A stretch of DNA of 64,000 bases. Source: Klebsiella terrigena. GTDB lineage: Bacteria; Pseudomonadota; Gammaproteobacteria; Enterobacterales; Enterobacteriaceae. Both the position numbers and the translations under genes were made by a program. The stretch spans positions 496,001 through 560,000 of the forward strand of contig NZ_BJNO01000001.1 in NCBI RefSeq assembly GCF_006539725.1, read 5' to 3'. Of the stretch, positions 1 through 64,000 are shown piece after piece. Under the pieces are notes generated by a model. That model was not told the DNA's origin, searched no databases, and saw only the letters and a list, made by a program, of their open reading frames with translations. Each line of letters begins with the position of its first letter. The first letter of the stretch is position 1.

Positions 1-43
1 ACTATTGATATTCTGAACGCGGTACAATAGGGTCCTTTACGGC

Positions 44-229
44 TTAGCTGCCGTCAGATTTACGGCCGCCGCCGTGGCTATTTTGCCCGCCTTTCTTACC
101 GGCTTCGGAAGCACGCTCTGGGTCATTTTTAAAATTCCCCCCGCTGTGCTGGCCGCCTTTGCGACCGGCTTCAGATGCTTTATCCCGATCTTCTGCAAAA
201 TTACCTGAACCGCCTCTGTGCTCTGTCAT
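44..229 (-). CDS. yciG: YciG-like KGG-repeat stress protein
   Basis: A 61-residue, very hydrophilic glycine-rich protein. Two copies of the KGG block are visible (EAGRKGGQHSGGNF near residues 20-33 and EAGKKGGQNS near 42-51), the hallmark of the KGG/con-10 general stress family that includes enterobacterial YciG. The start is supported by GGAG about nine bases upstream. It is an RpoS-type stationary-phase gene in relatives and affects swarming in E. coli; that part is family knowledge. It probably lacks a fixed fold. Confidence 0.85.
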   Translation of the reverse strand: MTEHRGGSGNFAEDRDKASEAGRKGGQHSGGNFKNDPERASEAGKKGGQNSHGGGRKSDGS

Positions 230-772
230 AATTTTATCTCCAGATGATTACTTAATAATGATTCAGACCTGCAAATCATCGCCTTCGAGATTTAAGGCTA
301 GGACACTGAGCGCGAGAGTCAAATTATTAATAATTTAACACCAGGCATAATAAAATATTTAAAGAAAAATAACGCAGCGGCAGCAAAAATTATTTTTAAG
401 CCAAGTAGCTATTAAGACTATAGAATAAACGAGACGGCCAGCGCCAGGCGCAAAAATATTTATGCTGCGGATTGCCCTTTGTAAAGAAATGCCGGAAATG
501 TAAATATAACGAAAAAAGACCCTGCGCGTAGAGTCAGCAGCAAAAAAATTCCGCCCTCCCCGCTACGCTTTGCCGCGTGTATGACCGCCGCCCGCTTCAG
601 CGATACCCGATACCCGATAACCGATACCCGCCATCTCAATCGACGCCCGTGCAGCGTTCGTCGCGAAGGCCTGCGTCACGCATAAAATATTGCCTCGCGA
701 TACACAATCTCATAGGCGATCCCCTGCCGTTAGCGATAAAATCGATCAACGCTTATACACCGGAATGACCCC
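230..772. other. Intergenic region, no gene supported
   Basis: About 540 bases between the leftward yciG-like gene and the rightward GNAT gene. The yciG side is AT-rich and should hold its promoter. A 63-codon open frame at 577-768 has no ribosome site and a low-complexity arginine/proline composition, so I do not call it. The notable item is a short tandem heptamer array at 601-628. Confidence 0.6.
601..628. repeat. Four-copy heptamer tandem repeat
   Basis: Direct repeats CGATACC, CGATACC, CGATAAC, CGATACC in tandem. The array is short and of a type prone to slippage. Its function is unknown; it lies about 145 bases upstream of the GNAT gene. Confidence 0.8.
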
Positions 773-1312
773 ATGAAATATACTGAATCTCCCCGGCTAA
801 TCATCCGATCTTTTCAGGATAATGACGCCGAGGATATGTTCGAATATTTGTCAAACCCGCGCGTAGCCTGTTTTATGGATCAAAAACTTCACTCCCTGGG
901 GGAGGCAGTTAGCGAAATTACGCGCCGGCAAAAAGAGGAACACGACTATGCCATCAGCCTGAAGGAAACCGGTGCGCTGATTGGCGAGCTTTTTGCGGAT
1001 AACAGCCGGGAACCGGCCCCTGATACATACGGCGTGGGTTGGCTGCTGAATAAAAAATATGAAGGTATGGGGTTCGCCCGCGAAGCGGCACAGGCGTTTT
1101 TCGACTACCTGTTTAATCATAAAAACGCCCGAAGAATATATGCCTATGTTGCTGATTATAATGAACCTTCACAAAATCTTTGCCGTCACCTCGGTATGCG
1201 CCTCGAAGGATGTTTTAAGGAGCACGTCTCTTTTATCACGGATAATGAAACCGTGGTCTACGAAAATACGCTGGTGTTTGCCGTCCTCGCCAAAGAGTGG
1301 CGCGATAAATAG
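773..1312 (+). CDS. GNAT N-acetyltransferase, RimJ/RimL type
   Basis: A 179-residue protein of the Acetyltransf_3 branch of the GNAT superfamily. It opens with TESPRLIIRSF, typical of this branch, and has the acetyl-CoA pyrophosphate-loop region around residues 95-110 (GMGFAREAAQAFFDYLF), then the ARRIYAYVADYNEPSQNLCRHLGMRLEG block that is the usual C-terminal signature (bound cofactor, then N-x-S). The substrate cannot be predicted; relatives acetylate protein N-termini, antibiotics or small amines. GGAATG lies just upstream of the ATG. It is followed 46 bases later by the sensor kinase, but nothing shows they are co-regulated. Confidence 0.88.
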   Translation: MKYTESPRLIIRSFQDNDAEDMFEYLSNPRVACFMDQKLHSLGEAVSEITRRQKEEHDYAISLKETGALIGELFADNSREPAPDTYGVGWLLNKKYEGMGFAREAAQAFFDYLFNHKNARRIYAYVADYNEPSQNLCRHLGMRLEGCFKEHVSFITDNETVVYENTLVFAVLAKEWRDK

Positions 1313-1358
1313 TTTGAGCTGATTCTAAAAAACTCCCTGCCACCAGGATCGAAGGTAC

Positions 1359-2870
1359 ATGATGTTACGCAGCAATACCCTGCTACGCCGGCTGCTGTTT
1401 ATATGGTTAAGCTTTGCGGCGGTCTCTATTACTTTAGGATGGCTTATCTTCGAACTCAGCCGTCAGGGGGCAGATGAGCAGATTCGACGCGAGCGCCAGC
1501 TCACCGCCGCCAGCTGTGAAACGCTGCGGATCGCGGCAACCCGCGCGGGTCTTAGCGCCGACTCCGGGAAGATAAATCTGAGCCCACAGTGGGTTTCCGG
1601 CGCGCAGGCGGTTATCGATCTCACGCTGAGAGACCGGCCCGGCGTCGAAGGCGGGCTGTGGAGCATGGGCTCGGGAGTCGTCGCCTACGCTTTCCCGACC
1701 TATGACGGCAGCGGCATCAAACGCGATCCGCCCAGCGCTGAACTGGAGCGAATTGAGTCCACCAGCCGTCGCGCCCTGGATGGGAAACGCTCCGTTACCG
1801 ACGTACGTCCCGGCCTGCGTGAGGCGGTCATTTTTTCCGCATGCCCGCTGGAGCAAAATTCGGCCCTGGTTGCCTGGACGCTATCCCGCGTGCCGACCAT
1901 AACGGGTGATGCCCTCGACCGGCTGGTGCTGGCGATGGCGCTTTTACTCGGTTTTGTCCTTTTATCCGGCAGCTGGCTGGGCTGGACGCTCACCCGCTGG
2001 TCCCGCGGCGTGCATTATCTGGCGGGAGTGCTGGAGCAATCCAGAACTCAGTTTGACTCCTCCGCGCCGGAGCTCGCCGAGCTGTCGGGATTAGCCGACC
2101 TCGATAGGGTTACGGTCGCGCTGAATGATTACTCGCAGCGGCTGGCCTACGCCCAGCGCGAATCCGCACGCTTGTCTGCCGAGCTGGCGCAGGCGGAAAA
2201 ACTCGCGGCGCTCGGCGAGCTTTCTGCCGGGCTGGCGCATGAAATTCGCAACCCGCTGGCGACCATTCAGATGAAGGCCGAAAACGCGCTGCATGCCCCG
2301 CAGGCGAGCCGCGTAGCGCGAGCCGAAAGTGCCCTGCTGGTGGTAATAGAACAAACGGAAAGGATCAACCGGCTCGTTTCCAGCCTGCTGGCATTGACGC
2401 AACCGTTTCGCGTTGAGCGGCAGAAAGTTAACATTGAAGAGTGGTTGCTGGAGAGAATAAACGCCCACGCGGATGCCGCCCAGCGGCGTCAGATTGAGCT
2501 AACGCTGACGATTGACCCTGAATTACCCGCCCACATGAATGACCGCAAACTCTTTGACCCGTCGCAAATGGCCCGGGCGTTCGATAATCTGATATTAAAC
2601 GCGCTGGCGCATGTCGCGAACGGCGGTCGGATTGAGACAGGCGCAAGGCGCCGCGCCAATGGCAACCTGCTATTGTGGGTTGCCGATGATGGCCCGGGCG
2701 TGTCTGATGAGCTGCGCGCCCGGCTGTTTAACCCTTTTATCACCGGCCGCCCGGACGGTTACGGGCTCGGTTTGGCGTTGGTACGTGAAATAGTCCATGC
2801 CCACGGCGGCAATATTTCGCTGGCAGATAGCGCGCGTTTTGAGATGGAGCTGACATGGCCAGAGTGCTGA
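1359..2870 (+). CDS. Membrane sensor histidine kinase (NtrB/ZraS type)
   Basis: A 503-residue sensor kinase. One membrane segment lies near residues 10-31 and a second near 188-211, enclosing a periplasmic sensor region of about 155 residues. A HAMP-like linker follows, then the dimerisation/phosphoacceptor helix with the H-box GLAHEIRNPL (His294). The ATP-binding domain shows N-box (NLILNAL), G1 (ADDGPGVSD) and G2 (GYGLGLALV). The stop overlaps the start of the response regulator by 16 bases, so the pair is translationally coupled. The architecture matches kinases that partner NtrC-like regulators. The ligand is unknown; the downstream export operon suggests it senses an extracytoplasmic toxic ion or compound, which is inference. 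Confidence 0.93.
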   Translation: MMLRSNTLLRRLLFIWLSFAAVSITLGWLIFELSRQGADEQIRRERQLTAASCETLRIAATRAGLSADSGKINLSPQWVSGAQAVIDLTLRDRPGVEGGLWSMGSGVVAYAFPTYDGSGIKRDPPSAELERIESTSRRALDGKRSVTDVRPGLREAVIFSACPLEQNSALVAWTLSRVPTITGDALDRLVLAMALLLGFVLLSGSWLGWTLTRWSRGVHYLAGVLEQSRTQFDSSAPELAELSGLADLDRVTVALNDYSQRLAYAQRESARLSAELAQAEKLAALGELSAGLAHEIRNPLATIQMKAENALHAPQASRVARAESALLVVIEQTERINRLVSSLLALTQPFRVERQKVNIEEWLLERINAHADAAQRRQIELTLTIDPELPAHMNDRKLFDPSQMARAFDNLILNALAHVANGGRIETGARRRANGNLLLWVADDGPGVSDELRARLFNPFITGRPDGYGLGLALVREIVHAHGGNISLADSARFEMELTWPEC

Positions 2871-4201
2871 TTGTTGATGATGATAGCGCGTTTCGCGCCA
2901 GCCTGGTCGAGGCATTAAGCGACTTAAATCATCAGGCGATCGAAGCCGACTGTACGTTGGCAGGGATGCAGCAGCTTCGCACAGGCGATATCGACATCGC
3001 CATTGTGGATCTGCGCATGCCTGGCGATGATGGGCTGGTTTTTTTGCGCCAGGCCCGGGCGCTCGCCCCCGACATCCCCTGCATCATGCTCACCGCCTAC
3101 GCCAGCAGCGGCAATACCATTGAAGCCATGCGGATGGGCGCTTTTGATCACCTGACAAAACCCATCGGGCGCGCGGCGCTTGAAGAGGTGCTGACGCGCG
3201 CGCTGGATCGCATTGCAGAAAATCAGCATGGTTCAGGCAGCACCGCCGACGATATGCCCCTGGCTGACGACGATCTGGTTGGCAGCAGCGAAGCGATGCG
3301 CCAGATTTTTAAACGTATAGGCCAGGTGGCTAATAGCGATGCCACGGTGCTGATTAGCGGCGAGACGGGAACCGGGAAAGAGCTGGTGGCTCGCGAGATA
3401 CACCGTAGCGGGCCGTGCGCTAGCGGCCCTTTTATCGCGGTCAACTGCGCGGCAATCCCGGCAGAGCTGATTGAGAGTGAGCTGTTCGGTCATGTGAAAG
3501 GGGCATTTTCCGGCGCCGTGGCGGACCGTCCTGGTCAGTTCCGCGCCGCTCAAGGAGGAACCCTCTTTTTAGACGAAATTGGCGATATGCCGCTCCCGGT
3601 GCAGGCGAAAATTTTACGCGCTTTGCAGGAGCGGCAGGTTACGCCGGTCGGCGGAACGCATGCTCATCCGGTAAAGGTACGCATCATCGCAGCCACCCAT
3701 CACGACCTGCCGCTGGCGGTACAGGAGGGGCGCTTTCGCGAAGACCTGTGGTATCGATTACAGGTCATCACTATCGTCCTGCCCCCGCTGCGGGAAAGGT
3801 CGGGAGACGTGATTCTGCTGGCGGAGCATTTTTTACGCCAGTCGGAGAGCCATCCGCCAAAGCGTCTTTCCCAGCAGGCCTGCCAGGCGCTGCTGGCGCA
3901 TATCTGGCCGGGGAACGTGCGTGAACTGCAGAATGCCATCAAAAGGGCTTCGGTGCTAAGCCAGGGGCCGACGGTTGGCCCCGAGCAATTAGGATTAGGG
4001 CTACGGACGCCTCAGGCCGCCGATGCCGCTCCGCAGCTGAACTGGGACGGAACCCTGCAGGAAGCCCTCGCCGTTATTGAACGGCAGATGATTATGCGAG
4101 CCCTGGCGGCCACCGATAATAATCGGGCCCATGCCGCGCGTCGGCTCGGCCTCTCGCGCCAGCAGCTTTATCGTAAGCTTGAGCAGTTAGACATTAAATA
4201 A
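2855..4201 (+). CDS. Sigma-54-dependent response regulator (NtrC family)
   Basis: A 448-residue enhancer-binding protein. The receiver domain is at residues 1-115 with the acidic pair D8-D9, phosphoacceptor D52 (VDLRMPG) and K102 (TKP). The AAA+ domain spans about 140-370 with Walker A GETGTGKE (169-176), Walker B TLFLDE (236-241) and the sigma-54 contact loop, which reads GAFSGA (216-221) instead of the usual GAFTGA. The C terminus is a Fis-type helix-turn-helix (AARRLGLSRQQLYRKL). It is coupled to the kinase and lies immediately upstream of a near-perfect -24/-12 promoter, so that promoter is its obvious target. Confidence 0.95.
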   Translation: MARVLIVDDDSAFRASLVEALSDLNHQAIEADCTLAGMQQLRTGDIDIAIVDLRMPGDDGLVFLRQARALAPDIPCIMLTAYASSGNTIEAMRMGAFDHLTKPIGRAALEEVLTRALDRIAENQHGSGSTADDMPLADDDLVGSSEAMRQIFKRIGQVANSDATVLISGETGTGKELVAREIHRSGPCASGPFIAVNCAAIPAELIESELFGHVKGAFSGAVADRPGQFRAAQGGTLFLDEIGDMPLPVQAKILRALQERQVTPVGGTHAHPVKVRIIAATHHDLPLAVQEGRFREDLWYRLQVITIVLPPLRERSGDVILLAEHFLRQSESHPPKRLSQQACQALLAHIWPGNVRELQNAIKRASVLSQGPTVGPEQLGLGLRTPQAADAAPQLNWDGTLQEALAVIERQMIMRALAATDNNRAHAARRLGLSRQQLYRKLEQLDIK

Positions 4202-4207
4202 CCAGGG

Positions 4208-4257
4208 TGTCCGTACGGCGGACAGCACGCTGTCACATTATCGGACACTTTGTGACA
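4208..4257 (+). promoter_or_regulatory. Candidate enhancer sites for the NtrC-type regulator
   Basis: Two inverted repeats sit between the regulator stop and the sigma-54 promoter: TGTCCG-N5-CGGACA at 4208-4224, and TGTCAC-N15-GTGACA at 4231-4257 with a further CGGACA at 4242-4247. The shared half-site resembles TGTC(C/A)(G/C). Their position about 70-115 bases upstream of the inferred transcription start is right for enhancer sites. Binding is inferred, not shown. Confidence 0.6.
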
Positions 4258-4297
4258 GATCCGCCCCGCATCGCGCCCGGTGGCGCGTTTTCTTAGC

Positions 4298-4313
4298 TGG
4301 CACGCTCTTTGCT
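4298..4313 (+). promoter_or_regulatory. Sigma-54 (-24/-12) promoter
   Basis: TGGCACGCTCTTTGCT matches the RpoN consensus TGGCAC-N5-TTGC(A/T) at every defined position, with GG and GC elements 12 bases apart. Transcription should begin near 4324-4326, about 25 bases before the start codon of the periplasmic protein. It lies directly after the gene for the NtrC-family activator. Confidence 0.9.
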
Positions 4314-4350
4314 CTTAGAGAAATCATTGCTGTATTTCTCGGGAGTTATT

Positions 4351-5019
4351 ATGAAATTGTCGTTGATTGTTATCACTCTGGCAGCGGCGTTGAGCGGGCT
4401 GACAGCGGCTATCGCTGAACCGCCCCCGGCCGCTCCTCTGCCTCCACTTTCGGCTACCCCGCCTTCGCAACAGCCGATCTCGGTCGCGGAAGGTAAGGTG
4501 CGGCGGTTGCTTATCAACCCCTTCGGTGAAGTCGATGGATTACAGCTGGAAAGCGGTGTTGTCGTCGCTTTCCCACCCCATATGGGCGCCAGGCTTGCCG
4601 CAGAAGCCGCGCCGGGTCAATCCGTGCGTATTAGCGGTTTTATGGAAACCGCAAAGCGGGTAAAAGCCGAAAGTATTATCAACGTCGCCACGGGGCAGGC
4701 CCTGGTCGATCGCCCCCCGACAGTCGAGGATGAGGGCATCCCCCCTCATTTGCGGGCGAATACGCTACAGCGCTTTGAAGTCTCGGGTTCTATCGATACC
4801 GTTCTGACCGGCCCTCGCGGTGAAATCAACGGCGCGATCCTCAATGATGGCAGCATCGTGCATTTTCCTCCCGGCTCGCTGCAGAGATCGCTGGAGGCGG
4901 GAATGCCGTTCGCCGCAGCAGGGCTTGGAACGCGTAATCAGTATGGGCAGGCGCTTGAGGCCGTGAGCGTCGGCGCCACCCTTTCCTCACTTCAGCCTCT
5001 CTATCGCGGAGAGCCTTAA
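4351..5019 (+). CDS. Periplasmic two-repeat protein of a sigma-54 operon
   Basis: I chose the ATG at 4351 (GGGAG seven bases upstream) because it gives a clean signal peptide, MKLSLIVITLAAALSGLTAA, and because the sigma-54 promoter overlaps any earlier start. The mature part begins with a proline-rich linker (about residues 23-42) followed by two homologous units, residues 47-112 and 141-208. Each has the pattern G-x-V/I ... P-x-GE(V/I)-x-G-x-x-L ... G-x-x-V-x-FPP ... G. These look like small beta-barrel/OB-like units, but I do not recognise the family. The gene is the first of a coupled operon with two exporters; a role as a periplasmic binding or sensing partner is a guess. TAATG overlap with the next gene. 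Confidence 0.75.
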   Translation: MKLSLIVITLAAALSGLTAAIAEPPPAAPLPPLSATPPSQQPISVAEGKVRRLLINPFGEVDGLQLESGVVVAFPPHMGARLAAEAAPGQSVRISGFMETAKRVKAESIINVATGQALVDRPPTVEDEGIPPHLRANTLQRFEVSGSIDTVLTGPRGEINGAILNDGSIVHFPPGSLQRSLEAGMPFAAAGLGTRNQYGQALEAVSVGATLSSLQPLYRGEP

Positions 5020-6269
5020 TGGAAACCGGCCCGTGGATTTGGCTGGTTGCCGGTAGCGCAACCGCGGCGGTGATACTGCGGCCGTTTCGTCTACCTGAGG
5101 CGATATGGGCAGCTTCAGGTGTCCTGATTTTACTGGTATTTCACCTTCTTCCCTTCGCCCAGGCGATGGCGGGGGTCCGCCGAGGAACCTCGGTGTACCT
5201 GTTCCTCGCGGGCATGATGCTGATGGCCGAGCTCGCCCGCCGGGAGCGCGTTTTTGACTGGTTAGCCGCGATGGCGGCGCGCCGGGCTGCCGGCTCCGGA
5301 CCTCGCCTATTCCTGCTGATATATGCGGTGGGAACGCTGGTGACCGTTTTCCTCTCCAACGACGCAACGGCCGTGGTGCTGACGCCGGCGGTGTTTGCCG
5401 TTACCCGAGCGGTTGGCGCCTCCCCGCTGCCCTATCTCTATATTTGCGCGTTCATTGCGAATGCGGCCAGCTTCGTGTTGCCGGCCTCCAATCCGGCCAA
5501 TCTGGTAGTATTCGGTACCTCGATGCCGCCATTGTCCCGCTGGTTCGCCCTGTTTGCGCTGCCTTCGCTGGTCGCCATTGTCGCGACCTATGCGCTATTG
5601 CGCTGGAGGCTGCGGGCCGACATTGCGCCACGCCTCCACAGCGACATCTCCCCCAGCCCTTTGAGCCGCAGCGGGCGGCTGGCCGTGGTCGGTTTGGTTG
5701 GTGCGGCCGTGATTTTAACCGCCTGCGCCTGGAACGCCATCGACCTCGGTATGCCCACGCTGATGATTGCTCTGCTAACGCTGCTCCTGGTTTGGTTCCG
5801 CCGCGGGCAATCGCCGCTCAGCGTGGTTAAAGCCGTCTCGTGGAGCGTTATTCCACTGGTTGCCGCCCTGTTTGTCTTCGTGCAGGCGCTGGAGTATAGC
5901 GGCGCGATCGGCCCTCTCTCTGATGCCTTAACGCGGGTGACCACGCGCTGGCCGCAGGCTTCGGGGCTGATGGTTGGCGGCGCGCTGTCTTTGGTCAGTA
6001 ACCTTGCGAATAACCTTCCGGTAGGGCTGCTGGCCGGATCGGTCCTGCAATCTGCGACGCCTGCGCCGGCGATCTCTGCCGCCGCGCTGATCGGCGTTGC
6101 GCTCGGCCCTAATCTTTCCGTTACCGGCTCGCTGGCGACCATTCTGTGGCTCAATGCCCTACGCCGGGAGGGGCTGCACGTCGGCGTGGGGCAGTTTTTC
6201 AAACTGGGGCTGCTGGTGATGCCGCCAACGCTGCTGCTTGCTCTTTTCGTTCTGCATGGAATCGCATAA
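5019..6269 (+). CDS. ArsB/NhaD-like ion transporter
   Basis: A 416-residue polytopic membrane protein with about 10-12 hydrophobic segments. It carries the paired re-entrant motifs of the ArsB/NhaD/CitM ion transporter superfamily: LSNDATAVVLTPAVFAV near residue 110 and SLVSNLANNLPVGLLAG near residue 327. Members move arsenite, dicarboxylates, or sodium/protons. There is no arsR or arsC nearby, so arsenite is not assured. The start codon overlaps the stop of the periplasmic gene (TAATG), and its own stop overlaps the MFS start in the same way, so the three genes must be one transcript driven by the sigma-54 promoter. Confidence 0.85.
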   Translation: METGPWIWLVAGSATAAVILRPFRLPEAIWAASGVLILLVFHLLPFAQAMAGVRRGTSVYLFLAGMMLMAELARRERVFDWLAAMAARRAAGSGPRLFLLIYAVGTLVTVFLSNDATAVVLTPAVFAVTRAVGASPLPYLYICAFIANAASFVLPASNPANLVVFGTSMPPLSRWFALFALPSLVAIVATYALLRWRLRADIAPRLHSDISPSPLSRSGRLAVVGLVGAAVILTACAWNAIDLGMPTLMIALLTLLLVWFRRGQSPLSVVKAVSWSVIPLVAALFVFVQALEYSGAIGPLSDALTRVTTRWPQASGLMVGGALSLVSNLANNLPVGLLAGSVLQSATPAPAISAAALIGVALGPNLSVTGSLATILWLNALRREGLHVGVGQFFKLGLLVMPPTLLLALFVLHGIA

Positions 6270-7492
6270 TGTCTTTACTCAGCACTCTTCCTCTGCGTAC
6301 CCGAACGCTCGTTTCACTGGCGGTCCTTAACTTCTTTCTCGCCGACGCACGGGATGGACTTGGACCTTTTCTCGATGCCTGGCTTATCACCCAGGGCTGG
6401 ACGGCTTTTGAGCTGGGCTTACTGGCAACCACCGGCGGCGCTATCGGGCTGTTTGCCGGGGTTCCTGCCGGCGCGTGGGTCGATGCCGCCCGCGCCAAGC
6501 GCAGCCTACTAATTGTGCCGGTGTTGTTAACCACCCTGCTGGCTTTTGCCGCTATTTTATGGCCCAGTAAACCCGTGGTTTTTGTCTCCCAAATCTTAAC
6601 CGCGCTGGCAGGGTTGCTGATTGGCCCCACCATGGTGGCTATCTCGCTGGGCCTGGTCGGACGCAGCGGTTTCACTCAACAGGTGAGCTATAACGAAGCG
6701 TGGAACCACACCGGTAATATTGTGCTGCTGATGGCGACATGGTGGATCAGCAGTGAAGCCGGCTTGTCCGGCGTCGCAACGCTGATGACGATAACCGCCG
6801 TCGTCACCGTCCTGGCAACATTAACAATCAACCCCGATGACATCGACCATGAGGTGGCTCGCGGACAGGATGAAACGCCGGGCAACAGGCAACACAAGCC
6901 ACCCTCACGGCTACGGGTTCTGTGGTCCGATCGCGGGCTGCTGGTGTTTGCGCTAACGCTGATGCTGTTCCATTTCGCCAATGCGCCAATATCGCGTTTG
7001 CTGATCCAGCAAAATGCCATCAATCTGGATCAGCCCTTTAAAACCACGGCGATTATCATGCTGGTCGGCCAGGCCTCGGCCATTGTCGGGGCGCTGCTGG
7101 TGCCCGCCGCTATTCGCATATTTGGCCTGCGATATCTGGTGCTGTTCGCGCTGGCTACGCTACCGATACGCGGCGTGATTGCGGCACAGGCGCACGACTT
7201 CAATGCGATTTATCCCGTGCAAATTCTCGACGGCCTCGGGGCTGGCCTGCTCGGCATTTTGACACCGCTGGTGCTGGAAAAACTGCTGGCGGGGACGGGC
7301 CACTTTAACCTCGGATTTGCCAGCGTATTAACCGTGCAGGGCATTGGCGCGACCCTTAGCAGCGTCGTCGCCGGAGCCGTTGTTGAGAAGTGGGGCTACG
7401 GCCATGCCTTTCTGGTACACGGCCTCATTGCGCTATTGGCCATACTGCTGTTTGCCTTCGCGGGGCAACGCAAACCTGCGGCGAAACACTGA
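6269..7492 (+). CDS. MFS efflux transporter
   Basis: A 407-residue transporter of the major facilitator superfamily with 12 predicted membrane helices. The start at 6269 overlaps the previous stop and begins MSLLSTLPLRTRTLVSL. A longer in-frame reading upstream would run through the permease gene and is not credible. The first half has GAWVDAARAKRSLLI, the usual loop 2-3 arrangement. A charged cytoplasmic loop of about 30 residues separates the halves. It is the last gene of the sigma-54 export operon. The substrate is unknown. Confidence 0.88.
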   Translation: MSLLSTLPLRTRTLVSLAVLNFFLADARDGLGPFLDAWLITQGWTAFELGLLATTGGAIGLFAGVPAGAWVDAARAKRSLLIVPVLLTTLLAFAAILWPSKPVVFVSQILTALAGLLIGPTMVAISLGLVGRSGFTQQVSYNEAWNHTGNIVLLMATWWISSEAGLSGVATLMTITAVVTVLATLTINPDDIDHEVARGQDETPGNRQHKPPSRLRVLWSDRGLLVFALTLMLFHFANAPISRLLIQQNAINLDQPFKTTAIIMLVGQASAIVGALLVPAAIRIFGLRYLVLFALATLPIRGVIAAQAHDFNAIYPVQILDGLGAGLLGILTPLVLEKLLAGTGHFNLGFASVLTVQGIGATLSSVVAGAVVEKWGYGHAFLVHGLIALLAILLFAFAGQRKPAAKH

Positions 7493-7684
7493 ACCCGAGC
7501 ATCATTAATCTTTCAACAGACCGTGCCAGAACTGATGCAGATCAGCCATACCTTACGCGCCATGTGCTATCACATTACGCGGCTGGTGGCGTTATTTATC
7601 TGCTTTATTGCGCCTCATTCCAGCTGATTAAGCAACTTACATCGATATCTTAAAAATTTCCTGATACCAAGGACGATCCTATCC

Positions 7685-8353
7685 ATGAATAAGCGGCCGC
7701 TCTTCCTGCTGGCTCTCGTGTTACCCCTGAGCGCACAGGCCAACGTTTATTATATCAAAGCCGATACCGTCAAGAATACCAGCGTTAATGAGGCTGCCAT
7801 TTACTTCAACGGCGCGATCAATAACCGAACCGTCACCTGGTTATTATCCTCGCTTGCAGAAATAGCAGGCAGGTACCGCAATATCAAGAATATCGATATA
7901 TATCTCAACAGCGAAGGCGGAGATATGGACGCCGGGTACGTGGCCTATGAAGCGCTGCGCAAGAGTGCGATCAAACTGAATATGATCGATGCTTCAGTGA
8001 TAGCCTCAGCGGCAACCATGATTTACTGCGGATCGGATGAGCGTTACGCCATGCCGCTTGCCAGATTCATGCTTCATCCTGCCGCCGCGTGGAACGACAA
8101 AGCGGATTATCTGAAACCCGATCAGGCCAGGCGCATTCTGGAAGATGCTGAAAGCTACAACGTCCTGTTTCGCACTATTTATTCGACCTGCACAAAAATC
8201 TCCGCCGATGAACTGAATAAAATAACGGCCTCGGAAACCGGACGCGTATTTTATAAGGTCGATGAGGCAGCCAAAGCCGGCCTGGTCACTCGCGGTATCA
8301 AAGAGAGCCATAGCTATTCGGTAACCTACTATGTTACCGACGGCGATAGTTAA
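7685..8353 (+). CDS. Secreted ClpP/crotonase-fold protein
   Basis: A 222-residue protein with a signal peptide (MNKRPLFLLALVLPLSAQA). The mature part follows the ClpP/SppA fold: YLNSEGGDMDAGYVAYEALR corresponds to the ClpP oxyanion strand region, IASAATMIYCG to the nucleophile-elbow serine, and RFMLHPAAAW to the catalytic-histidine segment (ARIMIHQP in ClpP). The C-terminal part ends GRVFYKVDEAAKAGLV like the end of ClpP, but the aspartate position is not clearly kept. A ClpP-like protease with a signal peptide is uncommon; it could be a periplasmic peptidase or an inactive relative. It stands alone between convergent neighbours. Confidence 0.75.
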   Translation: MNKRPLFLLALVLPLSAQANVYYIKADTVKNTSVNEAAIYFNGAINNRTVTWLLSSLAEIAGRYRNIKNIDIYLNSEGGDMDAGYVAYEALRKSAIKLNMIDASVIASAATMIYCGSDERYAMPLARFMLHPAAAWNDKADYLKPDQARRILEDAESYNVLFRTIYSTCTKISADELNKITASETGRVFYKVDEAAKAGLVTRGIKESHSYSVTYYVTDGDS

Positions 8354-8527
8354 GATAGTCGTGCAGAGAATATTTCCATACGGTCCGTGGCAGACACAAT
8401 GACCTTAAAAGCCGGCACGAGCAGAACACGTTTAGCGCTAACGGTTCACTCGCCCCGGCTTATTATTGCGGGCGGGCGGAATAATAAGCCGGAAAAATAA
8501 CGTATTGTCACATCTGACTGACAAGCA

Positions 8528-9997
8528 TCACAGCGCCTGCGCAAGGCGGCGAATCCCCTCCTCGAGCGTTGCGGGCGAATGGTTGGCAAAGCCCAGCAAT
8601 ACCCCCTCTCGTTCCATTGGCTGCTGGCAGTAGCGGGCAAAGGTTTGGATCCCCATCCCCAGCTCGCGGGCTCTCTCCACCACGTATTCTGCCGTCAGGC
8701 CGCCGTGCAGCCAGCACACCAGATGCACGCCGGAATCCGTCGGATGAACGGTCATTTTCTGCGGCAGATAGCGCTCAACCGCGGCGGCCAGCGCCAGCTT
8801 ACGCTCATAGCAGGCTTTGCGGACCCGGCGAACGTGGCTGGCGTAGTGGCCTTCTGCGATAAAACGGGCCAGCACCGCCTGCTCAAGATAGCCGCTGCAC
8901 AGATCGGAGAAGTATTTCGTCGTGGCAAACTGTTCGCGTAAATGGCCGGGAACGACCAGGAAACCGAGACGAAACTCCGGATACATCATCTTCGAGAACG
9001 TCCCGGCGTAAATGACCCGATTATGCTTATCCAGCCCCTGCAGGGCCTGCAATGAACGCGCGGCGTAGCGAAACTCGCTATTGTAATCGTCTTCGAAGAT
9101 CCACGCCTGCCGGGATTCGGCCCACTCCAGCAGGGCCAGCCTGCGCGTGAGGCTAAGGGTGGCGCACAGCGGAAACTGGTGCGAGGGTGCGGTATAGGCC
9201 AGCCGGGCGTGAGGATAATGCGTCATCCCGTGGTCAACGTCCATTCCCTGGCTATCGACCCTTACCGGCCTGACCGTTGCCCCTACCGAGGCAAAAGCGC
9301 CGCGGGCACCGTTATAGCCGGGATCGTCGAGCCACACCTCATCCCCGCGCGAAAGCAGCGAGCGCGCGGTGATATCCAGCGCCTGCTGGATACCGTTGAC
9401 GATAATCACGCGATCCTCCGTGCAGTTAACCCCTCGCGTCGACTGAATGTACTGACATATCACCCGCCGCAAAGGTTGATAACCATTGGGGCTGGCGTGA
9501 AGGCCAATCTCGCGGCGCGACTGCCGCCAGACTCTCCCCAGCAGCCGGCCCCAGAGATCGTAGGGGAAGAGATCGGTGCAGCCGACGCCTACGGCAAACA
9601 GGCGGTTTGCGCCGCCTCCGGCCTGGCTTTCTGACCACAGGGGCCGCAGCGCGGTGATATCCGGATTCAGCGACCCGACCGACGGCGGATCGTCAACCTG
9701 CCCGCCACCCGCGCCGTCCGTATGGATAAGCCAGTCGGGGATATGCGTGACCACAAAGGTCCCCGCGCCCTCCCGCGTGACCAGATAGCCCTCATCGCTC
9801 AGGCGCTCAAAGCCGGCAATCACCGAGTTACGCGAAATTCCCATCACTTCGGCCAACGCGCGGCTGGAGGGAATTTTTGCGCCCGCGCTCAGGCGGCCGT
9901 CGAGAATAGCGCGGCGAAGAGCATGATAGACCTGATCCTTGATGGTCCCGCTATCTAACAGCAGATCCTGAAACAGAGGAGAAACGGCTTTTTTCAC
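8528..9997 (-). CDS. MocR-family regulator (GntR-aminotransferase)
   Basis: A 489-residue regulator with an N-terminal GntR winged helix (residues about 12-78, SSRALAEVMGISRNSVIAGFERLSDEGYLVTREGAGTFV) joined to a fold-type I aminotransferase domain. The PLP lysine is visible in YAGTFSKMMYPEFRLGF, and the cofactor-ring aspartate/tyrosine block in WLDDPGYNGAR. MocR proteins use PLP chemistry to sense amino compounds. The gene is divergent from a GNAT gene 131 bases away, the usual MocR arrangement in which the neighbour is the target. PdxR-type control of vitamin B6 is less likely because no pdx gene is present. Confidence 0.93.
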   Translation of the reverse strand: MKKAVSPLFQDLLLDSGTIKDQVYHALRRAILDGRLSAGAKIPSSRALAEVMGISRNSVIAGFERLSDEGYLVTREGAGTFVVTHIPDWLIHTDGAGGGQVDDPPSVGSLNPDITALRPLWSESQAGGGANRLFAVGVGCTDLFPYDLWGRLLGRVWRQSRREIGLHASPNGYQPLRRVICQYIQSTRGVNCTEDRVIIVNGIQQALDITARSLLSRGDEVWLDDPGYNGARGAFASVGATVRPVRVDSQGMDVDHGMTHYPHARLAYTAPSHQFPLCATLSLTRRLALLEWAESRQAWIFEDDYNSEFRYAARSLQALQGLDKHNRVIYAGTFSKMMYPEFRLGFLVVPGHLREQFATTKYFSDLCSGYLEQAVLARFIAEGHYASHVRRVRKACYERKLALAAAVERYLPQKMTVHPTDSGVHLVCWLHGGLTAEYVVERARELGMGIQTFARYCQQPMEREGVLLGFANHSPATLEEGIRRLAQAL

Positions 9998-10128
9998 AGG
10001 TGCCCACGTCCTTTTGGTAAAAGTGGATCCTATAAATATACAAAAAGCGTGACTTACCTGGAACCAAAAATCCCTCTAACATCACCGGCACAGAGACAAT
10101 CGGGTCATGACATAAACAAGGAAAAGCG

Positions 10129-10605
10129 ATGCACAGAGCAGCAATGACCGGCGATCCAGACAATATTACTGTCGAGATCGTTGCCGAAAATGATTACCCG
10201 CAGTGGTTAGCGTTATGGAAAAACTATCAGACGTTTTATCGCGTCGATATTGCGGAAAGCACCACCCGGCTAACCTGGAACCGTTTCTTTAATCCCATCG
10301 AGCCGGTGTACTGCGCGGTGGCAAAAGAGAACGGAACCGTCGTCGGGCTGGTGCACTACCTGTTTCACCGTTCGACGTGGGCCGACACGGATTACTGCTA
10401 TCTGGAGGACCTCTTTGTCAGCGCCGATGTGCGGGGCAAGCAGATTGGTAAGCGGCTTATCGAGCACGTTCAGCGGCAGGCAAGAAAGCGGCACTGCGCC
10501 CACCTTTACTGGCATACGCATGAAACGAACCTGCGCGGGCAGCGGCTTTACGACTGGATCGCCAGCAAAAGCGGGATGATCGAATACCGCATGCCGCTGA
10601 GGTAG
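10129..10605 (+). CDS. GNAT acetyltransferase, likely MocR target
   Basis: A 158-residue GNAT protein. The acetyl-CoA motif A is the segment LEDLFVSADVRGKQIGKRLIEHV (about residues 88-110, with the R/Q-x-x-G-x-G/A element as RGKQIGK). The ATG at 10129 has AAGGA six bases upstream; a second ATG 15 bases later is possible. The substrate is unknown. It faces the MocR gene across a short AT-rich intergenic region, so an amino-group donor sensed by the regulator may also be its substrate (inference). Confidence 0.88.
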   Translation: MHRAAMTGDPDNITVEIVAENDYPQWLALWKNYQTFYRVDIAESTTRLTWNRFFNPIEPVYCAVAKENGTVVGLVHYLFHRSTWADTDYCYLEDLFVSADVRGKQIGKRLIEHVQRQARKRHCAHLYWHTHETNLRGQRLYDWIASKSGMIEYRMPLR

Positions 10606-10740
10606 GCCCGCGCGGGAACGGCGGCCTCCTCCCCACCCTTCACATAGCGCAGCAGTAACGTCCGGCGGCAGTCGATGCCGACCCGCCGGGCCGTGGGTGA
10701 ACGCCGCGCCGCGATCGCGGACAAAGAACGATGCCCCCGT

Positions 10741-10761
10741 CTCAGCTCTCAGCTCTCAGCT
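10741..10761. repeat. Triple heptamer at the end of a GST gene
   Basis: Three perfect CTCAGCT copies in tandem that include the stop codon (complement of 10756-10758) of the leftward glutathione transferase. Slippage here would change the last residues of that protein. The repeat is short, and its function, if any, is unknown. Confidence 0.8.
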
Positions 10762-11367
10762 CTGCGCGGGAAATTTCGCAAACAGCGGCAGCGCCTCAAG
10801 CTGCTGAGAGATCGCCTGCAGGCGCGGGTAGTCGCCGGCGCTGACCACCTCTGGGATCATCATCTGAATGAACCCCCACACCACGGCGCTGGTAATGGCG
10901 ACCTGATCCAGCCGGGCGTCGTTGATTTGACGATGCTGCAGCCCGGCCTCCCATGCGGCGCAATCCGCCAACAGCTGCCGGGTGACCCGGTCTATCCACG
11001 GCTGGTGCCGTTTCTCCTCCGGCCGCAGGCGATGCTCGTAGACGTGCTGCACCGCCTTCTCACTCGCCGCGAGCGCCAGCCCGAGCAGACGGCTATCTTC
11101 CGCCAGCGCCGCAATATCCGCGGGCAAAAGCTTAGCGGCAGCATCCGCCTGCGCTTCCAGATAGTGCAATATCAGAGTGGAATCCATTAACACCGTGCCA
11201 TCATCCAGCAGCAGAGTTGGGGCTTTCACCGCCGGATTCAGCTCGGCAAAGGCCGCATAGTCGCTAAACACGGACAGCGGCAGGTGTTCAAAAGCCACGC
11301 CGTAAGCCGCCAGCGATATTGCTACGCGCCGCACATAGGGTGAATCCAGCATGCCAATCAGTTTCAT
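10756..11367 (-). CDS. Glutathione S-transferase-like protein
   Basis: A 203-residue cytosolic GST. The thioredoxin-like N domain (residues 1-75) holds MKLIGMLDSPYVRRVAISL and LLLDDGTVLMDSTLILHYLE (the glutathione-binding D/E-S motif), followed by an all-helical C domain. I start it at the ATG at 11367 because AAGGAG (complement of 11373-11378) lies five bases upstream; a GTG two codons earlier would fall inside that site. It resembles the YibF-like group. The substrate is unknown. Confidence 0.9.
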   Translation of the reverse strand: MKLIGMLDSPYVRRVAISLAAYGVAFEHLPLSVFSDYAAFAELNPAVKAPTLLLDDGTVLMDSTLILHYLEAQADAAAKLLPADIAALAEDSRLLGLALAASEKAVQHVYEHRLRPEEKRHQPWIDRVTRQLLADCAAWEAGLQHRQINDARLDQVAITSAVVWGFIQMMIPEVVSAGDYPRLQAISQQLEALPLFAKFPAQS

Positions 11368-11681
11368 TACCACTCCTTGTTAATTTGTGGATGCAAAAGT
11401 TATTACGCTCGCGCAGGCACGCTTTATGCACCAGCGGACGAGCAGGCTGAGAACGATTTCCTCAAACGCCCGGCAGAACTAAGATAAACATGGAATAGCG
11501 CGCCGTTCAGGGTAAAGTAAGCGACTCTCAGCGTGATAGCGACACTCGAAAATACCGGCGTCACGCCCTGATAATTGGCAAAGGCATGAACACCGTACCC
11601 GCTTAGGTCAGAGGACCTCGGGCCAGGACTTATTCCCTCGCGCAGACTGGCACCCATTAGTCCGATCCAACAAGGAAATAT
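11368..11681. other. Intergenic region upstream of the BLUF-EAL gene
   Basis: A spacer of 314 bases between divergent genes. It should hold both promoters. An open frame on the minus strand (11424-11657) has no ribosome site and no recognisable protein features. I see no RNA gene. Confidence 0.5.
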
Positions 11682-12929
11682 ATGCTGACCACACTGATCT
11701 ACCGGAGTCAGTTAGCTCCCGCCTGGCAGCCGACCGGCCTGGGCACTCTCGTCAGCCGGGCACGACAGAAAAACACAAATCTCCACGTCACCGGTATCCT
11801 GATTTTTAGTGGGTCGCAGTTTTTTCAGGTCCTGGAGGGCGATGAGCAGGTGGTCGATGCGCTATTCAGCCAGATCCGCAACGACCCGCGCCACACCGAC
11901 GTGGTGGAGCTAATGCGCGATTATTCTGCCTACCGGCGGTTTCGCGATATCGGTATGCATCTGTTTGATTTGCAGCTAAACAAGCCGGGGGCGTTGACGG
12001 AACAGATCCTCCATTTAGGTGAGTTCAGAAACACGCTCTCTGCGGATGACCGGATGTTCAAGTTTATCAAGGCCTTTATCGCGCACGGCGGGCGCTATAT
12101 TCTGCCGGAAGGGCTCAATCCCGCGCTGTGGACTATGGAGAGCCGTGGCACCCCTTCGCTCTGCCCGCTGTCGGGATTGTCTCCCGGGCAGCCCTGCCAG
12201 TTCGCGCTTCAGCCGATTGTCGAGCCGGAAAGCGGCCATATCTCATCGTTTGAAGCGCTGATCCGCAGCCCATCTGGCGGCTCACCGGCGGAGATGTTCT
12301 CTTCGGTGCCGGAAAAGAAGCGCTACGATTTCGATCTCGAAACCAAAGCCTACGCCTTTTCGCTTGCCGGCAGCATTAACCTCGGCGAGCAGCGGCTGGC
12401 GGTTAACCTGCTGCCGGGCTCGCTGTATAACCGCTCCGGCTCGGTGGCGTTTTTACTGGATAAAATCCGCGACGCCGGGCTAAAGCCGGAGCAAATTATA
12501 ATAGAAGTCACCGAAACCGAGGTTATCTCCGGTTTTACCGAGTTTCAGCAGGTGCTGAAGGATATTCGCGTGGCCGGCATGAGCCTGGCCATTGACGATT
12601 TTGGCGCCGGCTATTCTGGACTTTCGCTTCTGACCCGCTTCCAGCCGAATAAAATTAAGATCGACGCCGAGCTGGTGCGCAATATTCATATGAGCGGAGC
12701 CAAGCAGGCGATTGTGGTGTCCGTGGTCAGATGCTGCGAAGACCTCGGGATCGCCGTCGTCGCCGAGGGCGTGGAGAGCATTGCTGAGTGGTGCTGGCTC
12801 CACGCCATCGGAATTCGTCTTTTCCAGGGCTTTTTATTCTCCCGACCCCAGCTGAACGGCGTCGGAGAAGTCCGCTGGCCGGTCAGGCTCCCCGGCAAAG
12901 GGCTGCCAGCGGCCACACTGGCGCCATAA
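11682..12929 (+). CDS. blrP1: BLUF-EAL blue-light c-di-GMP phosphodiesterase
   Basis: A 415-residue photoreceptor with an N-terminal BLUF flavin domain (residues 2-95) and a C-terminal EAL domain (about 170-400), the same layout as Klebsiella pneumoniae BlrP1. The BLUF residues Tyr7 (TLIYRS), Asn31 and Gln49 (FFQVLEG) are at the positions used in BlrP1. The EAL domain keeps the catalytic set: EAL at 191-193, Asn242, Glu275 (EVTETE), Asp305-Asp306 (DDFGAG), Lys326, Glu362 and Gln382. It should therefore hydrolyse c-di-GMP in response to blue light, unlike E. coli BluF/YcgF, whose EAL domain is degenerate. No ycgE-like partner is adjacent. Confidence 0.9.
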   Translation: MLTTLIYRSQLAPAWQPTGLGTLVSRARQKNTNLHVTGILIFSGSQFFQVLEGDEQVVDALFSQIRNDPRHTDVVELMRDYSAYRRFRDIGMHLFDLQLNKPGALTEQILHLGEFRNTLSADDRMFKFIKAFIAHGGRYILPEGLNPALWTMESRGTPSLCPLSGLSPGQPCQFALQPIVEPESGHISSFEALIRSPSGGSPAEMFSSVPEKKRYDFDLETKAYAFSLAGSINLGEQRLAVNLLPGSLYNRSGSVAFLLDKIRDAGLKPEQIIIEVTETEVISGFTEFQQVLKDIRVAGMSLAIDDFGAGYSGLSLLTRFQPNKIKIDAELVRNIHMSGAKQAIVVSVVRCCEDLGIAVVAEGVESIAEWCWLHAIGIRLFQGFLFSRPQLNGVGEVRWPVRLPGKGLPAATLAP

Positions 12930-13019
12930 GCGGCGCTCAATCCCCCGTTAACGCCGCCATCAGCGCGCTCGTGCCCAGCGGCGGAGGCCGGATAATCTCC
13001 GCCGCTGATGACAAAAAAA

Positions 13020-13826
13020 TCAGCTGACGAGCGATTTATCCGCCGGCGCTGAAGCGGGCTCAGGCACCGTCACCCTGAACGTCTCGCGCAGTACCTGCGG
13101 GAGCTCGTCATCGGAGAGCTGCCGCTGGCGCGTCTCCTGGCCGCGGATCGTCTTAAGCGCCTGGCCGGAGAGAATATCTCTGCCGTCGGGATGGTGTAAC
13201 ACGACCACTAATTGCCTGACAAACACGGTGTCCGGGTGGGTGGAATTCAGATAGTTGGCGGGCTCAAAATCGATCAGCTCGTGGCGCGAGAGATCGAAAC
13301 TGTATTGGTTGTGCCAGCCGCTATCAACCCACGCCTGCAGCGTATACACGCCGGTCGCATCGAGGCTGAGACGGAAGGTATCCGGATTTTGCGGCTGTTC
13401 AGTATCAAGAATGGCGAGGTCAACGGGCGCCCGTATTCCATAATGACCAAACCCGAGATCGCACAGCCAGCGCCTGCCGTCGACAAAAGCAATGACCACC
13501 ATATGCGTTCGCGGGCGACGGGCTGGATAGAACATCGGGCGCGCGGCGGCAAACTGGTAAGGGATCCCCAGCGCTTCAAGCGCCATGGCAAACAGCGCGT
13601 TAACTTCGTAGCAATATCCGCCCCGCTGCCGTCCGATCAGTTTTTCGACAATATCTTCCGCGACCAGCGAAACGCCTTTCCCGTTCCGCACGTCGATATT
13701 CTCAAACGGAATTGAAAAGAGCTGTCTCTGCATAACGTCATGCAGCGTTGCGGCATCCGCCCGTGCCGACCCGTGATAATCAATGCGCTGAAAATAGGCG
13801 GCAAGGTCAAAATTTTTAGCTTTCAT
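13020..13826 (-). CDS. nhoA: Arylamine N-acetyltransferase
   Basis: A 268-residue NAT enzyme that transfers acetyl from acetyl-CoA to aromatic amines, hydrazines and hydroxylamines. The cysteine-protease-like triad is complete: Cys72 in RGGYCYE, His108 in RTHMVV and Asp123 in CDLGFG, each at the expected spacing. The N-terminal opening, IDYHG ... TLHDVMQRQLFSIPFENIDV, is characteristic. It diverges from the MocR gene at 13925 with a spacer of about 98 bases. The length is slightly shorter than E. coli NhoA (281). Confidence 0.95.
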   Translation of the reverse strand: MKAKNFDLAAYFQRIDYHGSARADAATLHDVMQRQLFSIPFENIDVRNGKGVSLVAEDIVEKLIGRQRGGYCYEVNALFAMALEALGIPYQFAAARPMFYPARRPRTHMVVIAFVDGRRWLCDLGFGHYGIRAPVDLAILDTEQPQNPDTFRLSLDATGVYTLQAWVDSGWHNQYSFDLSRHELIDFEPANYLNSTHPDTVFVRQLVVVLHHPDGRDILSGQALKTIRGQETRQRQLSDDELPQVLRETFRVTVPEPASAPADKSLVS

Positions 13827-13924
13827 GGCAATCTCCGTGGTTTCGTCATCTGCAGCCGAGAATAGCGTTACGGGCGCTAAGGGGATATATTCAGATTTAT
13901 TGAAAACCAGCCTGTACAGATCCC

Positions 13925-15337
13925 ATGCTTCCCCGCTATCAGCGCATTGCCCTTTCGCTCCAACAGGCCATCATTGCCGGCGCGCTTCATCCCGGCGACC
14001 GCCTGCTTTCAGTACGCAAGCTGGCTGAACGGGAGCAGGTCAGCATCCCGACGGCCCAGGAAGCATTGCGTTTTCTGGAAGCCGAAGGGCTGATCGTCGC
14101 CCGCCCGCGCTCCGGGTACTACGTCAACCTCGTCGCCTCCGCGGTCACATCTGGCGCGATCCCCAACGCCGCGCCGGTCTCCGTGGATATGTCGACCCTC
14201 GCCAGAACGCTGTTTAGCCGCCAGGAGAGTCGTCTGGTTCCGCCCGGTGCCGCGCAGCCCGATCCGGCCTGGCTGCCGGCGGCCCGGCTGCAGCGGGTTC
14301 TGCAGTCCGCAAGCCGGCGTCTGGAGGCCTGCGGGCAGACCTACAGCATGCCGCCGGGAAGAGCCGATCTGCGTTATCAGATAGCCCGCAGGGCCGTCCA
14401 GTGGGGCGCGACCTTCGGCCCCGACGAACTGATCGTCACGGGCGGGGCCACTCAGGCCGTACGCCTGGCGCTACAGGCCGTCTGCGTTGCCGGGGATGTT
14501 GTGGCGATCGAACGTCCCGCCTGGTTCGGCGCACTGCTGCTTCTGGAGTCAATGGGCCTCAAGGCGCTGGAAATCGCCACCGATCCGCAGGAAGGCATCT
14601 CCCTTCCGGCGCTGAATGAGGCCATCGTCAACTATCGCCCTGCCGCGGTGCTGGTCTCTCCCAGCGCGCAGAACCCAACGGGCGCCGTGATGCCGGTAGC
14701 CGCCAAAAGGGAGCTGGTTTCGATGCTGGAGAGACACGGCGTTCCGCTGATTGAAGATGACGTCTATGGCGACCTGGTCGGGGATGCCGCCCGTCCGCCG
14801 GCGTGTAAGGCATTTGACCGCAGCGGCTCCGTGCTGTACTGCTCCTCGGTGTCGAAAGCGCTGACGCCAGGCTGGCGCACGGGTTGGATCGCGCCGGGCC
14901 GCTACTATGAAGAGGTGATGAAAATTCGCCTGGCCAGCGACTGGGCCGGCTCGCCGCTGACGGAGGCGGCGGTAAGCGATTTTATGTCCCGAGGAGACTA
15001 CGATCGTCACCTTTTACGCCTGAAGAGCAGGATCAAAAAAAGCGTCGACATCATATCCCGCACGGTAGCGGCTCAATTTCCCGAGCAAACCCGGGTGGTC
15101 ATTCCGCAGGCCGGATTTCTAATGTGGGTGGAGCTGCCCAAATCCATTAACGCGCTGGACGTGCACCGCGCCGCGCTTGACGCCGGAATTGGCGTCAGTC
15201 CGGGCCAGCTTTTTTCCCCGCGCCAGGATATGACCCATTATCTCCGGCTTAATTGCGCCTGCGAACCTACGCCACAGCTGATAGCGGCGGTAATAAAGCT
15301 CGGCGAGATTTGTCAGCACGCGGATAATAAGAATTAA
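13925..15337 (+). CDS. MocR-family regulator (YjiR-like)
   Basis: A 470-residue GntR winged helix (residues 5-70, RYQRIALSLQQAIIAGALHPGDRLLSVRKLAE) fused to an aminotransferase domain. The PLP lysine is in CSSVSKALTPGWRTGW. Other fold-type I signatures are VSPSAQNPTGAVM and IEDDVYGDL. This is the YjiR/YdcR subgroup of MocR regulators. No obvious target operon follows; it is divergent from nhoA, which might be regulated by it. Confidence 0.92.
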   Translation: MLPRYQRIALSLQQAIIAGALHPGDRLLSVRKLAEREQVSIPTAQEALRFLEAEGLIVARPRSGYYVNLVASAVTSGAIPNAAPVSVDMSTLARTLFSRQESRLVPPGAAQPDPAWLPAARLQRVLQSASRRLEACGQTYSMPPGRADLRYQIARRAVQWGATFGPDELIVTGGATQAVRLALQAVCVAGDVVAIERPAWFGALLLLESMGLKALEIATDPQEGISLPALNEAIVNYRPAAVLVSPSAQNPTGAVMPVAAKRELVSMLERHGVPLIEDDVYGDLVGDAARPPACKAFDRSGSVLYCSSVSKALTPGWRTGWIAPGRYYEEVMKIRLASDWAGSPLTEAAVSDFMSRGDYDRHLLRLKSRIKKSVDIISRTVAAQFPEQTRVVIPQAGFLMWVELPKSINALDVHRAALDAGIGVSPGQLFSPRQDMTHYLRLNCACEPTPQLIAAVIKLGEICQHADNKN

Positions 15338-15371
15338 TAGCCTGGCGGGAGCGTTATTGATATTGCGCAGG

Positions 15372-15398
15372 ACCGGCGGCGGATTGGCCGCCGCCGGT
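15372..15398 (+). terminator. Strong GC hairpin after the MocR gene
   Basis: ACCGGCGGCGG and CCGCCGCCGGT form a perfect 11-base stem with a five-base loop, 35 bases after the stop. There is no U-run on either side, so it is a hairpin of terminator type rather than a proven intrinsic terminator. Confidence 0.5.
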
Positions 15399-15487
15399 TG
15401 CCTGACCTCTTCCGCGCCTGGAAATAGGGGGGACGTAGCGTCAGGATAAATAATATGCGGCGGCCCAGCGGCTATTATTTTGCGTAA

Positions 15488-15649
15488 TTAATAGCCAGCG
15501 GCTTTATTGGCAGCTTTAATACGTTTGGTTCGGTCGTCTTTTTGCTGCTGGTCTGTCGCCTGCATTATTCCACCCGCCGCGTCAATCCAATCGCCGGCCG
15601 TACATCCTGATAAGGTCATACTCAACATAACTGCAAATAGATACTTCAT
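15488..15649 (-). CDS. Small lipoprotein
   Basis: A 53-residue peptide starting at MKYLFAVMLSMTLSGC, a lipoprotein signal with lipobox LSGC. The mature part is 37 residues and charged (QQQKDDRTKRIKAANKAAGY). An in-frame ATG 34 codons upstream would bury the signal peptide, so I prefer the internal start. No family recognised. Confidence 0.65.
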   Translation of the reverse strand: MKYLFAVMLSMTLSGCTAGDWIDAAGGIMQATDQQQKDDRTKRIKAANKAAGY

Positions 15650-15866
15650 TCCGGGTCCCTGTGCTCGTTCTGTGGCTCTGTTCATCCGTGTGAACTTCAA
15701 AATACTTGATGCTTGAGGCGGGATTTTGACAAAAAAATTGATTTTAATCAAGTCGTGCCGGCCAGGGCTGCTTTCTTGTGGGCAGGCGGCGTGCTGTTGT
15801 GAAGGCCCCCTGCGGCCAATACGCCAGGGGGCTTATGCCTTGAGGGCTGCTTAGCCCACTCTGCGT

Positions 15867-16076
15867 TTACTCGCTCTCTTCGAGCGCATCCTGAATAGCG
15901 TCAGCTAATGAAGCCACTTCCTGCGCCACGTTGCGCAGATCCATCTGGCTGCGGATCCCTGAATTCGCGGTTGATGAAGAGACGGCGGCTTTCGAGATTT
16001 CTAAGGCGGCCTGGACGGCAAGGAGTCGTTTCTTCTCTTCTGCCGTGGCAGCATTACCAAAATATTCTTCTAACAT
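15867..16076 (-). CDS. Small alpha-helical protein, unknown
   Basis: A 69-residue acidic helical protein beginning MLEEYFGNAATAEEKKRLLAVQ. AGGG lies about seven bases before this ATG; another ATG 14 codons upstream is less well placed. No membrane segment or signal peptide. It sits directly downstream of the glutathione transferase gene in reverse order. Function unknown. Confidence 0.6.
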   Translation of the reverse strand: MLEEYFGNAATAEEKKRLLAVQAALEISKAAVSSSTANSGIRSQMDLRNVAQEVASLADAIQDALEESE

Positions 16077-16130
16077 CCTTTCATCCCTATAAGCGTTGGT
16101 GGAGCGCCATAATAGCACAACTGGGCGGTA

Positions 16131-16775
16131 TTATATGAGAGGCAGGAAGTCGATGCCCTCCTCCTTTAACGCCTGGCGAACCGCCGGTCTCGCCAGCACC
16201 CGCTGATACCATGCGGCAATATTTTTATAATCCGTCAGGTCAATATCCAGGTTATAAACCGATATCAGCCACTCCGCCTGCGCCCAGCCAACCAGCGCGA
16301 ACAGATAGCCATCGGCAATCGAGAACTGCGCCCCGGTGATAAATGCTTTATCTGCCAGCTGCTGGTCGAGCCACGCAAAACGCGAAAGCAGCTTCTCGCG
16401 CGCAATATTGATATAGGCCCCGCCGTGCTCGCTATAAAAGAGGGGAATAAAGGCTTTATGAATTTCACTATTGAAAAAAACCAGCCACTCTTCAAGGCGA
16501 TAGCGCGCGAGGGTCCCGCTGGCGGGAGCCAGTCCGGCGTCGGGGGCTAAATCGGCAATATATTGAATAAGCGTGACGCCCTCCCTGAATATATCCCCGT
16601 CGGCGGTCTCTAAGGCCGGGACATAACCCAGCGGATTAATATCATAATAGTTATTCCCGGCGCCCCAGGTATGGGTTTTGGTATCGACGCGAATAAGCTC
16701 AAAATCAAGACCCGCTTCACGTAAGGCAATATGGGGAGAAAGCGAACAGCTGCCCGGAGAATAATAAAGTTTCAT
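16131..16775 (-). CDS. gstA: Beta-class glutathione S-transferase
   Basis: A 214-residue GST. The N terminus MKLYYSPGSCSLSPHIALREAGL contains the beta-class catalytic Cys10, and YVPALETADGDIFREGVTLIQYIAD is the glutathione-binding segment with the cis-proline. It matches E. coli GstA in layout and size. It conjugates glutathione to electrophiles in the cytoplasm. It diverges from an HxlR regulator 111 bases away, a common pairing for electrophile-responsive genes, so control by that regulator is likely. Confidence 0.93.
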   Translation of the reverse strand: MKLYYSPGSCSLSPHIALREAGLDFELIRVDTKTHTWGAGNNYYDINPLGYVPALETADGDIFREGVTLIQYIADLAPDAGLAPASGTLARYRLEEWLVFFNSEIHKAFIPLFYSEHGGAYINIAREKLLSRFAWLDQQLADKAFITGAQFSIADGYLFALVGWAQAEWLISVYNLDIDLTDYKNIAAWYQRVLARPAVRQALKEEGIDFLPLI

Positions 16776-16886
16776 GTAATAACACCCTCGCCGTTTAAGT
16801 ATAGCGCGAGGTTAACAAAGTTAGTTGATACTTTAAAGAAGGCGCATTATTGTAGTGTAGGTACATAAATTATACTGAGTATTAAC

Positions 16887-17219
16887 ATGAAAGACGTTAT
16901 CTCCGGCTGTTCCGTCGAAGTTGCGATGAATCTGATTGGCGGCCGCTGGCGTTTACTTATTGTGTCGTACCTGCTGGAAAAGCCGAAAAGGTTTAGCGAC
17001 CTCCGTCGCGATATCCCCGCCATATCTCAGCGGATGCTCACCATGGATCTCAGGGCGTTAGAAGAGGCCGGCGTCGTGCAGCGTACCGTTTATCCCGAAG
17101 TGCCGGTTAAGGTTGTTTACAACCTGACGGCCGACGGTCTCAGGCTGGTAAACGTGGTCGAGGTCGTTAAGGAGCTGGGGCTGTGGCTGAAGCAAAAGCA
17201 GGATCCGGCGAACGGCTGA
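16887..17219 (+). CDS. HxlR-family transcriptional regulator
   Basis: A 110-residue winged-helix protein. CSVEVAMNLIGGRWRLLIVSYLLEKPKRFSDLRRDIPAISQRMLTMDLRALEEAGVVQR is a textbook HxlR domain, with Cys8 just before the first helix as in many quinone- or aldehyde-sensing members. It is divergent from gstA and probably controls it. A 10-base inverted repeat (17197-17206 and 17222-17231) overlaps its stop codon. Confidence 0.9.
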   Translation: MKDVISGCSVEVAMNLIGGRWRLLIVSYLLEKPKRFSDLRRDIPAISQRMLTMDLRALEEAGVVQRTVYPEVPVKVVYNLTADGLRLVNVVEVVKELGLWLKQKQDPANG

Positions 17220-17231
17220 CGGGATCCTGCT
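17197..17231 (+). terminator. Inverted repeat at the end of the HxlR gene
   Basis: AGCAGGATCC and GGATCCTGCT form a 10-base stem with a 15-base loop spanning the stop codon. No U-run follows, so terminator activity is uncertain. Confidence 0.35.
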
Positions 17232-17279
17232 CATCGCCGACCGTCTCTTATCGATGTGGCGGTCGGCGGAGCGGGCCTG

Positions 17280-18059
17280 TCAAAGCTGCCGCTCTTCCCC
17301 CTGGCGCAGGGTCAGGACCTCAAAGCCGGTGTCGGTCACCGCGATGGTGTGCTCCCATTGCGCCGAGAGCTTCTTATCGCGGGTCACCACCGTCCAGCCA
17401 TCTTTCTTGAGCTTCGTTTTGCTGTCGCCCTGGTTGACCATCGGCTCGATGGTAAAGACCATTCCCTGCTGCAAAACGGCCCCTTCGCCGGGTTTACCAT
17501 AGTGCAGCACCTGCGGGTCTTCATGCATCTCTTTGCCCACGCCGTGGCCGCAGTACTCCCTGACGACGCTGTAGCCATTCTTCTCAACATGGGATTGAAT
17601 CGCATGGCCAATATCGCCCAGCGTGGCGCCGGGCTTCACGACCTTGATCCCCTTCCACATCGCTTCATAGGTCGTTTTCACCAGCCGGCGAGCGAGCGGA
17701 GAAACGTCGCCGATCAGGTACATTTTGCTGGAGTCCGCAATCAACCCGTTCTTCTCAAGCGTAATATCGACGTTAACAATCGTCCCTGATTTCAGGTGCT
17801 CCGTCTCCTTCGGCATCCCGTGGCACACGACCTCGTTGATGGAGGTGTTCAGCACGTAGGGGTAATCATACTGCCCCTTGCTGGCAGGCCGGGAGTGCAG
17901 CTGGTTGACGATGAAATCCTCGGCGCGATTGTTAATCTCCATCGTGGTGACGCCCGGCTGGATAAATGCGTCCAGCATGTCAAAAACGGCGGCTAACAGT
18001 TCCCCGGCATGGCGCTGTAAAGCCAGCTCTTCGGCGGTCTTAATGGGAATGGATGGCAT
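17280..18059 (-). CDS. map: Second type I methionine aminopeptidase
   Basis: A 259-residue metallopeptidase that removes the initiator methionine. All five metal ligands are present: Asp98 (NVDITL), Asp109 (IADSSKM), His172 (CGHGVGKEMHEDP), Glu205 (TIEPM) and Glu236 (QWEHT), plus His80 in CHGMP. The essential copy is normally next to rpsB, so this is an accessory one. It overlaps the end of the upstream ParD-like gene by 20 bases, so the two are co-translated. The pairing suggests a dedicated substrate or a toxin-antitoxin-like relationship, but neither is shown. Confidence 0.92.
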   Translation of the reverse strand: MPSIPIKTAEELALQRHAGELLAAVFDMLDAFIQPGVTTMEINNRAEDFIVNQLHSRPASKGQYDYPYVLNTSINEVVCHGMPKETEHLKSGTIVNVDITLEKNGLIADSSKMYLIGDVSPLARRLVKTTYEAMWKGIKVVKPGATLGDIGHAIQSHVEKNGYSVVREYCGHGVGKEMHEDPQVLHYGKPGEGAVLQQGMVFTIEPMVNQGDSKTKLKKDGWTVVTRDKKLSAQWEHTIAVTDTGFEVLTLRQGEERQL

Positions 18060-18258
18060 TAATCACCTCCAGCAGACGGTCGGACCCTGATTTGAGCATC
18101 AGCAGCTTAATCTGCTGATGGTTAAGCTCGGGATAGAGCTCGCTCATCATTCCCACGCGGATCCAGTATTCGGCCTGAGCGTTCACCGACCGCGACATGG
18201 CTCGGCTGGCGTCGCGGATATCGTCATGCAGCAGATCTGAAATTTTTACAATTCCCAT
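18040..18258 (-). CDS. ParD-like ribbon-helix-helix protein
   Basis: A 72-residue protein, MGIVKISDLLHDDIRDASRAMSRSVN..., of the ParD_like antitoxin-related family. It has a short N-terminal strand and two helices typical of ribbon-helix-helix DNA-binding proteins. Its stop lies inside the start of the methionine aminopeptidase gene. The region upstream contains ATATATATATA and further AT-rich repeats (18258-18290) that could be an autoregulatory operator. No ParE-type toxin is adjacent. Confidence 0.8.
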   Translation of the reverse strand: MGIVKISDLLHDDIRDASRAMSRSVNAQAEYWIRVGMMSELYPELNHQQIKLLMLKSGSDRLLEVINAIHSH

Positions 18259-18469
18259 ATATATATACCGTAATAAAACATATACGTATCGTATGCTTTC
18301 TGGCCGCTAAAGTCACGCGGTTCGACGCGCCCGTTAGGATCGTCGGCCGCTGGCTGAAGGGTCGTCATTCCCGGTGACCGGGTCGGTCATACAAAACATA
18401 AATGGGATAACTGTCACATTTTTAGTGTAGGGTACTGAAAATCGCCTTGACCGCCAGGACCGTTATAAA

Positions 18470-18664
18470 GTGAAAACCTCGCTCGCATTCCCGCTGCTCA
18501 CCCTTTTTGTCGGGCTTCTTATCAGCGCTTTATTTAACTCATCGTCAACCCATCGCGGGCGCAGTCAATGCCAGTGGTCCGATAGCGTGATCCTGACCTG
18601 CATGAGCAAACAGCATGGCGCGGTCGGGCACATCCATCCCCTGGTTAATCGAGTAAACAGATAG
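18470..18664 (+). CDS. Small exported/membrane protein, unknown
   Basis: A 64-residue reading frame with a GTG start and one hydrophobic segment (SLAFPLLTLFVGLLISALF) that could be an uncleaved signal or a cleaved signal peptide. The rest is polar with two cysteines. AGGACC lies about 10 bases upstream. A plus-strand terminator at 18750-18780 supports transcription in this direction. No family recognised. Confidence 0.45.
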   Translation: MKTSLAFPLLTLFVGLLISALFNSSSTHRGRSQCQWSDSVILTCMSKQHGAVGHIHPLVNRVNR

Positions 18665-18749
18665 GGTTAGCAAGGAACAGAGCGGATTCGGTGGATTTTA
18701 GCCTGCCGGGAAAACGCTAACGGCCCAACGAGCGAAGGCCTGAAGCCGC

Positions 18750-18780
18750 CCTCTGCTGCCGGCACCAGAGGACGTTTTTT
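18750..18780 (+). terminator. Intrinsic terminator
   Basis: CCTCTG and CAGAGG stem with a 10-base loop followed by ACG and six T residues. It ends rightward transcription before the convergent glycine-zipper gene. Confidence 0.7.
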
Positions 18781-18808
18781 ACGCACGGGCGACGGCCCGG
18801 ACCGTTAA

Positions 18809-19237
18809 CTAAACGGATTTATCGACGCGGGTATTGCTCCCGGACGTCAAAACGCGAACCTTATCGCCCTGACTAAAGGTCAGGCTGCCATCAACCTGCT
18901 GAACAACCTGAATTAATTGTCCCGATTGCATTTTGATCGTCAGCTCAAGCTGCTGAACGGCCTGCTGCTGGCTTTGCCGATGGCGAGAAACCCCGGCTCC
19001 GGCCACCGCGCCCGCGGCGGTCATGGCGGTTTGTCCTTTACCGTTACCAAACTGATGGCCCACTACGCCCCCTAGCGCCCCGGCGGCGACGGTACGCAGA
19101 GGGTGGGAGCGCGTTTGGCTGCTGATAATCTGGCTCTGCTGCACAACACCATACTCCACCACCGTTTTGCTGCCGGCAAAGCCCGGCAGGCTGGTGAAGG
19201 CAAGCAGACTAAGCGCGACGAGCGTGAATTTCTTCAT
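18809..19237 (-). CDS. Glycine-zipper 2TM outer-membrane-type protein
   Basis: A 142-residue exported protein with signal peptide MKKFTLVALSLLAFTSLPGFA. Residues about 48-82 form a glycine-zipper double segment (TVAAGALGGVVGHQFGNGKG then TAMTAAGAVAGAGVSR), as in SlyB/PcP-family and Rick_17kDa_Anti proteins. The C-terminal half is a small beta domain (VQQLELTIKMQSGQLIQVVQQ ... FSQGDKVRVL). No lipobox cysteine is present, unlike SlyB. Probably envelope-associated. Confidence 0.85.
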   Translation of the reverse strand: MKKFTLVALSLLAFTSLPGFAGSKTVVEYGVVQQSQIISSQTRSHPLRTVAAGALGGVVGHQFGNGKGQTAMTAAGAVAGAGVSRHRQSQQQAVQQLELTIKMQSGQLIQVVQQVDGSLTFSQGDKVRVLTSGSNTRVDKSV

Positions 19238-19358
19238 AATGCCTCAAACATTTGCCTCAAAAGAGAGTGCCTCAAGGGGGCGTGCCGCAAAGCGTTATTC
19301 CGGCGCCGTTTTGGCAAACCTTCCCCGAAGGGATCCCGCCACTGCTGGCGGGAGCGGA

Positions 19359-19769
19359 TTAATTAAGCGCTTCGCTGAGATCTTTTTTAACCTGGGTGCG
19401 CTGTTCCGCCGTCAGAACCTGATTGACGCCAAAATAGTATTTTACGCGGTAGTAGCGAACCTGCTGATCGAGCTGACCAAAGGCCGCCAGCTGCTGCTTC
19501 ACTTTCGCATCGTCCCACTTCCCGGACTGAATGGTCTCCACCAGCGCGCCCTCTTTGAAACCGTCAATTTTGATATTATTCACGTTGGTTTCAAATTCCT
19601 GATGCAGCGCTTTTATTTTAGTCACCTGCTCATTGCTTAATTTAAGATGCTGAACCACCGGGTCCTGAGATACCGGCGGAACGTAGCTCGCGCTGGCAGC
19701 CTGAGCGGCAGCGGAGAAACCGGTGGTGATGGCAACGGCAATCAGGGTATTACGCACAAATTTATTCAC
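19359..19769 (-). CDS. Spy/CpxP-like periplasmic protein
   Basis: A 136-residue protein with a signal peptide ending AAQA. The mature part is helical with the two LTxxQ-like elements of the Spy/CpxP family: LKLSNEQVTKIKALHQEF and VLTAEQRTQVKKDL. Family members are periplasmic chaperones or envelope-stress sensors. It is followed by the glycine-zipper gene on the same strand with about 120 bases between them. Confidence 0.75.
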   Translation of the reverse strand: MNKFVRNTLIAVAITTGFSAAAQAASASYVPPVSQDPVVQHLKLSNEQVTKIKALHQEFETNVNNIKIDGFKEGALVETIQSGKWDDAKVKQQLAAFGQLDQQVRYYRVKYYFGVNQVLTAEQRTQVKKDLSEALN

Positions 19770-20463
19770 GAAAGATTATCCTTAATGTTGTAAAAGAACC
19801 TGAATTATCACCTGAATAATAAACTCCATCTGTAACAAAGGGTTAAATTTAAATTTGGACAATTAATTATTTTATTATATTAATTGCGCCGCATCCATTG
19901 ATGGTAATTATGAATTCCGCAACCGCGCGCTTGAGCGCCAGACGGCGCCGTTCTCTTTTTTCGCGCGTTAAGGGTACAGATATTATGCAATTATCGCCGA
20001 AGCGGTATTTAACCCTGCGAGGGCGGCAAAATATAAGATTCACCAATTCAGCCCCGGCTATATTGTCGCTCGCCCGCAGCACCCGCCAGGATAGCCGCAG
20101 AAGGAAGCGCACCAGGCTTCCCGGCCGCGTATGGTCTCACAGCATTTTATGCTGGGTTGAAAACTCTAACCCGGGAAGACCGGCGCACCGCCTACTGCAA
20201 AAACAGCGTGTTTATTCCGATAAACGGCTAATAAGCACGCAAATGGTAGCATTAAATAAAATACGCCATGGCGGCGTGGGCATCGCGTGGGTAAAGTGCG
20301 AGCAAGGTACGGGCGAAAAAAAACCGCCAGTGAAATGGCGGTAAATAAATGCTTGCATGGATAGATTGTGTTTTGCATTGTACGCAAAAAAAGAGTCTAT
20401 CTTTCTTTACGCCTGTCGCGCACTTTAGCACCCTCTACTTCAATGAAGCTTAAACCAACCAAC
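19770..20463. other. Intergenic region between Spy-like gene and lacI
   Basis: About 690 bases. The right part holds the lacI terminator. The rest has overlapping open frames on both strands (for example 19898-20344) with arginine-rich, low-plausibility translations and no ribosome sites. I see no convincing gene or structured RNA, but it is long for this genome and could hold an unrecognised small RNA. Confidence 0.5.
20323..20342 (-). terminator. lacI terminator
   Basis: ACCGCCA and TGGCGGT form a perfect seven-base stem with a six-base loop; read leftward it is followed by a run of eight T residues. It lies about 120 bases past the lacI stop. Confidence 0.8.
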
Positions 20464-21528
20464 TTAAAGCTTTTCCACCAGCGTTTTTAGCTGAGCAATC
20501 AGCGGATCGCGGGCGGGCTCGGCGCCGTACGCCCAGGTGGACTGACGCACAATCAGCGTGGTGGGCAGGAGTTCGCGAATGCGCATCTGCGGCGTCGCCA
20601 TCTGCTGAGCCAGCAGCTCCACGGCCCTTTTCCCCAGCAGATCGAAATTCTGCGCGACGGTGGTCAGCGGCGGCTGGAAGTAGAGGCTATCGGCGGTATC
20701 GTCGTAGCCGGTCACCGAGATGGCGCTGCTGCCGGTGCGGTTAAGCTGCGCCAGCGCGCTGAGCACCCCCAGCGCCATCTGATCGTTGGCTACCACGATA
20801 GCGCTGATCCGCGGCTGAAGGTGCAGCAGTTCAAAGGTCTTTTGCCAGCCGCTGGCCGCGCTCCAGTCGCCGAAGACCGTCACCTCCCGGCTAATGCCCA
20901 GACGATGCAGCGCCTCGCGCCAGCTGCCGAGGCGCATTCGCGCAGAAATAGAGCTCTCCGGCCCTGCCAGCAGGCCAAACTCCCGATGCCCGGATTCCCA
21001 CAGATGACGCACGCAGGCGCCGCAGCCGTCGCGGTGATCGAAGCGCACGCAGGAGACGTCCGTTTCAGGAGAGACGTCGAGAAACAGGCAGGAGATATCG
21101 GGGTTCTCAGCGGCCAGGCGCTCGGCGGTGCTGCTCTCCAACGGCAGGCTGACGATAGCCCCGCGGATATGCTGGGCGCGAAACTCGTCCAGCCGCGCCT
21201 GCAGCGACGCATAGTCGGTCTGTTCCGGCATGGCGATCGACACCTCCAGCCGGTGCATGCCGGCATGCAGCTTCACCGCCGCGGCAATTTGCGATGGCGC
21301 ATGCAGGGTCAAGGAGGCGGTGATAAGCCCTATGGACGGCGCCGCCTTCCCCGCCAGCAACTGGGCGGAACGGTTAGGGACATAGTGCAGCGCCTGCATC
21401 GCGCGAATCACCTTGTCGCGGGTGCGGTCAGAGACCACGTCCGGATTATTCAGCACCCGGGAGACCGTCTGCTGGGAGACTCCGGCCTCTTTCGCCACAT
21501 CATCTAAGGTTGCCGAACGCCGCTGCAT
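20464..21528 (-). CDS. lacI: Lac repressor
   Basis: A 354-residue LacI-family repressor. The headpiece TLDDVAKEAGVSQQTVSRVLNNPDVVS with the YQQTVS-type recognition helix is at residues 6-32, the hinge near 50-60 (LLAGKAA), then the periplasmic-binding-protein-like core. It is divergent from lacZ and read away from it, unlike E. coli, where lacI and lacZ run in the same direction. Two operator-like palindromes lie in the shared spacer, one close to its own promoter. Confidence 0.96.
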   Translation of the reverse strand: MQRRSATLDDVAKEAGVSQQTVSRVLNNPDVVSDRTRDKVIRAMQALHYVPNRSAQLLAGKAAPSIGLITASLTLHAPSQIAAAVKLHAGMHRLEVSIAMPEQTDYASLQARLDEFRAQHIRGAIVSLPLESSTAERLAAENPDISCLFLDVSPETDVSCVRFDHRDGCGACVRHLWESGHREFGLLAGPESSISARMRLGSWREALHRLGISREVTVFGDWSAASGWQKTFELLHLQPRISAIVVANDQMALGVLSALAQLNRTGSSAISVTGYDDTADSLYFQPPLTTVAQNFDLLGKRAVELLAQQMATPQMRIRELLPTTLIVRQSTWAYGAEPARDPLIAQLKTLVEKL

Positions 21529-21567
21529 AGTCCTCTCCTGGTCGCCAAAATTCAGTAGGTATTGGTT

Positions 21568-21588
21568 AAATGTCTCACGCTAACATTT
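21568..21588 (-). promoter_or_regulatory. Candidate auxiliary lac operator
   Basis: AAATGT-N9-ACATTT. Read on the minus strand it aligns with the E. coli lacO1 21-mer at 14 of 21 positions, including the TGT, AGCG and ACA core elements. It sits about 40 bases before the lacI start and 134 bases (centre to centre) from the lacZ-proximal operator, so looping is possible. Confidence 0.65.
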
Positions 21589-21631
21589 TATGTCTAATTA
21601 ACGACAAAAATCAGCTCTAATTCCGGCATTT

Positions 21632-21647
21632 CGTGATCGTTAATGGG
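21632..21647 (+). promoter_or_regulatory. Weak CRP-site candidate for lacZ
   Basis: CGTGATCGTTAATGGG has a good left half (GTGA) but a poor right half against TGTGA-N6-TCACA. Its centre is about 60 bases before the inferred lacZ transcription start, the position of the CRP site in E. coli lac. Position is the main support. Confidence 0.35.
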
Positions 21648-21664
21648 TTTCATTTCCAATGATA

Positions 21665-24857
<3,193 letters not shown>

Positions 24858-25099
24858 TAAACCCGGAATAGTCGGGCTACGCCGCGGGTGATTCAGCAAA
24901 CGAATCGCCCGCCGGCCGCCTGGATCATAACGGTATAAACCCGGAATAATTCGCGTTGCAGGCGGGAAACCCGACGGCTTACTGACGTCAGCCCGGGGTG
25001 AGCGAGGAAAAGCAGCGCACATGCAACCTGAAGTATGAGCGGTATAAACGGGGCGTCACGCCCCCAACCCTACAGGCATAATAAAAATGGAACCTCTCT

Positions 25100-26365
25100 A
25101 TGAAATTCTCTGAGCTCGCGCCGCGAGAACGGCATAACTTTATCTATTTCATGCTGTTCTTTTTCTTCTATTACTTCATTATGTCGGCCTATTTTCCCTT
25201 TTTCCCGGTGTGGCTGGCGGACGTTAACCATTTAACCAAAACGGAAACCGGGATCGTCTTCTCCTCAATTTCGCTGTTCGCCATTATCTGCCAACCGATA
25301 TTTGGCCTGATCTCTGACAAGCTCGGGCTGCGCAAGCATCTGCTGTGGACGATCGTGGTGCTATTAATTCTGTTCGCCCCGTTCTTTATATTCGTCTTTT
25401 CACCGCTGCTGCAGATGAATATTATTCTGGGGGCGCTGGTGGGCGGCGTCTATCTGGGGATCGTCTTTTCCAGCGGTTCCGGGGCGGTCGAGGCCTATAT
25501 TGAACGCGTCAGCCGCGCCAACCGTTTTGAATACGGCAAGGTGCGCGTAGCCGGCTGCGTCGGCTGGGCTATCTGCGCGTCGATTACCGGGATCCTGTTT
25601 GGTATCGACCCGAATATTACCTTCTGGATTGCCTCCGGCTTCGCGCTGGCGCTCGGGGTGCTGCTGTGGTTTTCTCGTCCGGAAAGCAGCAATAGCGCCC
25701 AGGTGATGGACGCGCTGGGCGCCAACCGCCAGGCCTTCTCGCTGCGCGTTGCCGCCGAGCTGCTGCGCATGCCGCGGTTCTGGGGATTTATTATCTACGT
25801 GGTCGGCGTCGCCAGCGTTTATGACGTTTTCGATCAGCAGTTTGCTAACTTCTTTAAAGGCTTCTTCTCCAGCCCGCAGCGCGGAACCGAAGTCTTTGGT
25901 TTTGTCACCACCGGCGGCGAGCTGCTGAATGCGCTGGTGATGTTCTGCGCTCCGGCGATTGTTAACCGCATCGGGGCGAAAAATGCGCTGCTGACCGCGG
26001 GGATAATTATGTCGGTACGCATTCTCGGCTCCTCATTCGCCACCAGCGCGGTTGAAGTGGTGATATTAAAAATGCTGCATATGTTTGAAGTTCCGTTCCT
26101 GCTGGTCGGCACCTTCAAATATATCTCTTCCGCCTTTAACCCGAAGCTCTCTGCCACCCTGTTCCTGATTGGCTTTAACTTATCGAAACAGCTCTCCGGC
26201 GTCGTGCTCTCGGCGTGGGTGGGACGCATGTACGACACGGTGGGCTTCCATCAGGCTTACCTGATCCTCGGATCGATTACGCTGTGCTTTACGCTTATTT
26301 CGCTGTTTACCCTCAAAGGCAGCAAAACGCTGCTGCCGGCTCCGGGATATAACAACGCCGTCTGA
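25100..26365 (+). CDS. lacY: Lactose permease
   Basis: A 421-residue lactose/proton symporter of the MFS. Key residues of E. coli LacY are all found: Glu126 ([10 protein letters not shown]), Arg144 and Cys148 ([11 protein letters not shown]), Tyr/Arg302 region (SVRILGSSF), His322 and Glu325 (LHMFEVP), and the KQLS lysine (K358 equivalent). It starts 243 bases after lacZ, a longer gap than in E. coli. No lacA follows; the operon ends in a terminator at 26374, as in Klebsiella. Confidence 0.97.
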
Positions 26366-26373
26366 GGCATAAC

Positions 26374-26394
26374 GCCCGCCGCACGGCGGGCTTT
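26374..26394 (+). terminator. lacZY terminator
   Basis: GCCCGCC-GCAC-GGCGGGC followed by TTT, nine bases after the lacY stop. The ATPase gene converges on it from the right. Confidence 0.75.
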
Positions 26395-27482
26395 CAGCGC
26401 CTGATTCGGGTCTCACCGCCGCTGTTTTCCAGCTCATAAATTTGGCTTTCCGCCAGCGACGAGATGAGCTCCGTCAGCTCCGCCGAGTGGCTGGTCAGCC
26501 AGATTTGGCTATAGCGCGATGCTTCAACGATCAGCCGCGCCAGCGCCGGAAACATCTGCCGGTGCAGGCTGTTTTCCGGTTCGTTAATCGCCAAAAATGC
26601 CGGCGGCCTTGGGCTCAGCAGCGCCACCGCCAGGCACAGAAAGCGCAGGGTGCCGTCCGACATTTCCGCCGCCAGCAGCGGCCGGTAAATACCTTCGCGG
26701 CGCATCTTTATCGAAAAGCGCGAATTCTCATTTTCACAGAAGAAACGGCACTCCGGAAAGGCGCTCTCGAGGATTTCGTGCAGCAGCTCCACGGCGCCAA
26801 TTTCGACAATGGTCTGAAACGCGGCGGCCAGGTTGTGTCCGTCGCTATCCAGTACCGGCGAGCGATAGCCCACCGCCGGATGGCGCAGCGCGGAGTGGCG
26901 GCCGATATTGAATTCGTGATAAAAGCGCCACTGGCGCATGGTCTCCCGGACGCGGGATATTTCCGGGAAGCGGTGCGGTTCGCCAAGCTGGCCGAAGATC
27001 GACTCGTTCTCGTAGATAGCTTCGGTAAAGGTGTTTTTCTCGCCGTTCACGTCAATCAGAAACGCCGCCTGATTTTTCCGCTGCAGCACTCTGGCCGAGG
27101 GACGGCGGGAGAAGCCGGCCAGCCAGATAGATTCCTCTTTCACAATCGGATCGAGCATAAACTGGGTGGGATACGGCAGCTTTTCCGGAAACCCAACCTG
27201 CAGCTCATAGTCGAACTGTTCCGTCAGGCAGGCGATCTGCAGCCGCTTCGGGTAGCGGGCCGTGGGCGCGCTCTTTCCGGACCACATGATGTTTTCGAGG
27301 CCGCCTTCATCGCTGATATAGCTGGAGAATTTACCGTCCGCGGAGGCGGTGAGCAGATGGATGGCCTTGTAGATATTGGACTTGCCGCAGCCGTTCGGCC
27401 CGAAGACGATATTCAGCGCCCCCAGATCCAGCTCGATATCCCTTACCGATCTGAAATTTTGTATGCGGAGATGGTGGATCAT
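26394..27482 (-). CDS. RecF/SMC-like AAA ATPase
   Basis: A 362-residue ABC/AAA-type ATPase with N-terminal MIHHLRIQNFRSVRDIELDLGALNIVFGPNGCGKSNIY (Walker A GPNGCGKS, about residues 29-36). The C-terminal half has a degenerate signature/Walker B (FLAINEPENSLH) and the switch histidine (WLTSHSAEL). It is the AAA_21 type seen in OLD- and RecF-related proteins, without a visible TOPRIM domain. A related recF-like ATPase is known beside blaSHV in K. pneumoniae. Function unknown; nuclease partners are not seen. AGGGAG precedes the start. Confidence 0.85.
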   Translation of the reverse strand: MIHHLRIQNFRSVRDIELDLGALNIVFGPNGCGKSNIYKAIHLLTASADGKFSSYISDEGGLENIMWSGKSAPTARYPKRLQIACLTEQFDYELQVGFPEKLPYPTQFMLDPIVKEESIWLAGFSRRPSARVLQRKNQAAFLIDVNGEKNTFTEAIYENESIFGQLGEPHRFPEISRVRETMRQWRFYHEFNIGRHSALRHPAVGYRSPVLDSDGHNLAAAFQTIVEIGAVELLHEILESAFPECRFFCENENSRFSIKMRREGIYRPLLAAEMSDGTLRFLCLAVALLSPRPPAFLAINEPENSLHRQMFPALARLIVEASRYSQIWLTSHSAELTELISSLAESQIYELENSGGETRIRR

Positions 27483-27566
27483 GGTGCTCCCTAAGATCGC
27501 GAAATCATTTGCTGTCGCCAGGAAAACGCCACCTGAGCGGACGGCGGTCTGCCGTCCGGCACAGGC

Positions 27567-27830
27567 TCAGCACAGCGATTTCTTCATACCCCGGGTCAGC
27601 GCAACTCTGGTTAGTTTATCGGTGTCGTCATGAGTATCGCTAAACACGCCAAAAAAGTAACGCTCATTATCGATTGTCTGCGACACGATCCGATAACTCA
27701 GCGGCTGCCCGGATTTCGCGCCATATTGCGCGGCGGTGACGGAAAGTTCCGTCGCGGTATCGGCGACGCTGACCAGCAGGCCATCCGCCTTCCCCCCCAC
27801 CAGCATGACCTTAATTAGCAGGTCCACCAT
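27567..27830 (-). CDS. Small conserved-looking protein, unknown
   Basis: An 87-residue acidic protein (MVDLLIKVMLVGGKADGLLVSVADTATELSVT...), with no signal peptide and probably a small beta-rich fold. A strong GGGAGGA precedes its ATG. It runs in the same direction as the ATPase gene, with 84 bases between, so the two could be one transcript. Not recognised. Confidence 0.7.
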   Translation of the reverse strand: MVDLLIKVMLVGGKADGLLVSVADTATELSVTAAQYGAKSGQPLSYRIVSQTIDNERYFFGVFSDTHDDTDKLTRVALTRGMKKSLC

Positions 27831-28118
27831 GTTCCTCCCGGATTGGGGTCAATGATTAACGTTCGATAGCCGACGGCTGGTAGCAATAGCGCTACCTTCA
27901 GTACATTCTTATAGTTCATACCGGCCCTAAATAAAAAAACTCTTTCTTATACTGAGCTAAGCATTGATTATTACGACTAAAAGCTGACGAATGATGAAGG
28001 AAAAAAGAGAAATTGTGAATCTTCACAACTCTTATTTCGCATTATTTTCAGGGGCGGGCGTCGCCGGGCTTTACCCATAGCGGCGTGAAGAAATAAAAAC
28101 GAAGGAACAGTCACCGGA

Positions 28119-28973
28119 ATGCGCCACTCTCTTTTTGCCCCGATCCTCCTGCTCGCCCTGTTCGCCCTGCCCGCCTGGGCGCATGAGGCGACGGTAAACC
28201 AGGTCAAAGCCGCTGAGCGCCAGCTCGAGGCCAGAGTAGGCTACGCGGAGCTGGATTTAGCCAGCGGACGGCTGCTGGCAAGCTATCGCCCCGACGAGCG
28301 TTTCCCGATGATGAGCACCTTTAAAGTGCCGCTCTGCGCGGCGGTACTGGCGCGCGTGGATGCCGGAGAGGAGAAGCTCGATCGCCGCGTCCGCTACCGT
28401 CAGCAGGATCTGGTTGAATACTCCCCGGTGACCGAAAAGCACCTCGCCGACGGCATGACGGTAGCCGAGCTGTGCGCTGCGGCAATCACCCTTAGCGATA
28501 ACACCGCCGCTAATCTGCTGCTGGCGAGCGTCGGCGGCACGCAGGGGTTGACCGCCTTCCTGCGCCGCAGCGGAGACCAGACTTCGCGCCTCGACCGCTG
28601 GGAGACCGAGCTTAACGAGGCCCTGCCCGGCGACGCGCGTGATACCACCACGCCGCAGGCGATGGCCAAAACCTTGCACAATCTGCTCACCGGCAGCGTG
28701 CTTTCCGCCGCATCGCGACAGCAGCTGCGCAGCTGGATGGTTGACGATAAGGTTGCCGGCCCGCTGCTGCGCTCGACGCTGCCGCACGGCTGGTTTATCG
28801 CTGACAAAACCGGCGCGGGCAACCGCGGGTCGCGCGGTATTATCGCCGCCCTCGGCCCGGACGGGCAGCCCGCGCGTATCGTAATTATTTATTTAACCGG
28901 CACCGAGGCCTCAATGGATGAGCGGAACCGGCAGATTGCCGAGATTGGTGAGACGCTGGTTAAGCACTGGTAA
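28119..28973 (+). CDS. bla: Class A beta-lactamase (SHV-related, divergent)
   Basis: A 284-residue penicillinase with signal peptide [21 protein letters not shown]. Active-site elements are complete: S66-T-F-K69, S126-D-N128, the omega-loop general base Glu162 with Asn166 ([16 protein letters not shown]), and K230-T-G232. The two cysteines of the SHV/TEM disulfide are conserved (LCAAV and ELCAA). The segment after KTG reads AGNRGSRG, with glycine at Ambler 238, so a narrow penicillinase spectrum is expected. It clearly groups with SHV/LEN/OKP but differs at many positions, especially the first 60 residues. Its position near lacZY matches the native chromosomal locus of Klebsiella, so it is probably intrinsic, not acquired. 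Confidence 0.96.
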
Positions 28974-29052
28974 GGCGCGCGCTGTCGTTCGCGGCGGCGG
29001 CAGAAAGGACGCCCGGCGCGCGATGGCCGGGCATTCGTTCGCCGGCAGTGCG

Positions 29053-29442
29053 TTATTGCTGATAAAAGTCGTAGATATTGCGGGCAACCGTTTTATCCGC
29101 AGTTGACAGGCTGAAGCCATTCTCTGTTTTCATCTGCGAACCAATTTTCGCTATGAGCAGCTCCTGCCGCTGGAAGGTGACAACCAGGTCCTTGTTGATA
29201 TTATCCGCGATGACGTTGTTCAGCGCCTCAGAGCAGTTTACGCTGTGTTTGAGTTTAATGAACACCCCCGGCGAGAGTGCATCTCTTACGCGAATCTCTC
29301 CCAGGCAGCGCTTGTTAAGATAAAACGCGTCGTCACCGGCCCGGTACATCAGCCCGTTCTCCGCAGGCGTATCGTTACAGGCACTAATCAGCACGGCGGC
29401 GAGAATAACGGGTAGAACTCTGCGCATATTTCTCTTCATCAT
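29053..29442 (-). CDS. Lipoprotein, unknown
   Basis: About 129 residues. The lipobox is LISAC after a basic, hydrophobic signal (KRNMRRVLPVILAAVLISAC). The mature domain has two further cysteines (KRCLGEI and VNCSEAL) likely to form a disulfide. Several ATGs are available (29451, 29442, 29439); the two internal ones give a lipoprotein signal of normal length. No family recognised. The gene converges with bla. Confidence 0.7.
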   Translation of the reverse strand: MMKRNMRRVLPVILAAVLISACNDTPAENGLMYRAGDDAFYLNKRCLGEIRVRDALSPGVFIKLKHSVNCSEALNNVIADNINKDLVVTFQRQELLIAKIGSQMKTENGFSLSTADKTVARNIYDFYQQ

Positions 29443-29612
29443 CGATCTCATGCAGGATGCTCTGTGCCCGGAAAGTAAAACGGGCGCGGCTTCTACCGCG
29501 TCTCAGAAGCAACGATTTATGTACCTGCTACAGAAACTTTGCTGGTAACAGCTCACTGCCACGAAAGCCTCACCTACAGTACTGCGCGGTAGTAGCCTGA
29601 ATCACGCCCCTA

Positions 29613-29963
29613 TTATTTATTCGGTCCATGAGGAGCCAGGGTGAACAGAAGGTGATAAATCTCGCCATCCGGGGCATTGAAATCAACTTCAAATGAGTTA
29701 GGCGGATTGAAAGGGTCAGGAACGTTTCTGGCGATGCAGGTCGATCGCCAAGTGATATGGCCATTCTTACCCCCACCCAGCGAGCGCGACTTCCACCAGT
29801 CGAACCATGACTGGTCTTGGGGTTGGTCGCTGCCCTTTTCTCTTACATACCAATGATTGCGTTTCGATCGCTGACCCATATCAACTGTCGGGTACATCGG
29901 GGACGGTAGTTTTTTCGCTATCAGCATCTGGAGGATCTGCCTGTAAAAGGGAGAGACATGCAT
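29613..29963 (-). CDS. Unknown protein in the prophage remnant
   Basis: A reading frame of about 116 residues starting MHVSPFYRQILQMLIAKKL, with AAGGGTG seven bases before the ATG. The C-terminal part is rich in tryptophan and proline (WFDWWKSRSLGGGKNGHITW, DPFNPPNSFEVDFNAPDGEIYHLL) and looks like a folded domain. I do not recognise it; it could be the end of a longer, broken gene. Confidence 0.45.
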   Translation of the reverse strand: MHVSPFYRQILQMLIAKKLPSPMYPTVDMGQRSKRNHWYVREKGSDQPQDQSWFDWWKSRSLGGGKNGHITWRSTCIARNVPDPFNPPNSFEVDFNAPDGEIYHLLFTLAPHGPNK

Positions 29964-30091
29964 TTTGGTCACCCTTAGGCTTGTAAATCAAGGGACAATA
30001 TTTTACGCAGAAACTATGAAACAACTCCCCGCGAGAATAAGAAAATGGCATCTTTTGCTTCTGGCCTATAATTTGAGTTTGGCATCTGACA

Positions 30092-30319
30092 GTGGATGAC
30101 AATGTGCAGGCGTTTTGCTCAATTGCAACCCGAGAAGAATATATCGCTTATTTGGCCGAAGAAGCCGATCGTGACATTGCCTATGCCCCCAAGCCAATCG
30201 GACGTTACAAGCTTGCTCTTTGCCCACACGAGCTGCTGCTGAGCGAGCGCGACGAACCCTTGCACCTCGATCTGGTTGTCTGGAATATGCTCCCGGATGG
30301 TGGGATAAGTCACCAGTGA
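30092..30319 (+). CDS. Unknown short protein or fragment
   Basis: A GTG-initiated frame of 75 residues on the opposite strand to the surrounding phage genes. The translation (REEYIAYLAEEADRDIAYA ... LLLSERDEPLHLDLVVWNML) has a natural-looking composition, unlike the other frames here. No ribosome site is evident; a stop lies six codons upstream. It could be a fragment of a larger gene. Confidence 0.35.
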   Translation: MDDNVQAFCSIATREEYIAYLAEEADRDIAYAPKPIGRYKLALCPHELLLSERDEPLHLDLVVWNMLPDGGISHQ

Positions 30320-30369
30320 TTAACGCCCGGGTAACGATGGCGTCCTCTAGTGAACTCGCCATCGTATAG

Positions 30370-30714
30370 GGCGGGGAATTCTCCTACATGCGCCATCAGA
30401 TTGGGTCGACGTGTTTTTGGCACGCAGCAGCTTTGCTTCGGCGTGACGTATCTGGTTTTCAAAGTCTTCCAGTGAAGTTTTCCCAGCTCCAATGGCTGAG
30501 CCGGTATGCTCGACATATTCCAGGCTTGCCGCTCGCGACCGTCGAAACGGGTCGTAGTAGAAGAACCGATCGTTAACATTTCATCTACAGCCAGACCGTA
30601 AGCGATGAGCAGCGGAACACCCGTGAAATGAAGTATGTTGCCTTGCCCGCTCTTGCTCAGCCAGTGCTTGATGTTCAACAATGCCAGATTCAGCGGCGGC
30701 GAAGGGCCAAGCAT
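30370..30714 (-). pseudogene. DUF4055 phage portal-like gene, frameshifted
   Basis: Two frames carry adjacent parts of one protein. The first (from 30714) reads LALLNIKHWLSKSGQGNILH, then GVPLLIAYG and LTIGSSTTTRF; after about 30550 the match moves to another frame, LEYVEHTGSAIGAGKTSLED followed by FENQIRHAEAKLLRAKN. These are the consecutive blocks of DUF4055 phage portal/structural proteins. At least one frameshift and loss of both ends make it nonfunctional. Confidence 0.65.
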
Positions 30715-31026
30715 AACTCTGGTATGTTACCGATGCGATACATGCGACATTTGCTGTGGTGGTTGCAATCCATTCGAAACTTGTCAATACCAAGCCATTT
30801 ATGGAGGTCATGACTGCAATCGGCATCCAGAAACTCTTGATAATTTCGTTTTTCCCGATACTGGTGGAGCTTAGCTTTGGCGGCTCATAGCCAACGATTT
30901 CGTCATGTGTATTGCCATCTATAGGATGTATCGTTCAGGGGCTGAATAGGGATCCGTATCGAGAACCATGCCGATGTAATGCCCGAATGATCTAACGATG
31001 GTCCCGGGCTCACATACCCATCAAAT

Positions 31027-31233
31027 ATGTCGTCAGAGTCCTGGAGCAAGGCTATCGAAGGGGAAACAGACATAAAGCATGTAGCAGCCCAGTTTAAATA
31101 CCTGGAAGAGAAAGGTTATATCCAAACAAGAATTGATGATGAGGATGGGAAACTCATATTTAATATCGTACTACCGCTCACCAGTATCAACTCATACGGC
31201 ATAGACTTTATTGATGCGGGGGGATTTTCTTAA
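31027..31233 (+). CDS. Possible winged-helix fragment
   Basis: A 68-residue frame with DIKHVAAQFKYLEEKGYIQTR, then IDDEDGKLIFNIVLPLTSIN and SYGIDFIDAGGFS, resembling the helix-wing pattern of small YjcQ/DUF2513-type proteins. There is no good ribosome site and the ends look cut, so it may be a remnant. It stops four bases before the large inverted repeat. Confidence 0.4.
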   Translation: MSSESWSKAIEGETDIKHVAAQFKYLEEKGYIQTRIDDEDGKLIFNIVLPLTSINSYGIDFIDAGGFS

Positions 31234-31236
31234 TTT

Positions 31237-31284
31237 CGTAGGCATTATCGAGCCATCTCACAAGGTGGCTCGATAATGCCTACG
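31237..31284. repeat. 19-base perfect inverted repeat
   Basis: CGTAGGCATTATCGAGCCA at 31237-31255 and its exact complement at 31266-31284, with a 10-base loop (TCTCACAAGG). The right arm includes the stop codon of the DUF2829 gene. Neither strand has a U-run after the stem, so it is not a classical intrinsic terminator, although it could act as one for convergent genes. It may also mark an inverted duplication at a deletion junction. Confidence 0.9.
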
Positions 31285-31555
31285 CCACTGGCTCAGCCAA
31301 CCAATCATCAGCGAACAAATCGACCTGCGACGGAACCCAGCCAGGCTGCATAATGCCTTGTGCGTTCTTCAGGTCGAGATGTGGCGCGATAGTGAATTCA
31401 CCAGTAATGCCAGCCTTTGCATAATCACTGCCGGGTCGAGGTTCGCTGACGGTGTATCCACCAGCCTTAATGACAAACTGACCTTTCCCGTTCCAGCCTT
31501 CGCGATAAATCTTCGCGCCAGATTTAACTGCCTCAAGAGCTTCGCCAAATTTCAT
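31280..31555 (-). CDS. DUF2829 (Tad2-like) phage protein
   Basis: A 91-residue protein with the full DUF2829 pattern: MKFGEALEAVKSGAKIYREGWNGKGQFV at the N terminus and IAPHLDLKNAQGIMQPGWVPSQVDLFADDWLAEP at the C terminus. DUF2829 includes Thoeris anti-defence 2 (Tad2), which sequesters glycocyclic ADP-ribose signals; many members occur in phage accessory regions. The gene is intact and in phage orientation. Whether this member binds a nucleotide is inference from the family. Confidence 0.8.
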   Translation of the reverse strand: MKFGEALEAVKSGAKIYREGWNGKGQFVIKAGGYTVSEPRPGSDYAKAGITGEFTIAPHLDLKNAQGIMQPGWVPSQVDLFADDWLAEPVA

Positions 31556-31576
31556 ATCTTCTCTCTGTTTAGATAG

Positions 31577-31600
31577 TAAAAAGCCCCGCTATTGCGAGGC
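31577..31600 (-). terminator. Intrinsic terminator in the prophage remnant
   Basis: Read leftward: GCCTCGC-AATA-GCGGGGC with a G-U tolerant stem, then TTTTTA. It lies between the spanin-like tail and the DUF2829 gene and also contains the stop codon of that tail. Confidence 0.7.
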
Positions 31601-31729
31601 CCGTTGTTTATCTGATTGCCTGATATCGGCTTTGTCCCGGTTGCACTGACCCAGAGCCGATAGCAGACTGACATTCAAATCGAGGCTTTGTCCCCACGTC
31701 AGATTGTCAGGGATTGCCGGTTGGGTGTT
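31589..31729 (-). pseudogene. Tail of an Rz1-like spanin gene
   Basis: The frame after a stop at 31730 reads PAIPDNLTWGQSLDLNVSLL then SALGQCNRDKADIRQSDKQ. This proline-plus-LTWG...ALGQCN..K block is the C-terminal pattern of an Rz1-like outer-membrane spanin family. The lipoprotein signal part is absent, so only a tail remains. It is separate from the lambda-type Rz/Rz1 pair nearby. Confidence 0.45.
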
Positions 31730-31748
31730 TCATCTGTCAGGATGACAG

Positions 31749-32090
31749 TTAGGGTTTAAAGTCAAAAAGAATTGTAGTTGGTAAGCCTTTTGGCTTTGTA
31801 GGGAGTTTACCTGAATCAACCGTATCATTTATTGCTTCAATAGCACGCTTACAAAGTTCGTCATCACCGGAAACAATCTCAATCTTTTGAATTTGCTCTC
31901 CCGGCGGTTGCGTGACCTTGAGCGTGCAACCCTCTCCCTTGTAATTTATCGAATCAAAAAAATTATGCTCTACAGCTTTTTTTACGTTCACTGCATACTC
32001 ATATAAATTCTTGGGGATTATAGGTGCAGGTTTTGGTGCGCACCCCAAGAGCATCAAGCCAAGCAGAACAATAATACAAAATTTTTTCAT
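31749..32090 (-). CDS. Lipoprotein with TolA C-terminal-like domain
   Basis: A 113-residue protein with lipobox LLGC (MKKFCIIVLLGLMLLGC) and a proline-rich linker. Residues about 29-110 (YEYAVNVKKAVEHNFFDSINYKGEGCTLKVTQ ... GDDELCKRAIEAINDT) follow the TolA domain III pattern YAxxIKxAIExxFYD...YxGxxCTLxI...GDxxLCxAAxxA, including the cysteine pair. TolA-III is the receptor for filamentous phage and several colicins. A free, lipid-anchored copy in a prophage could alter the Tol system or block uptake of competitors; that is inference. Confidence 0.75.
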   Translation of the reverse strand: MKKFCIIVLLGLMLLGCAPKPAPIIPKNLYEYAVNVKKAVEHNFFDSINYKGEGCTLKVTQPPGEQIQKIEIVSGDDELCKRAIEAINDTVDSGKLPTKPKGLPTTILFDFKP

Positions 32091-32234
32091 TTTTCAGTCC
32101 TGTCCTTAGAATAAAAAAACAGTACCACGAATCTCGGCCTTTTTGCAGTGATGTGAAGAGCGTTATCAAAGCCCCTCTATGAAGAAAATGAGCATCGTCA
32201 CCTCAGGCACTGCGTGCGTATATACTCCTGCTGC

Positions 32235-32352
32235 TTAACAATCAGCGTCAGGACGCGCCACGGCGCGGCAGGCCCACATACAGGCTTCTTGCATTTTGGT
32301 GCGGGCGATAGCCCTTTACGGTGCTGCCGTCCTGCGGTTTCGCCTCACTCAT
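32235..32352 (-). pseudogene. Acb2-like gene with internal deletion
   Basis: From the ATG at 32352 the frame reads MSEAKPQDGSTVKGYR, then changes to unrelated sequence ending at a stop (32248). One frame over, the DNA continues ARTKMQEACMWACRAVARPD and stops at 32235. KGYR near the N terminus and ART-x-x-Q-x-x-x-M-x-x-x-R-A-x-A-x-P at the C terminus are the two ends of the Acb2 (anti-CBASS, cyclic-nucleotide sponge) family as I know it. The roughly 40-60 residue core is missing, and the junction is out of frame. Confidence 0.45.
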
Positions 32353-32472
32353 TTCGTCGTAGCCCTTTCGATTGGTTGCGGGCAGTTCGCCAGCACTGAT
32401 TGTTGTGCGCCAATTTGCTTTTGCTGGCTTGTAGGTGGATATTGCTCGGATGAAACGCATGGAGATAACCAA

Positions 32473-32655
32473 ATGAAACAGATACTTTTTGCATGGTTTG
32501 TTTTAACAAATACCTTCGCCTGCATCACCGCCAGCATTAACGTGAACAATTCACTAATGCTGGCTTCAACCGTACCGTGGGTCGTTGGGATTTCTCTCGC
32601 TGCAATCACTAATTACTTATTGGCTAAAAAACTAAAGAAAAGCGGGTTTCTGTAG
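32473..32655 (+). CDS. Small two-helix membrane protein
   Basis: A 60-residue protein, MKQILFAWFVLTNTFACITA..., with two hydrophobic segments (about residues 3-20 and 27-50) and a basic C-terminal tail KKLKKSGF. GGAG lies eight bases before the ATG at 32473. It is read against the phage late genes. Small membrane proteins in this position can be superinfection-exclusion factors, but nothing specific supports that here. Confidence 0.6.
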   Translation: MKQILFAWFVLTNTFACITASINVNNSLMLASTVPWVVGISLAAITNYLLAKKLKKSGFL

Positions 32656-32682
32656 CTCGCGCTTAAGATGTTGGTGTATTCA

Positions 32683-33144
32683 CTATTTCAGGCACTGTGT
32701 GCGGATGTATTCCTGCAGGTAGCTCACTTGCCCTGTGATGGTGGAGATTCCGGCTCGGAGACTCCAATAATCCCGTTCAGCGGAGTCAGTAAGTCGGGGG
32801 CTGGAAGCATCGCCCACGCTGCCGGCGACGGTCGCTCCGTTCGCGGGACATTTTGCGCTGAGCTGCAACCTGCGCTTGCCAGAATCGACATCCCTACGCA
32901 AATCGCTAATGGTGTTTTGCGCATCGGCTAATTCCTTCGTGTATTTGGCATCCAGTGCAGCTACATCGCGCTGACGGGTCTGCATGTCGGTGATGGTGGC
33001 GTTTGCCAGGTTGAGCTGCTCAGTCGCTTTATCGCGCTGCTTTTTGAACTCGATGGCGTTGTCGTAGTAGTGATTGGCCAGCTACCCAAGACAAACGTTC
33101 AGGCAGATAACCACTGCCCAGATAATGGCGGTTAATCGACTCAT
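32683..33144 (-). pseudogene. Rz: Rz inner-membrane spanin with amber codon
   Basis: A 153-codon lambda-type Rz. The N-terminal anchor MSRLTAIIWAVVICLNVCLG is followed by TAG at codon 21 (33082-33084), then the frame continues [18 protein letters not shown] and on to a conserved C terminus ([27 protein letters not shown]). Lambda Rz has tryptophan at the stop position, so one TGG-to-TAG change explains it. The ATG overlaps the lysozyme stop (ATGA). The nested Rz1 frame is intact. Confidence 0.85.
32724..32924 (-). CDS. Rz1: Rz1 outer-membrane spanin lipoprotein
   Basis: A 66-residue lipoprotein encoded entirely within Rz in another frame. Signal peptide [20 protein letters not shown] with lipobox; the mature part is serine/proline-rich ([18 protein letters not shown]), as in lambda Rz1. 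In lambda it pairs with Rz to fuse the membranes at lysis. Here it has kept its frame although Rz has a nonsense codon. Confidence 0.8.
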
Positions 33145-33518
33145 TGTTCCAACCCCCAGCACGTCAACGCGCTTTCCTGGTCCCGCCGTTCGACCTGACC
33201 GTAACAGCCGTTCTTCTGGCCTTTTGTCAGTCGGCAGTCACGGCCACCATCTTTAATCCACCAGCGAATAGCCTCGCATGCACCATAGGCCACAACTCGA
33301 CGATCTACGCAGGCGTTAACACCATAGTGAAAATTTACATAACCAAAGTCGTTGCTCATTTTGCGATCTCCGCAATCGGTTAAATTGAACCTAAAGCACA
33401 TTTTCTCTGCAAAATAATATTTGCAGGCATCTTTGTGATAGTTCTCAGTTTTCCCTACAAACCACATCAATGTGGTTTCATGCAGCAGCTTTTTCCGGAG
33501 GCCATCTTTCGTAATCAC
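33141..33518 (-). pseudogene. Phage lysozyme, C-terminal remnant
   Basis: The last 75 residues (VNFHYGVNACVDRRVVAYGA followed by CEAIRWWIKDGGRDCRLTKG and NGCYGQVERRDQESALTCWG) match the C-terminal region of phage GH24-type endolysins (GACEA...W..DGG.DCR...CYGQV.RR..E). The catalytic N-terminal lobe with its E-x8-D/C-x5-T triad is not present, and the upstream part looks scrambled. It directly precedes Rz with an ATGA overlap, the normal lysis-cassette position. Confidence 0.65.
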
Positions 33519-33639
33519 AGTACCGGTATGGGCTTTAACAATGCTTATTTGGCAGTTTCTGCATTCTTCCGGTCGCTGAATTTGTAAAGGTCAAAATCGA
33601 TTTTTGGGGAGAAGTTTTAGAAGGATTTGGGAGAAAAGA

Positions 33640-33674
33640 AAAACCGGCAAATAAGCCGGGCTCCACGCCCGGCT
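33640..33674 (-). terminator. dcp terminator
   Basis: AGCCGGGC-TCCAC-GCCCGGCT forms an eight-base stem. On the minus strand it is followed by TTATTTGCCGGTTTTTCTTTTC, which is T-rich. It lies just past the dcp stop and marks the edge of the prophage remnant. Confidence 0.7.
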
Positions 33675-33696
33675 CTCTTTTGCCTGGCAAAATCGC

Positions 33697-35742
33697 CTAC
33701 TCGTTTAGCCCGCGATTTTTTAGCATTGGCTCAATCTTAGGATCGTGCCCGCGCCACTGGCGATAAAGTTCAGCTAAATCCGTGCTATTGCCGCGCGACA
33801 GAATCGCGTCGCGGAAGCGCTGGCCGTTTTCACGGGTCAGGCCGCCCTGCTCAACAAACCACTGGTAGCCGTCGTCCGCCAGCATCTGCGTCCACAAATA
33901 GGCGTAATAGCCCGCGGCGTAGCCGCCGCCGAAAATATGCGAAAAATAGCTGCTGCGATAGCGCGGCGGTACGGCGGCGAGATCGCACTTCTCCGCGCGC
34001 AGGGCCGCCGCTTCAAAGGCGTCCACCTCCTGCGGGACCTTCGCCGACGCCAGGCTATGCCAGTGCATATCCAGCATCGCCGCCGCCAGCAGCTCGCTCA
34101 TGTCGTAGCCTTTATTAAACTTCGCCGCCCGGTACATGCTCTCGCGCAGCGCGTCGGGCATCGCCTCTCCGGTTTGATAATGACGCGCATAGTGGGCAAA
34201 TACCTGCGGCTCGCTGGCCCAGTGCTCAAAGATTTGCGACGGAAACTCGACAAAATCGCGCGGGGTATTGGTTCCCGACAGGCTGGCATAGCGCTGGCTG
34301 GCGAACAGCCCGTGCAGCGCGTGGCCGAATTCGTGGAATAAGGTGATGGTTTCATCCCACGACAGCAGCGCGCTGCGGCCCGAGCCGGGCTTTTGATAGT
34401 TGCAGACGTTGTAGATAACCGGCTGCTGCCGCAGCTCCGTGGACTGCTCAACGAACACGTCCATCCACGCGCCGCCGCTTTTTGAATCTCGCGCATAATA
34501 GTCGCCGTAAAATAGCGCCATACCGGCGCCGTTAGCGTCGAAAATTTCCCACACCCGCACGTCTGGATGATAGACAGGAATGTCGAAACGTTCGACGAAG
34601 CGCAGGCCAAACAGCTGCGATGCGGTCCAGAATACGCCGTCCAGCAGTACGCGATCGAGCGCAAAATAGGGTTTTAGCTGCGCCTCATCGATAGCGAACC
34701 TGGCGCGCCGCACCTGCTCCGCATAGTACGGCCAGTCCCAGGCGGCGGCGGTGAAATCCTCGCCTTCATCATCAATAACCTGTTGAATATCCGCCAGCTC
34801 CTGCTCCGCCCTTGCTCGCGCGGCCGGAGCAATTCGGCGCATAAACTCAAAGGCCTGGGCAGGCGCGCCCGCCATCTGATCGGCCATTGACCAGCTGGCG
34901 TAGTCAGCCGCGCCCAGCAGCTCCGCTTTCTGCGCCCGGATCGCCACCAGCTGCAGCAGCAGTTCGCGGGTATCGTTATCATCGCCCTTCTGATTGCGCG
35001 TCCAGCCTGCGGCAAACAGGTTTTCCCGGGTCTGACGACTGCGCAGTGACAGCAGCGCCGGCTGCTGCGTGGTGTTGAGCAGCGGCAGCAGCCAGCGGTC
35101 CTGGAGACCCTTTACAGCCGCCGCTTTTGCGGCCTCGGCGATCTCCTCCGCGCTCAGCCCGTCCAGCTGGTGCAGATAATCAAGCACCAGGCCACCGGAT
35201 TTTGCCGCGCTCAGCAGCCGCTGCTGGAACTGGCTCTGCAGCGCCGCGGCCTGGGTATTTAGCGCCCGCAGCACCGATTTCTGCTCTTCCGCCAGCCGCG
35301 CGCCGGCCAGCAGAAACCGCTGCCAGGTGACCTCAAGCAGGCGCCGGGACTCCGCATCGATCTGCAGATGCTCACGATCCTCCCACACGCGCTGCACGCG
35401 TTCAAACAGCGCCGTGTTAAGCCAGATATCGTTGCCCGCCTGCGCAAGCTCGGCGGAAAACTGCTCATCAAGCTGCTGCAGAAGCGGATTGGTATGCGCC
35501 CCGGCCATCGCAAAAAAGACCCGGGTCACGCGCGACAGCAGCTGTCCGCTCAGCTCCAGCGCCACCACCGTATTGGCAAAATCCGCGGGCGCCGGATTAT
35601 TCACTATCGCGGCAATCTCTTCGCGCTGGCGCCGCATGCCTTCATCGAAGGCCGGGCGGTAGTGTTCATCCTCGATCAGATCGAAACGCGGCGCCTGATA
35701 GGGCAGCAGGCTGACGCTTAAAAAGGGGTTATTTTCCGACAT
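33697..35742 (-). CDS. dcp: Peptidyl-dipeptidase Dcp
   Basis: A 681-residue M3 zinc metallopeptidase that releases C-terminal dipeptides from oligopeptides in the cytoplasm. The zinc motif HEFGHALHGL is near residue 468, with the downstream glutamate in EFPSQIFEHW. The length equals E. coli Dcp (681). It is divergent from ydfG, as in E. coli. Confidence 0.97.
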   Translation of the reverse strand: MSENNPFLSVSLLPYQAPRFDLIEDEHYRPAFDEGMRRQREEIAAIVNNPAPADFANTVVALELSGQLLSRVTRVFFAMAGAHTNPLLQQLDEQFSAELAQAGNDIWLNTALFERVQRVWEDREHLQIDAESRRLLEVTWQRFLLAGARLAEEQKSVLRALNTQAAALQSQFQQRLLSAAKSGGLVLDYLHQLDGLSAEEIAEAAKAAAVKGLQDRWLLPLLNTTQQPALLSLRSRQTRENLFAAGWTRNQKGDDNDTRELLLQLVAIRAQKAELLGAADYASWSMADQMAGAPAQAFEFMRRIAPAARARAEQELADIQQVIDDEGEDFTAAAWDWPYYAEQVRRARFAIDEAQLKPYFALDRVLLDGVFWTASQLFGLRFVERFDIPVYHPDVRVWEIFDANGAGMALFYGDYYARDSKSGGAWMDVFVEQSTELRQQPVIYNVCNYQKPGSGRSALLSWDETITLFHEFGHALHGLFASQRYASLSGTNTPRDFVEFPSQIFEHWASEPQVFAHYARHYQTGEAMPDALRESMYRAAKFNKGYDMSELLAAAMLDMHWHSLASAKVPQEVDAFEAAALRAEKCDLAAVPPRYRSSYFSHIFGGGYAAGYYAYLWTQMLADDGYQWFVEQGGLTRENGQRFRDAILSRGNSTDLAELYRQWRGHDPKIEPMLKNRGLNE

Positions 35743-35936
35743 TATTATCTCCAGGCTGCGGGCATCAGGTTAGATTAGGCAACTCATTGATTGACCGCAA
35801 TCAATTCTCGAAGTACCGCCTGGCTGTGCCTCATTTTTCATCGCCTGTAACCACACCAGGCGCGGTGATTTCCGTTACCGGTCCGCGTTAACGCATGCTA
35901 TGGTATGACGACACAAAAGCGTTGAGGAACAGTAAG

Positions 35937-36686
35937 ATGATTATCCTGGTTACCGGAGCAACAGCAGGTTTTGGTGAGAGTATGACCCGCCGCTTTGTCG
36001 AGAATGGGCATAAAGTGATCGCCACCGGACGTCGTGAAGAACGTCTGCAAACGCTGAAAGACGAGCTTGGCGACGGCATTTATACGGCCCAGCTCGACGT
36101 CCGTAATCGCGCGGCCATCGAAGAGATGATGGCCGGCCTGCCTGCGCAATGGCAGGCCATCGACGTGCTGGTCAATAACGCCGGTCTGGCGCTGGGGCTG
36201 GAGCCTGCGCACAGGGCCAGCGTTGAAGACTGGGAAGATATGATCGATACCAACAACAAGGGGCTGGTCTATATGACCCGCGCCGTGCTGCCGGGGATGG
36301 TTGAGCGCAACCGCGGCCATATTATCAATATCGGCTCAACCGCCGGCAACTGGCCCTATGCGGGCGGTAACGTCTACGGGGCGACCAAAGCCTTCGTGCG
36401 TCAGTTTAGCCTCAACCTGCGCACCGACCTGCACGGCACGGCGATTCGCGTCACCGACATCGAGCCAGGACTGGTGGGCGGCACCGAGTTTTCCAACGTC
36501 CGCTTTAAAGGCGACGACGCGAAAGCCGGCAAAGCCTACGAAAATACCCAGGCGCTGACGCCGGACGACGTGACGGAAGCCGTGTGGTGGGTCGCCAACC
36601 TGCCGAAACACGTCAATATTAATACTCTGGAAATGATGCCGGTTAGCCAAAGCTTCGCCGGCCTCAGCGTGCACCGTCAGGGCTAA
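35937..36686 (+). CDS. ydfG: 3-hydroxy acid dehydrogenase YdfG
   Basis: A 249-residue short-chain dehydrogenase that oxidises L-allo-threonine and 3-hydroxy acids and reduces malonic semialdehyde with NADP(H). The nucleotide motif TGATAGFGES is at residues 6-15, NNAGLALG in the middle, and the catalytic Ser-Tyr-Lys in INIGSTAGNWPYAGGNVYGATKAFV. The ATG at 35937 matches the E. coli start; the longer reading upstream has no support. Confidence 0.96.
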   Translation: MIILVTGATAGFGESMTRRFVENGHKVIATGRREERLQTLKDELGDGIYTAQLDVRNRAAIEEMMAGLPAQWQAIDVLVNNAGLALGLEPAHRASVEDWEDMIDTNNKGLVYMTRAVLPGMVERNRGHIINIGSTAGNWPYAGGNVYGATKAFVRQFSLNLRTDLHGTAIRVTDIEPGLVGGTEFSNVRFKGDDAKAGKAYENTQALTPDDVTEAVWWVANLPKHVNINTLEMMPVSQSFAGLSVHRQG

Positions 36687-36694
36687 TCCCCTTG

Positions 36695-36712
36695 CCCGGC
36701 CTGCGGGCCGGG
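36695..36712 (+). terminator. Hairpin after ydfG
   Basis: CCCGGCC and GGCCGGG pair around a short loop nine bases past the ydfG stop. No U-run, so only partial termination before rspR is likely. Confidence 0.4.
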
Positions 36713-36775
36713 TATGGGCGCAAAGGCAAAAAACGCGTAAAATAGCGCACATAATCCATTAAAAAGTAACCATCA

Positions 36776-37462
36776 ATGGCCGCAGAATCACAGCTCAATC
36801 CAACACAACCGGTAAATCAGCAGATTTATCGGATCCTCCGCCGGGATATCGTCCATTGTCTGATCCCACCCGGCACGCCGCTGTCTGAAAAGGAAGTCTC
36901 CGTGCGCTTTGACGTTTCCCGTCAGCCGGTGCGCGAGGCGTTTATTAAGCTGGCGGAAAATGGCCTGATCCAAATCCGTCCGCAGCGCGGCAGCTACGTC
37001 AATAAAATATCCCTGTCGCAGGTCCGCAACGGCTGCTTCGTGCGCCAGGCCATCGAGTGTGCGGTGGTGCGTCGGGCGGCGGGAATGGTCAACAGCGAGC
37101 AAATTTATCAGCTTGAGCAAAATCTTAATCAGCAGCGCACGGCGGTTGAACGCCAGCAGCTCAATGATTTCTTCCAGCTGGACGATGAGTTTCATCAGAA
37201 GCTGTCGCTTATTGCCGACTGCCAGCTTGCCTGGGACACCGTGGAGAATATTAAGGCGACGATTGACCGGGTACGCTATATGAGCCTCGATCACATCAGC
37301 TCGCCGGAAATGCTGCTGCGTCAGCATCACCAAATTTTCAAGGCGCTGGAAAATCGCGATGCCGACGCGGTAGACGCGGCGATGCATCTGCACCTGCACG
37401 AAATTAGCGAGTCGGTACTATTAATTCGCCAGGAAAACCGCGACTGGTTTAGCGAAGAGTAG
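36776..37462 (+). CDS. rspR: GntR/FadR-family regulator RspR (YdfH)
   Basis: A 228-residue regulator with a GntR winged helix (residues 12-75, [45 protein letters not shown]) and a FadR-type helical effector domain. In E. coli, RspR represses rspAB, and the neighbourhood here (rspA, rspB, hexuronate genes) fits that role. The effector is probably a sugar acid. Confidence 0.92.
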
Positions 37463-37468
37463 TTGCGC

Positions 37469-37496
37469 TAGCGGCAGGTGCACTCTCCTGCCGCTA
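37469..37496 (+). terminator. Hairpin between rspR and uspG
   Basis: TAGCGGCAGG and CCTGCCGCTA make a perfect 10-base stem with an eight-base loop between convergent genes. It can serve both directions. Confidence 0.65.
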
Positions 37497-37515
37497 AAGA
37501 TGCAGACCAGGGCCG

Positions 37516-37947
37516 TTATCGAACCACCAGCACCGGTATTTTAGCGTAGCGTAGAATAGACTCGGCGTTAGAGCCCAGCAGATGGGTGGAAATACCCGGT
37601 TTGCGCGAGCCGACAACAATCACGTCATACTCATCGCTGTTGCTGATAGCTAATATTTCATCGCGCACGTTGCCAAACACGACCCGGGTATGAAGACGCT
37701 CTGGCGGGATTGAAAACAGACGCGACAGGGTCTTCATTTTTTTCTCCGACTCCTCTTTCATAAAGGTTTCGAATTTATGAATATCGGCCGCAAAACCGCG
37801 AAGAATAGAGCGACTGCTGTTTGGCAGGACGTTTAATAACGTAATTTCGCCGTTTTCCGCTGAGGCTAAAAATTCAGCGTGACGTACCGCCTTATCGCTT
37901 AAATCCATTTCAAAAACATCTACAGGCAATAAAATTTTTTTGTACAT
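37516..37947 (-). CDS. uspG: Universal stress protein, UspG type
   Basis: A 143-residue UspA-family protein. The N terminus MYKKILLPVDVFEMDLSDKAVRHAEFLA and the C terminus GSRKPGISTHLLGSNAESILRYAKIPVLVVR, with the ATP-binding G-2x-G-9x-G(S/T)-type element, match UspG (YbdQ) rather than UspF. E. coli UspG is encoded elsewhere (near ahpF), so this is either a relocated or an additional copy. AAGGAG precedes the start. It lies between rspR and the hexuronate operon. Confidence 0.85.
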   Translation of the reverse strand: MYKKILLPVDVFEMDLSDKAVRHAEFLASAENGEITLLNVLPNSSRSILRGFAADIHKFETFMKEESEKKMKTLSRLFSIPPERLHTRVVFGNVRDEILAISNSDEYDVIVVGSRKPGISTHLLGSNAESILRYAKIPVLVVR

Positions 37948-38239
37948 AGCCCGCTCTCCTTTTTCCTGAGGAAGTGTATTCCAGAGGCTTCACTATGCCA
38001 TAAACATTCTAAATGGAGAACAAACAATCGGCCTAATAAATACATAAGCCATTAAAACAAACACAGCTTATATTTATTTAACTGTGGATAGCTATAGTTA
38101 TGTATATGCAATGGCCCGGATCATATTTATTGCAGAAAGAGTGAAGATCGGTGGAATGACGTACGGGTAAGACGCGCTGGCGAACGCTATTCGCCAAAGC
38201 CGCGTTAATGCCGCCGGAGCCGGCGGCATTGAAGCGAGA
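37948..38239. other. AT-rich intergenic region with operon terminator
   Basis: The left part is the AT-rich promoter region of uspG. The right end holds a hairpin (38207-38230) that would end the leftward hexuronate operon. No ydfZ or other gene is visible. Confidence 0.5.
38207..38230 (-). terminator. Hexuronate operon terminator candidate
   Basis: AATGCCGCCGG and CCGGCGGCATT form an 11-base stem just past the ydfI stop. No strong U-run follows. Confidence 0.6.
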
Positions 38240-39703
38240 TTACTGCGCCAGTGCCCAGGCCGCAACGGTCGCCTTCGCCCCCCGGCTCTGCAGCGAGAGA
38301 TAGGCCTGAGTCACCGCATCGACAAAGCGCGGATCCTGCGCCAGGCTGGCGCCAAATATGGCCTCGATACCGAGCAGCGCGTTCACCCGCGCTTCGCCAT
38401 CGGCGCTCGCGCGCACGGCCTGCTGAATCACCGGCAGCAGCGGGTCACAAATCTCAATCGCCTCGCCCCGGTCGTCGACACCGCCAACGTAGCGCATCCA
38501 GCCGGCTACGCCCAGCGCCAGCAGGCTAAAATCGCTGCGCTGCGCCAGATGCCAGCGTACCGAATCCAGCATTCTCTGCGGCAGCTTTTGGCTGCCGTCC
38601 ATCGCAATCTGCCACGTCCGGTGCTGAAGCGCCGGATTGCTGTAGCGTTCGATCAGCAGCCCGGCGTAGCGAGCCAGATCGACGCCCTGCACTTTCAGCG
38701 TCGGCGCCTGTTCGTTGAGCATCAGGCTGCGGGCTGCGCGAAGATAGTTCTGGTCCTGCATACAGTCGTTAATGTGCTGATACCCGGCAAGGTAGCCGAG
38801 ATAAGCGAGGAAGGAGTGGCTGCCGTTGAGCATACGCAGCTTCATCTCTTCAAACGGCACAACGTCGGCCACCAGCTCGGCGCCCGCCTTTTCCCATTCC
38901 GGGCGCCCGGCGACAAAATTATCCTCAATGACCCACTGACGGAACGGCTCGCAGGCGACGCCGGCCGGATCGCGCACGCCGGTCAGCTGTTCGATTTTAT
39001 CCAGGGTCGCGGGGGTCACTGCCGGAACGATGCGATCGACCATCGTTGACGGGAAGGTCACGCTTTCGGCGATCCAGTCGGCAAGCTCGCTATCGATAGC
39101 CCGCGCCAGGGCGCAGACCACGTTACGTAATACGTGACCGTTTTCCGGCATATTGTCGCAGGACATCACGCTGAATGCCTGTAAACCGGCGGCTTTACGG
39201 CGCGCCAGCGCTTCCACGATAACGCCTGGCGCGGACTTCGGCTGATGCGGATTCTGTATATCGGCAACTATCAGCGGATGATCCAGCTGCAGCTCACCGC
39301 TGGCCGGTGAATGGCAGTAGCCCTTTTCCGTGATGGTCAGCGAAACAATAGCCACCTGCGGTTCACACATTTTTGCAAGTACGCTTTCCAGCCCCGCAAC
39401 CTGCGCATGCATCGCCTGCTTAACGACGCCGACCACCCGCGCGGTCCAGGCTTCCGCCGACATTTCGGCGACGGTATACAGCAGGTCCTGCTGCTGCAGA
39501 TCGGCAATTTGCTGCTCGCCGCCAATCAGGTTTACCTCGGTATACCCCCAGTCGCTGCCGTGTTCCGCGGCCAGAATATCGGCATAGACCGCCTGGTGCG
39601 CGCGGTGAAAGGCGCCGAAACCGAGGTGAACGATACGGGAAATAAGGGTGCTGCGATCGTAAGAAGGAAGCGTTGCTCTGGCTGTTAAAAGCGTGTTTTG
39701 CAT
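38240..39703 (-). CDS. ydfI: Fructuronate reductase-like (YdfI, mannitol dehydrogenase family)
   Basis: A 487-residue polyol dehydrogenase of the UxuB/MtlD family. The NAD-binding opening is [21 protein letters not shown], and the catalytic lysine region is [20 protein letters not shown]. It is the last gene of the leftward cluster. With UxaC in the same operon it would reduce D-fructuronate to D-mannonate, the substrate of RspA; that pathway role is inferred from context. Confidence 0.9.
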
Positions 39704-39882
39704 CTTTAGACTCGCTGTATAGAAACGGTATGAGTGTTGACTGCCATACCAGATTACCGCCCGTGAGTGACTGTGTTTTGATTTGCATTAATTAACGGGC
39801 GATTGGTACGACAGAAATACAATGTTGTGTGACAGGTCTGGCATTTTTTTGTTTTTCACCACAAGCTATCACACAGGTTTGC

Positions 39883-41427
39883 TTAACTTTGCGCCGAGGG
39901 TGCCGGCTCTGGGCGACGTTTTTCCGCCGGGATATCGCACCACAGCTGGTCATAGTCGTAGCCGGTGAGGTCTTCAACAATGCGTCGCGCTTCGGGGGTG
40001 ACGTTCTGCTTGAGACCGTTGGCCTTCAGGCGATCGACCTCATCGACAAAGATCTTGTGCGTCTGCTTGTTGAGGTGGAAGGTCAGCGCCTGCCACAGCG
40101 CGATCAGCAGCAGCCCTGCGGTACCGGCGAAAAGCAGTATGGCGATGGTATCAATGGCTTCCTGCGGCTGATTGACGCTGCCCTTCACAAAACCGCCGCT
40201 TTGCAGCAGCAGCCCCACCGCGAACGTGGCGATCGCCACCGTCGTCTTACGCGAAAACGTCATCACGGCGGCGAACAGGCCTTCCCGACGCTGACGGGTG
40301 ATCATTTCATCGATATCCGGGATAAACGGGAAAACGTTCCACGGCGTAAATTCAAGGACGCAGCGCCCCACCTGGTACACGCCGGCAAGGATCAGCAGCA
40401 GCAGAACCTTATTGTCCGTCGGGAATTGATAAACGAGGAACAGCCCGCCGAGGCACAGCATCATCAGGCAATAGGCGAAGACGTACAGACGCGACGGGCC
40501 GTACTTGATAATGGCGACCCCGGCCGCCAGCGTAACCGGCAGGCCCACGATGCTCATCGACAGCAGCGTTCCCGCCAGCGAAGATGAGACGTTCAGGCAG
40601 TAGACGCAGAAAAAGACGAACACCGTGTTATAGACATCTTTCGCGGTGAACGAGAACAGATAAATAGCCAAATGCTTGCGAAACGCGCGAACCTTGAGGG
40701 TCGAAGCGTACTCCTTAAATAGATGACCAAAGGACCTCATCTTCTCGGCAAAGGTCTTCTCCACGGCTTTACTTTCTAACTCTGCCTGCATTTCCGGCGT
40801 CAGCTCACGTTCCCAGGTGACCTTCCACGAGATAAACACGCAGAGCATAAACAGCACCGCAAACACCACCCCGTTGATGAAATAGGCGCTGGCGTCATTT
40901 TCGCCAAAGTGATTAATCAGCAGGCCGGGAATAAACGTTGCGAGAAAGGTTCCGGAAGCGGAGAGAAACATGCGGCAGGTTGAAAGCTTGGTACGCGCAT
41001 TAAAATCTTTGGTCATTTCCGAAGGCAGGGTTTCCCAGGGAATTAAGACCATGGCGGCAATAATCTCAAACGCCAGATATACCGCAAGGTAGAAGCCGTA
41101 GCTCATGCCATCCAGCCAAAGCAGCGCATAGACCAGCATCAGCGGCGCGCCGATCAGCAGAAAAAAGCGCCGGCGGCCGAACTTCTTACCTAAATAATTC
41201 TTATAAAAGTGGTCGGTAAAGCTGCCCATAAACAGGCTAACGATGGCATCCACAATACGTGCGATGGCCACAATAGAGGCGGCTTCAATGGGCGAGAGGC
41301 CCACAAAGGTGGTGTAAAAAAACAGCAGCCAGGCACCAATTACGGTAAACGCTCCGCCTCCCATAATATCGGTCATACCATATCCGATACTTACCGGGAT
41401 GGTAATTTTCTTATTACTCCGAGCCAT
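39883..41427 (-). CDS. GPH-family sugar:cation symporter
   Basis: A 514-residue transporter with 12 membrane segments. The GPH (glycoside-pentoside-hexuronide) signature is present: GYGMTDIMGGGAF at the N terminus, DAIVSLFMGSFTDH (helix 2), and GRRRFFLLIGAPLM. It ends in an extended cytoplasmic tail (residues about 465-514). It is not part of the E. coli rsp locus. Beside uxaC it probably imports a glucuronide or hexuronate. It starts 26 bases after uxaC. Confidence 0.9.
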   Translation of the reverse strand: MARSNKKITIPVSIGYGMTDIMGGGAFTVIGAWLLFFYTTFVGLSPIEAASIVAIARIVDAIVSLFMGSFTDHFYKNYLGKKFGRRRFFLLIGAPLMLVYALLWLDGMSYGFYLAVYLAFEIIAAMVLIPWETLPSEMTKDFNARTKLSTCRMFLSASGTFLATFIPGLLINHFGENDASAYFINGVVFAVLFMLCVFISWKVTWERELTPEMQAELESKAVEKTFAEKMRSFGHLFKEYASTLKVRAFRKHLAIYLFSFTAKDVYNTVFVFFCVYCLNVSSSLAGTLLSMSIVGLPVTLAAGVAIIKYGPSRLYVFAYCLMMLCLGGLFLVYQFPTDNKVLLLLILAGVYQVGRCVLEFTPWNVFPFIPDIDEMITRQRREGLFAAVMTFSRKTTVAIATFAVGLLLQSGGFVKGSVNQPQEAIDTIAILLFAGTAGLLLIALWQALTFHLNKQTHKIFVDEVDRLKANGLKQNVTPEARRIVEDLTGYDYDQLWCDIPAEKRRPEPAPSAQS

Positions 41428-41453
41428 ATCAAATCCTCACGTCAGGATGAATA

Positions 41454-42860
41454 TTAAAATTTAAAATATGCTTGCGCATTATCGTGACAGATGTTTTTTA
41501 TCATTCTGGTTAATATCACTTCATCATCATGGACTTCACCGCGCGTCACCCAGCCGCCAATTAAATTACAAAGAATACGGCGAAAATAATCATGGCGAGG
41601 ATACGAAATAAGACTGCGGGAGTCGGTGAGCATGCCAATAAAATTCATTAGTAAGCCCTGGTCGGCCAGCGTGTTTAGCTGACTCTCCATGCCGCGCCGG
41701 GTATCGTTAAACCACCAGCCGGAGCCAAACTGGATCGGCGATTTAACGCCGTGCTCTGCGCTCTGAAAGTTGGCAATAGCCGATGCCACGACGTCGTTGT
41801 AGGCCGCATTCAGGTTGTAGACGATGGTTTTCGGCAGCGCATGGCGCCGGCTCAGGCCGTCGAGAAACTGATTCAAACTGCCGGCAAGCGCCGGCTGATC
41901 GGCAATGGAGTCGAAGCCAGAGTTAATTCCGGATTGCTCCAGCATCAGGCTGTTATTGTTACGAATGGCGCCAAAATGAATCTGCATCGCCCAGCCGCAG
42001 CGCCGGTAGTGCTTTGCCAGCAGCACAAAAATCGCGCTATTCAGGCCATGCTGCTCTTCGGCAGTCAGCTCCTGGCCGCTGAGCTTCTGCGCAAAGAGCC
42101 TTGCGGCTTCCTGCCGAGACACCTCGCGCCAGACCAGAGCCTGTAAACCGTGATCGGAGATGCGGCATCCGGCATCGTGGAAATAGTCGACGCGATTGGC
42201 TAGCGCCCTTTCAAAATCATCCAGCGTGGCGATCGGCACATCAGCTATGGCCGCGAGCTGCTGCATAAAGATGAAGAACGCCTGCGGGTTCTCTTCGAAG
42301 AAACCGTCTGGGCGAAAGGTGGGCAGTACCTTCACCGGAAAGCCGTCATCACTCTTCAGGAGCTTGTGGTAATGCAGGGTATCCAGCGGCGAGTCCGTGG
42401 TGCAGATCGTCTCGACATTCGAGCGCAGGATCAGCTGGCGAGGCGTGAACGCGTTCTCCCGCAGCCGCGCGTTGCAGTGGTTCATAATTCGGCGCCAGCT
42501 TTGGCGATTCAGCGCTTCATCGCAGTCAAAATAGGCCTGCAGCTCAAGATGAGTCCAGTGATAAAGCGGGTTGCCAAAGCAGGACTCGACCGTCTCCGCC
42601 CAGGCCTGGAATTTCTCCTCGGCTGCGGCGTCGCCGGTAATAAAACGTTCATCAATAGCGTTAGCCCGCATGGCCCGCCATTTATAATGATCGCCGGCCA
42701 GCCAAAGCTCGCTTATATTAGCAAAGGCGTTGTTCTCATAAATGTCCCTGGCCTCGAGATGACAATGATAGTCAATAATCGGCAGATTCTTAGCAATATC
42801 ATTGTATAAGCTCACGCCACGATCGTTACTCATCATAAAACGCTCATTAATTAATGCCAT
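41454..42860 (-). CDS. uxaC: Glucuronate isomerase
   Basis: A 468-residue uronate isomerase converting D-glucuronate to D-fructuronate and D-galacturonate to D-tagaturonate. Metal-ligand region IIDYHCHL and the downstream WAMQIHFGAIRNNN and LISYPRHDYFRR blocks are typical. I start it at 42860 (AGAGGGGAG upstream), giving the E. coli length of about 470; nine extra codons upstream are unlikely. It is unusual here because uxaC is normally beside uxaA/exuT. Confidence 0.94.
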   Translation of the reverse strand: MALINERFMMSNDRGVSLYNDIAKNLPIIDYHCHLEARDIYENNAFANISELWLAGDHYKWRAMRANAIDERFITGDAAAEEKFQAWAETVESCFGNPLYHWTHLELQAYFDCDEALNRQSWRRIMNHCNARLRENAFTPRQLILRSNVETICTTDSPLDTLHYHKLLKSDDGFPVKVLPTFRPDGFFEENPQAFFIFMQQLAAIADVPIATLDDFERALANRVDYFHDAGCRISDHGLQALVWREVSRQEAARLFAQKLSGQELTAEEQHGLNSAIFVLLAKHYRRCGWAMQIHFGAIRNNNSLMLEQSGINSGFDSIADQPALAGSLNQFLDGLSRRHALPKTIVYNLNAAYNDVVASAIANFQSAEHGVKSPIQFGSGWWFNDTRRGMESQLNTLADQGLLMNFIGMLTDSRSLISYPRHDYFRRILCNLIGGWVTRGEVHDDEVILTRMIKNICHDNAQAYFKF

Positions 42861-42925
42861 AACTCCCCTCTTAACAATCACGTCCATTGCTCAATAAGAT
42901 GCAGAGAATATATCCGCAGCGGCGC

Positions 42926-42959
42926 CTGACTCTCTGCGTAATATGTAAAATAGAGTCAG
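42926..42959. promoter_or_regulatory. Inverted repeat upstream of uxaC
   Basis: CTGACTCT and AGAGTCAG, perfect eight-base arms 18 bases apart, about 65 bases before the uxaC start. It could be an operator or the stem of an attenuating hairpin inside the operon. It does not match the UxuR/ExuR consensus. Confidence 0.4.
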
Positions 42960-43076
42960 AGCTCCCGGACAGTCGCCAGAGAAAATAATCAGCGCGACCG
43001 GGAGGCCATCTAAATATCAATAAATACTTTCCAGCTATCAGCAGAGATGATAATGACGCAGAGCCAGACTCTTTTT

Positions 43077-44453
43077 TTAAATATACTGGCCGGATTTTTC
43101 GTCTTTACGCAGCGGGAGCGTATCGGCGGCATCGTTTGCCAGGCTCAGGTCGCGGTCGCGCACTTCCGGCATCAGGATGGCGGACAGTAAGCCGATCACC
43201 GAATAGCAAATCAGCATCACCACCACCGGCAGCCACGAGTCGGTCATATTACAGAAAATACCCGCCAGCACCGGGCCGAAACCCACGGCAACCAGCCCCC
43301 CCATCTCTTTTGAGATAGCCATGCGGGTGAAGCGATTACGCGATCCAAACAGCTCGGCCATGGTAATATTTTCCAGCGCAAACAGGCCCAGTACCGCCAC
43401 GTTATGAATAACAACCAACGATGCCATAATAGTGCTCACGCTGTGGCTTTTATCCATGATAATTGCCAGCATCGGATAGGCTAAAATAATCGCCGAAATA
43501 TTGACGATAATATACGGCGTGCGCCGCCCTACTTTATCTGAAAGCCAGCCTAGCAGCGGAATAGTGATAAAACCGATCGCCGAGCTAATCATTAACGCAT
43601 CTGTCGGGATCGCTTTATCAAACAGCAGGGTTTGCACCAGATAGCCCGCAAGGAAGGTTTGAATCAGCCCCGAGTTGCCCGCCTGGCCGAAGCGCAGGCC
43701 GGTTGCCAGCCAGAATGATTTACTCTTCAGCATCGCGCCAAAGCTATTCTCCTGGCTGCTGGCGGCGCTCTGCCGGCTGCCGCCCTCGGCGACTTTTTCA
43801 AATACCGGGCTTTCCTTGAGGTTCAAGCGCAGCCAGATGGCGAAGATCATCACCACCACGCTGGCAAGGAACGGAATACGCCAGCCCCACGCCACCAGCT
43901 GCTCGCGGTCGAGCAGGAAGAACATCACCGCCCAGATTGCCGTAGCGCTGAGGGTGCCGCAGTTGGTTCCCATCGCCACCAGCGAAGAGATAATGCCGCG
44001 CTTACCTTTCGGCGCATATTCCGCCAGCATCGTTCCGGCCCCGGATATTTCCGCGCCCGCGCCCAGCCCCTGAATCACGCGCAGGGTGACCAGCAGCACC
44101 GGCGCAAGGATCCCCACCTGGGCATAGGTGGGTAAAACGCCGATCAGCGTCGTACAGATGCCCATCATGGTGATGGTAATAAAAAGAACTTTCTTGCGGC
44201 CGATGCTATCGCCCATTCTGCCGAAAATAAACGCCCCGACGATGCGGGCAATATATCCTGCGCCGTAGGTCCCCATGGCTAAAATAAGCGCCATCGCCGC
44301 AGACTGTTCGGGGAAGAATATTTCATGGAATACCAGCGCGGCGCCTAAAGAGTAAAGCTGGAAATCCATAAACTCCAGCGCGGTACCTAACCAACCGGAT
44401 ACAGCCGCGCGGATGAGATCGGAGGTTGTTCTCTCATTCTTTACTGTCGTCAT
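43077..44453 (-). CDS. ydfJ: MFS metabolite:proton symporter YdfJ
   Basis: A 458-residue transporter of the sugar-porter/metabolite:H+ symporter group (ShiA/ProP-like). It has WLGTALEFMDFQLYS near the start, the loop motif FGRMGDSIGRKKVL, and the long central loop. It corresponds to E. coli ydfJ, which is disrupted by the Qin prophage there; here it is full length. Beside rspB it probably imports a sugar acid. Confidence 0.88.
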   Translation of the reverse strand: MTTVKNERTTSDLIRAAVSGWLGTALEFMDFQLYSLGAALVFHEIFFPEQSAAMALILAMGTYGAGYIARIVGAFIFGRMGDSIGRKKVLFITITMMGICTTLIGVLPTYAQVGILAPVLLVTLRVIQGLGAGAEISGAGTMLAEYAPKGKRGIISSLVAMGTNCGTLSATAIWAVMFFLLDREQLVAWGWRIPFLASVVVMIFAIWLRLNLKESPVFEKVAEGGSRQSAASSQENSFGAMLKSKSFWLATGLRFGQAGNSGLIQTFLAGYLVQTLLFDKAIPTDALMISSAIGFITIPLLGWLSDKVGRRTPYIIVNISAIILAYPMLAIIMDKSHSVSTIMASLVVIHNVAVLGLFALENITMAELFGSRNRFTRMAISKEMGGLVAVGFGPVLAGIFCNMTDSWLPVVVMLICYSVIGLLSAILMPEVRDRDLSLANDAADTLPLRKDEKSGQYI

Positions 44454-44504
44454 CTTTATAATCTCTAATTGTGTAGGATATAGAGTCTGGCGTTGTATTG
44501 GCTG

Positions 44505-45509
44505 TCAGAAGGTTAATAAAACCTTACAGCAGCTCTTGCGGTCATTTTCAAACAGCTCCATTGCCTCAGCGACCTGTTGATAGTCGAAGGTATGGGTAAT
44601 TAACATTTCCGGATTAATCAGCCCTTGTTCCAGCCAGCGCAAAACAATCGGGAATTTATTGGCGTTTAGCCGCGAGGAAAATATCGACAGCTCTTTACCG
44701 GTAATCCCCTGCTGCGCCACCTGCGACGGCTCGGTAGAGAATCCCATCAGGACAATTCTGGCCGCCGGTGAAGCCAGCGTAACCGCCTCCTGTAATATTG
44801 TCGGGTGGCAGGCGGCGTCGATAATTAGCGTCGGCTTCACCTCTAACACCTCGGCTAATGAGTGCTCGCCGTTATTGATCGTGCGGTCGGCACCGTTGCG
44901 CTGGGCCATCTGCAACCGTTCATCGATTCGGTCAACCACAATCACCTGGCCGACTTTGTAGACCTGCTTAAGGACCTGGATGGTGGTTAAGCCCATCGGC
45001 CCGGCGCCGTAAACCAGCGCCACGTCCTGCTCGGTCGGCGTCACCTGCCCGGTCACGTTGGCGGCGATCGTGAAGGGTTCCACCATTACCGCATGCCTGT
45101 CCGACACGCCGTCTGGCACCTGCCAGGCGTTTTTCGCCGGCACCACCGCATACTCGCTGAAGCCGCCGTCCCGGTGCACACCGATAACCACCAACGAGGT
45201 GCAGACGTTCGGTTTGCCTACCGAGCAGGGATAGCAGCGTCCGCAGCTGATAACCGGATCCACGCACACCCGCTGGCCCACGGTTTTATCCGTCACCCCG
45301 GCGCCAACCGCATCGATAGTGCCGAAGAATTCGTGGCCGATAACGCGCGGGTATTTTGCAAACGGGTTGTGTCCGCGATAGATGTGGCTATCCGAGCCGC
45401 ATATTCCCGCCAGCTGCACCTTGACCCGAACGTCCCCCGCGGCAGGCTCTGGCAGCGCGCGCGCCTCAATCACCAGCTCATTGGGCTGGCGGATAACGAT
45501 ACTTTTCAT
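44505..45509 (-). CDS. rspB: Zinc-type alcohol dehydrogenase RspB
   Basis: A 334-residue medium-chain dehydrogenase. Catalytic zinc ligands are in GICGSDSHIYRGHNPF and GHEFFG; the structural zinc loop is CGRCYPCSVGKPNVC; the NAD motif is GAGPMGL. It closely follows E. coli RspB along its length. Start at 45509 (AAGGAG upstream), ten bases after rspA stops. The substrate is unproven; a sugar-acid such as L-gulonate or idonate is the usual suggestion. Confidence 0.95.
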   Translation of the reverse strand: MKSIVIRQPNELVIEARALPEPAAGDVRVKVQLAGICGSDSHIYRGHNPFAKYPRVIGHEFFGTIDAVGAGVTDKTVGQRVCVDPVISCGRCYPCSVGKPNVCTSLVVIGVHRDGGFSEYAVVPAKNAWQVPDGVSDRHAVMVEPFTIAANVTGQVTPTEQDVALVYGAGPMGLTTIQVLKQVYKVGQVIVVDRIDERLQMAQRNGADRTINNGEHSLAEVLEVKPTLIIDAACHPTILQEAVTLASPAARIVLMGFSTEPSQVAQQGITGKELSIFSSRLNANKFPIVLRWLEQGLINPEMLITHTFDYQQVAEAMELFENDRKSCCKVLLTF

Positions 45510-45519
45510 TTTATTCTCC

Positions 45520-46734
45520 TTACCAGTTCCACAAGGTGCCATCTTCTAACCGCGCCACCGGCAGGCAGGCCGGATCGTACGGATATTTCGCTGCCAGCTT
45601 CTCGTCAAACTCAATTCCCAGCCCTGGCTTTTCGCCTGGGTGCATATAGCCGTTATCGAACGTCCAGCTATGCGGGAAAACGTCGAGCATCTGCTCGGAG
45701 TAGCCCATGTACTCCTGGACGCCAAAGTTCGGCACCCACAGGTCAAAGTGTAGCGCCGCCGCCATGCAGATCGGCGACAGGTCGGACGGGCCGTGCGAGC
45801 CGGTGCGCACCTGATAAAGCGAGGCAAAATCGGCGATACGGCGCATGCCGGTGATCCCGCCGGCGTGGGTCACGGTGGTGCGGATATAGTCAATCAGCTG
45901 CTCCTCTATCAGCTGCTTGCAGTCCCAGATGCTGTTAAAGACTTCCCCGACCGCAATGGGGGTCACGGTGTGCTGGCGGATCAGGCGGAAGCACTCCTGA
46001 TTTTCAGCCGGCGTCGGATCCTCCATCCAGAACAGACGATACTCCTCGATGCTCTTGCCAAAGCGCGCGGCCTCGATCGGCGTCAGGCGATGGTGCATGT
46101 CATGCAGAAGGTGCTCGTTGAAACCAAATCTTTCGCGCACGGCGGCAAACAGCTGCGGGGTAAAATCAAGATACTTCTCCGTCGACCACAGCTGCTCTTC
46201 CGGCCACAGGCCTTTGGTCGCCGGCTCGTAGGCCTGCCCTTTGCCTTTTGCCATCCCGTAGGTGGTCTTCATCCCAGGAATGCCGCACTGCACGCGGATG
46301 GCCTTAAAGCCCATCTCTTTGTGGCGAGCGTAGTCATCCAGCACTTCGTCAATGGAGTGGCCCGTGGTGTGGCAGTAAACCATCACCCCTTCACGTGAAG
46401 CCCCGCCCAGCAGCTGATACAGCGGCATCCCCGCCGCCTTCGCTTTAATATCCCACAGGGCCATATCGACGGCAGAGATAGCCGACATGGTCACCGGCCC
46501 GCGGCGCCAATAGGCGCCCTTGTAGAAGAACTGCCAGATATCTTCGATACGCTGCGCGTCGCGGCCGATAAGCTGCGGGCAGAGGTGATCCTGCAGGTAC
46601 GATGCGACGGAGAGCTCGCGACCGTTTAAGGTGGCATCCCCCAGCCCGACGATGCCGTCATCGGTGGTGATTTTTAGGGTGACAAAGTTACGTCCAGGAC
46701 AGGTGACGAAAACTTCAGCGGCAACGATCTTCAT
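45520..46734 (-). CDS. rspA: Mannonate dehydratase RspA (starvation-sensing)
   Basis: A 404-residue enolase-superfamily dehydratase, the same length as E. coli RspA. The N-terminal capping domain starts [27 protein letters not shown]; the barrel carries metal ligands in [24 protein letters not shown] and AVGEVFNS, and His at [11 protein letters not shown]. It dehydrates D-mannonate to 2-keto-3-deoxygluconate. In E. coli it was reported to affect homoserine lactone-type starvation signalling. It is the first gene of the six-gene cluster. Confidence 0.95.
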
Positions 46735-46957
46735 CTTTTTTTATTCCTTACATCTCTGCGGTTAGTGAATAAAATTAAATCACCAGACCTACTACCATAC
46801 AAGTATAATGATCGAAAAAGATGCTATTGGTCACATTAATGCCCGGGCCTGACGCGGCGGCCGCTGGCTGAAGAAACGCGGTAAACAGAGGTGGAAACAG
46901 GCGCGATTCCGCACGGTCGGCGCATCGTCTGCCCCGGCGCTGCGCCCGTAAGGTTGG

Positions 46958-47284
46958 CTACGCGCGACCCCATCCGGCGACGATAATGAGCATTCCGCAC
47001 AGCGCAATAACCGCGCCGGCCCAGTCGTAGTGGCTGAGCTTAACGCCGTCAACAAAGCGCAGCCACAGCAGCGCGGTGCAGACATAGACTCCGCCGTAGG
47101 CGGCGTAAACGCGTCCGCTCGCCGCCGGGTGCAGGGTCAGCAGCCAGACGAACATCGCCAGCGCGAGTCCGGCGGGCAGCAGCAGCAGCGGCGTGGCACC
47201 CCGCTTTAGCCAGAGCCAGGGTAAATAGCAGCCGAGGATTTCGCACAGGGCGGTGGCGAAAAAGAGCAGCGTGGTTTTGAGCAT
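46958..47284 (-). CDS. ynfA: Inner membrane protein YnfA (UPF0060)
   Basis: A 108-residue, four-helix membrane protein. [29 protein letters not shown] and [17 protein letters not shown] are the family signatures. It is related to small multidrug resistance transporters; in Shigella and Klebsiella it contributes to efflux of cationic compounds. Position next to ynfB is as in E. coli. Confidence 0.96.
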
Positions 47285-47432
47285 TAAAGATACGTAAATA
47301 GCGCAGAGAGTGGCGGCATTCTACGCGATAATTGCCCCGCTCCCACTTCCTTTTGTCGGGTATGCCGTAGAAAAGAGATGTAGTAAACTCGTATTAAGGG
47401 CTATCCCTTTTTATCACTCAAAGGAAACCGTG

Positions 47433-47774
47433 ATGAAAATGACACTGAACAAACGCTGGTGCCTGACCGCCATGCTGGCGCTAAGCGCCGTGGCCTTCAC
47501 CGCCTCGTCTTTTGCTAAAACCGACACGCTGGTGATTGAATCCGGCGATAGCGCGCAGAGCCGCCAGAACGCCGCCATGGAAAAAGAGCAGTGGAACGAC
47601 ACCCGCACTCTGCGCCATAAGGTCAACACGCGCACCGAGAAAGAATGGGATAAGGCCGACGTCGCTTTTGATGCCCAGGATAACTGCCAGAAAAGCGCGA
47701 ACGTCAACGCCTACTGGGAGCCGAATACCCTGCGCTGCCTCGATCGCCGCACCGGCCGTACCGTAGCGCCGTAA
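47433..47774 (+). CDS. ynfB: Periplasmic YnfB (DUF1283)
   Basis: A 113-residue exported protein, the same length as E. coli YnfB. Signal peptide to about residue 29; the mature part is the conserved DUF1283 segment ([26 protein letters not shown] ... [18 protein letters not shown]). AAAGGAAA precedes the ATG at 47433. Function unknown. Confidence 0.95.
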
Positions 47775-47844
47775 CCCGTCACGCATGGCGCCTGCGGGCG
47801 CCATAATTCATTATTATCGCCAGCATTGCTGCACAGGAACACCC

Positions 47845-48405
47845 ATGACCGACGCTCATACCGTCAAGCTGCGCCCGCTAGAGCGCGAAGATCTCCGTTT
47901 TGTTCACCAGCTCGATAACAACGCCAGCGTAATGCGCTACTGGTTTGAAGAGCCGTATGAGGCCTTTGTCGAGCTCTCGGACCTCTATGACAAGCATATT
48001 CACGATCAGAGCGAGCGCCGGTTTGTGATTGAGTGCGACGGGGAAAAAGCCGGTCTGGTCGAGCTGGTTGAGATTAACCACGTCCACCGACGCGCCGAGT
48101 TTCAGATTATTATCTCCCCGGACTATCAGGGGCGAGGTCTTGCGACCCGCGCCGCTAAGCTGGCAATGGACTACGGCTTTACCGTACTCAACCTCTATAA
48201 GCTGTACCTCATCGTCGACAGCGAAAATGAAAAAGCGATCCACATCTACCGCAAGCTTGGGTTTATGGTCGAGGGCGAGCTCATTCACGAGTTTTTCATT
48301 AACGGCGAATACCGCAATACTATTCGGATGTGCCTGTTCCAGCATCAGTACCTTAGCGAACACCGCCCGCAGGGCCCGACGCTGCTGAAGCCAACGGCTC
48401 AGTAG
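47845..48405 (+). CDS. speG: Spermidine N1-acetyltransferase
   Basis: A 186-residue GNAT enzyme that acetylates spermidine and spermine under stress, preventing polyamine toxicity. The allosteric polyamine-site segment ([25 protein letters not shown]) and the acetyl-CoA motif ([14 protein letters not shown]) are present. Start and length agree with E. coli SpeG. It overlaps the ynfC 3-prime end by seven bases, tail to tail. Confidence 0.97.
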
Positions 48406-49109
48406 TATTCGATGCTATTTTTGATGGTGTAGTGGCGCGTTAACGGCGGCTGCACGCTTTCATCGATAACCTGCAGCTCGCACTTCACCGGGTTGTCGTG
48501 ACTGTCGTAGTCGCAGGTCTGCCGCACGCTGCCTAGCTCGCGATCGTTGAAGGTGCTCACCGCCGTGTAGTCCAGCTTTTTACGCGGATCGGCCGCCGGC
48601 GTTGAGACCACCGTAAAGCGCTCGTCTTTGGCGGTGGTGGTTTTGCCTAGCGGATAGCCTTCGTCATCATAGCGGTAGCTGGCCGTGGTCTCTTTGCCGC
48701 GGGCGGTCACCACAAAGCCATTGTCATCCGTTTCCCAGCTCACGCCCGCCGACGGCATTTCGGCAAGCTGGCACTTTCCCTGCAGGCGCAGGCGCTTTTC
48801 ACGCGTTTGCGCATCGAGATAGTAGTTCGCGTCGAGCAGCAGCGTGGCGCCGGTGTTATTTTCGCGATCCTGGAAAGCCAGCAGATCGAAGCAGCCCTCG
48901 CTGGATAATCGCCCGCTGACCTGTTTCACCACTTCATCATGCTCATCGAGCAGCGTCTGGCTGAAATCTTTCACCGGGCCACGCAGCGGGTCAAATTCAA
49001 ATTCGTTGGAAAAACTCGCCATTTCTGGCGTAAAGGCCTGCGGCGCGGATTGATTATCGCAGGCGCTGAGCGCCATGGTCGCCAAAACCAGTAAAAACAG
49101 TTTGTTCAC
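48399..49109 (-). CDS. ynfC: Lipoprotein YnfC (UPF0257)
   Basis: A 236-residue lipoprotein with lipobox LSAC ([17 protein letters not shown]), the same length as E. coli YnfC. The mature part is a beta-rich domain with repeated acidic strands. Function unknown. Confidence 0.95.
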
Positions 49110-49212
49110 GCCCGATTCCTTCTGTGTCCCTATGCAATCATATTAGCAAATACAATTGTTTACACCAGTTCTGCTATGCTTAAATCTGGATGACGTCAAT
49201 AAGGAGTTTATG

Positions 49213-49476
49213 ATGAAAATATCCCCCTGGCTCTGCGCGGCTCTGCTGCTGGGTTCGACATCAGCGCTTGCCGCACCGGATTCCTGCGAACGGGTAAAAA
49301 GCGATATTCAGCAGAAAATCATCAATAACGGCGTGCCGGCGACGAGCTTTAGCCTGAGCATCGTCCCCAGCGACCAGCCTGACCAGCCCGGCGCTCAGGT
49401 TGTCGGACACTGCGCCAACGACACCTTTAAAATCACCTATACCCGCAGCGCCGGCACCGACAGCGAAGCGCAGTAA
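49213..49476 (+). CDS. ynfD: Periplasmic YnfD (DUF1161)
   Basis: An 87-residue protein with signal peptide MKISPWLCAALLLGSTSALA and the DUF1161 core (SCERVKSDIQQKIINNGVPATSFSLSIVPSDQ ... VVGHCANDTFKITYTR), whose two cysteines probably bond. An adjacent ATG one codon upstream (49210) is equally possible. It lacks the longer C-terminal tail of E. coli YnfD. Confidence 0.93.
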   Translation: MKISPWLCAALLLGSTSALAAPDSCERVKSDIQQKIINNGVPATSFSLSIVPSDQPDQPGAQVVGHCANDTFKITYTRSAGTDSEAQ

Positions 49477-49499
49477 CCCGCCCCTGCTTCAAGTGAAGG

Positions 49500-49530
49500 A
49501 TATTATCCCTGGGTTGACCAGGGATAATAT
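49500..49530 (+). terminator. Palindrome between ynfD and ynfE
   Basis: ATATTATCCCTGG and CCAGGGATAATAT form a perfect 13-base stem around GTTGA, 24 bases after ynfD. There is no U-run. It could be a terminator for ynfD or an operator for the reductase operon. Confidence 0.5.
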
Positions 49531-49623
49531 TCATCTACCTCTATATAAGTATTATGGATCTCCCATCCGCTCGAATGCAGAATCCGGCGGAATTTCATCA
49601 TAATAACAATCAGGGAGTGAGTA

Positions 49624-52059
49624 ATGTCTTATCCGGAATATGACGGCGGCCTCAGCCGTCGCACGCTAATTAAATCCTCAGCGATCGGTTCACTGGCGTT
49701 AGCGGCCGGCGCAGTGTCGCTGCCGTTTAGCCTGCGCGGCGCGGCGGCGGCCGTTCAGCAGGCCACCCAGGGCGAAGAACGGGTGGTGTGGGGAGCCTGC
49801 TCGGTGAACTGCGGCAGCCGCTGCGCGCTGCGTCTGCACGTACGCGATGACGAAGTGGTGTGGGTTGAGACCGATAACACCGGGCAGGATATTTATGGCG
49901 ATCACCAGGTGCGGGCCTGCCTGCGCGGCCGCTCTATCCGCCGACGCATCAACCACCCCGACCGCCTGAACTATCCGATGAAACGAGTCGGTAAGCGCGG
50001 CGAAGGAAAGTTTGCCCGCATCAGCTGGGACGAAGCGCTGGACACCCTGGCCGGCAGCCTGCAGCGGATCGTTAAAGAGTACGGTAACGAAGCGGTCTAC
50101 ATCAACTACTCCTCCGGGATCGTCGGCGGCAACATGACCCGCTCGTCGCCCTCCGCTTCCCCGGTAACCCGCCTGATGAACTGCTACGGCGGCTCTTTAA
50201 ACCAGTACGGCACCTACAGCACCGCCCAAATTGCCTGCGCCATGCCCTACACCTACGGCAGCAACGAGGGCAACAGCACCTCCGACATCGAAAACAGCAG
50301 GCTGGTGGTGATGTTCGGCAATAACCCGGCGGAAACCCGCATGAGCGGCGGCGGGATTACCTATTATCTTGAACAGGCTCGCGCGCGCTCCAACGCCAGA
50401 ATGATCGTTATCGATCCGCGCTATACCGATACCGCCGCCGGCCGCGAAGACGAGTGGATCCCCATTCGCCCCGGCACCGACGCGGCGCTGGTGGCCGGCA
50501 TCGCCTGGGTACTGATAACGGAAAACCTTGTCGACCAGCCGTTCCTTGATACCTGCTGCGTAGGCTACGACGAAAAAACGCTGCCCGCAGGCGCGCCGGC
50601 AAACAGCCATTATAAGGCCTGGATCCTAGGCGAAGGGGATGATGGAACCGCTAAAACGCCGCAGTGGGCGTCGCGGATTTGCGGCATTCCGGTCGACCGC
50701 ATCGTCAAGCTGGCGCGAGAGATCGGCAGCACCAGGCCGGCCTATATTTGTCAGGGCTGGGGGCCACAGCGCCAGGCCAACGGCGAGCTGGCCGCCAGGG
50801 CCATCGCCATGCTGCCGATTCTGACCGGCAACGTCGGGATTAGCGGCGGCAACAGCGGCGCGCGCGAATCAACCTATACCATCACCATCGAGCGCCTGCC
50901 GGTGCTGACTAACCCGGTGAAAACCGCCATCTCCTGCTTTAGCTGGACCGACGCCATCGCGCGCGGGCCCGAAATGACCGCCCTGCGCGACGGCGTACGC
51001 GGCAAGGATAAGCTGGACGTGCCGATCAAGTTCCTGTGGAACTACGCCGGGAATACCATTATTAATCAGCATTCTGACATCAACCGGACCCACGAAATCC
51101 TGCAGGACGACAGCAGGTGCGAAACCATCGTGGTGATCGATAACTTTATGACCTCATCGGCTAAATATGCCGACATCCTGCTTCCGGACCTGATGACCGT
51201 CGAGCAGGAGGATATTATCCCCAACGACTACGCCGGCAATATGGGCTACCTGATCTTTATTCAGCCCGCCACCTCGCCGAAGTTTGAGCGCAAACCGATC
51301 TACTGGATCCTCAGCGAAGTGGCAAAACGCCTCGGCGATGAGGTCCTGCAAAAGTTTACCGAAGGACGCACTCAGGCGCAGTGGCTGCAGCATCTTTACG
51401 CCCTGATGCTGGCGAAAGACCCCGCGCTGCCCGCCTACGACGAACTTAAAGCCATGGGGATCTATAAGCGTAAGGATCCCGCGGGCCATTTTGTCGCCTA
51501 TCGCGATTTCCGCCGCGACCCGCTCGCCAATCCGCTAAAAACGCCTTCCGGCAAAATTGAGATCTACTCCAGCCGGCTGGCCGATATCGCCGCCAGCTGG
51601 CAGCTTGCGGCGGACGACACCATCAGCCCGCTGCCGGTGTACGCCTCCACCTTCGAAGGCTGGGATGACCCGCTGCGCAGCCAGTTTCCGCTGCAGCTTT
51701 TTGGCTTCCACTACAAAGCGCGCACCCACTCGAGCTACGGTAACGTCGATATTCTGCAGGCCGCCTGCCGCCAGGAGGTGTGGATTAACCCGCTGGACGC
51801 CGAGCGTCGCGGGATTAAAAACGGCGATATGGTGCGCGTCTTTAACCAGCGCGGCGAGCTGCGCATTCCGGCAAAAGTAACGCCGCGCATTATGCCCGGT
51901 GTCTCAGCGATGGGCCAGGGTGCGTGGCATGACGCCAATATGGACGGGGATCGTGTCGACCGCGGCGCCTGCATTAATACGCTGACCACCCACCGTCCGT
52001 CGCCGCTGGCGAAAGGCAATCCTCAGCACACCAACCTGGTTGAAATTGCCAAAGCCTAA
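49624..52059 (+). CDS. ynfE: DMSO/selenate reductase-like catalytic subunit
   Basis: An 811-residue molybdopterin oxidoreductase of the DmsA/YnfE/YnfF family. Tat signal SRRTLIKSSAIGSLALAAGA; the [4Fe-4S] cysteines are in CSVNCGSRCALRL and RACLRG; the cofactor-binding segments (YINYSSGIVGGNMTRS, LVVMFGNNPAETRMSGGG) follow. In E. coli YnfE is needed for selenate reduction and YnfF is a paralogue; here there is a single gene, so either name could apply. It is exported folded with the help of DmsD. The next gene is the membrane anchor; no iron-sulfur subunit gene intervenes. Confidence 0.93.
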   Translation: MSYPEYDGGLSRRTLIKSSAIGSLALAAGAVSLPFSLRGAAAAVQQATQGEERVVWGACSVNCGSRCALRLHVRDDEVVWVETDNTGQDIYGDHQVRACLRGRSIRRRINHPDRLNYPMKRVGKRGEGKFARISWDEALDTLAGSLQRIVKEYGNEAVYINYSSGIVGGNMTRSSPSASPVTRLMNCYGGSLNQYGTYSTAQIACAMPYTYGSNEGNSTSDIENSRLVVMFGNNPAETRMSGGGITYYLEQARARSNARMIVIDPRYTDTAAGREDEWIPIRPGTDAALVAGIAWVLITENLVDQPFLDTCCVGYDEKTLPAGAPANSHYKAWILGEGDDGTAKTPQWASRICGIPVDRIVKLAREIGSTRPAYICQGWGPQRQANGELAARAIAMLPILTGNVGISGGNSGARESTYTITIERLPVLTNPVKTAISCFSWTDAIARGPEMTALRDGVRGKDKLDVPIKFLWNYAGNTIINQHSDINRTHEILQDDSRCETIVVIDNFMTSSAKYADILLPDLMTVEQEDIIPNDYAGNMGYLIFIQPATSPKFERKPIYWILSEVAKRLGDEVLQKFTEGRTQAQWLQHLYALMLAKDPALPAYDELKAMGIYKRKDPAGHFVAYRDFRRDPLANPLKTPSGKIEIYSSRLADIAASWQLAADDTISPLPVYASTFEGWDDPLRSQFPLQLFGFHYKARTHSSYGNVDILQAACRQEVWINPLDAERRGIKNGDMVRVFNQRGELRIPAKVTPRIMPGVSAMGQGAWHDANMDGDRVDRGACINTLTTHRPSPLAKGNPQHTNLVEIAKA

Positions 52060-52070
52060 GGAGAACGAGT

Positions 52071-52928
52071 ATGGGAAACGGATGGCATGAATGGCCGCTG
52101 GTGCTGTTTACGGTGCTGGGCCAGTGTGCGGCGGGAGCGCTGATCGTCAGCGGCCTGGGCTGGCTGTCGCTGAAAAATAACTCCGAAGCCCGGCAGCGCC
52201 TGGTGCGCAGCATGATCGCTATCTGGCTGCTGATGGGGGTCGGCTTTCTCGCCTCCATGCTGCACCTTGGTTCACCGCTGCGGGCGTTCAATTCGCTCAA
52301 TCGCCTCGGCGAGTCGGCGCTGAGTAATGAAATCGCCAGCGGCATCATCTTCTTTGCCGTCGGCGGGCTGTGGTGGCTGCTGGCGGTCACCAGCAAAATG
52401 CCCGCCGCGCTGAGTGCGCCGTGGCTGGCCGTGAGCATGCTGCTGGGGGGCGTTTTTGTCTTTGCAATGACCCGGGTTTACCAGATTGATACCGTTCCGA
52501 CATGGTATAATGGCTATACCACCGGCGCCTTTTTTCTGACCATGCTGCTCTGCGGGCCGCTGTTTGCCGCACTGCTGCTGCGCGCAGCCAACGTGTCGTT
52601 TAACGGCAGCGTCTTCGCCTCGCTGAGCGTTCTGGCGCTGCTGGCCAGCAGTGCCATCGTCGTGCTGCAGGGTTTTGGCCTCGGCGATATTCACAGCTCG
52701 GTGCAGCGCGCCGGCGCGTTGGTTCCGGGGTACGGGTTCTGGCAAACCTGGCGCATCGCGCTGCTGGCCCTTGGTCTCGGCTGCTGGCTGTGCCCGCTCA
52801 TTCGCGGCATCCGCCCGCGTACCGGCGGGTTATGCCTCGGGCTGCTGCTGGTGCTGGCCGGAGAACTGATTGGCCGCAGCCTGTTTTATGGCCTGCATAT
52901 GACCGTCGGCACGGCAGTTGCCGGTTAA
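52071..52928 (+). CDS. ynfH: Membrane anchor subunit YnfH (DmsC family)
   Basis: A 285-residue protein with eight membrane segments, of the DmsC family that oxidises menaquinol and passes electrons to the FeS subunit. It starts MGNGWHEWPLVLFTVLGQCAAGALIVSGLGW, as E. coli YnfH. GGAG lies 7-10 bases upstream, inside the 11-base gap from ynfE, where ynfG is expected. Confidence 0.93.
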   Translation: MGNGWHEWPLVLFTVLGQCAAGALIVSGLGWLSLKNNSEARQRLVRSMIAIWLLMGVGFLASMLHLGSPLRAFNSLNRLGESALSNEIASGIIFFAVGGLWWLLAVTSKMPAALSAPWLAVSMLLGGVFVFAMTRVYQIDTVPTWYNGYTTGAFFLTMLLCGPLFAALLLRAANVSFNGSVFASLSVLALLASSAIVVLQGFGLGDIHSSVQRAGALVPGYGFWQTWRIALLALGLGCWLCPLIRGIRPRTGGLCLGLLLVLAGELIGRSLFYGLHMTVGTAVAG

Positions 52929-52971
52929 TTTTTCGTGCGCGGACAGCCGCGCCGCACTAAGGAATATAAGC

Positions 52972-53580
52972 ATGATGCAACCCCCATTCCGCGACGCCGT
53001 CGCGCTGAGCGCCCGCACCCTCGGCGCGCTATTTTCGTTTGCCCCGCAAAGCGAGCAGGCCGCCCCGCTGGTCAGCGCCCTGCGCGACGGAAGCTGGCAG
53101 GCCCAGTGGCCCTTTGCGGTGCCCGCTGAGGTGGTTGCCCGCTTCACCGAACACAACGACGAGCCGCTGGACGAGGCGTGGCAGCGCCTGTTTATCGGCC
53201 CCTGGGCCCTGCCGGCACCGCCGTGGGGCTCCGTCTGGCTGGATAAAGAGAATGTCCTGTTCGGCGATTCGACGCTGGAGCTCAGGGAGTGGATGCGGCA
53301 GAACGGCATCGCCCGCGCCGCGCAGAACAACGATCCGGAAGATAGCTTTGGCACCCTGCTGCTGCTGGCCGCCTGGCTATGCGAGTCCGGGCAGGATGAG
53401 GCCTTTTCGCAGCTGCTGGCCCGGCATCTGCTGCCCTGGTCGGGCCGCTTCCTGGCGGTTTTCGTCAGCGAAGCCGGACATCCGTTTTACCAGGCCCTGG
53501 GTCAGCTAAGCCAGGCCACGCTGGCGGAGTGGCAAGACACGCTGACTCTTGTCGTCGCCGACAAACCGCTCTATCGCTAG
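52972..53580 (+). CDS. dmsD: Tat proofreading chaperone DmsD
   Basis: A 202-residue TorD/DmsD-family redox-enzyme maturation protein that binds the Tat signal of DmsA/YnfE before export. The conserved segments are EAWQRLFIGPWALPAPPWGSVWLDKENVLFGDSTLELREWM and PEDSFGTLLLLAAWL. The ATG at 52972 is the family start. Confidence 0.94.
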   Translation: MMQPPFRDAVALSARTLGALFSFAPQSEQAAPLVSALRDGSWQAQWPFAVPAEVVARFTEHNDEPLDEAWQRLFIGPWALPAPPWGSVWLDKENVLFGDSTLELREWMRQNGIARAAQNNDPEDSFGTLLLLAAWLCESGQDEAFSQLLARHLLPWSGRFLAVFVSEAGHPFYQALGQLSQATLAEWQDTLTLVVADKPLYR

Positions 53581-53794
53581 CCTCGTCGCCATGTCGCGGA
53601 TCTCAGATGTCCAGCCCATGAGTGACAACGTCACATAAAGTGTCTTCCGTTCCTCCTTTTCTCCGCTGCGCGGCGGCAAAGGAGGCACTTATCGCTTTTG
53701 CTTATAACGTTATTCCCCTGCACAATAAGGCACTCATTCCCGCAACGCGTAATGTCCGATGCATCGTTTGCCTGCTTATCCTGATATTCAGGTC

Positions 53795-55042
53795 ATGTTT
53801 CGCCGCCTGCTGGTCGCCACGCTGATCGGTATTCTGGCGGCACTCGCCGTGGCGCTCTTTCATGCCGCGATGGGGCTGCTGGAGGCGCTGCTCCTCAGCA
53901 ATCGGAGCGGAAGCCTGGTCAACGCCGCCGAATCGCTGCCGTGGTGGCGACGGCTGCTGACGCCAGCGGCCGGAGGATTTGCCGCCGGCACCCTGCTCTG
54001 GATCTGGCAGCGCCGCACCCGCCAGCGTCCGCATGCGCCGACCGATTATATGGAGGCGCTGGAAACCGGCGACGGCCGCTTCGATACGCCGGCCAGCCTG
54101 ATAAAATCCTGCGCCTCGCTGCTGGTGGTGACCACCGGCAGCGCCATTGGCCGCGAGGGGGCGATGATCCTGCTGGCGGCGCTGGCGGCCTCGCTGTTCG
54201 CCCGGCGCTTCACGCCCAAAGAGGAGTGGAAATTATGGGTAGCCTGCGGTGCCGCCGCCGGCATGGCCAGCGCCTATCACGCCCCCCTGGCCGGAAGCCT
54301 GTTTATTGCCGAGATTCTGTTCGGTACGCTGATGCTGGCTTCGCTCGGCCCGGTGGTTATTTCAGCGGTTGTCGCGCTGCTGGTCAGCCATCTGCTAAAC
54401 GGCAGCCAGCAGCCCCTTTACCAGGTGACGCTCAGCCTTCCCCTCACCGCCGTTCACTACGGGCTGATGCTGGCGACCGGCCTGCTGGCCGGGCTCTGCG
54501 GGCCGATCTTCGTCTGGCTGATGGGCTGGAGCCATCGCGGCTTTCTGCGCATGCGCCTCTCGCCGCCCTGGCCGCTGGCGCTCGGCGGCGTCATCGTTGG
54601 CCTGCTGTCGCTGCTGGCGCCGGCGGTATGGGGGAACGGTTACAGCACTGTACAGAGCTATCTCCAGTCGCCGCCGCTGCTGGGAGCAATCGCCGTGGTA
54701 TTCGCCTGTAAGCTGCTTGCGGTACTGGCCAGCAGCGGCTCGGGCGCGCCCGGCGGCGTGTTTACGCCGACGCTGTTTGTCGGGCTGGCAATGGGCATGC
54801 TGTTCGCCAGCTTCACCGGCCTGTGGCTGCACGGTTCTGAGGTGGCGATTATGCTGGGTCTGGCCGGAATGGCGACCTTCCTGGCGGCAACAACGCACGC
54901 GCCAATTATGTCGACCCTGATGATTTGTGAAATGACCGGGCAATATGCGCTACTGCCCGGCTTGTTGATGGCCAGCGTGCTGGCATCGGTGCTGTCGCGA
55001 ACGCTACGCCAGGACTCGATCTACCGCCATCACCTCACCTAG
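53795..55042 (+). CDS. clcB: Voltage-gated ClC-type chloride channel ClcB
   Basis: A 415-residue ClC-family channel/antiporter. The filter motifs are [12 protein letters not shown] (GxxxGREGP-like, with A for P, as in E. coli ClcB) and [13 protein letters not shown]. It supports acid resistance by carrying chloride. I use the ATG at 53795 ([13 protein letters not shown]), the position of the E. coli start; an in-frame ATG 12 codons earlier has no better ribosome site. Its 3-prime end overlaps bioD2 by 39 bases, tail to tail. Confidence 0.94.
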
Positions 55043-55699
55043 CCGCGCCAGGTCAATATACTGGCTCAGCTCGCGCTGCTCGGCGCGCGGCAGATAGGGC
55101 AATTCGCCGATCAGCGGACCCGGCAGTTTTTTGCTTAAGACGTCGATGATTTCAGCGTAGTGCGCCAGACCCGGATTAATGCGGTTGGCGACCCAGCCGA
55201 TAAGCGGCAGGCCGTCATTGGCAATGGCCTGCGCGGTCAGCAGGGCGTGGTTGATACAGCCCTCCTGAATGCCCACCACCATCAGTACCGGCAGCTGCTC
55301 CTGCACCACCCATTCGGACAGCGGACGCAGATCGTTCATCAGGCTGCGCCAGCCGCCGGTTCCCTCAACCACCACGTGATCGACCTGGCCGCTCAGGCGC
55401 TGCAGTCCGTCCGTCAGCAGCCCGTAGTTGATGGGGCTGCTGTGCGCCACGCTGCTTTCATCTTCGCTTAACGCTATGGGATTGACAGCATCATAGGGTA
55501 ACGCCAGCGTCGACACGCTTTGTAAAATCAGCGCGTCTTTGTTACGCAACCCGTCCGGCGTCTCTTTGCTGCCCTTCGCTACAGGCTTGTACCCGGCGAC
55601 GCTTTTGCCCTCAGCGGCCAGTGCCTGCAGCAGCGCACGAGAAACCACCGTCTTCCCGACGGCGGTGTCAGTACCTGTTATAAAGAAACGCTTAAACAT
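55004..55699 (-). CDS. bioD2: Dethiobiotin synthetase-like BioD2 (YnfK)
   Basis: A 231-residue ATP-dependent carboligase with the P-loop GTDTAVGKT at residues 8-16 and the substrate segment GYKPVAKGS. It is nearly the same as E. coli YnfK, a BioD paralogue whose activity as dethiobiotin synthase is uncertain in vivo. The start at 55699 gives the E. coli length. Confidence 0.95.
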
Positions 55700-55951
55700 C
55701 ACTAACCCCACAGTTATGTTGATGAAATATATACCCGTCATGCTTCAGGCGGCATAGCGGTTAGCGCTCCTCGCTCACCCTGAACACTTAGCAAAGTAAG
55801 GCGTCGGGATTCCCTGCGTAGCGGCCTTCCGGCTGCGCGAATCGTGCGGATATATACAGAAAATGGATAGAAAACTGTGGGAAAAGTCTACGCGAAGCCG
55901 GCGAATGCCAGCTTGAGATAGCGCAATTTTTAGTGTGACTATGAAAAAATG

Positions 55952-57172
55952 TTAACCCTGTAACAGTCGTATCAGCAGCGATCCGTTATAGAGGGCATCT
56001 TTAACCAGCGCGGCGCCGGCCATAGTTCCGCGGTTGGAGAACTGGGTACTTTCGACGGTAATGTGTCGGCTATAGGCCGGCAGCGACTGTTGACGAATGC
56101 AGTCAGAAATAGCCGGAAACAGGATATCCGCCGCGAGGCTAAACGGAGAGCCGATAAGAATTTTTTGCGGATTGAAGAGGTTAACCATGATTGCCAGAAT
56201 TCGTCCGACGTGCTGGCCGACGCCGCTGATAATATCGCGAGCCAGCAAATCGCCCTGCAGCGCCGCCTGACAGAGCCACTCAACGCTCAGCGGCTGCTGG
56301 TGCAGCATTGAGCTCATCGATTTGGTCATCCGTACCTGAGTAAGCTCCAGCACGCTCTCGACGCTGGCAATGGTTTCCAGACAGCCGTGGTTGCCGCAGT
56401 AGCAGCGCTTGCCGTAAGGGTCGACCTGAGTATGGCCGATCTCCACCAGGCTGCTGCTCCCGGCGTGCAGTAGGCGGCCGTCGGTAATCACCCCGGCGCC
56501 GACGTTATGGTCAATCACCACCTGAATCACGTCCCTCGCCCCTCTGGAAGCGCCAAACAGCGACTCCGCCATGGTCCAGGCGCTGATATCGTGCTGAATA
56601 TAAACCGAAACACCGGTATGGTTGGCCAGCACTTCGCCAAGCGGCAGATCCTTCACGTCATCATAAAACGGCATCCGATGGATGATGCCATTTTCGGTAT
56701 CGATAATTCCCGGCATGGTCACGGCGATTGCCGTCAGGCGTTCCAGCTTCTTTTGATGGCGAATAAAAAAGCGGTCAATATGCTCAACGACCCGGCTCAG
56801 GAAAGGCTGTTCGTGCTGCAGCGCCAGCTCGAGCTGCTCCTCGACCACCAGCTTGCTGCTTAAGTCGCGCAGCGCGAGGTGAATCTCACCCCGGCTGATA
56901 CGCACGGAAAGATAGTGCCAGGCCTCGGTTTCCACCATCAGGCCCACCGCCGGACGCCCGCGGCTGCCCGGATCCTGGATTTCCGTCTCCTGCACCAGAT
57001 GCGCTTCCAGCATCTCGCGGACAATTTTGGTAATACTGGCCGGCGCCAGCTGGGCAAAACGGGAGAGATCGATGCGCGATACCGGGCCAAGCTGATCGAT
57101 CAGGCGATACACTGCTCCTGCATTGGTCTGCTTTATTTGATCGATATGGCCAGGCTGACTATCCGCTACCAC
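55952..57172 (-). CDS. mlc: Transcriptional repressor Mlc
   Basis: A 406-residue ROK-family repressor of PTS and glucose genes (ptsG, ptsHI, manXYZ, malT), sequestered by unphosphorylated EIICB-Glc. N-terminal winged helix (residues 15-70), ROK sugar-kinase fold with DHNVGAGVI, and the zinc site HTQVDPYGKRCYCGNHGCLET. Same length as E. coli Mlc (DgsA). Confidence 0.97.
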   Translation of the reverse strand: MVADSQPGHIDQIKQTNAGAVYRLIDQLGPVSRIDLSRFAQLAPASITKIVREMLEAHLVQETEIQDPGSRGRPAVGLMVETEAWHYLSVRISRGEIHLALRDLSSKLVVEEQLELALQHEQPFLSRVVEHIDRFFIRHQKKLERLTAIAVTMPGIIDTENGIIHRMPFYDDVKDLPLGEVLANHTGVSVYIQHDISAWTMAESLFGASRGARDVIQVVIDHNVGAGVITDGRLLHAGSSSLVEIGHTQVDPYGKRCYCGNHGCLETIASVESVLELTQVRMTKSMSSMLHQQPLSVEWLCQAALQGDLLARDIISGVGQHVGRILAIMVNLFNPQKILIGSPFSLAADILFPAISDCIRQQSLPAYSRHITVESTQFSNRGTMAGAALVKDALYNGSLLIRLLQG

Positions 57173-57296
57173 CGTTGACTCCCTTTATTTTCGCGCTTCG
57201 AAATAAACTTTCAGCTATGGTGAAGCACTTCGACGGTGCACGTCAAATTTTTGCTTAGCCTTGTGATTTACCGCACAATTTTGAGCTGATTTTGTC

Positions 57297-58199
57297 CTAA
57301 TTGTGCATCAAAGCGGCGTGAAGAAGCTGCTCCCGGAAGCGCTGTGCCGCCTGCCCCTGCTCGCGATGCTTCGACCAGACCAGCCACATTTCGGAAACGG
57401 CGTCCTGCTCGACGATCGGCAGCCAGCGCATTTCATTGAGCTGAACCCGCTTAAATGAGGCTGGCAGAATGGATACGCCAAGCCCGGACGACACCAGGCC
57501 AATAATCGTCATCGCCTCGCCGACCTCCTGAGCAATCGTCGGCGTGAGACCGTAGCGGCGCATCAGGCCGAGAATATCGTCATACAGACCGGTACCCACG
57601 TGCGGGTCAAAAAAGACGAACGGCTGACGCGCCAGCTCCGCCAGGCTCACCGCATCCTGGCGCGCCAGCGGATGATCGCTGGGCACCATTGCCAGCAGCG
57701 GTTCGCGCAGAATGCACTGCCACACCAGCGTTTCCGGCAGCCGGGTGTTGCGCATCAGCCCGAGGTCTAACGCTCCTTCGTTAAGCGGCACAATTTGTTC
57801 CCGGGTGTTGGTTTCCCGGGTCTGGATATGCACGTCCGGGTAGCGGCGGCGAAAGGTCGACAGGGTATCGGAGACGGCCTTAATAAACGGCGCCGAGGAG
57901 GTAAAGCCGATATGCAGTTCGCCGGTTTCGCCGTGGTGCAGGCGCCCCGCCCGGGCGGCGGCATCCTCAACCTGGGTGAGGATTTGGCGGCTATCGGCAA
58001 GAAACTGCTTTCCCGCCGCCGTCAGGCTGACGCTGCGGTTGGTGCGGGCAAACAGCCGGGCGCCGATCTGCTGTTCGAGGATCTGAATCTGCTGGCTCAG
58101 CGGCGGCTGGGAAATATTCAGCCGCGCCGCCGCGTGGCCAAAATGGAGCTCTTCGGCGACGGCAATAAAGTAGCGCAGGTGGCGCAGCTCGATATTCAT
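57297..58199 (-). CDS. ynfL: LysR-type regulator YnfL
   Basis: A 300-residue LysR regulator: helix-turn-helix LRHLRYFIAVAEELHFGHAAARLNISQPPLSQQIQILE at residues 4-41, then an effector domain. Divergent from the MFS gene ynfM, its likely target, as in E. coli. Confidence 0.94.
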   Translation of the reverse strand: MNIELRHLRYFIAVAEELHFGHAAARLNISQPPLSQQIQILEQQIGARLFARTNRSVSLTAAGKQFLADSRQILTQVEDAAARAGRLHHGETGELHIGFTSSAPFIKAVSDTLSTFRRRYPDVHIQTRETNTREQIVPLNEGALDLGLMRNTRLPETLVWQCILREPLLAMVPSDHPLARQDAVSLAELARQPFVFFDPHVGTGLYDDILGLMRRYGLTPTIAQEVGEAMTIIGLVSSGLGVSILPASFKRVQLNEMRWLPIVEQDAVSEMWLVWSKHREQGQAAQRFREQLLHAALMHN

Positions 58200-58316
58200 A
58201 TTTAAAACGTCTTATTTGAGATTATTAATATATTAGACAGAATATTTACATTTTCATACTCTAAAAATGTGACCTGTGAGGTCACCTAACCCCGAGTTTC
58301 TCAGCAAGGATTTTCC

Positions 58317-59570
58317 GTGAGTCGTACAACTACCGCTGACATCGCGCCGGCAAGCGAAGTCATCGACAATAATGTGGTATCCCAGCCAAATCAGTTTATT
58401 AAACGCGGTACTCCTCAGTTTATGCGCGTCACCCTGGCGCTGTTCTCTGCCGGTCTCGCCACCTTTGCCCTGCTCTACTGCGTGCAGCCGATCCTGCCGG
58501 TGCTGTCGAGCGAGTTCGGCATCACGCCGGCCAGCAGCAGTATTTCGCTGTCGATTTCCACCGCCATGCTCGCCGTCGGGCTGCTGTTTACCGGTCCCAT
58601 CTCGGATGCCATCGGGCGTAAAAAGGTGATGGTTACCGCGCTGGTGCTGGCCTCCTGCTGCGCCCTGCTGTCAACGGTCATGACCACCTGGCACGGGATC
58701 CTCATCATGCGCGCACTGATCGGCCTGTCGCTCAGCGGCGTGGCGGCCGTTGGCATGACCTACCTGAGCGAGGAGATCCACCCCAGCGTGGTGGCCTTCT
58801 CGATGGGGCTGTACATCAGCGGCAACTCGATTGGCGGCATGAGCGGACGCCTGCTCACCGGGGTGTTTACCGACTTCTTCGGCTGGCGCGTGGCGCTGGC
58901 GGCGATCGGCTGCTTTGCCCTCGCCTCGGCCATTATGTTCTGGCGAATTTTGCCGGAGTCGCGCCATTTCCGCCCGACCTCGCTGCGGCCAAAATCGCTG
59001 CTGATTAACTTCCGCCTGCACTGGCGCGATCGCGGCCTGCCGCTGCTCTTTCTCGAAGGGTTCCTGCTGATGGGGGCTTTCGTGACGCTGTTTAACTACA
59101 TCGGCTATCGTCTGATGATGTCGCCGTGGTCGCTGAACCAGGCGGTGGTCGGCCTGCTCTCTGTCGCCTATTTGACCGGAACCTGGAGCTCGCCGAAGGC
59201 CGGGGCCATGACCGCCCGCTACGGACGCGGCCCGGTAATGCTGGTCTCTATCGCGGTGATGCTTGGCGGCCTGCTGCTGACGCTTTTCCCCTCGCTGTGG
59301 CTGATATTCAGCGGCATGCTGCTCTTTTCGGCCGGTTTTTTTGCCGCGCACTCGGTCGCCAGCAGCTGGATTGGCCCGCGCGCGCGCCGCGCCCGCGGCC
59401 AGGCATCATCGCTGTATCTGTTTAGCTACTATCTGGGTTCAAGCATTGCCGGGACCTTAGGCGGGGTGTTCTGGCATAACTACGGCTGGAATGGCGTTGG
59501 CGGCTTTATTGCCCTGATGCTGACGGTAGCACTCGTTACCGGCGCCTGTTTGCACAAGCGTCTGAAATAG
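58317..59570 (+). CDS. ynfM: MFS transporter YnfM
   Basis: A 417-residue 12-helix MFS drug/metabolite exporter equal in length to E. coli YnfM (arabinose-efflux-like group). The motif GPISDAIGRKKVMV lies between helices 2 and 3. Its start is a GTG at 58317 with AAGGA nine bases upstream. It is probably controlled by YnfL. Confidence 0.94.
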   Translation: MSRTTTADIAPASEVIDNNVVSQPNQFIKRGTPQFMRVTLALFSAGLATFALLYCVQPILPVLSSEFGITPASSSISLSISTAMLAVGLLFTGPISDAIGRKKVMVTALVLASCCALLSTVMTTWHGILIMRALIGLSLSGVAAVGMTYLSEEIHPSVVAFSMGLYISGNSIGGMSGRLLTGVFTDFFGWRVALAAIGCFALASAIMFWRILPESRHFRPTSLRPKSLLINFRLHWRDRGLPLLFLEGFLLMGAFVTLFNYIGYRLMMSPWSLNQAVVGLLSVAYLTGTWSSPKAGAMTARYGRGPVMLVSIAVMLGGLLLTLFPSLWLIFSGMLLFSAGFFAAHSVASSWIGPRARRARGQASSLYLFSYYLGSSIAGTLGGVFWHNYGWNGVGGFIALMLTVALVTGACLHKRLK

Positions 59571-59603
59571 CGAGTAATCACGTGGCCTTCACGGCCACGC
59601 TGC

Positions 59604-59696
59604 TCACCACATTCCCAGTATCGATGAGGCCCCCAGCAGCTCTCTGACGGCGTCGATTGAAAGGAGTGCGATAAACAGCAAGGTGAACGGATTCAT
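59604..59696 (-). CDS. 30-residue membrane peptide
   Basis: ATG at 59696 to stop at 59604 encodes MNPFTLLFIALLSIDAVREL followed by ten more residues ending ILGMW. It has one hydrophobic helix with an amphipathic end, typical of enterobacterial small membrane proteins. GGGG lies about six bases upstream. It is read toward ynfM. Not recognised by name. Confidence 0.5.
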   Translation of the reverse strand: MNPFTLLFIALLSIDAVRELLGASSILGMW

Positions 59697-59813
59697 ATTA
59701 ACCCCGCATCAGCGGCCCTGGCTCCCTATGAGTTTAGCCGCTGGCTGAGAAACAATCTGCTATCCTGGCCACATCATGATGACATTATGATGACCGCCGC
59801 CGTCGCGGGGTGG

Positions 59814-60401
59814 CTACAGGATTCCCGCCCACGCGGAAATCAGCAGCAGCAGCGCCATCGCGCGCTGGAAACGAACCAGCGCCGCAGGGGTGCGAAAGAC
59901 CCGGTTGACGATCTGCCCCAACAACGCCCACGCCGCAAGGCACAGCAGCGAAATCACTAAAAACCACGCCGCCATCCGCGCAATGCTCCATATCGCCCCG
60001 TCGCCGGTGGGCGCAAACAGGCCAACCACCGCCAGCGCCATCATCCACGTCTTCGGATTGACTATCTGCAGCAGCGCGGCGGCGCGGGCGGTAAAGCGCG
60101 CCGCGGTGGACGTTTGCAAATTCGGCGCCGGCGCGTTGAACAGCTGCCAGCTAAGCCAGCTGAGCCACAGCGCGCCGGTCCAGCTCATCAGCTGGCGGAC
60201 CAGCGGATGTTGATGCAGAAGCTCCCCGGCACCGGCGCCGGATATCAATACAATCACGCTGGCCGAGACGCAGGCCCCCGCCACCGCGGAGAGCGTCGCG
60301 CGTACGCCATAGCGCTGGCTGTTGGTGAGGATCAGGATATTCGTCGGCCCAGGAGTAATGGAGGCGACGAAGGCAAACAGCAGATAGGGCAGCAGATCCA
60401 C
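59814..60401 (-). CDS. LysE/RhtB-family exporter
   Basis: A 195-residue amino-acid/metabolite exporter with six membrane segments and the family motif FVASITPGPTNILILTNSQRYG near the start. The GTG at 60401 has AAGGAG six bases upstream; longer readings run into the AraC-type gene. It follows the AraC-type regulator on the same strand, 37 bases away, so the two are probably one unit. Confidence 0.9.
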   Translation of the reverse strand: MDLLPYLLFAFVASITPGPTNILILTNSQRYGVRATLSAVAGACVSASVIVLISGAGAGELLHQHPLVRQLMSWTGALWLSWLSWQLFNAPAPNLQTSTAARFTARAAALLQIVNPKTWMMALAVVGLFAPTGDGAIWSIARMAAWFLVISLLCLAAWALLGQIVNRVFRTPAALVRFQRAMALLLLISAWAGIL

Positions 60402-60438
60402 AGGTGACTCCTTGTTGTCAGGAGCCACCACTGTGCGG

Positions 60439-61284
60439 CTATTTTCTGGAAACGTCTGGAAGGTTTGTGCACAGGCGCCGGTAGTGGGCCGGGGTGAGCC
60501 GATACGAACGCAGGAACCAGCGGCCAAGATGGCTTTGATCGGCAAACCCCGTCGCGGCGGCAACGTCCACCGGCAGCTCGCCGCAGGCCAGCAGCTGGCG
60601 CGCTTTCGCCAGCCGCAGCTGGATAAGCCACGCGTGCGGCGCGAGGTGAAACTCGCGCTTAAAACAGCGCGTCAACGTGAAGCGATCGGTCCCGGTTGCC
60701 GCCGCCAGGTCGGCAAGACCGATATTGTCCCCCATATGCGCATACAGATAATCCCTCGCCCGGTGCGCCACCGCCGCGCTCCGGATATGCGACGGCAGCT
60801 TTTTCCGCCAGCTGCAGTGCGCGGTGAGCTCGGCCAGCAGGTCATCCATACGGCTCTGCTGCACGATGCGCATCTCATTGCCGTGCAGCGTCGAAAACGT
60901 CTCGCCGATAGCCCGAACGAGACGCGGCTCGCGGGTCAAGGTGCGGGGGAAATGGAGCGAGTAGCTGCCGGGAACCGACTCGTAGAGGCCCTGCAGGGTG
61001 TGCGTCAGCCAGCGTTCGTCGAGATAGAAGGTCAGATAGGTGAAGCCCCCCGCCACCGGCGCGTCGCCGTCGTGGATCTCGCCGGGTTCAAGCAGGAAGG
61101 CGTCGCCGGGATGGCTGCGATGGCGCTCCCGGCGGCAGGAAAACTGCTGGGTCCCGGACAGCGTTATCCCCACCAGATAGCTGTCGTGCCAGTGCGGATC
61201 GTAGGCGTGCCCCTCGAAGTGCGCCTTGATGGTTTCAATTCCCGAATCTGCATGCTGTCGCAGCTCAAGCCAGTCGTTTGTCAT
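60439..61284 (-). CDS. AraC-family regulator
   Basis: A 281-residue regulator. N-terminal cupin sensing domain with HWHDSYLVGITLSGTQQFSCR (about residues 31-51), C-terminal double helix-turn-helix (about 170-275, IGLADLAAATGTDRFTLTRCFKREF and VDVAAATGFADQSHLGRWFLRSYRLTPAHYRR). It lies directly upstream of the LysE-type gene and probably controls it, and is divergent from the M32 peptidase. Confidence 0.92.
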   Translation of the reverse strand: MTNDWLELRQHADSGIETIKAHFEGHAYDPHWHDSYLVGITLSGTQQFSCRRERHRSHPGDAFLLEPGEIHDGDAPVAGGFTYLTFYLDERWLTHTLQGLYESVPGSYSLHFPRTLTREPRLVRAIGETFSTLHGNEMRIVQQSRMDDLLAELTAHCSWRKKLPSHIRSAAVAHRARDYLYAHMGDNIGLADLAAATGTDRFTLTRCFKREFHLAPHAWLIQLRLAKARQLLACGELPVDVAAATGFADQSHLGRWFLRSYRLTPAHYRRLCTNLPDVSRK

Positions 61285-61471
61285 AATCTCTCCCCCACGC
61301 CATCAGCATTGTCTATCCTTTTACGTCTGTCTGGAAGATTTGTGCAGTTCAGCGCATCGCCAATCCCGGCAGGCAATTCACTCGCGTCACTCGACCCGTC
61401 CGGAGGATCAGGATAGTGTAGGGGTCAACAGGCTATGCCTCTCGTTCACTTGCAACAGGTCAGAATTTACT

Positions 61472-62959
61472 ATGGCAGAAAACAAAAACTATCAGCAGCT
61501 TACCCATACTTTCCAGCGTCTGTCGCGCTTTTCACATCTGGGCGCCATCGCCGGGTGGGATATGTTCGCCATGATGCCGCCGGGCGGCAGCGCGGCGCGC
61601 GGTGCGGCGCTGGCGGAGCTGGGCGTGCTGCAGCACCAAATCCTGACCGATAAGAGCGTGGCTCAGGCGCTGCACAACGCCCTGCAGGAAGATCTTAACG
61701 ACGTTGAGCAGGCCAACCTGCGCGAAATGACCCGCCAGCACGCCCAGGCGGCCCTGCTGCCGGAGAGCCTTGTTGAGGCTAAATCGCTGGCCGGCAGCCG
61801 CTGCGAGCACGCCTGGCGCAGCCAGCGTCCGGCCAATGACTGGGAAGGCTTCGCCGATAACCTGCGCGAAGTCGTCAAGCTGAGCCGCCAGGAGGCGGCC
61901 CTGCGCGCCGAAGCTAAGGGCTGTTCGCCGTACGATGCCCTGCTGGATATTTTTGAACCCGATATGACCAGCGCCCGGCTGGACGTGCTGTTTGCCGACC
62001 TCAAGTCCTGGCTGCCGTCGCTGCTGGCGAACGTGGTTGAGAAACAGGCCCAGCATCCGCTCATCGCGCCGCAGGGCCCGTTCCCCATTGCCGATCAGCG
62101 CGAGCTCGGGCTGGAAGCGATGCGCGTGCTGGGCTTTGACTTCAACGCCGGGCGTCTGGACATCAGCGCCCATCCGTTCTGCGGCGGCGTGCCGCAGGAC
62201 GTGCGAATCACCACCCGCTACAACGAAGACGATCTGCTGAGCGCGCTGTTTGGCGTTATCCACGAAACGGGCCACGCCCGCTATGAGCAGAATTTGCCGC
62301 GCACCTGGATCGATCAGCCGGTCGCCCTCGCCCGCTCGACGGCGATCCACGAATCACAAAGTCTGTTTTTCGAAATGCAGCTCGGCCGCAGCGACGCGTT
62401 TTTAAACCGTCTGCTGCCCGCCGTACGCCAGCGTTTCGGCGAGCAGCCGGCGTTCAGCAGCGAGAACTTCGTTGCCTGGAATCAGCGCGTTAAGCCCGGG
62501 TTTATTCGCGTGGACGCCGATGAGGTCAGCTATCCGGCGCACGTTATTCTGCGCTATGAGATTGAGCGAGCGCTGATCGATGGCGACATCGAGGTTGACG
62601 ATATCCCGGCGCTGTGGGATGAAAAAATGCAGAGCTGGCTGGGACTCTCCACCACCGGTAACTATCGCAACGGCTGTATGCAGGATATTCACTGGACCGA
62701 CGGCGGCTTTGGCTACTTCCCTTCCTATACCCTGGGAGCGATGTACGCGGCGCAGCTGATGGCGGCCGCCAGACGCGCCTTACCGCAGCTCGAGAGCCAG
62801 ATTGCCAGCGGCGACTTCTCCAGCCTGTTCGACTGGCTGCAGCAGAACATCTGGCAGCACGGCAGCCGCTTCACCACTTCCCAGCTGATTCACAACGCCA
62901 CCGGGGAAGATTTGAACAGCGACTACTTCCGCCAGCATCTGATCTCCCGCTATCTGTAA
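61472..62959 (+). CDS. M32 carboxypeptidase (Taq type)
   Basis: A 495-residue zinc carboxypeptidase. The HETGH zinc motif (FGVIHETGHARYEQNLP, about residue 265) and third ligand region HESQSLFFEMQLGRS are the M32 signature, as is DVRITTRYNEDDLLSALFGV. Start at 61472 (MAENKNYQQLTHTFQRLSRFSHLG); upstream in-frame codons have no family similarity. A cytoplasmic peptidase trimming C-terminal residues with broad specificity. Confidence 0.93.
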   Translation: MAENKNYQQLTHTFQRLSRFSHLGAIAGWDMFAMMPPGGSAARGAALAELGVLQHQILTDKSVAQALHNALQEDLNDVEQANLREMTRQHAQAALLPESLVEAKSLAGSRCEHAWRSQRPANDWEGFADNLREVVKLSRQEAALRAEAKGCSPYDALLDIFEPDMTSARLDVLFADLKSWLPSLLANVVEKQAQHPLIAPQGPFPIADQRELGLEAMRVLGFDFNAGRLDISAHPFCGGVPQDVRITTRYNEDDLLSALFGVIHETGHARYEQNLPRTWIDQPVALARSTAIHESQSLFFEMQLGRSDAFLNRLLPAVRQRFGEQPAFSSENFVAWNQRVKPGFIRVDADEVSYPAHVILRYEIERALIDGDIEVDDIPALWDEKMQSWLGLSTTGNYRNGCMQDIHWTDGGFGYFPSYTLGAMYAAQLMAAARRALPQLESQIASGDFSSLFDWLQQNIWQHGSRFTTSQLIHNATGEDLNSDYFRQHLISRYL

Positions 62960-63014
62960 AACTCCGCGCCGGGCAACGTCCCGGCGCATTATTTCTACAT
63001 AATGATCCGCGTCG

Positions 63015-63028
63015 TACATTCGGTTACA
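63015..63028 (+). promoter_or_regulatory. RstA-box-like site of asr
   Basis: TACATTCGGTTACA matches the RstA consensus TACATNTNGTTACA at all but one defined position. It is 106 bases before the asr ATG, close to where the acid-inducible promoter lies in E. coli. RstAB control of asr is established in E. coli. Confidence 0.75.
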
Positions 63029-63133
63029 CGCCGATACCAAACACTCACGGAAAGCTCGAAAAGAGAAGCATATAGTTCTTTCACCGGCCCCGCAGTGGGG
63101 TTGAATGAAAAAAACCTTTTCGAGGATATCAGA

Positions 63134-63559
63134 ATGAAAAAAGTATTAGCTCTGGTCGTTGCCGCTGCTATGGGTCTGTCTTCTGCTGCTTTCGCTGCTG
63201 ATGCAGTAAGCACCACTCAGGCTCCGGCTGCTGCAACTCACAGCACCACTGCCAAGACCACTCATCACAAAAAACACCATAAAGCTGCCGCTAAACCGGC
63301 CGCAGAGCAGAAAGCTCAGGCTGCAAAAAAACACAAAAAGGCAGAAGCTAAACCGGCTGCCGCTCAGAAAGCCCAGGCCGCTAAAAAGCACCACAAAGCT
63401 GCAGCAAAACCGGCCGTAGCGCAGAAAGCTCAGGCTGCGAAAAAACACCACAAAGCTGCCGCTAAACCTGCCGTAGCGCAGAAAGCTCAGGCCGCTAAAA
63501 AACACCACAAAGCTAAACACCACGCTGCGGCTAAACCTGCTGCACAGCCGGCTGCATAA
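63134..63559 (+). CDS. asr: Acid shock protein Asr
   Basis: A 141-residue exported, highly basic protein: signal peptide [21 protein letters not shown] followed by lysine/alanine/histidine repeats, including four near-copies of the unit [19 protein letters not shown] (residues about 60-130). Asr is strongly induced at low pH and protects the periplasm. The copy number of the repeat is higher than in E. coli Asr (102 residues). Confidence 0.95.
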
Positions 63560-63590
63560 TTAACCCGGTTAGTCTGGTATCGTAATAAAT

Positions 63591-63616
63591 CGGCGCTGCT
63601 TCAGCGCCGTTTTTTT
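63591..63616 (+). terminator. asr terminator
   Basis: CGGCGCTG-CTT-CAGCGCCG followed by seven T residues, 31 bases past the asr stop. A classical intrinsic terminator. Confidence 0.92.
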
Positions 63617-63628
63617 CTGGAGGATACT

Positions 63629-63712
63629 ATGCTGCGGCGCTACCGTTTCGAGCTCATTCTGATCCTGCTGATTATCTGTGCGCTGGTTGCGACCCGCTTT
63701 TTTCTCTACTAA
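63629..63712 (+). CDS. ydgU: Small membrane protein YdgU
   Basis: A 27-residue peptide, MLRRYRFELILILLIICALV followed by ATRFFLY, encoded just after the asr terminator with TGGAGGA upstream. E. coli YdgU has the same size, position and basic start plus single hydrophobic helix. It lies in the inner membrane; function unknown. Confidence 0.85.
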   Translation: MLRRYRFELILILLIICALVATRFFLY

Positions 63713-63723
63713 CGCGGAACCGC

Positions 63724-63978
63724 TTAATCATCCCCTTCGATCGGATAACCCGCCTGACGTATCGCATTTCGACAGTCGCTGACCCCTGCCGCATAACCTG
63801 CTTCAATCTCACAGACCGGACTCGCACAGCACACCGGCAGCCTTACCGGCGTTGCCAGCTGCCGCTCCAGCTGCGTAATTCTCTCCCGGGCAGCCAGAAG
63901 CTCGGCGGCGAATAGCGCGGGCGCAATATCGTCTCTTTCACCGTTCGCCGCTGCGCGCAGCGCGTCATTCTCGATCAT
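63724..63978 (-). CDS. Phage-type small protein (Ea22-like C-terminal pattern)
   Basis: An 84-residue protein starting MIENDALRAAANGERDDIAPALFAAELLAARERITQLERQL, a coiled coil, and ending in a cysteine-bearing segment with AIRQAGYPIEGDD. The helix plus IREAG-x-x-VEGD ending recalls Ea22-like accessory proteins of lambdoid phages. AAGGAGAG precedes the ATG. It runs leftward from the window edge, so it may be the end of a phage-derived operon outside the window. Confidence 0.6.
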   Translation of the reverse strand: MIENDALRAAANGERDDIAPALFAAELLAARERITQLERQLATPVRLPVCCASPVCEIEAGYAAGVSDCRNAIRQAGYPIEGDD

Positions 63979-64000
63979 CGTTAACTCTCCTTCCCGGTAG

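What the first reader, a model, noticed from the sequence alone, without database searches (positions are those of the whole stretch)
1359..7492. NtrC-type two-component system driving a coupled periplasmic protein - ArsB/NhaD permease - MFS operon from a sigma-54 promoter
Seen: kinase and regulator overlap by 16 bases; immediately after them comes an exact TGGCAC-N5-TTGCT promoter with two upstream inverted repeats, then three genes joined by two TAATG overlaps. Known: sigma-54 activators with a membrane kinase often control envelope or metal responses (ZraSR-P is the closest analogue). Inference: a self-contained detoxification or ion-homeostasis module with an unassigned ligand. I do not recall this exact gene set being described.
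Basis: partly seen in the sequence, partly recalled or inferred. Interest (0 to 1): 0.75.

Follow-up and report, generated by a model that had tools for sequence, protein, structure and literature searches.

The report
Self-regulated two-exporter stress operon
A small gene set that carries its own sensor, its own switch and two predicted pumps recurs, with the same DNA control code, in many distantly related soil bacteria; it is probably a detoxification device, but what it pumps is unknown.

Summary
In detail: kinase and NtrC-type regulator overlapping by 16 bases, an exact sigma-54 site (4298-4313), then a periplasmic gene, an ArsB-like permease and an MFS gene joined by two TAATG overlaps. 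New here: the inverted repeats are two TGTC-N9-GACA enhancer-like sites (4208-4224, 4231-4247), a tandem found once in the 5.5-Mb genome. Of 59 comparable promoter regions, 54 carry TGTC-N9-GACA. The gene set recurs mainly in Burkholderiaceae: all five types in 29 of 72 loci, four in 47 of 72. The periplasmic gene is in 1 of 197 relatives searched, the own genome; the nearest relative examined keeps a deletion scar. The periplasmic protein belongs to an unnamed two-repeat family. The permease is not a true ArsB: polar pocket residues are kept, but Asp148 and Lys374 are Asn in 36 of 37 sequences each, and a separate ArsB-ArsC pair exists. Autonomous sigma-54 control is strongly supported by sequence; efflux of a toxic small molecule is inferred; signal and substrate are unknown.

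The parts
1359..2870 (+). Membrane histidine kinase, 503 aa: hydrophobic segments about 12-31 and 184-210, periplasmic sensor domain without a Pfam family over cut-off, conserved Cys53 and Cys162, then HisKA and HATPase_c
2855..4201 (+). NtrC-type response regulator, 448 aa: receiver, AAA+ sigma-54 domain, Fis-type HTH; GAFSGA in place of GAFTGA
4208..4224 (+). Enhancer-like site 1, TGTC-N9-GACA
4231..4247 (+). Enhancer-like site 2, TGTC-N9-GACA
4272..4287 (+). Terminator-like hairpin followed by TTTTC, may end the kinase-regulator transcript (weak)
4298..4313 (+). Sigma-54 (-24/-12) promoter-like site TGGCACGCTCTTTGCT
4351..5019 (+). OBp: predicted secreted periplasmic protein, 222 aa, signal peptide and Pro-rich linker by eye, two copies of an OB-like repeat; unnamed family
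5019..6269 (+). ArsB/CitMHS-superfamily permease, 416 aa; below the ArsB cut-offs of NCBIfam
6269..7492 (+). MFS transporter, 407 aa

Best explanation
A mobile, self-regulated envelope-stress and efflux module. The kinase detects a signal in the periplasm and phosphorylates the NtrC-type regulator (inferred from domain content). The regulator assembles on two tandem TGTC-N9-GACA sites and drives sigma-54 RNA polymerase at 4298-4313 (sites and their conservation shown; binding not shown). The induced transcript makes a secreted double-repeat protein that binds or buffers the compound in the periplasm (inferred), plus two inner-membrane transporters, an ArsB-like permease and an MFS protein, that remove the compound or a related one from the cell (inferred). 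The substrate is most likely a small neutral or weakly acidic hydroxylated molecule rather than arsenite (inferred from the permease pocket).
For: Of 72 loci fetched by the periplasmic protein, 56 have kinase and regulator, 54 MFS, 35 permease, 47 kinase+regulator+OB+MFS, 29 all five (presence anywhere in the fetched stretch at 50 bits or more, contig ends not corrected for). Of 60 regions following a related regulator (window and six plasmid loci searched for too), 59 have a sigma-54 site with at most 3 mismatches and 54 with at most 2, mostly 91-128 nt after the regulator's stop. TGTC-N9-GACA is in 54 of these 59, no other spacer from 4 to 15 occurs, and shuffles expect 0.055 regions. 48 of 59 have a pair (up to two mismatches a site), 44 of the 48 spaced 22 nt. 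The composite element occurs 76 times in the 72 loci (1.25 Mb, both strands); eight control palindromes of the same letters give 0 or 1 each. Of 8 loci with MFS or phosphoesterase genes divergent from the kinase, 6 carry the element on that strand (L002, L035, L039, L045, L046, L069; not L053, L065). In a Caballeronia pedi genome a separate phosphoesterase-MFS-permease-DMT stretch without this kinase or regulator has it, as do L023, L030, L057, L061 and L081, where about 10 kb upstream hold no such regulator.
Against: No expression, binding or phenotype data. 37 of 72 stretches show no permease, and the nearest relative lost the operon, so the cargo is dispensable. The window is atypical: no cytoplasmic OB paralogue (present in 54 of 72), permease before MFS (1 of 36 pairs), an MFS protein nearer to Shinella (53%) than to the next eleven best hits among the loci (36-39%), and GAFSGA in the regulator. 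Direction of transport cannot be read from sequence. No structure model was obtained. Loci are partly close relatives, so counts are not independent.
Confidence: 0.6

Rival explanations
1. An uptake system: a DctBD/AtoSC-like sigma-54 two-component system that induces import of an organic anion by the CitMHS-type permease, with the MFS protein as a second importer.
For: The kinase's best NCBIfam match is AtoS (161 bits, cut-off 646). The permease scores higher for CitMHS (126 bits) than for ArsB (82 bits), and a module permease (L003) reaches MatC_N just over cut-off (24.3 against 23).
Against: The SNT substrate motif of NaCT and VcINDY is replaced by Asn111 and Asn337 in ArsB (PMC13381914, passages), and this permease has those Asn residues and Ser380. 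No neighbour cluster is shared by more than 13 loci (an SDR, mechanical ORFs, 25 largest clusters printed).
Confidence: 0.2
2. An arsenite or antimonite resistance operon with an ArsB pump.
For: PF02040 match 82 bits (cut-off 22). The polar As(OH)3 pocket residues Asn111, Asp112, Asn158, Asn337, Ser380 and Ala382 are kept in 36 or 37 of 37 sequences.
Against: 134 bits against a cut-off of 457. The genome has a true ArsB (717 bits) with an ArsC match about 40 bases behind it on another contig. Asp148 is Asn in 36 of 37 and its partner Lys374 is Asn in 36 of 37; D148N and K374M impaired E. coli ArsB (PMC13381914, section 9 read). Pocket-lining residues differ too: Leu159 is Pro in 37 of 37, Val160 Ala in 35, Phe60 Tyr in 35. 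In the ten other genomes, no ArsC match lies within 50 kb of a permease match or enhancer tandem placed (one is on the same contig, about 150 kb off); the contig of the L017 and L021 modules was not placed.
Confidence: 0.1
3. A ZraP-like or SipA-like envelope chaperone system in which the periplasmic protein is the main product and the transporters are accessory.
For: The sigma-54 site lies between regulator and OB gene in 59 of 60 regions, and 37 of 72 stretches show no permease.
Against: Transporter genes carry the same control element when they lie elsewhere.
Confidence: 0.1

Closest known systems
ZraP-ZraSR (E. coli)
   Same: Membrane kinase, NtrC-type regulator, sigma-54 promoter, periplasmic target protein (recalled; only a search listing seen)
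   Different: Kinase 157 of 479 bits, regulator 350 of 760; here two transporters follow in the operon; ZraP itself was not compared
QseE-QseG-QseF (GlrKR)
   Same: Kinase, periplasmic partner, sigma-54 regulator; the QseF site TGTCN10GACA (passage of PMC8745638) has the same half-sites
   Different: Spacer 9 here, not 10; regulator 358 of 763 bits for GlrR; QseG is the third gene of the qseEGF operon and activates the kinase (abstract and passages of PMC6075780), whereas the protein here follows the sigma-54 site
ArsB arsenite/H+ antiporter
   Same: Same superfamily; polar metalloid-pocket residues kept
   Different: Asp148 and Lys374 each Asn in 36 of 37, hydrophobic pocket residues changed, below the NCBIfam cut-offs
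AioXSR arsenite-oxidation regulator
   Same: Kinase and regulator with a periplasmic protein (abstract starts in a listing; sigma-54 dependence recalled)
   Different: AioX is a periplasmic As(III) sensor for an arsenite oxidase; no oxidase is among these five genes. I did not search for AioX or the oxidase elsewhere
SipA/YgiW/YdeI bacterial OB-fold stress proteins
   Same: Periplasmic OB-type stress protein induced by a two-component system (passages of PMC6370654)
   Different: That family is not among the four Pfam families matched by the 61 OB members at E 0.01; two repeats here

Membership tests
Sigma-54 two-component system (NtrC class) | Kinase with HisKA/HATPase_c; regulator with receiver, sigma-54 AAA+ domain and HTH_8 | tested here: met
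Sigma-54 two-component system (NtrC class) | GAFTGA loop | tested here: inconclusive
   GAFSGA in the window; GAFTGA in 59 of 63 regulators, 3 not matched by the pattern
Sigma-54 two-component system (NtrC class) | -24/-12 promoter with upstream enhancer sites | tested here: met
   by sequence only
Sigma-54 two-component system (NtrC class) | RpoN-dependent transcription | not testable with these tools
   no expression data
ArsB | NCBIfam score (cut-off 457 bits) | tested here: not met
   134 bits; the genome's true ArsB scores 717
ArsB | Polar As(OH)3 pocket residues | tested here: met
   against PMC13381914
ArsB | Proposed proton-coupling Asp148 and its partner Lys374 | tested here: not met
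   Asn at each in 36 of 37; Asp370 is Ala in the window, Asp in 34 of 37
ZraSR | NCBIfam cut-offs | tested here: not met
QseF/GlrR | NCBIfam GlrR cut-off and TGTCN10GACA site | tested here: not met
   358 of 763 bits; spacer 10 in 0 of 59, spacer 9 in 54 of 59
DUF5666 / OB-fold | Pfam match | tested here: inconclusive
   At E 0.01: DUF5666 in 22 of 61 members, Cuticle_1 in 20, OB tRNA_anti-codon in 4, Acyltransf_2 in 3, none for the window protein; the two L003 members seen with cut-offs were below them

The most novel reading that the evidence does not exclude
An undescribed mobile defence module against a specific toxic small molecule of soil or host, in which a new family of duplicated OB-like proteins works on both sides of the inner membrane (OBp in the periplasm, OBc in the cytoplasm) as capture proteins for two exporters, one of them an ArsB-derived permease that lost the proposed proton-coupling ion pair but kept the polar neutral-hydroxide pocket; in the window the module has adapted to a new host by dropping OBc and exchanging its MFS gene.
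Probability: 0.2. Interest if true: 0.75.

Novelty: new variant of a known kind. Interest (0 to 1): 0.5.

Why it matters
It turns one guess about one genome into a defined, recurring module with a readable control code, so its target operons can be proposed from sequence. It points to an unclassified protein family with a periplasmic and a cytoplasmic form, and to a permease group that separates the ArsB polar pocket from its proposed proton-coupling pair, which makes a question about ArsB mechanism testable by comparison. If the signal is found, the kinase-promoter pair is a ready biosensor.

Tried and rejected
Chance grouping: rejected. Recent acquisition by this strain alone: rejected, since the nearest relative examined (G008) keeps the last ~55 codons of the MFS gene in decayed form next to the upstream flank. 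I first read the synteny break at 8509 as the edge of the insertion; searches corrected this. Arsenic operon: lowered. Function from neighbours: no cluster in more than 13 loci, and two homologous MFS loci gave no clue. Solved-structure searches by sequence gave only doubtful hits for the periplasmic family (designed trefoils, best E 3e-4 with no stretch passing on its own, and HU homologues at E 0.12), one doubtful hit for the sensor (E 0.91) and none for the MFS. The regulator tree left the window on a long branch without a firm sister. Literature: one search listed 11 papers, one search found none, searches printed the top 8 and 10 of 5,241 and 190; no title or abstract start described this gene set.

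Weak points of my counts: loci were found by the periplasmic protein, so its presence in all 72 is by construction; gene starts are mechanical; contig ends cut some loci; gene types were assigned by best match to a few reference proteins; some loci are near-identical relatives. The 76 composite elements include overlapping or doubtful sites beside kinase genes and one unrelated site at L036:19294. In one search, 5 of 11 genomes or records had no exact tandem, their sites having mismatches or other spacing.
Full report
What is there. The kinase has two hydrophobic segments around a periplasmic domain of about 150 residues for which Pfam gave only weak hits in single members (the window's own, CcmD, is below cut-off). 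Cys53 and Cys162 are each Cys in 59 of 60 kinases aligned; the exception at both is a Verrucomicrobiota MAG. The regulator has the full NtrC-class layout.

The control region. Upstream of the exact sigma-54 site (4298-4313) lie two 17-bp sites TGTC-N9-GACA at 4208-4224 and 4231-4247. The exact tandem is found at one place in the genome; the reversed control pattern gives none. I compared 60 regions that follow a related regulator with a related OB gene downstream, the window and six plasmid loci considered as well as the fetched loci: 59 have a sigma-54 site with at most 3 mismatches, 54 with at most 2. Of the 59, 54 carry TGTC-N9-GACA while no other spacer from 4 to 15 occurs; shuffled regions give 0.055. 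With up to two mismatches a site, 48 of 59 have a pair; 44 of the 48 are 22 nt apart (the window 23), and in 44 of the 48 the second site is centred 60-62 nt before the -24 box (the window 59). Six Burkholderia loci instead show sites 32 nt apart; the remaining regions have one site or none by this test. Both spacings are close to whole turns of DNA (inference). Over the 72 loci (1.25 Mb) the composite element occurs 76 times against 0 or 1 for each of eight control palindromes. QseF of enterobacteria uses TGTCN10GACA (passage of PMC8745638); the one-base difference could keep the guest circuit apart from the host's own (inference).

The code follows the cargo. In 8 loci the MFS, phosphoesterase or permease genes run the other way from the kinase. 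In 6 of the 8 that strand has its own sigma-54 site and site pair: with exact pairs in L039 and L045, with mismatches in L002, L035, L046 and L069; L053 and L065 gave none. In the genome of Caballeronia pedi a second 16-kb stretch without this kinase or regulator, coding phosphoesterase-MFS-permease-DMT and an OB gene, has the element. Five loci whose 10 kb upstream of the OB gene show no such regulator (L023, L030, L057, L061, L081) have it too. In ten genomes and one plasmid behind other loci, the exact tandem pattern occurred at 7 places in 6 of 11, each within about 6 kb of a permease match.

Conservation. The periplasmic gene is missing from close relatives (1 of 197, the own genome; 1 of 369 in a class-wide sample, again the own genome; 9 of 398 phylum-wide with a wider profile, own genome included). 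It is common in Burkholderiaceae: 72 loci from one scan, most of them Caballeronia, Paraburkholderia or Burkholderia, plus 20 plasmid records of 72,556. Of the 72 loci, 56 have kinase and regulator, 54 MFS, 54 the cytoplasmic paralogue, 35 the permease or its CitMHS-type relative, 15 a metallophosphoesterase, 9 a YdcZ-type DMT protein, 47 kinase+regulator+OB+MFS, and 29 all five types of the window. Outliers include Frateuria, Noviherbaspirillum, Xylophilus, Nitrosospira and a Verrucomicrobiota MAG; four Planctomycetales MAG loci show the OB gene alone. Plasmids of Bradyrhizobium and Methylocystis have the set with a more distant anion transporter (26% identity for Bradyrhizobium).

History in this lineage. 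In the nearest relative examined (G008, 83-91% DNA identity around the operon), window 621-1360 and window 7326-8388 are adjacent, so about 5.96 kb from the kinase start codon to some 55 codons before the MFS stop is missing, and a decayed, frameshifted remnant of those codons remains. I infer that the operon was present in the common ancestor and was deleted in that relative, and that the lineage acquired it earlier, because none of the other 19 genus genomes searched carries the periplasmic gene. The window's version differs from the rest: no cytoplasmic paralogue, permease before MFS (1 of 36 pairs), an MFS protein 53% identical to that of Shinella but 36-39% to the next eleven best hits among the loci.

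The proteins. OBp and OBc share two copies of a ~70-residue repeat with the motif NP-G-(E/D)-(V/I)-DG...FPPH; the two halves of the family match each other with 99.1% probability, E 2e-18. Weak Pfam hits (DUF5666 in 22 of 61 members, Cuticle_1 in 20, OB tRNA_anti-codon in 4, Acyltransf_2 in 3) leave an OB-like fold as a suggestion, which I could not test because no structure model could be obtained. The permease aligns with a solved ArsB. In 37 module-type sequences (window included) the polar residues reported to hold As(OH)3 (PMC13381914: abstract, passages and section 9 read) are kept in 36 or 37; Asp148 is Asn in 36 of 37 and Lys374 is Asn in 36 of 37, and Leu159, Val160 and Phe60 of the pocket are Pro in 37, Ala in 35 and Tyr in 35. 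The genome's true ArsB (717 bits) sits beside an ArsC elsewhere. The group looks like a sister of ArsB rather than ArsB.

Reading. Autonomous sigma-54 control of the downstream operon is as well supported as sequence allows. That the cargo exports a toxic compound is the best guess: an ArsB-type permease, an MFS protein and a periplasmic protein, with no recurring catabolic partner among the neighbour clusters printed. Import of an organic anion remains the main rival. Nothing here identifies the signal or the substrate.

Noticed in passing
window 8388-8509 against L140: The nearest relative has about 14 kb of other DNA here; by my reading of its ORFs, without a family search, two two-component systems, RND efflux genes and a MipA-like gene. 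The spot beside the MocR-type gene is variable.
   Followed up: partly
window 7685-8353: Predicted secreted ClpP-like serine protease (PF00574) just after the operon, shared with the nearest relative.
   Followed up: no
window 44-295: A short stretch with matches in 19 of 20 genus genomes, often in several copies; on the reverse strand it looks like a KGG-type stress protein gene (recalled name, no family search).
   Followed up: no
window 2855-4201 and 5019-6269: The regulator reads GAFSGA where 59 of 63 aligned regulators read GAFTGA; the permease has Ala where 34 of 37 keep the residue of ArsB Asp370.
   Followed up: partly
L110, L111, L112: Three small (2.0-2.5 Mb) genomes of one genus outside the class carry an OB-family gene with no other module gene in the 15-kb stretches taken.
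   Followed up: no
L030:13531-14178; also L005, L021, L023, L029, L081: A membrane protein like the CHASE3-only protein of L030 lies beside the module in 6 loci (Pfam checked for L030 only).
   Followed up: no
L008:4953-7492: Shinella carries an MFS-permease pair related to the window's (53% and 51%) between PAS-domain and HWE kinase genes, with no regulator or OB gene of this type in the 11-kb stretch.
   Followed up: partly
L036:19294: A composite enhancer-promoter element away from any recognised module gene, possibly chance.
   Followed up: no
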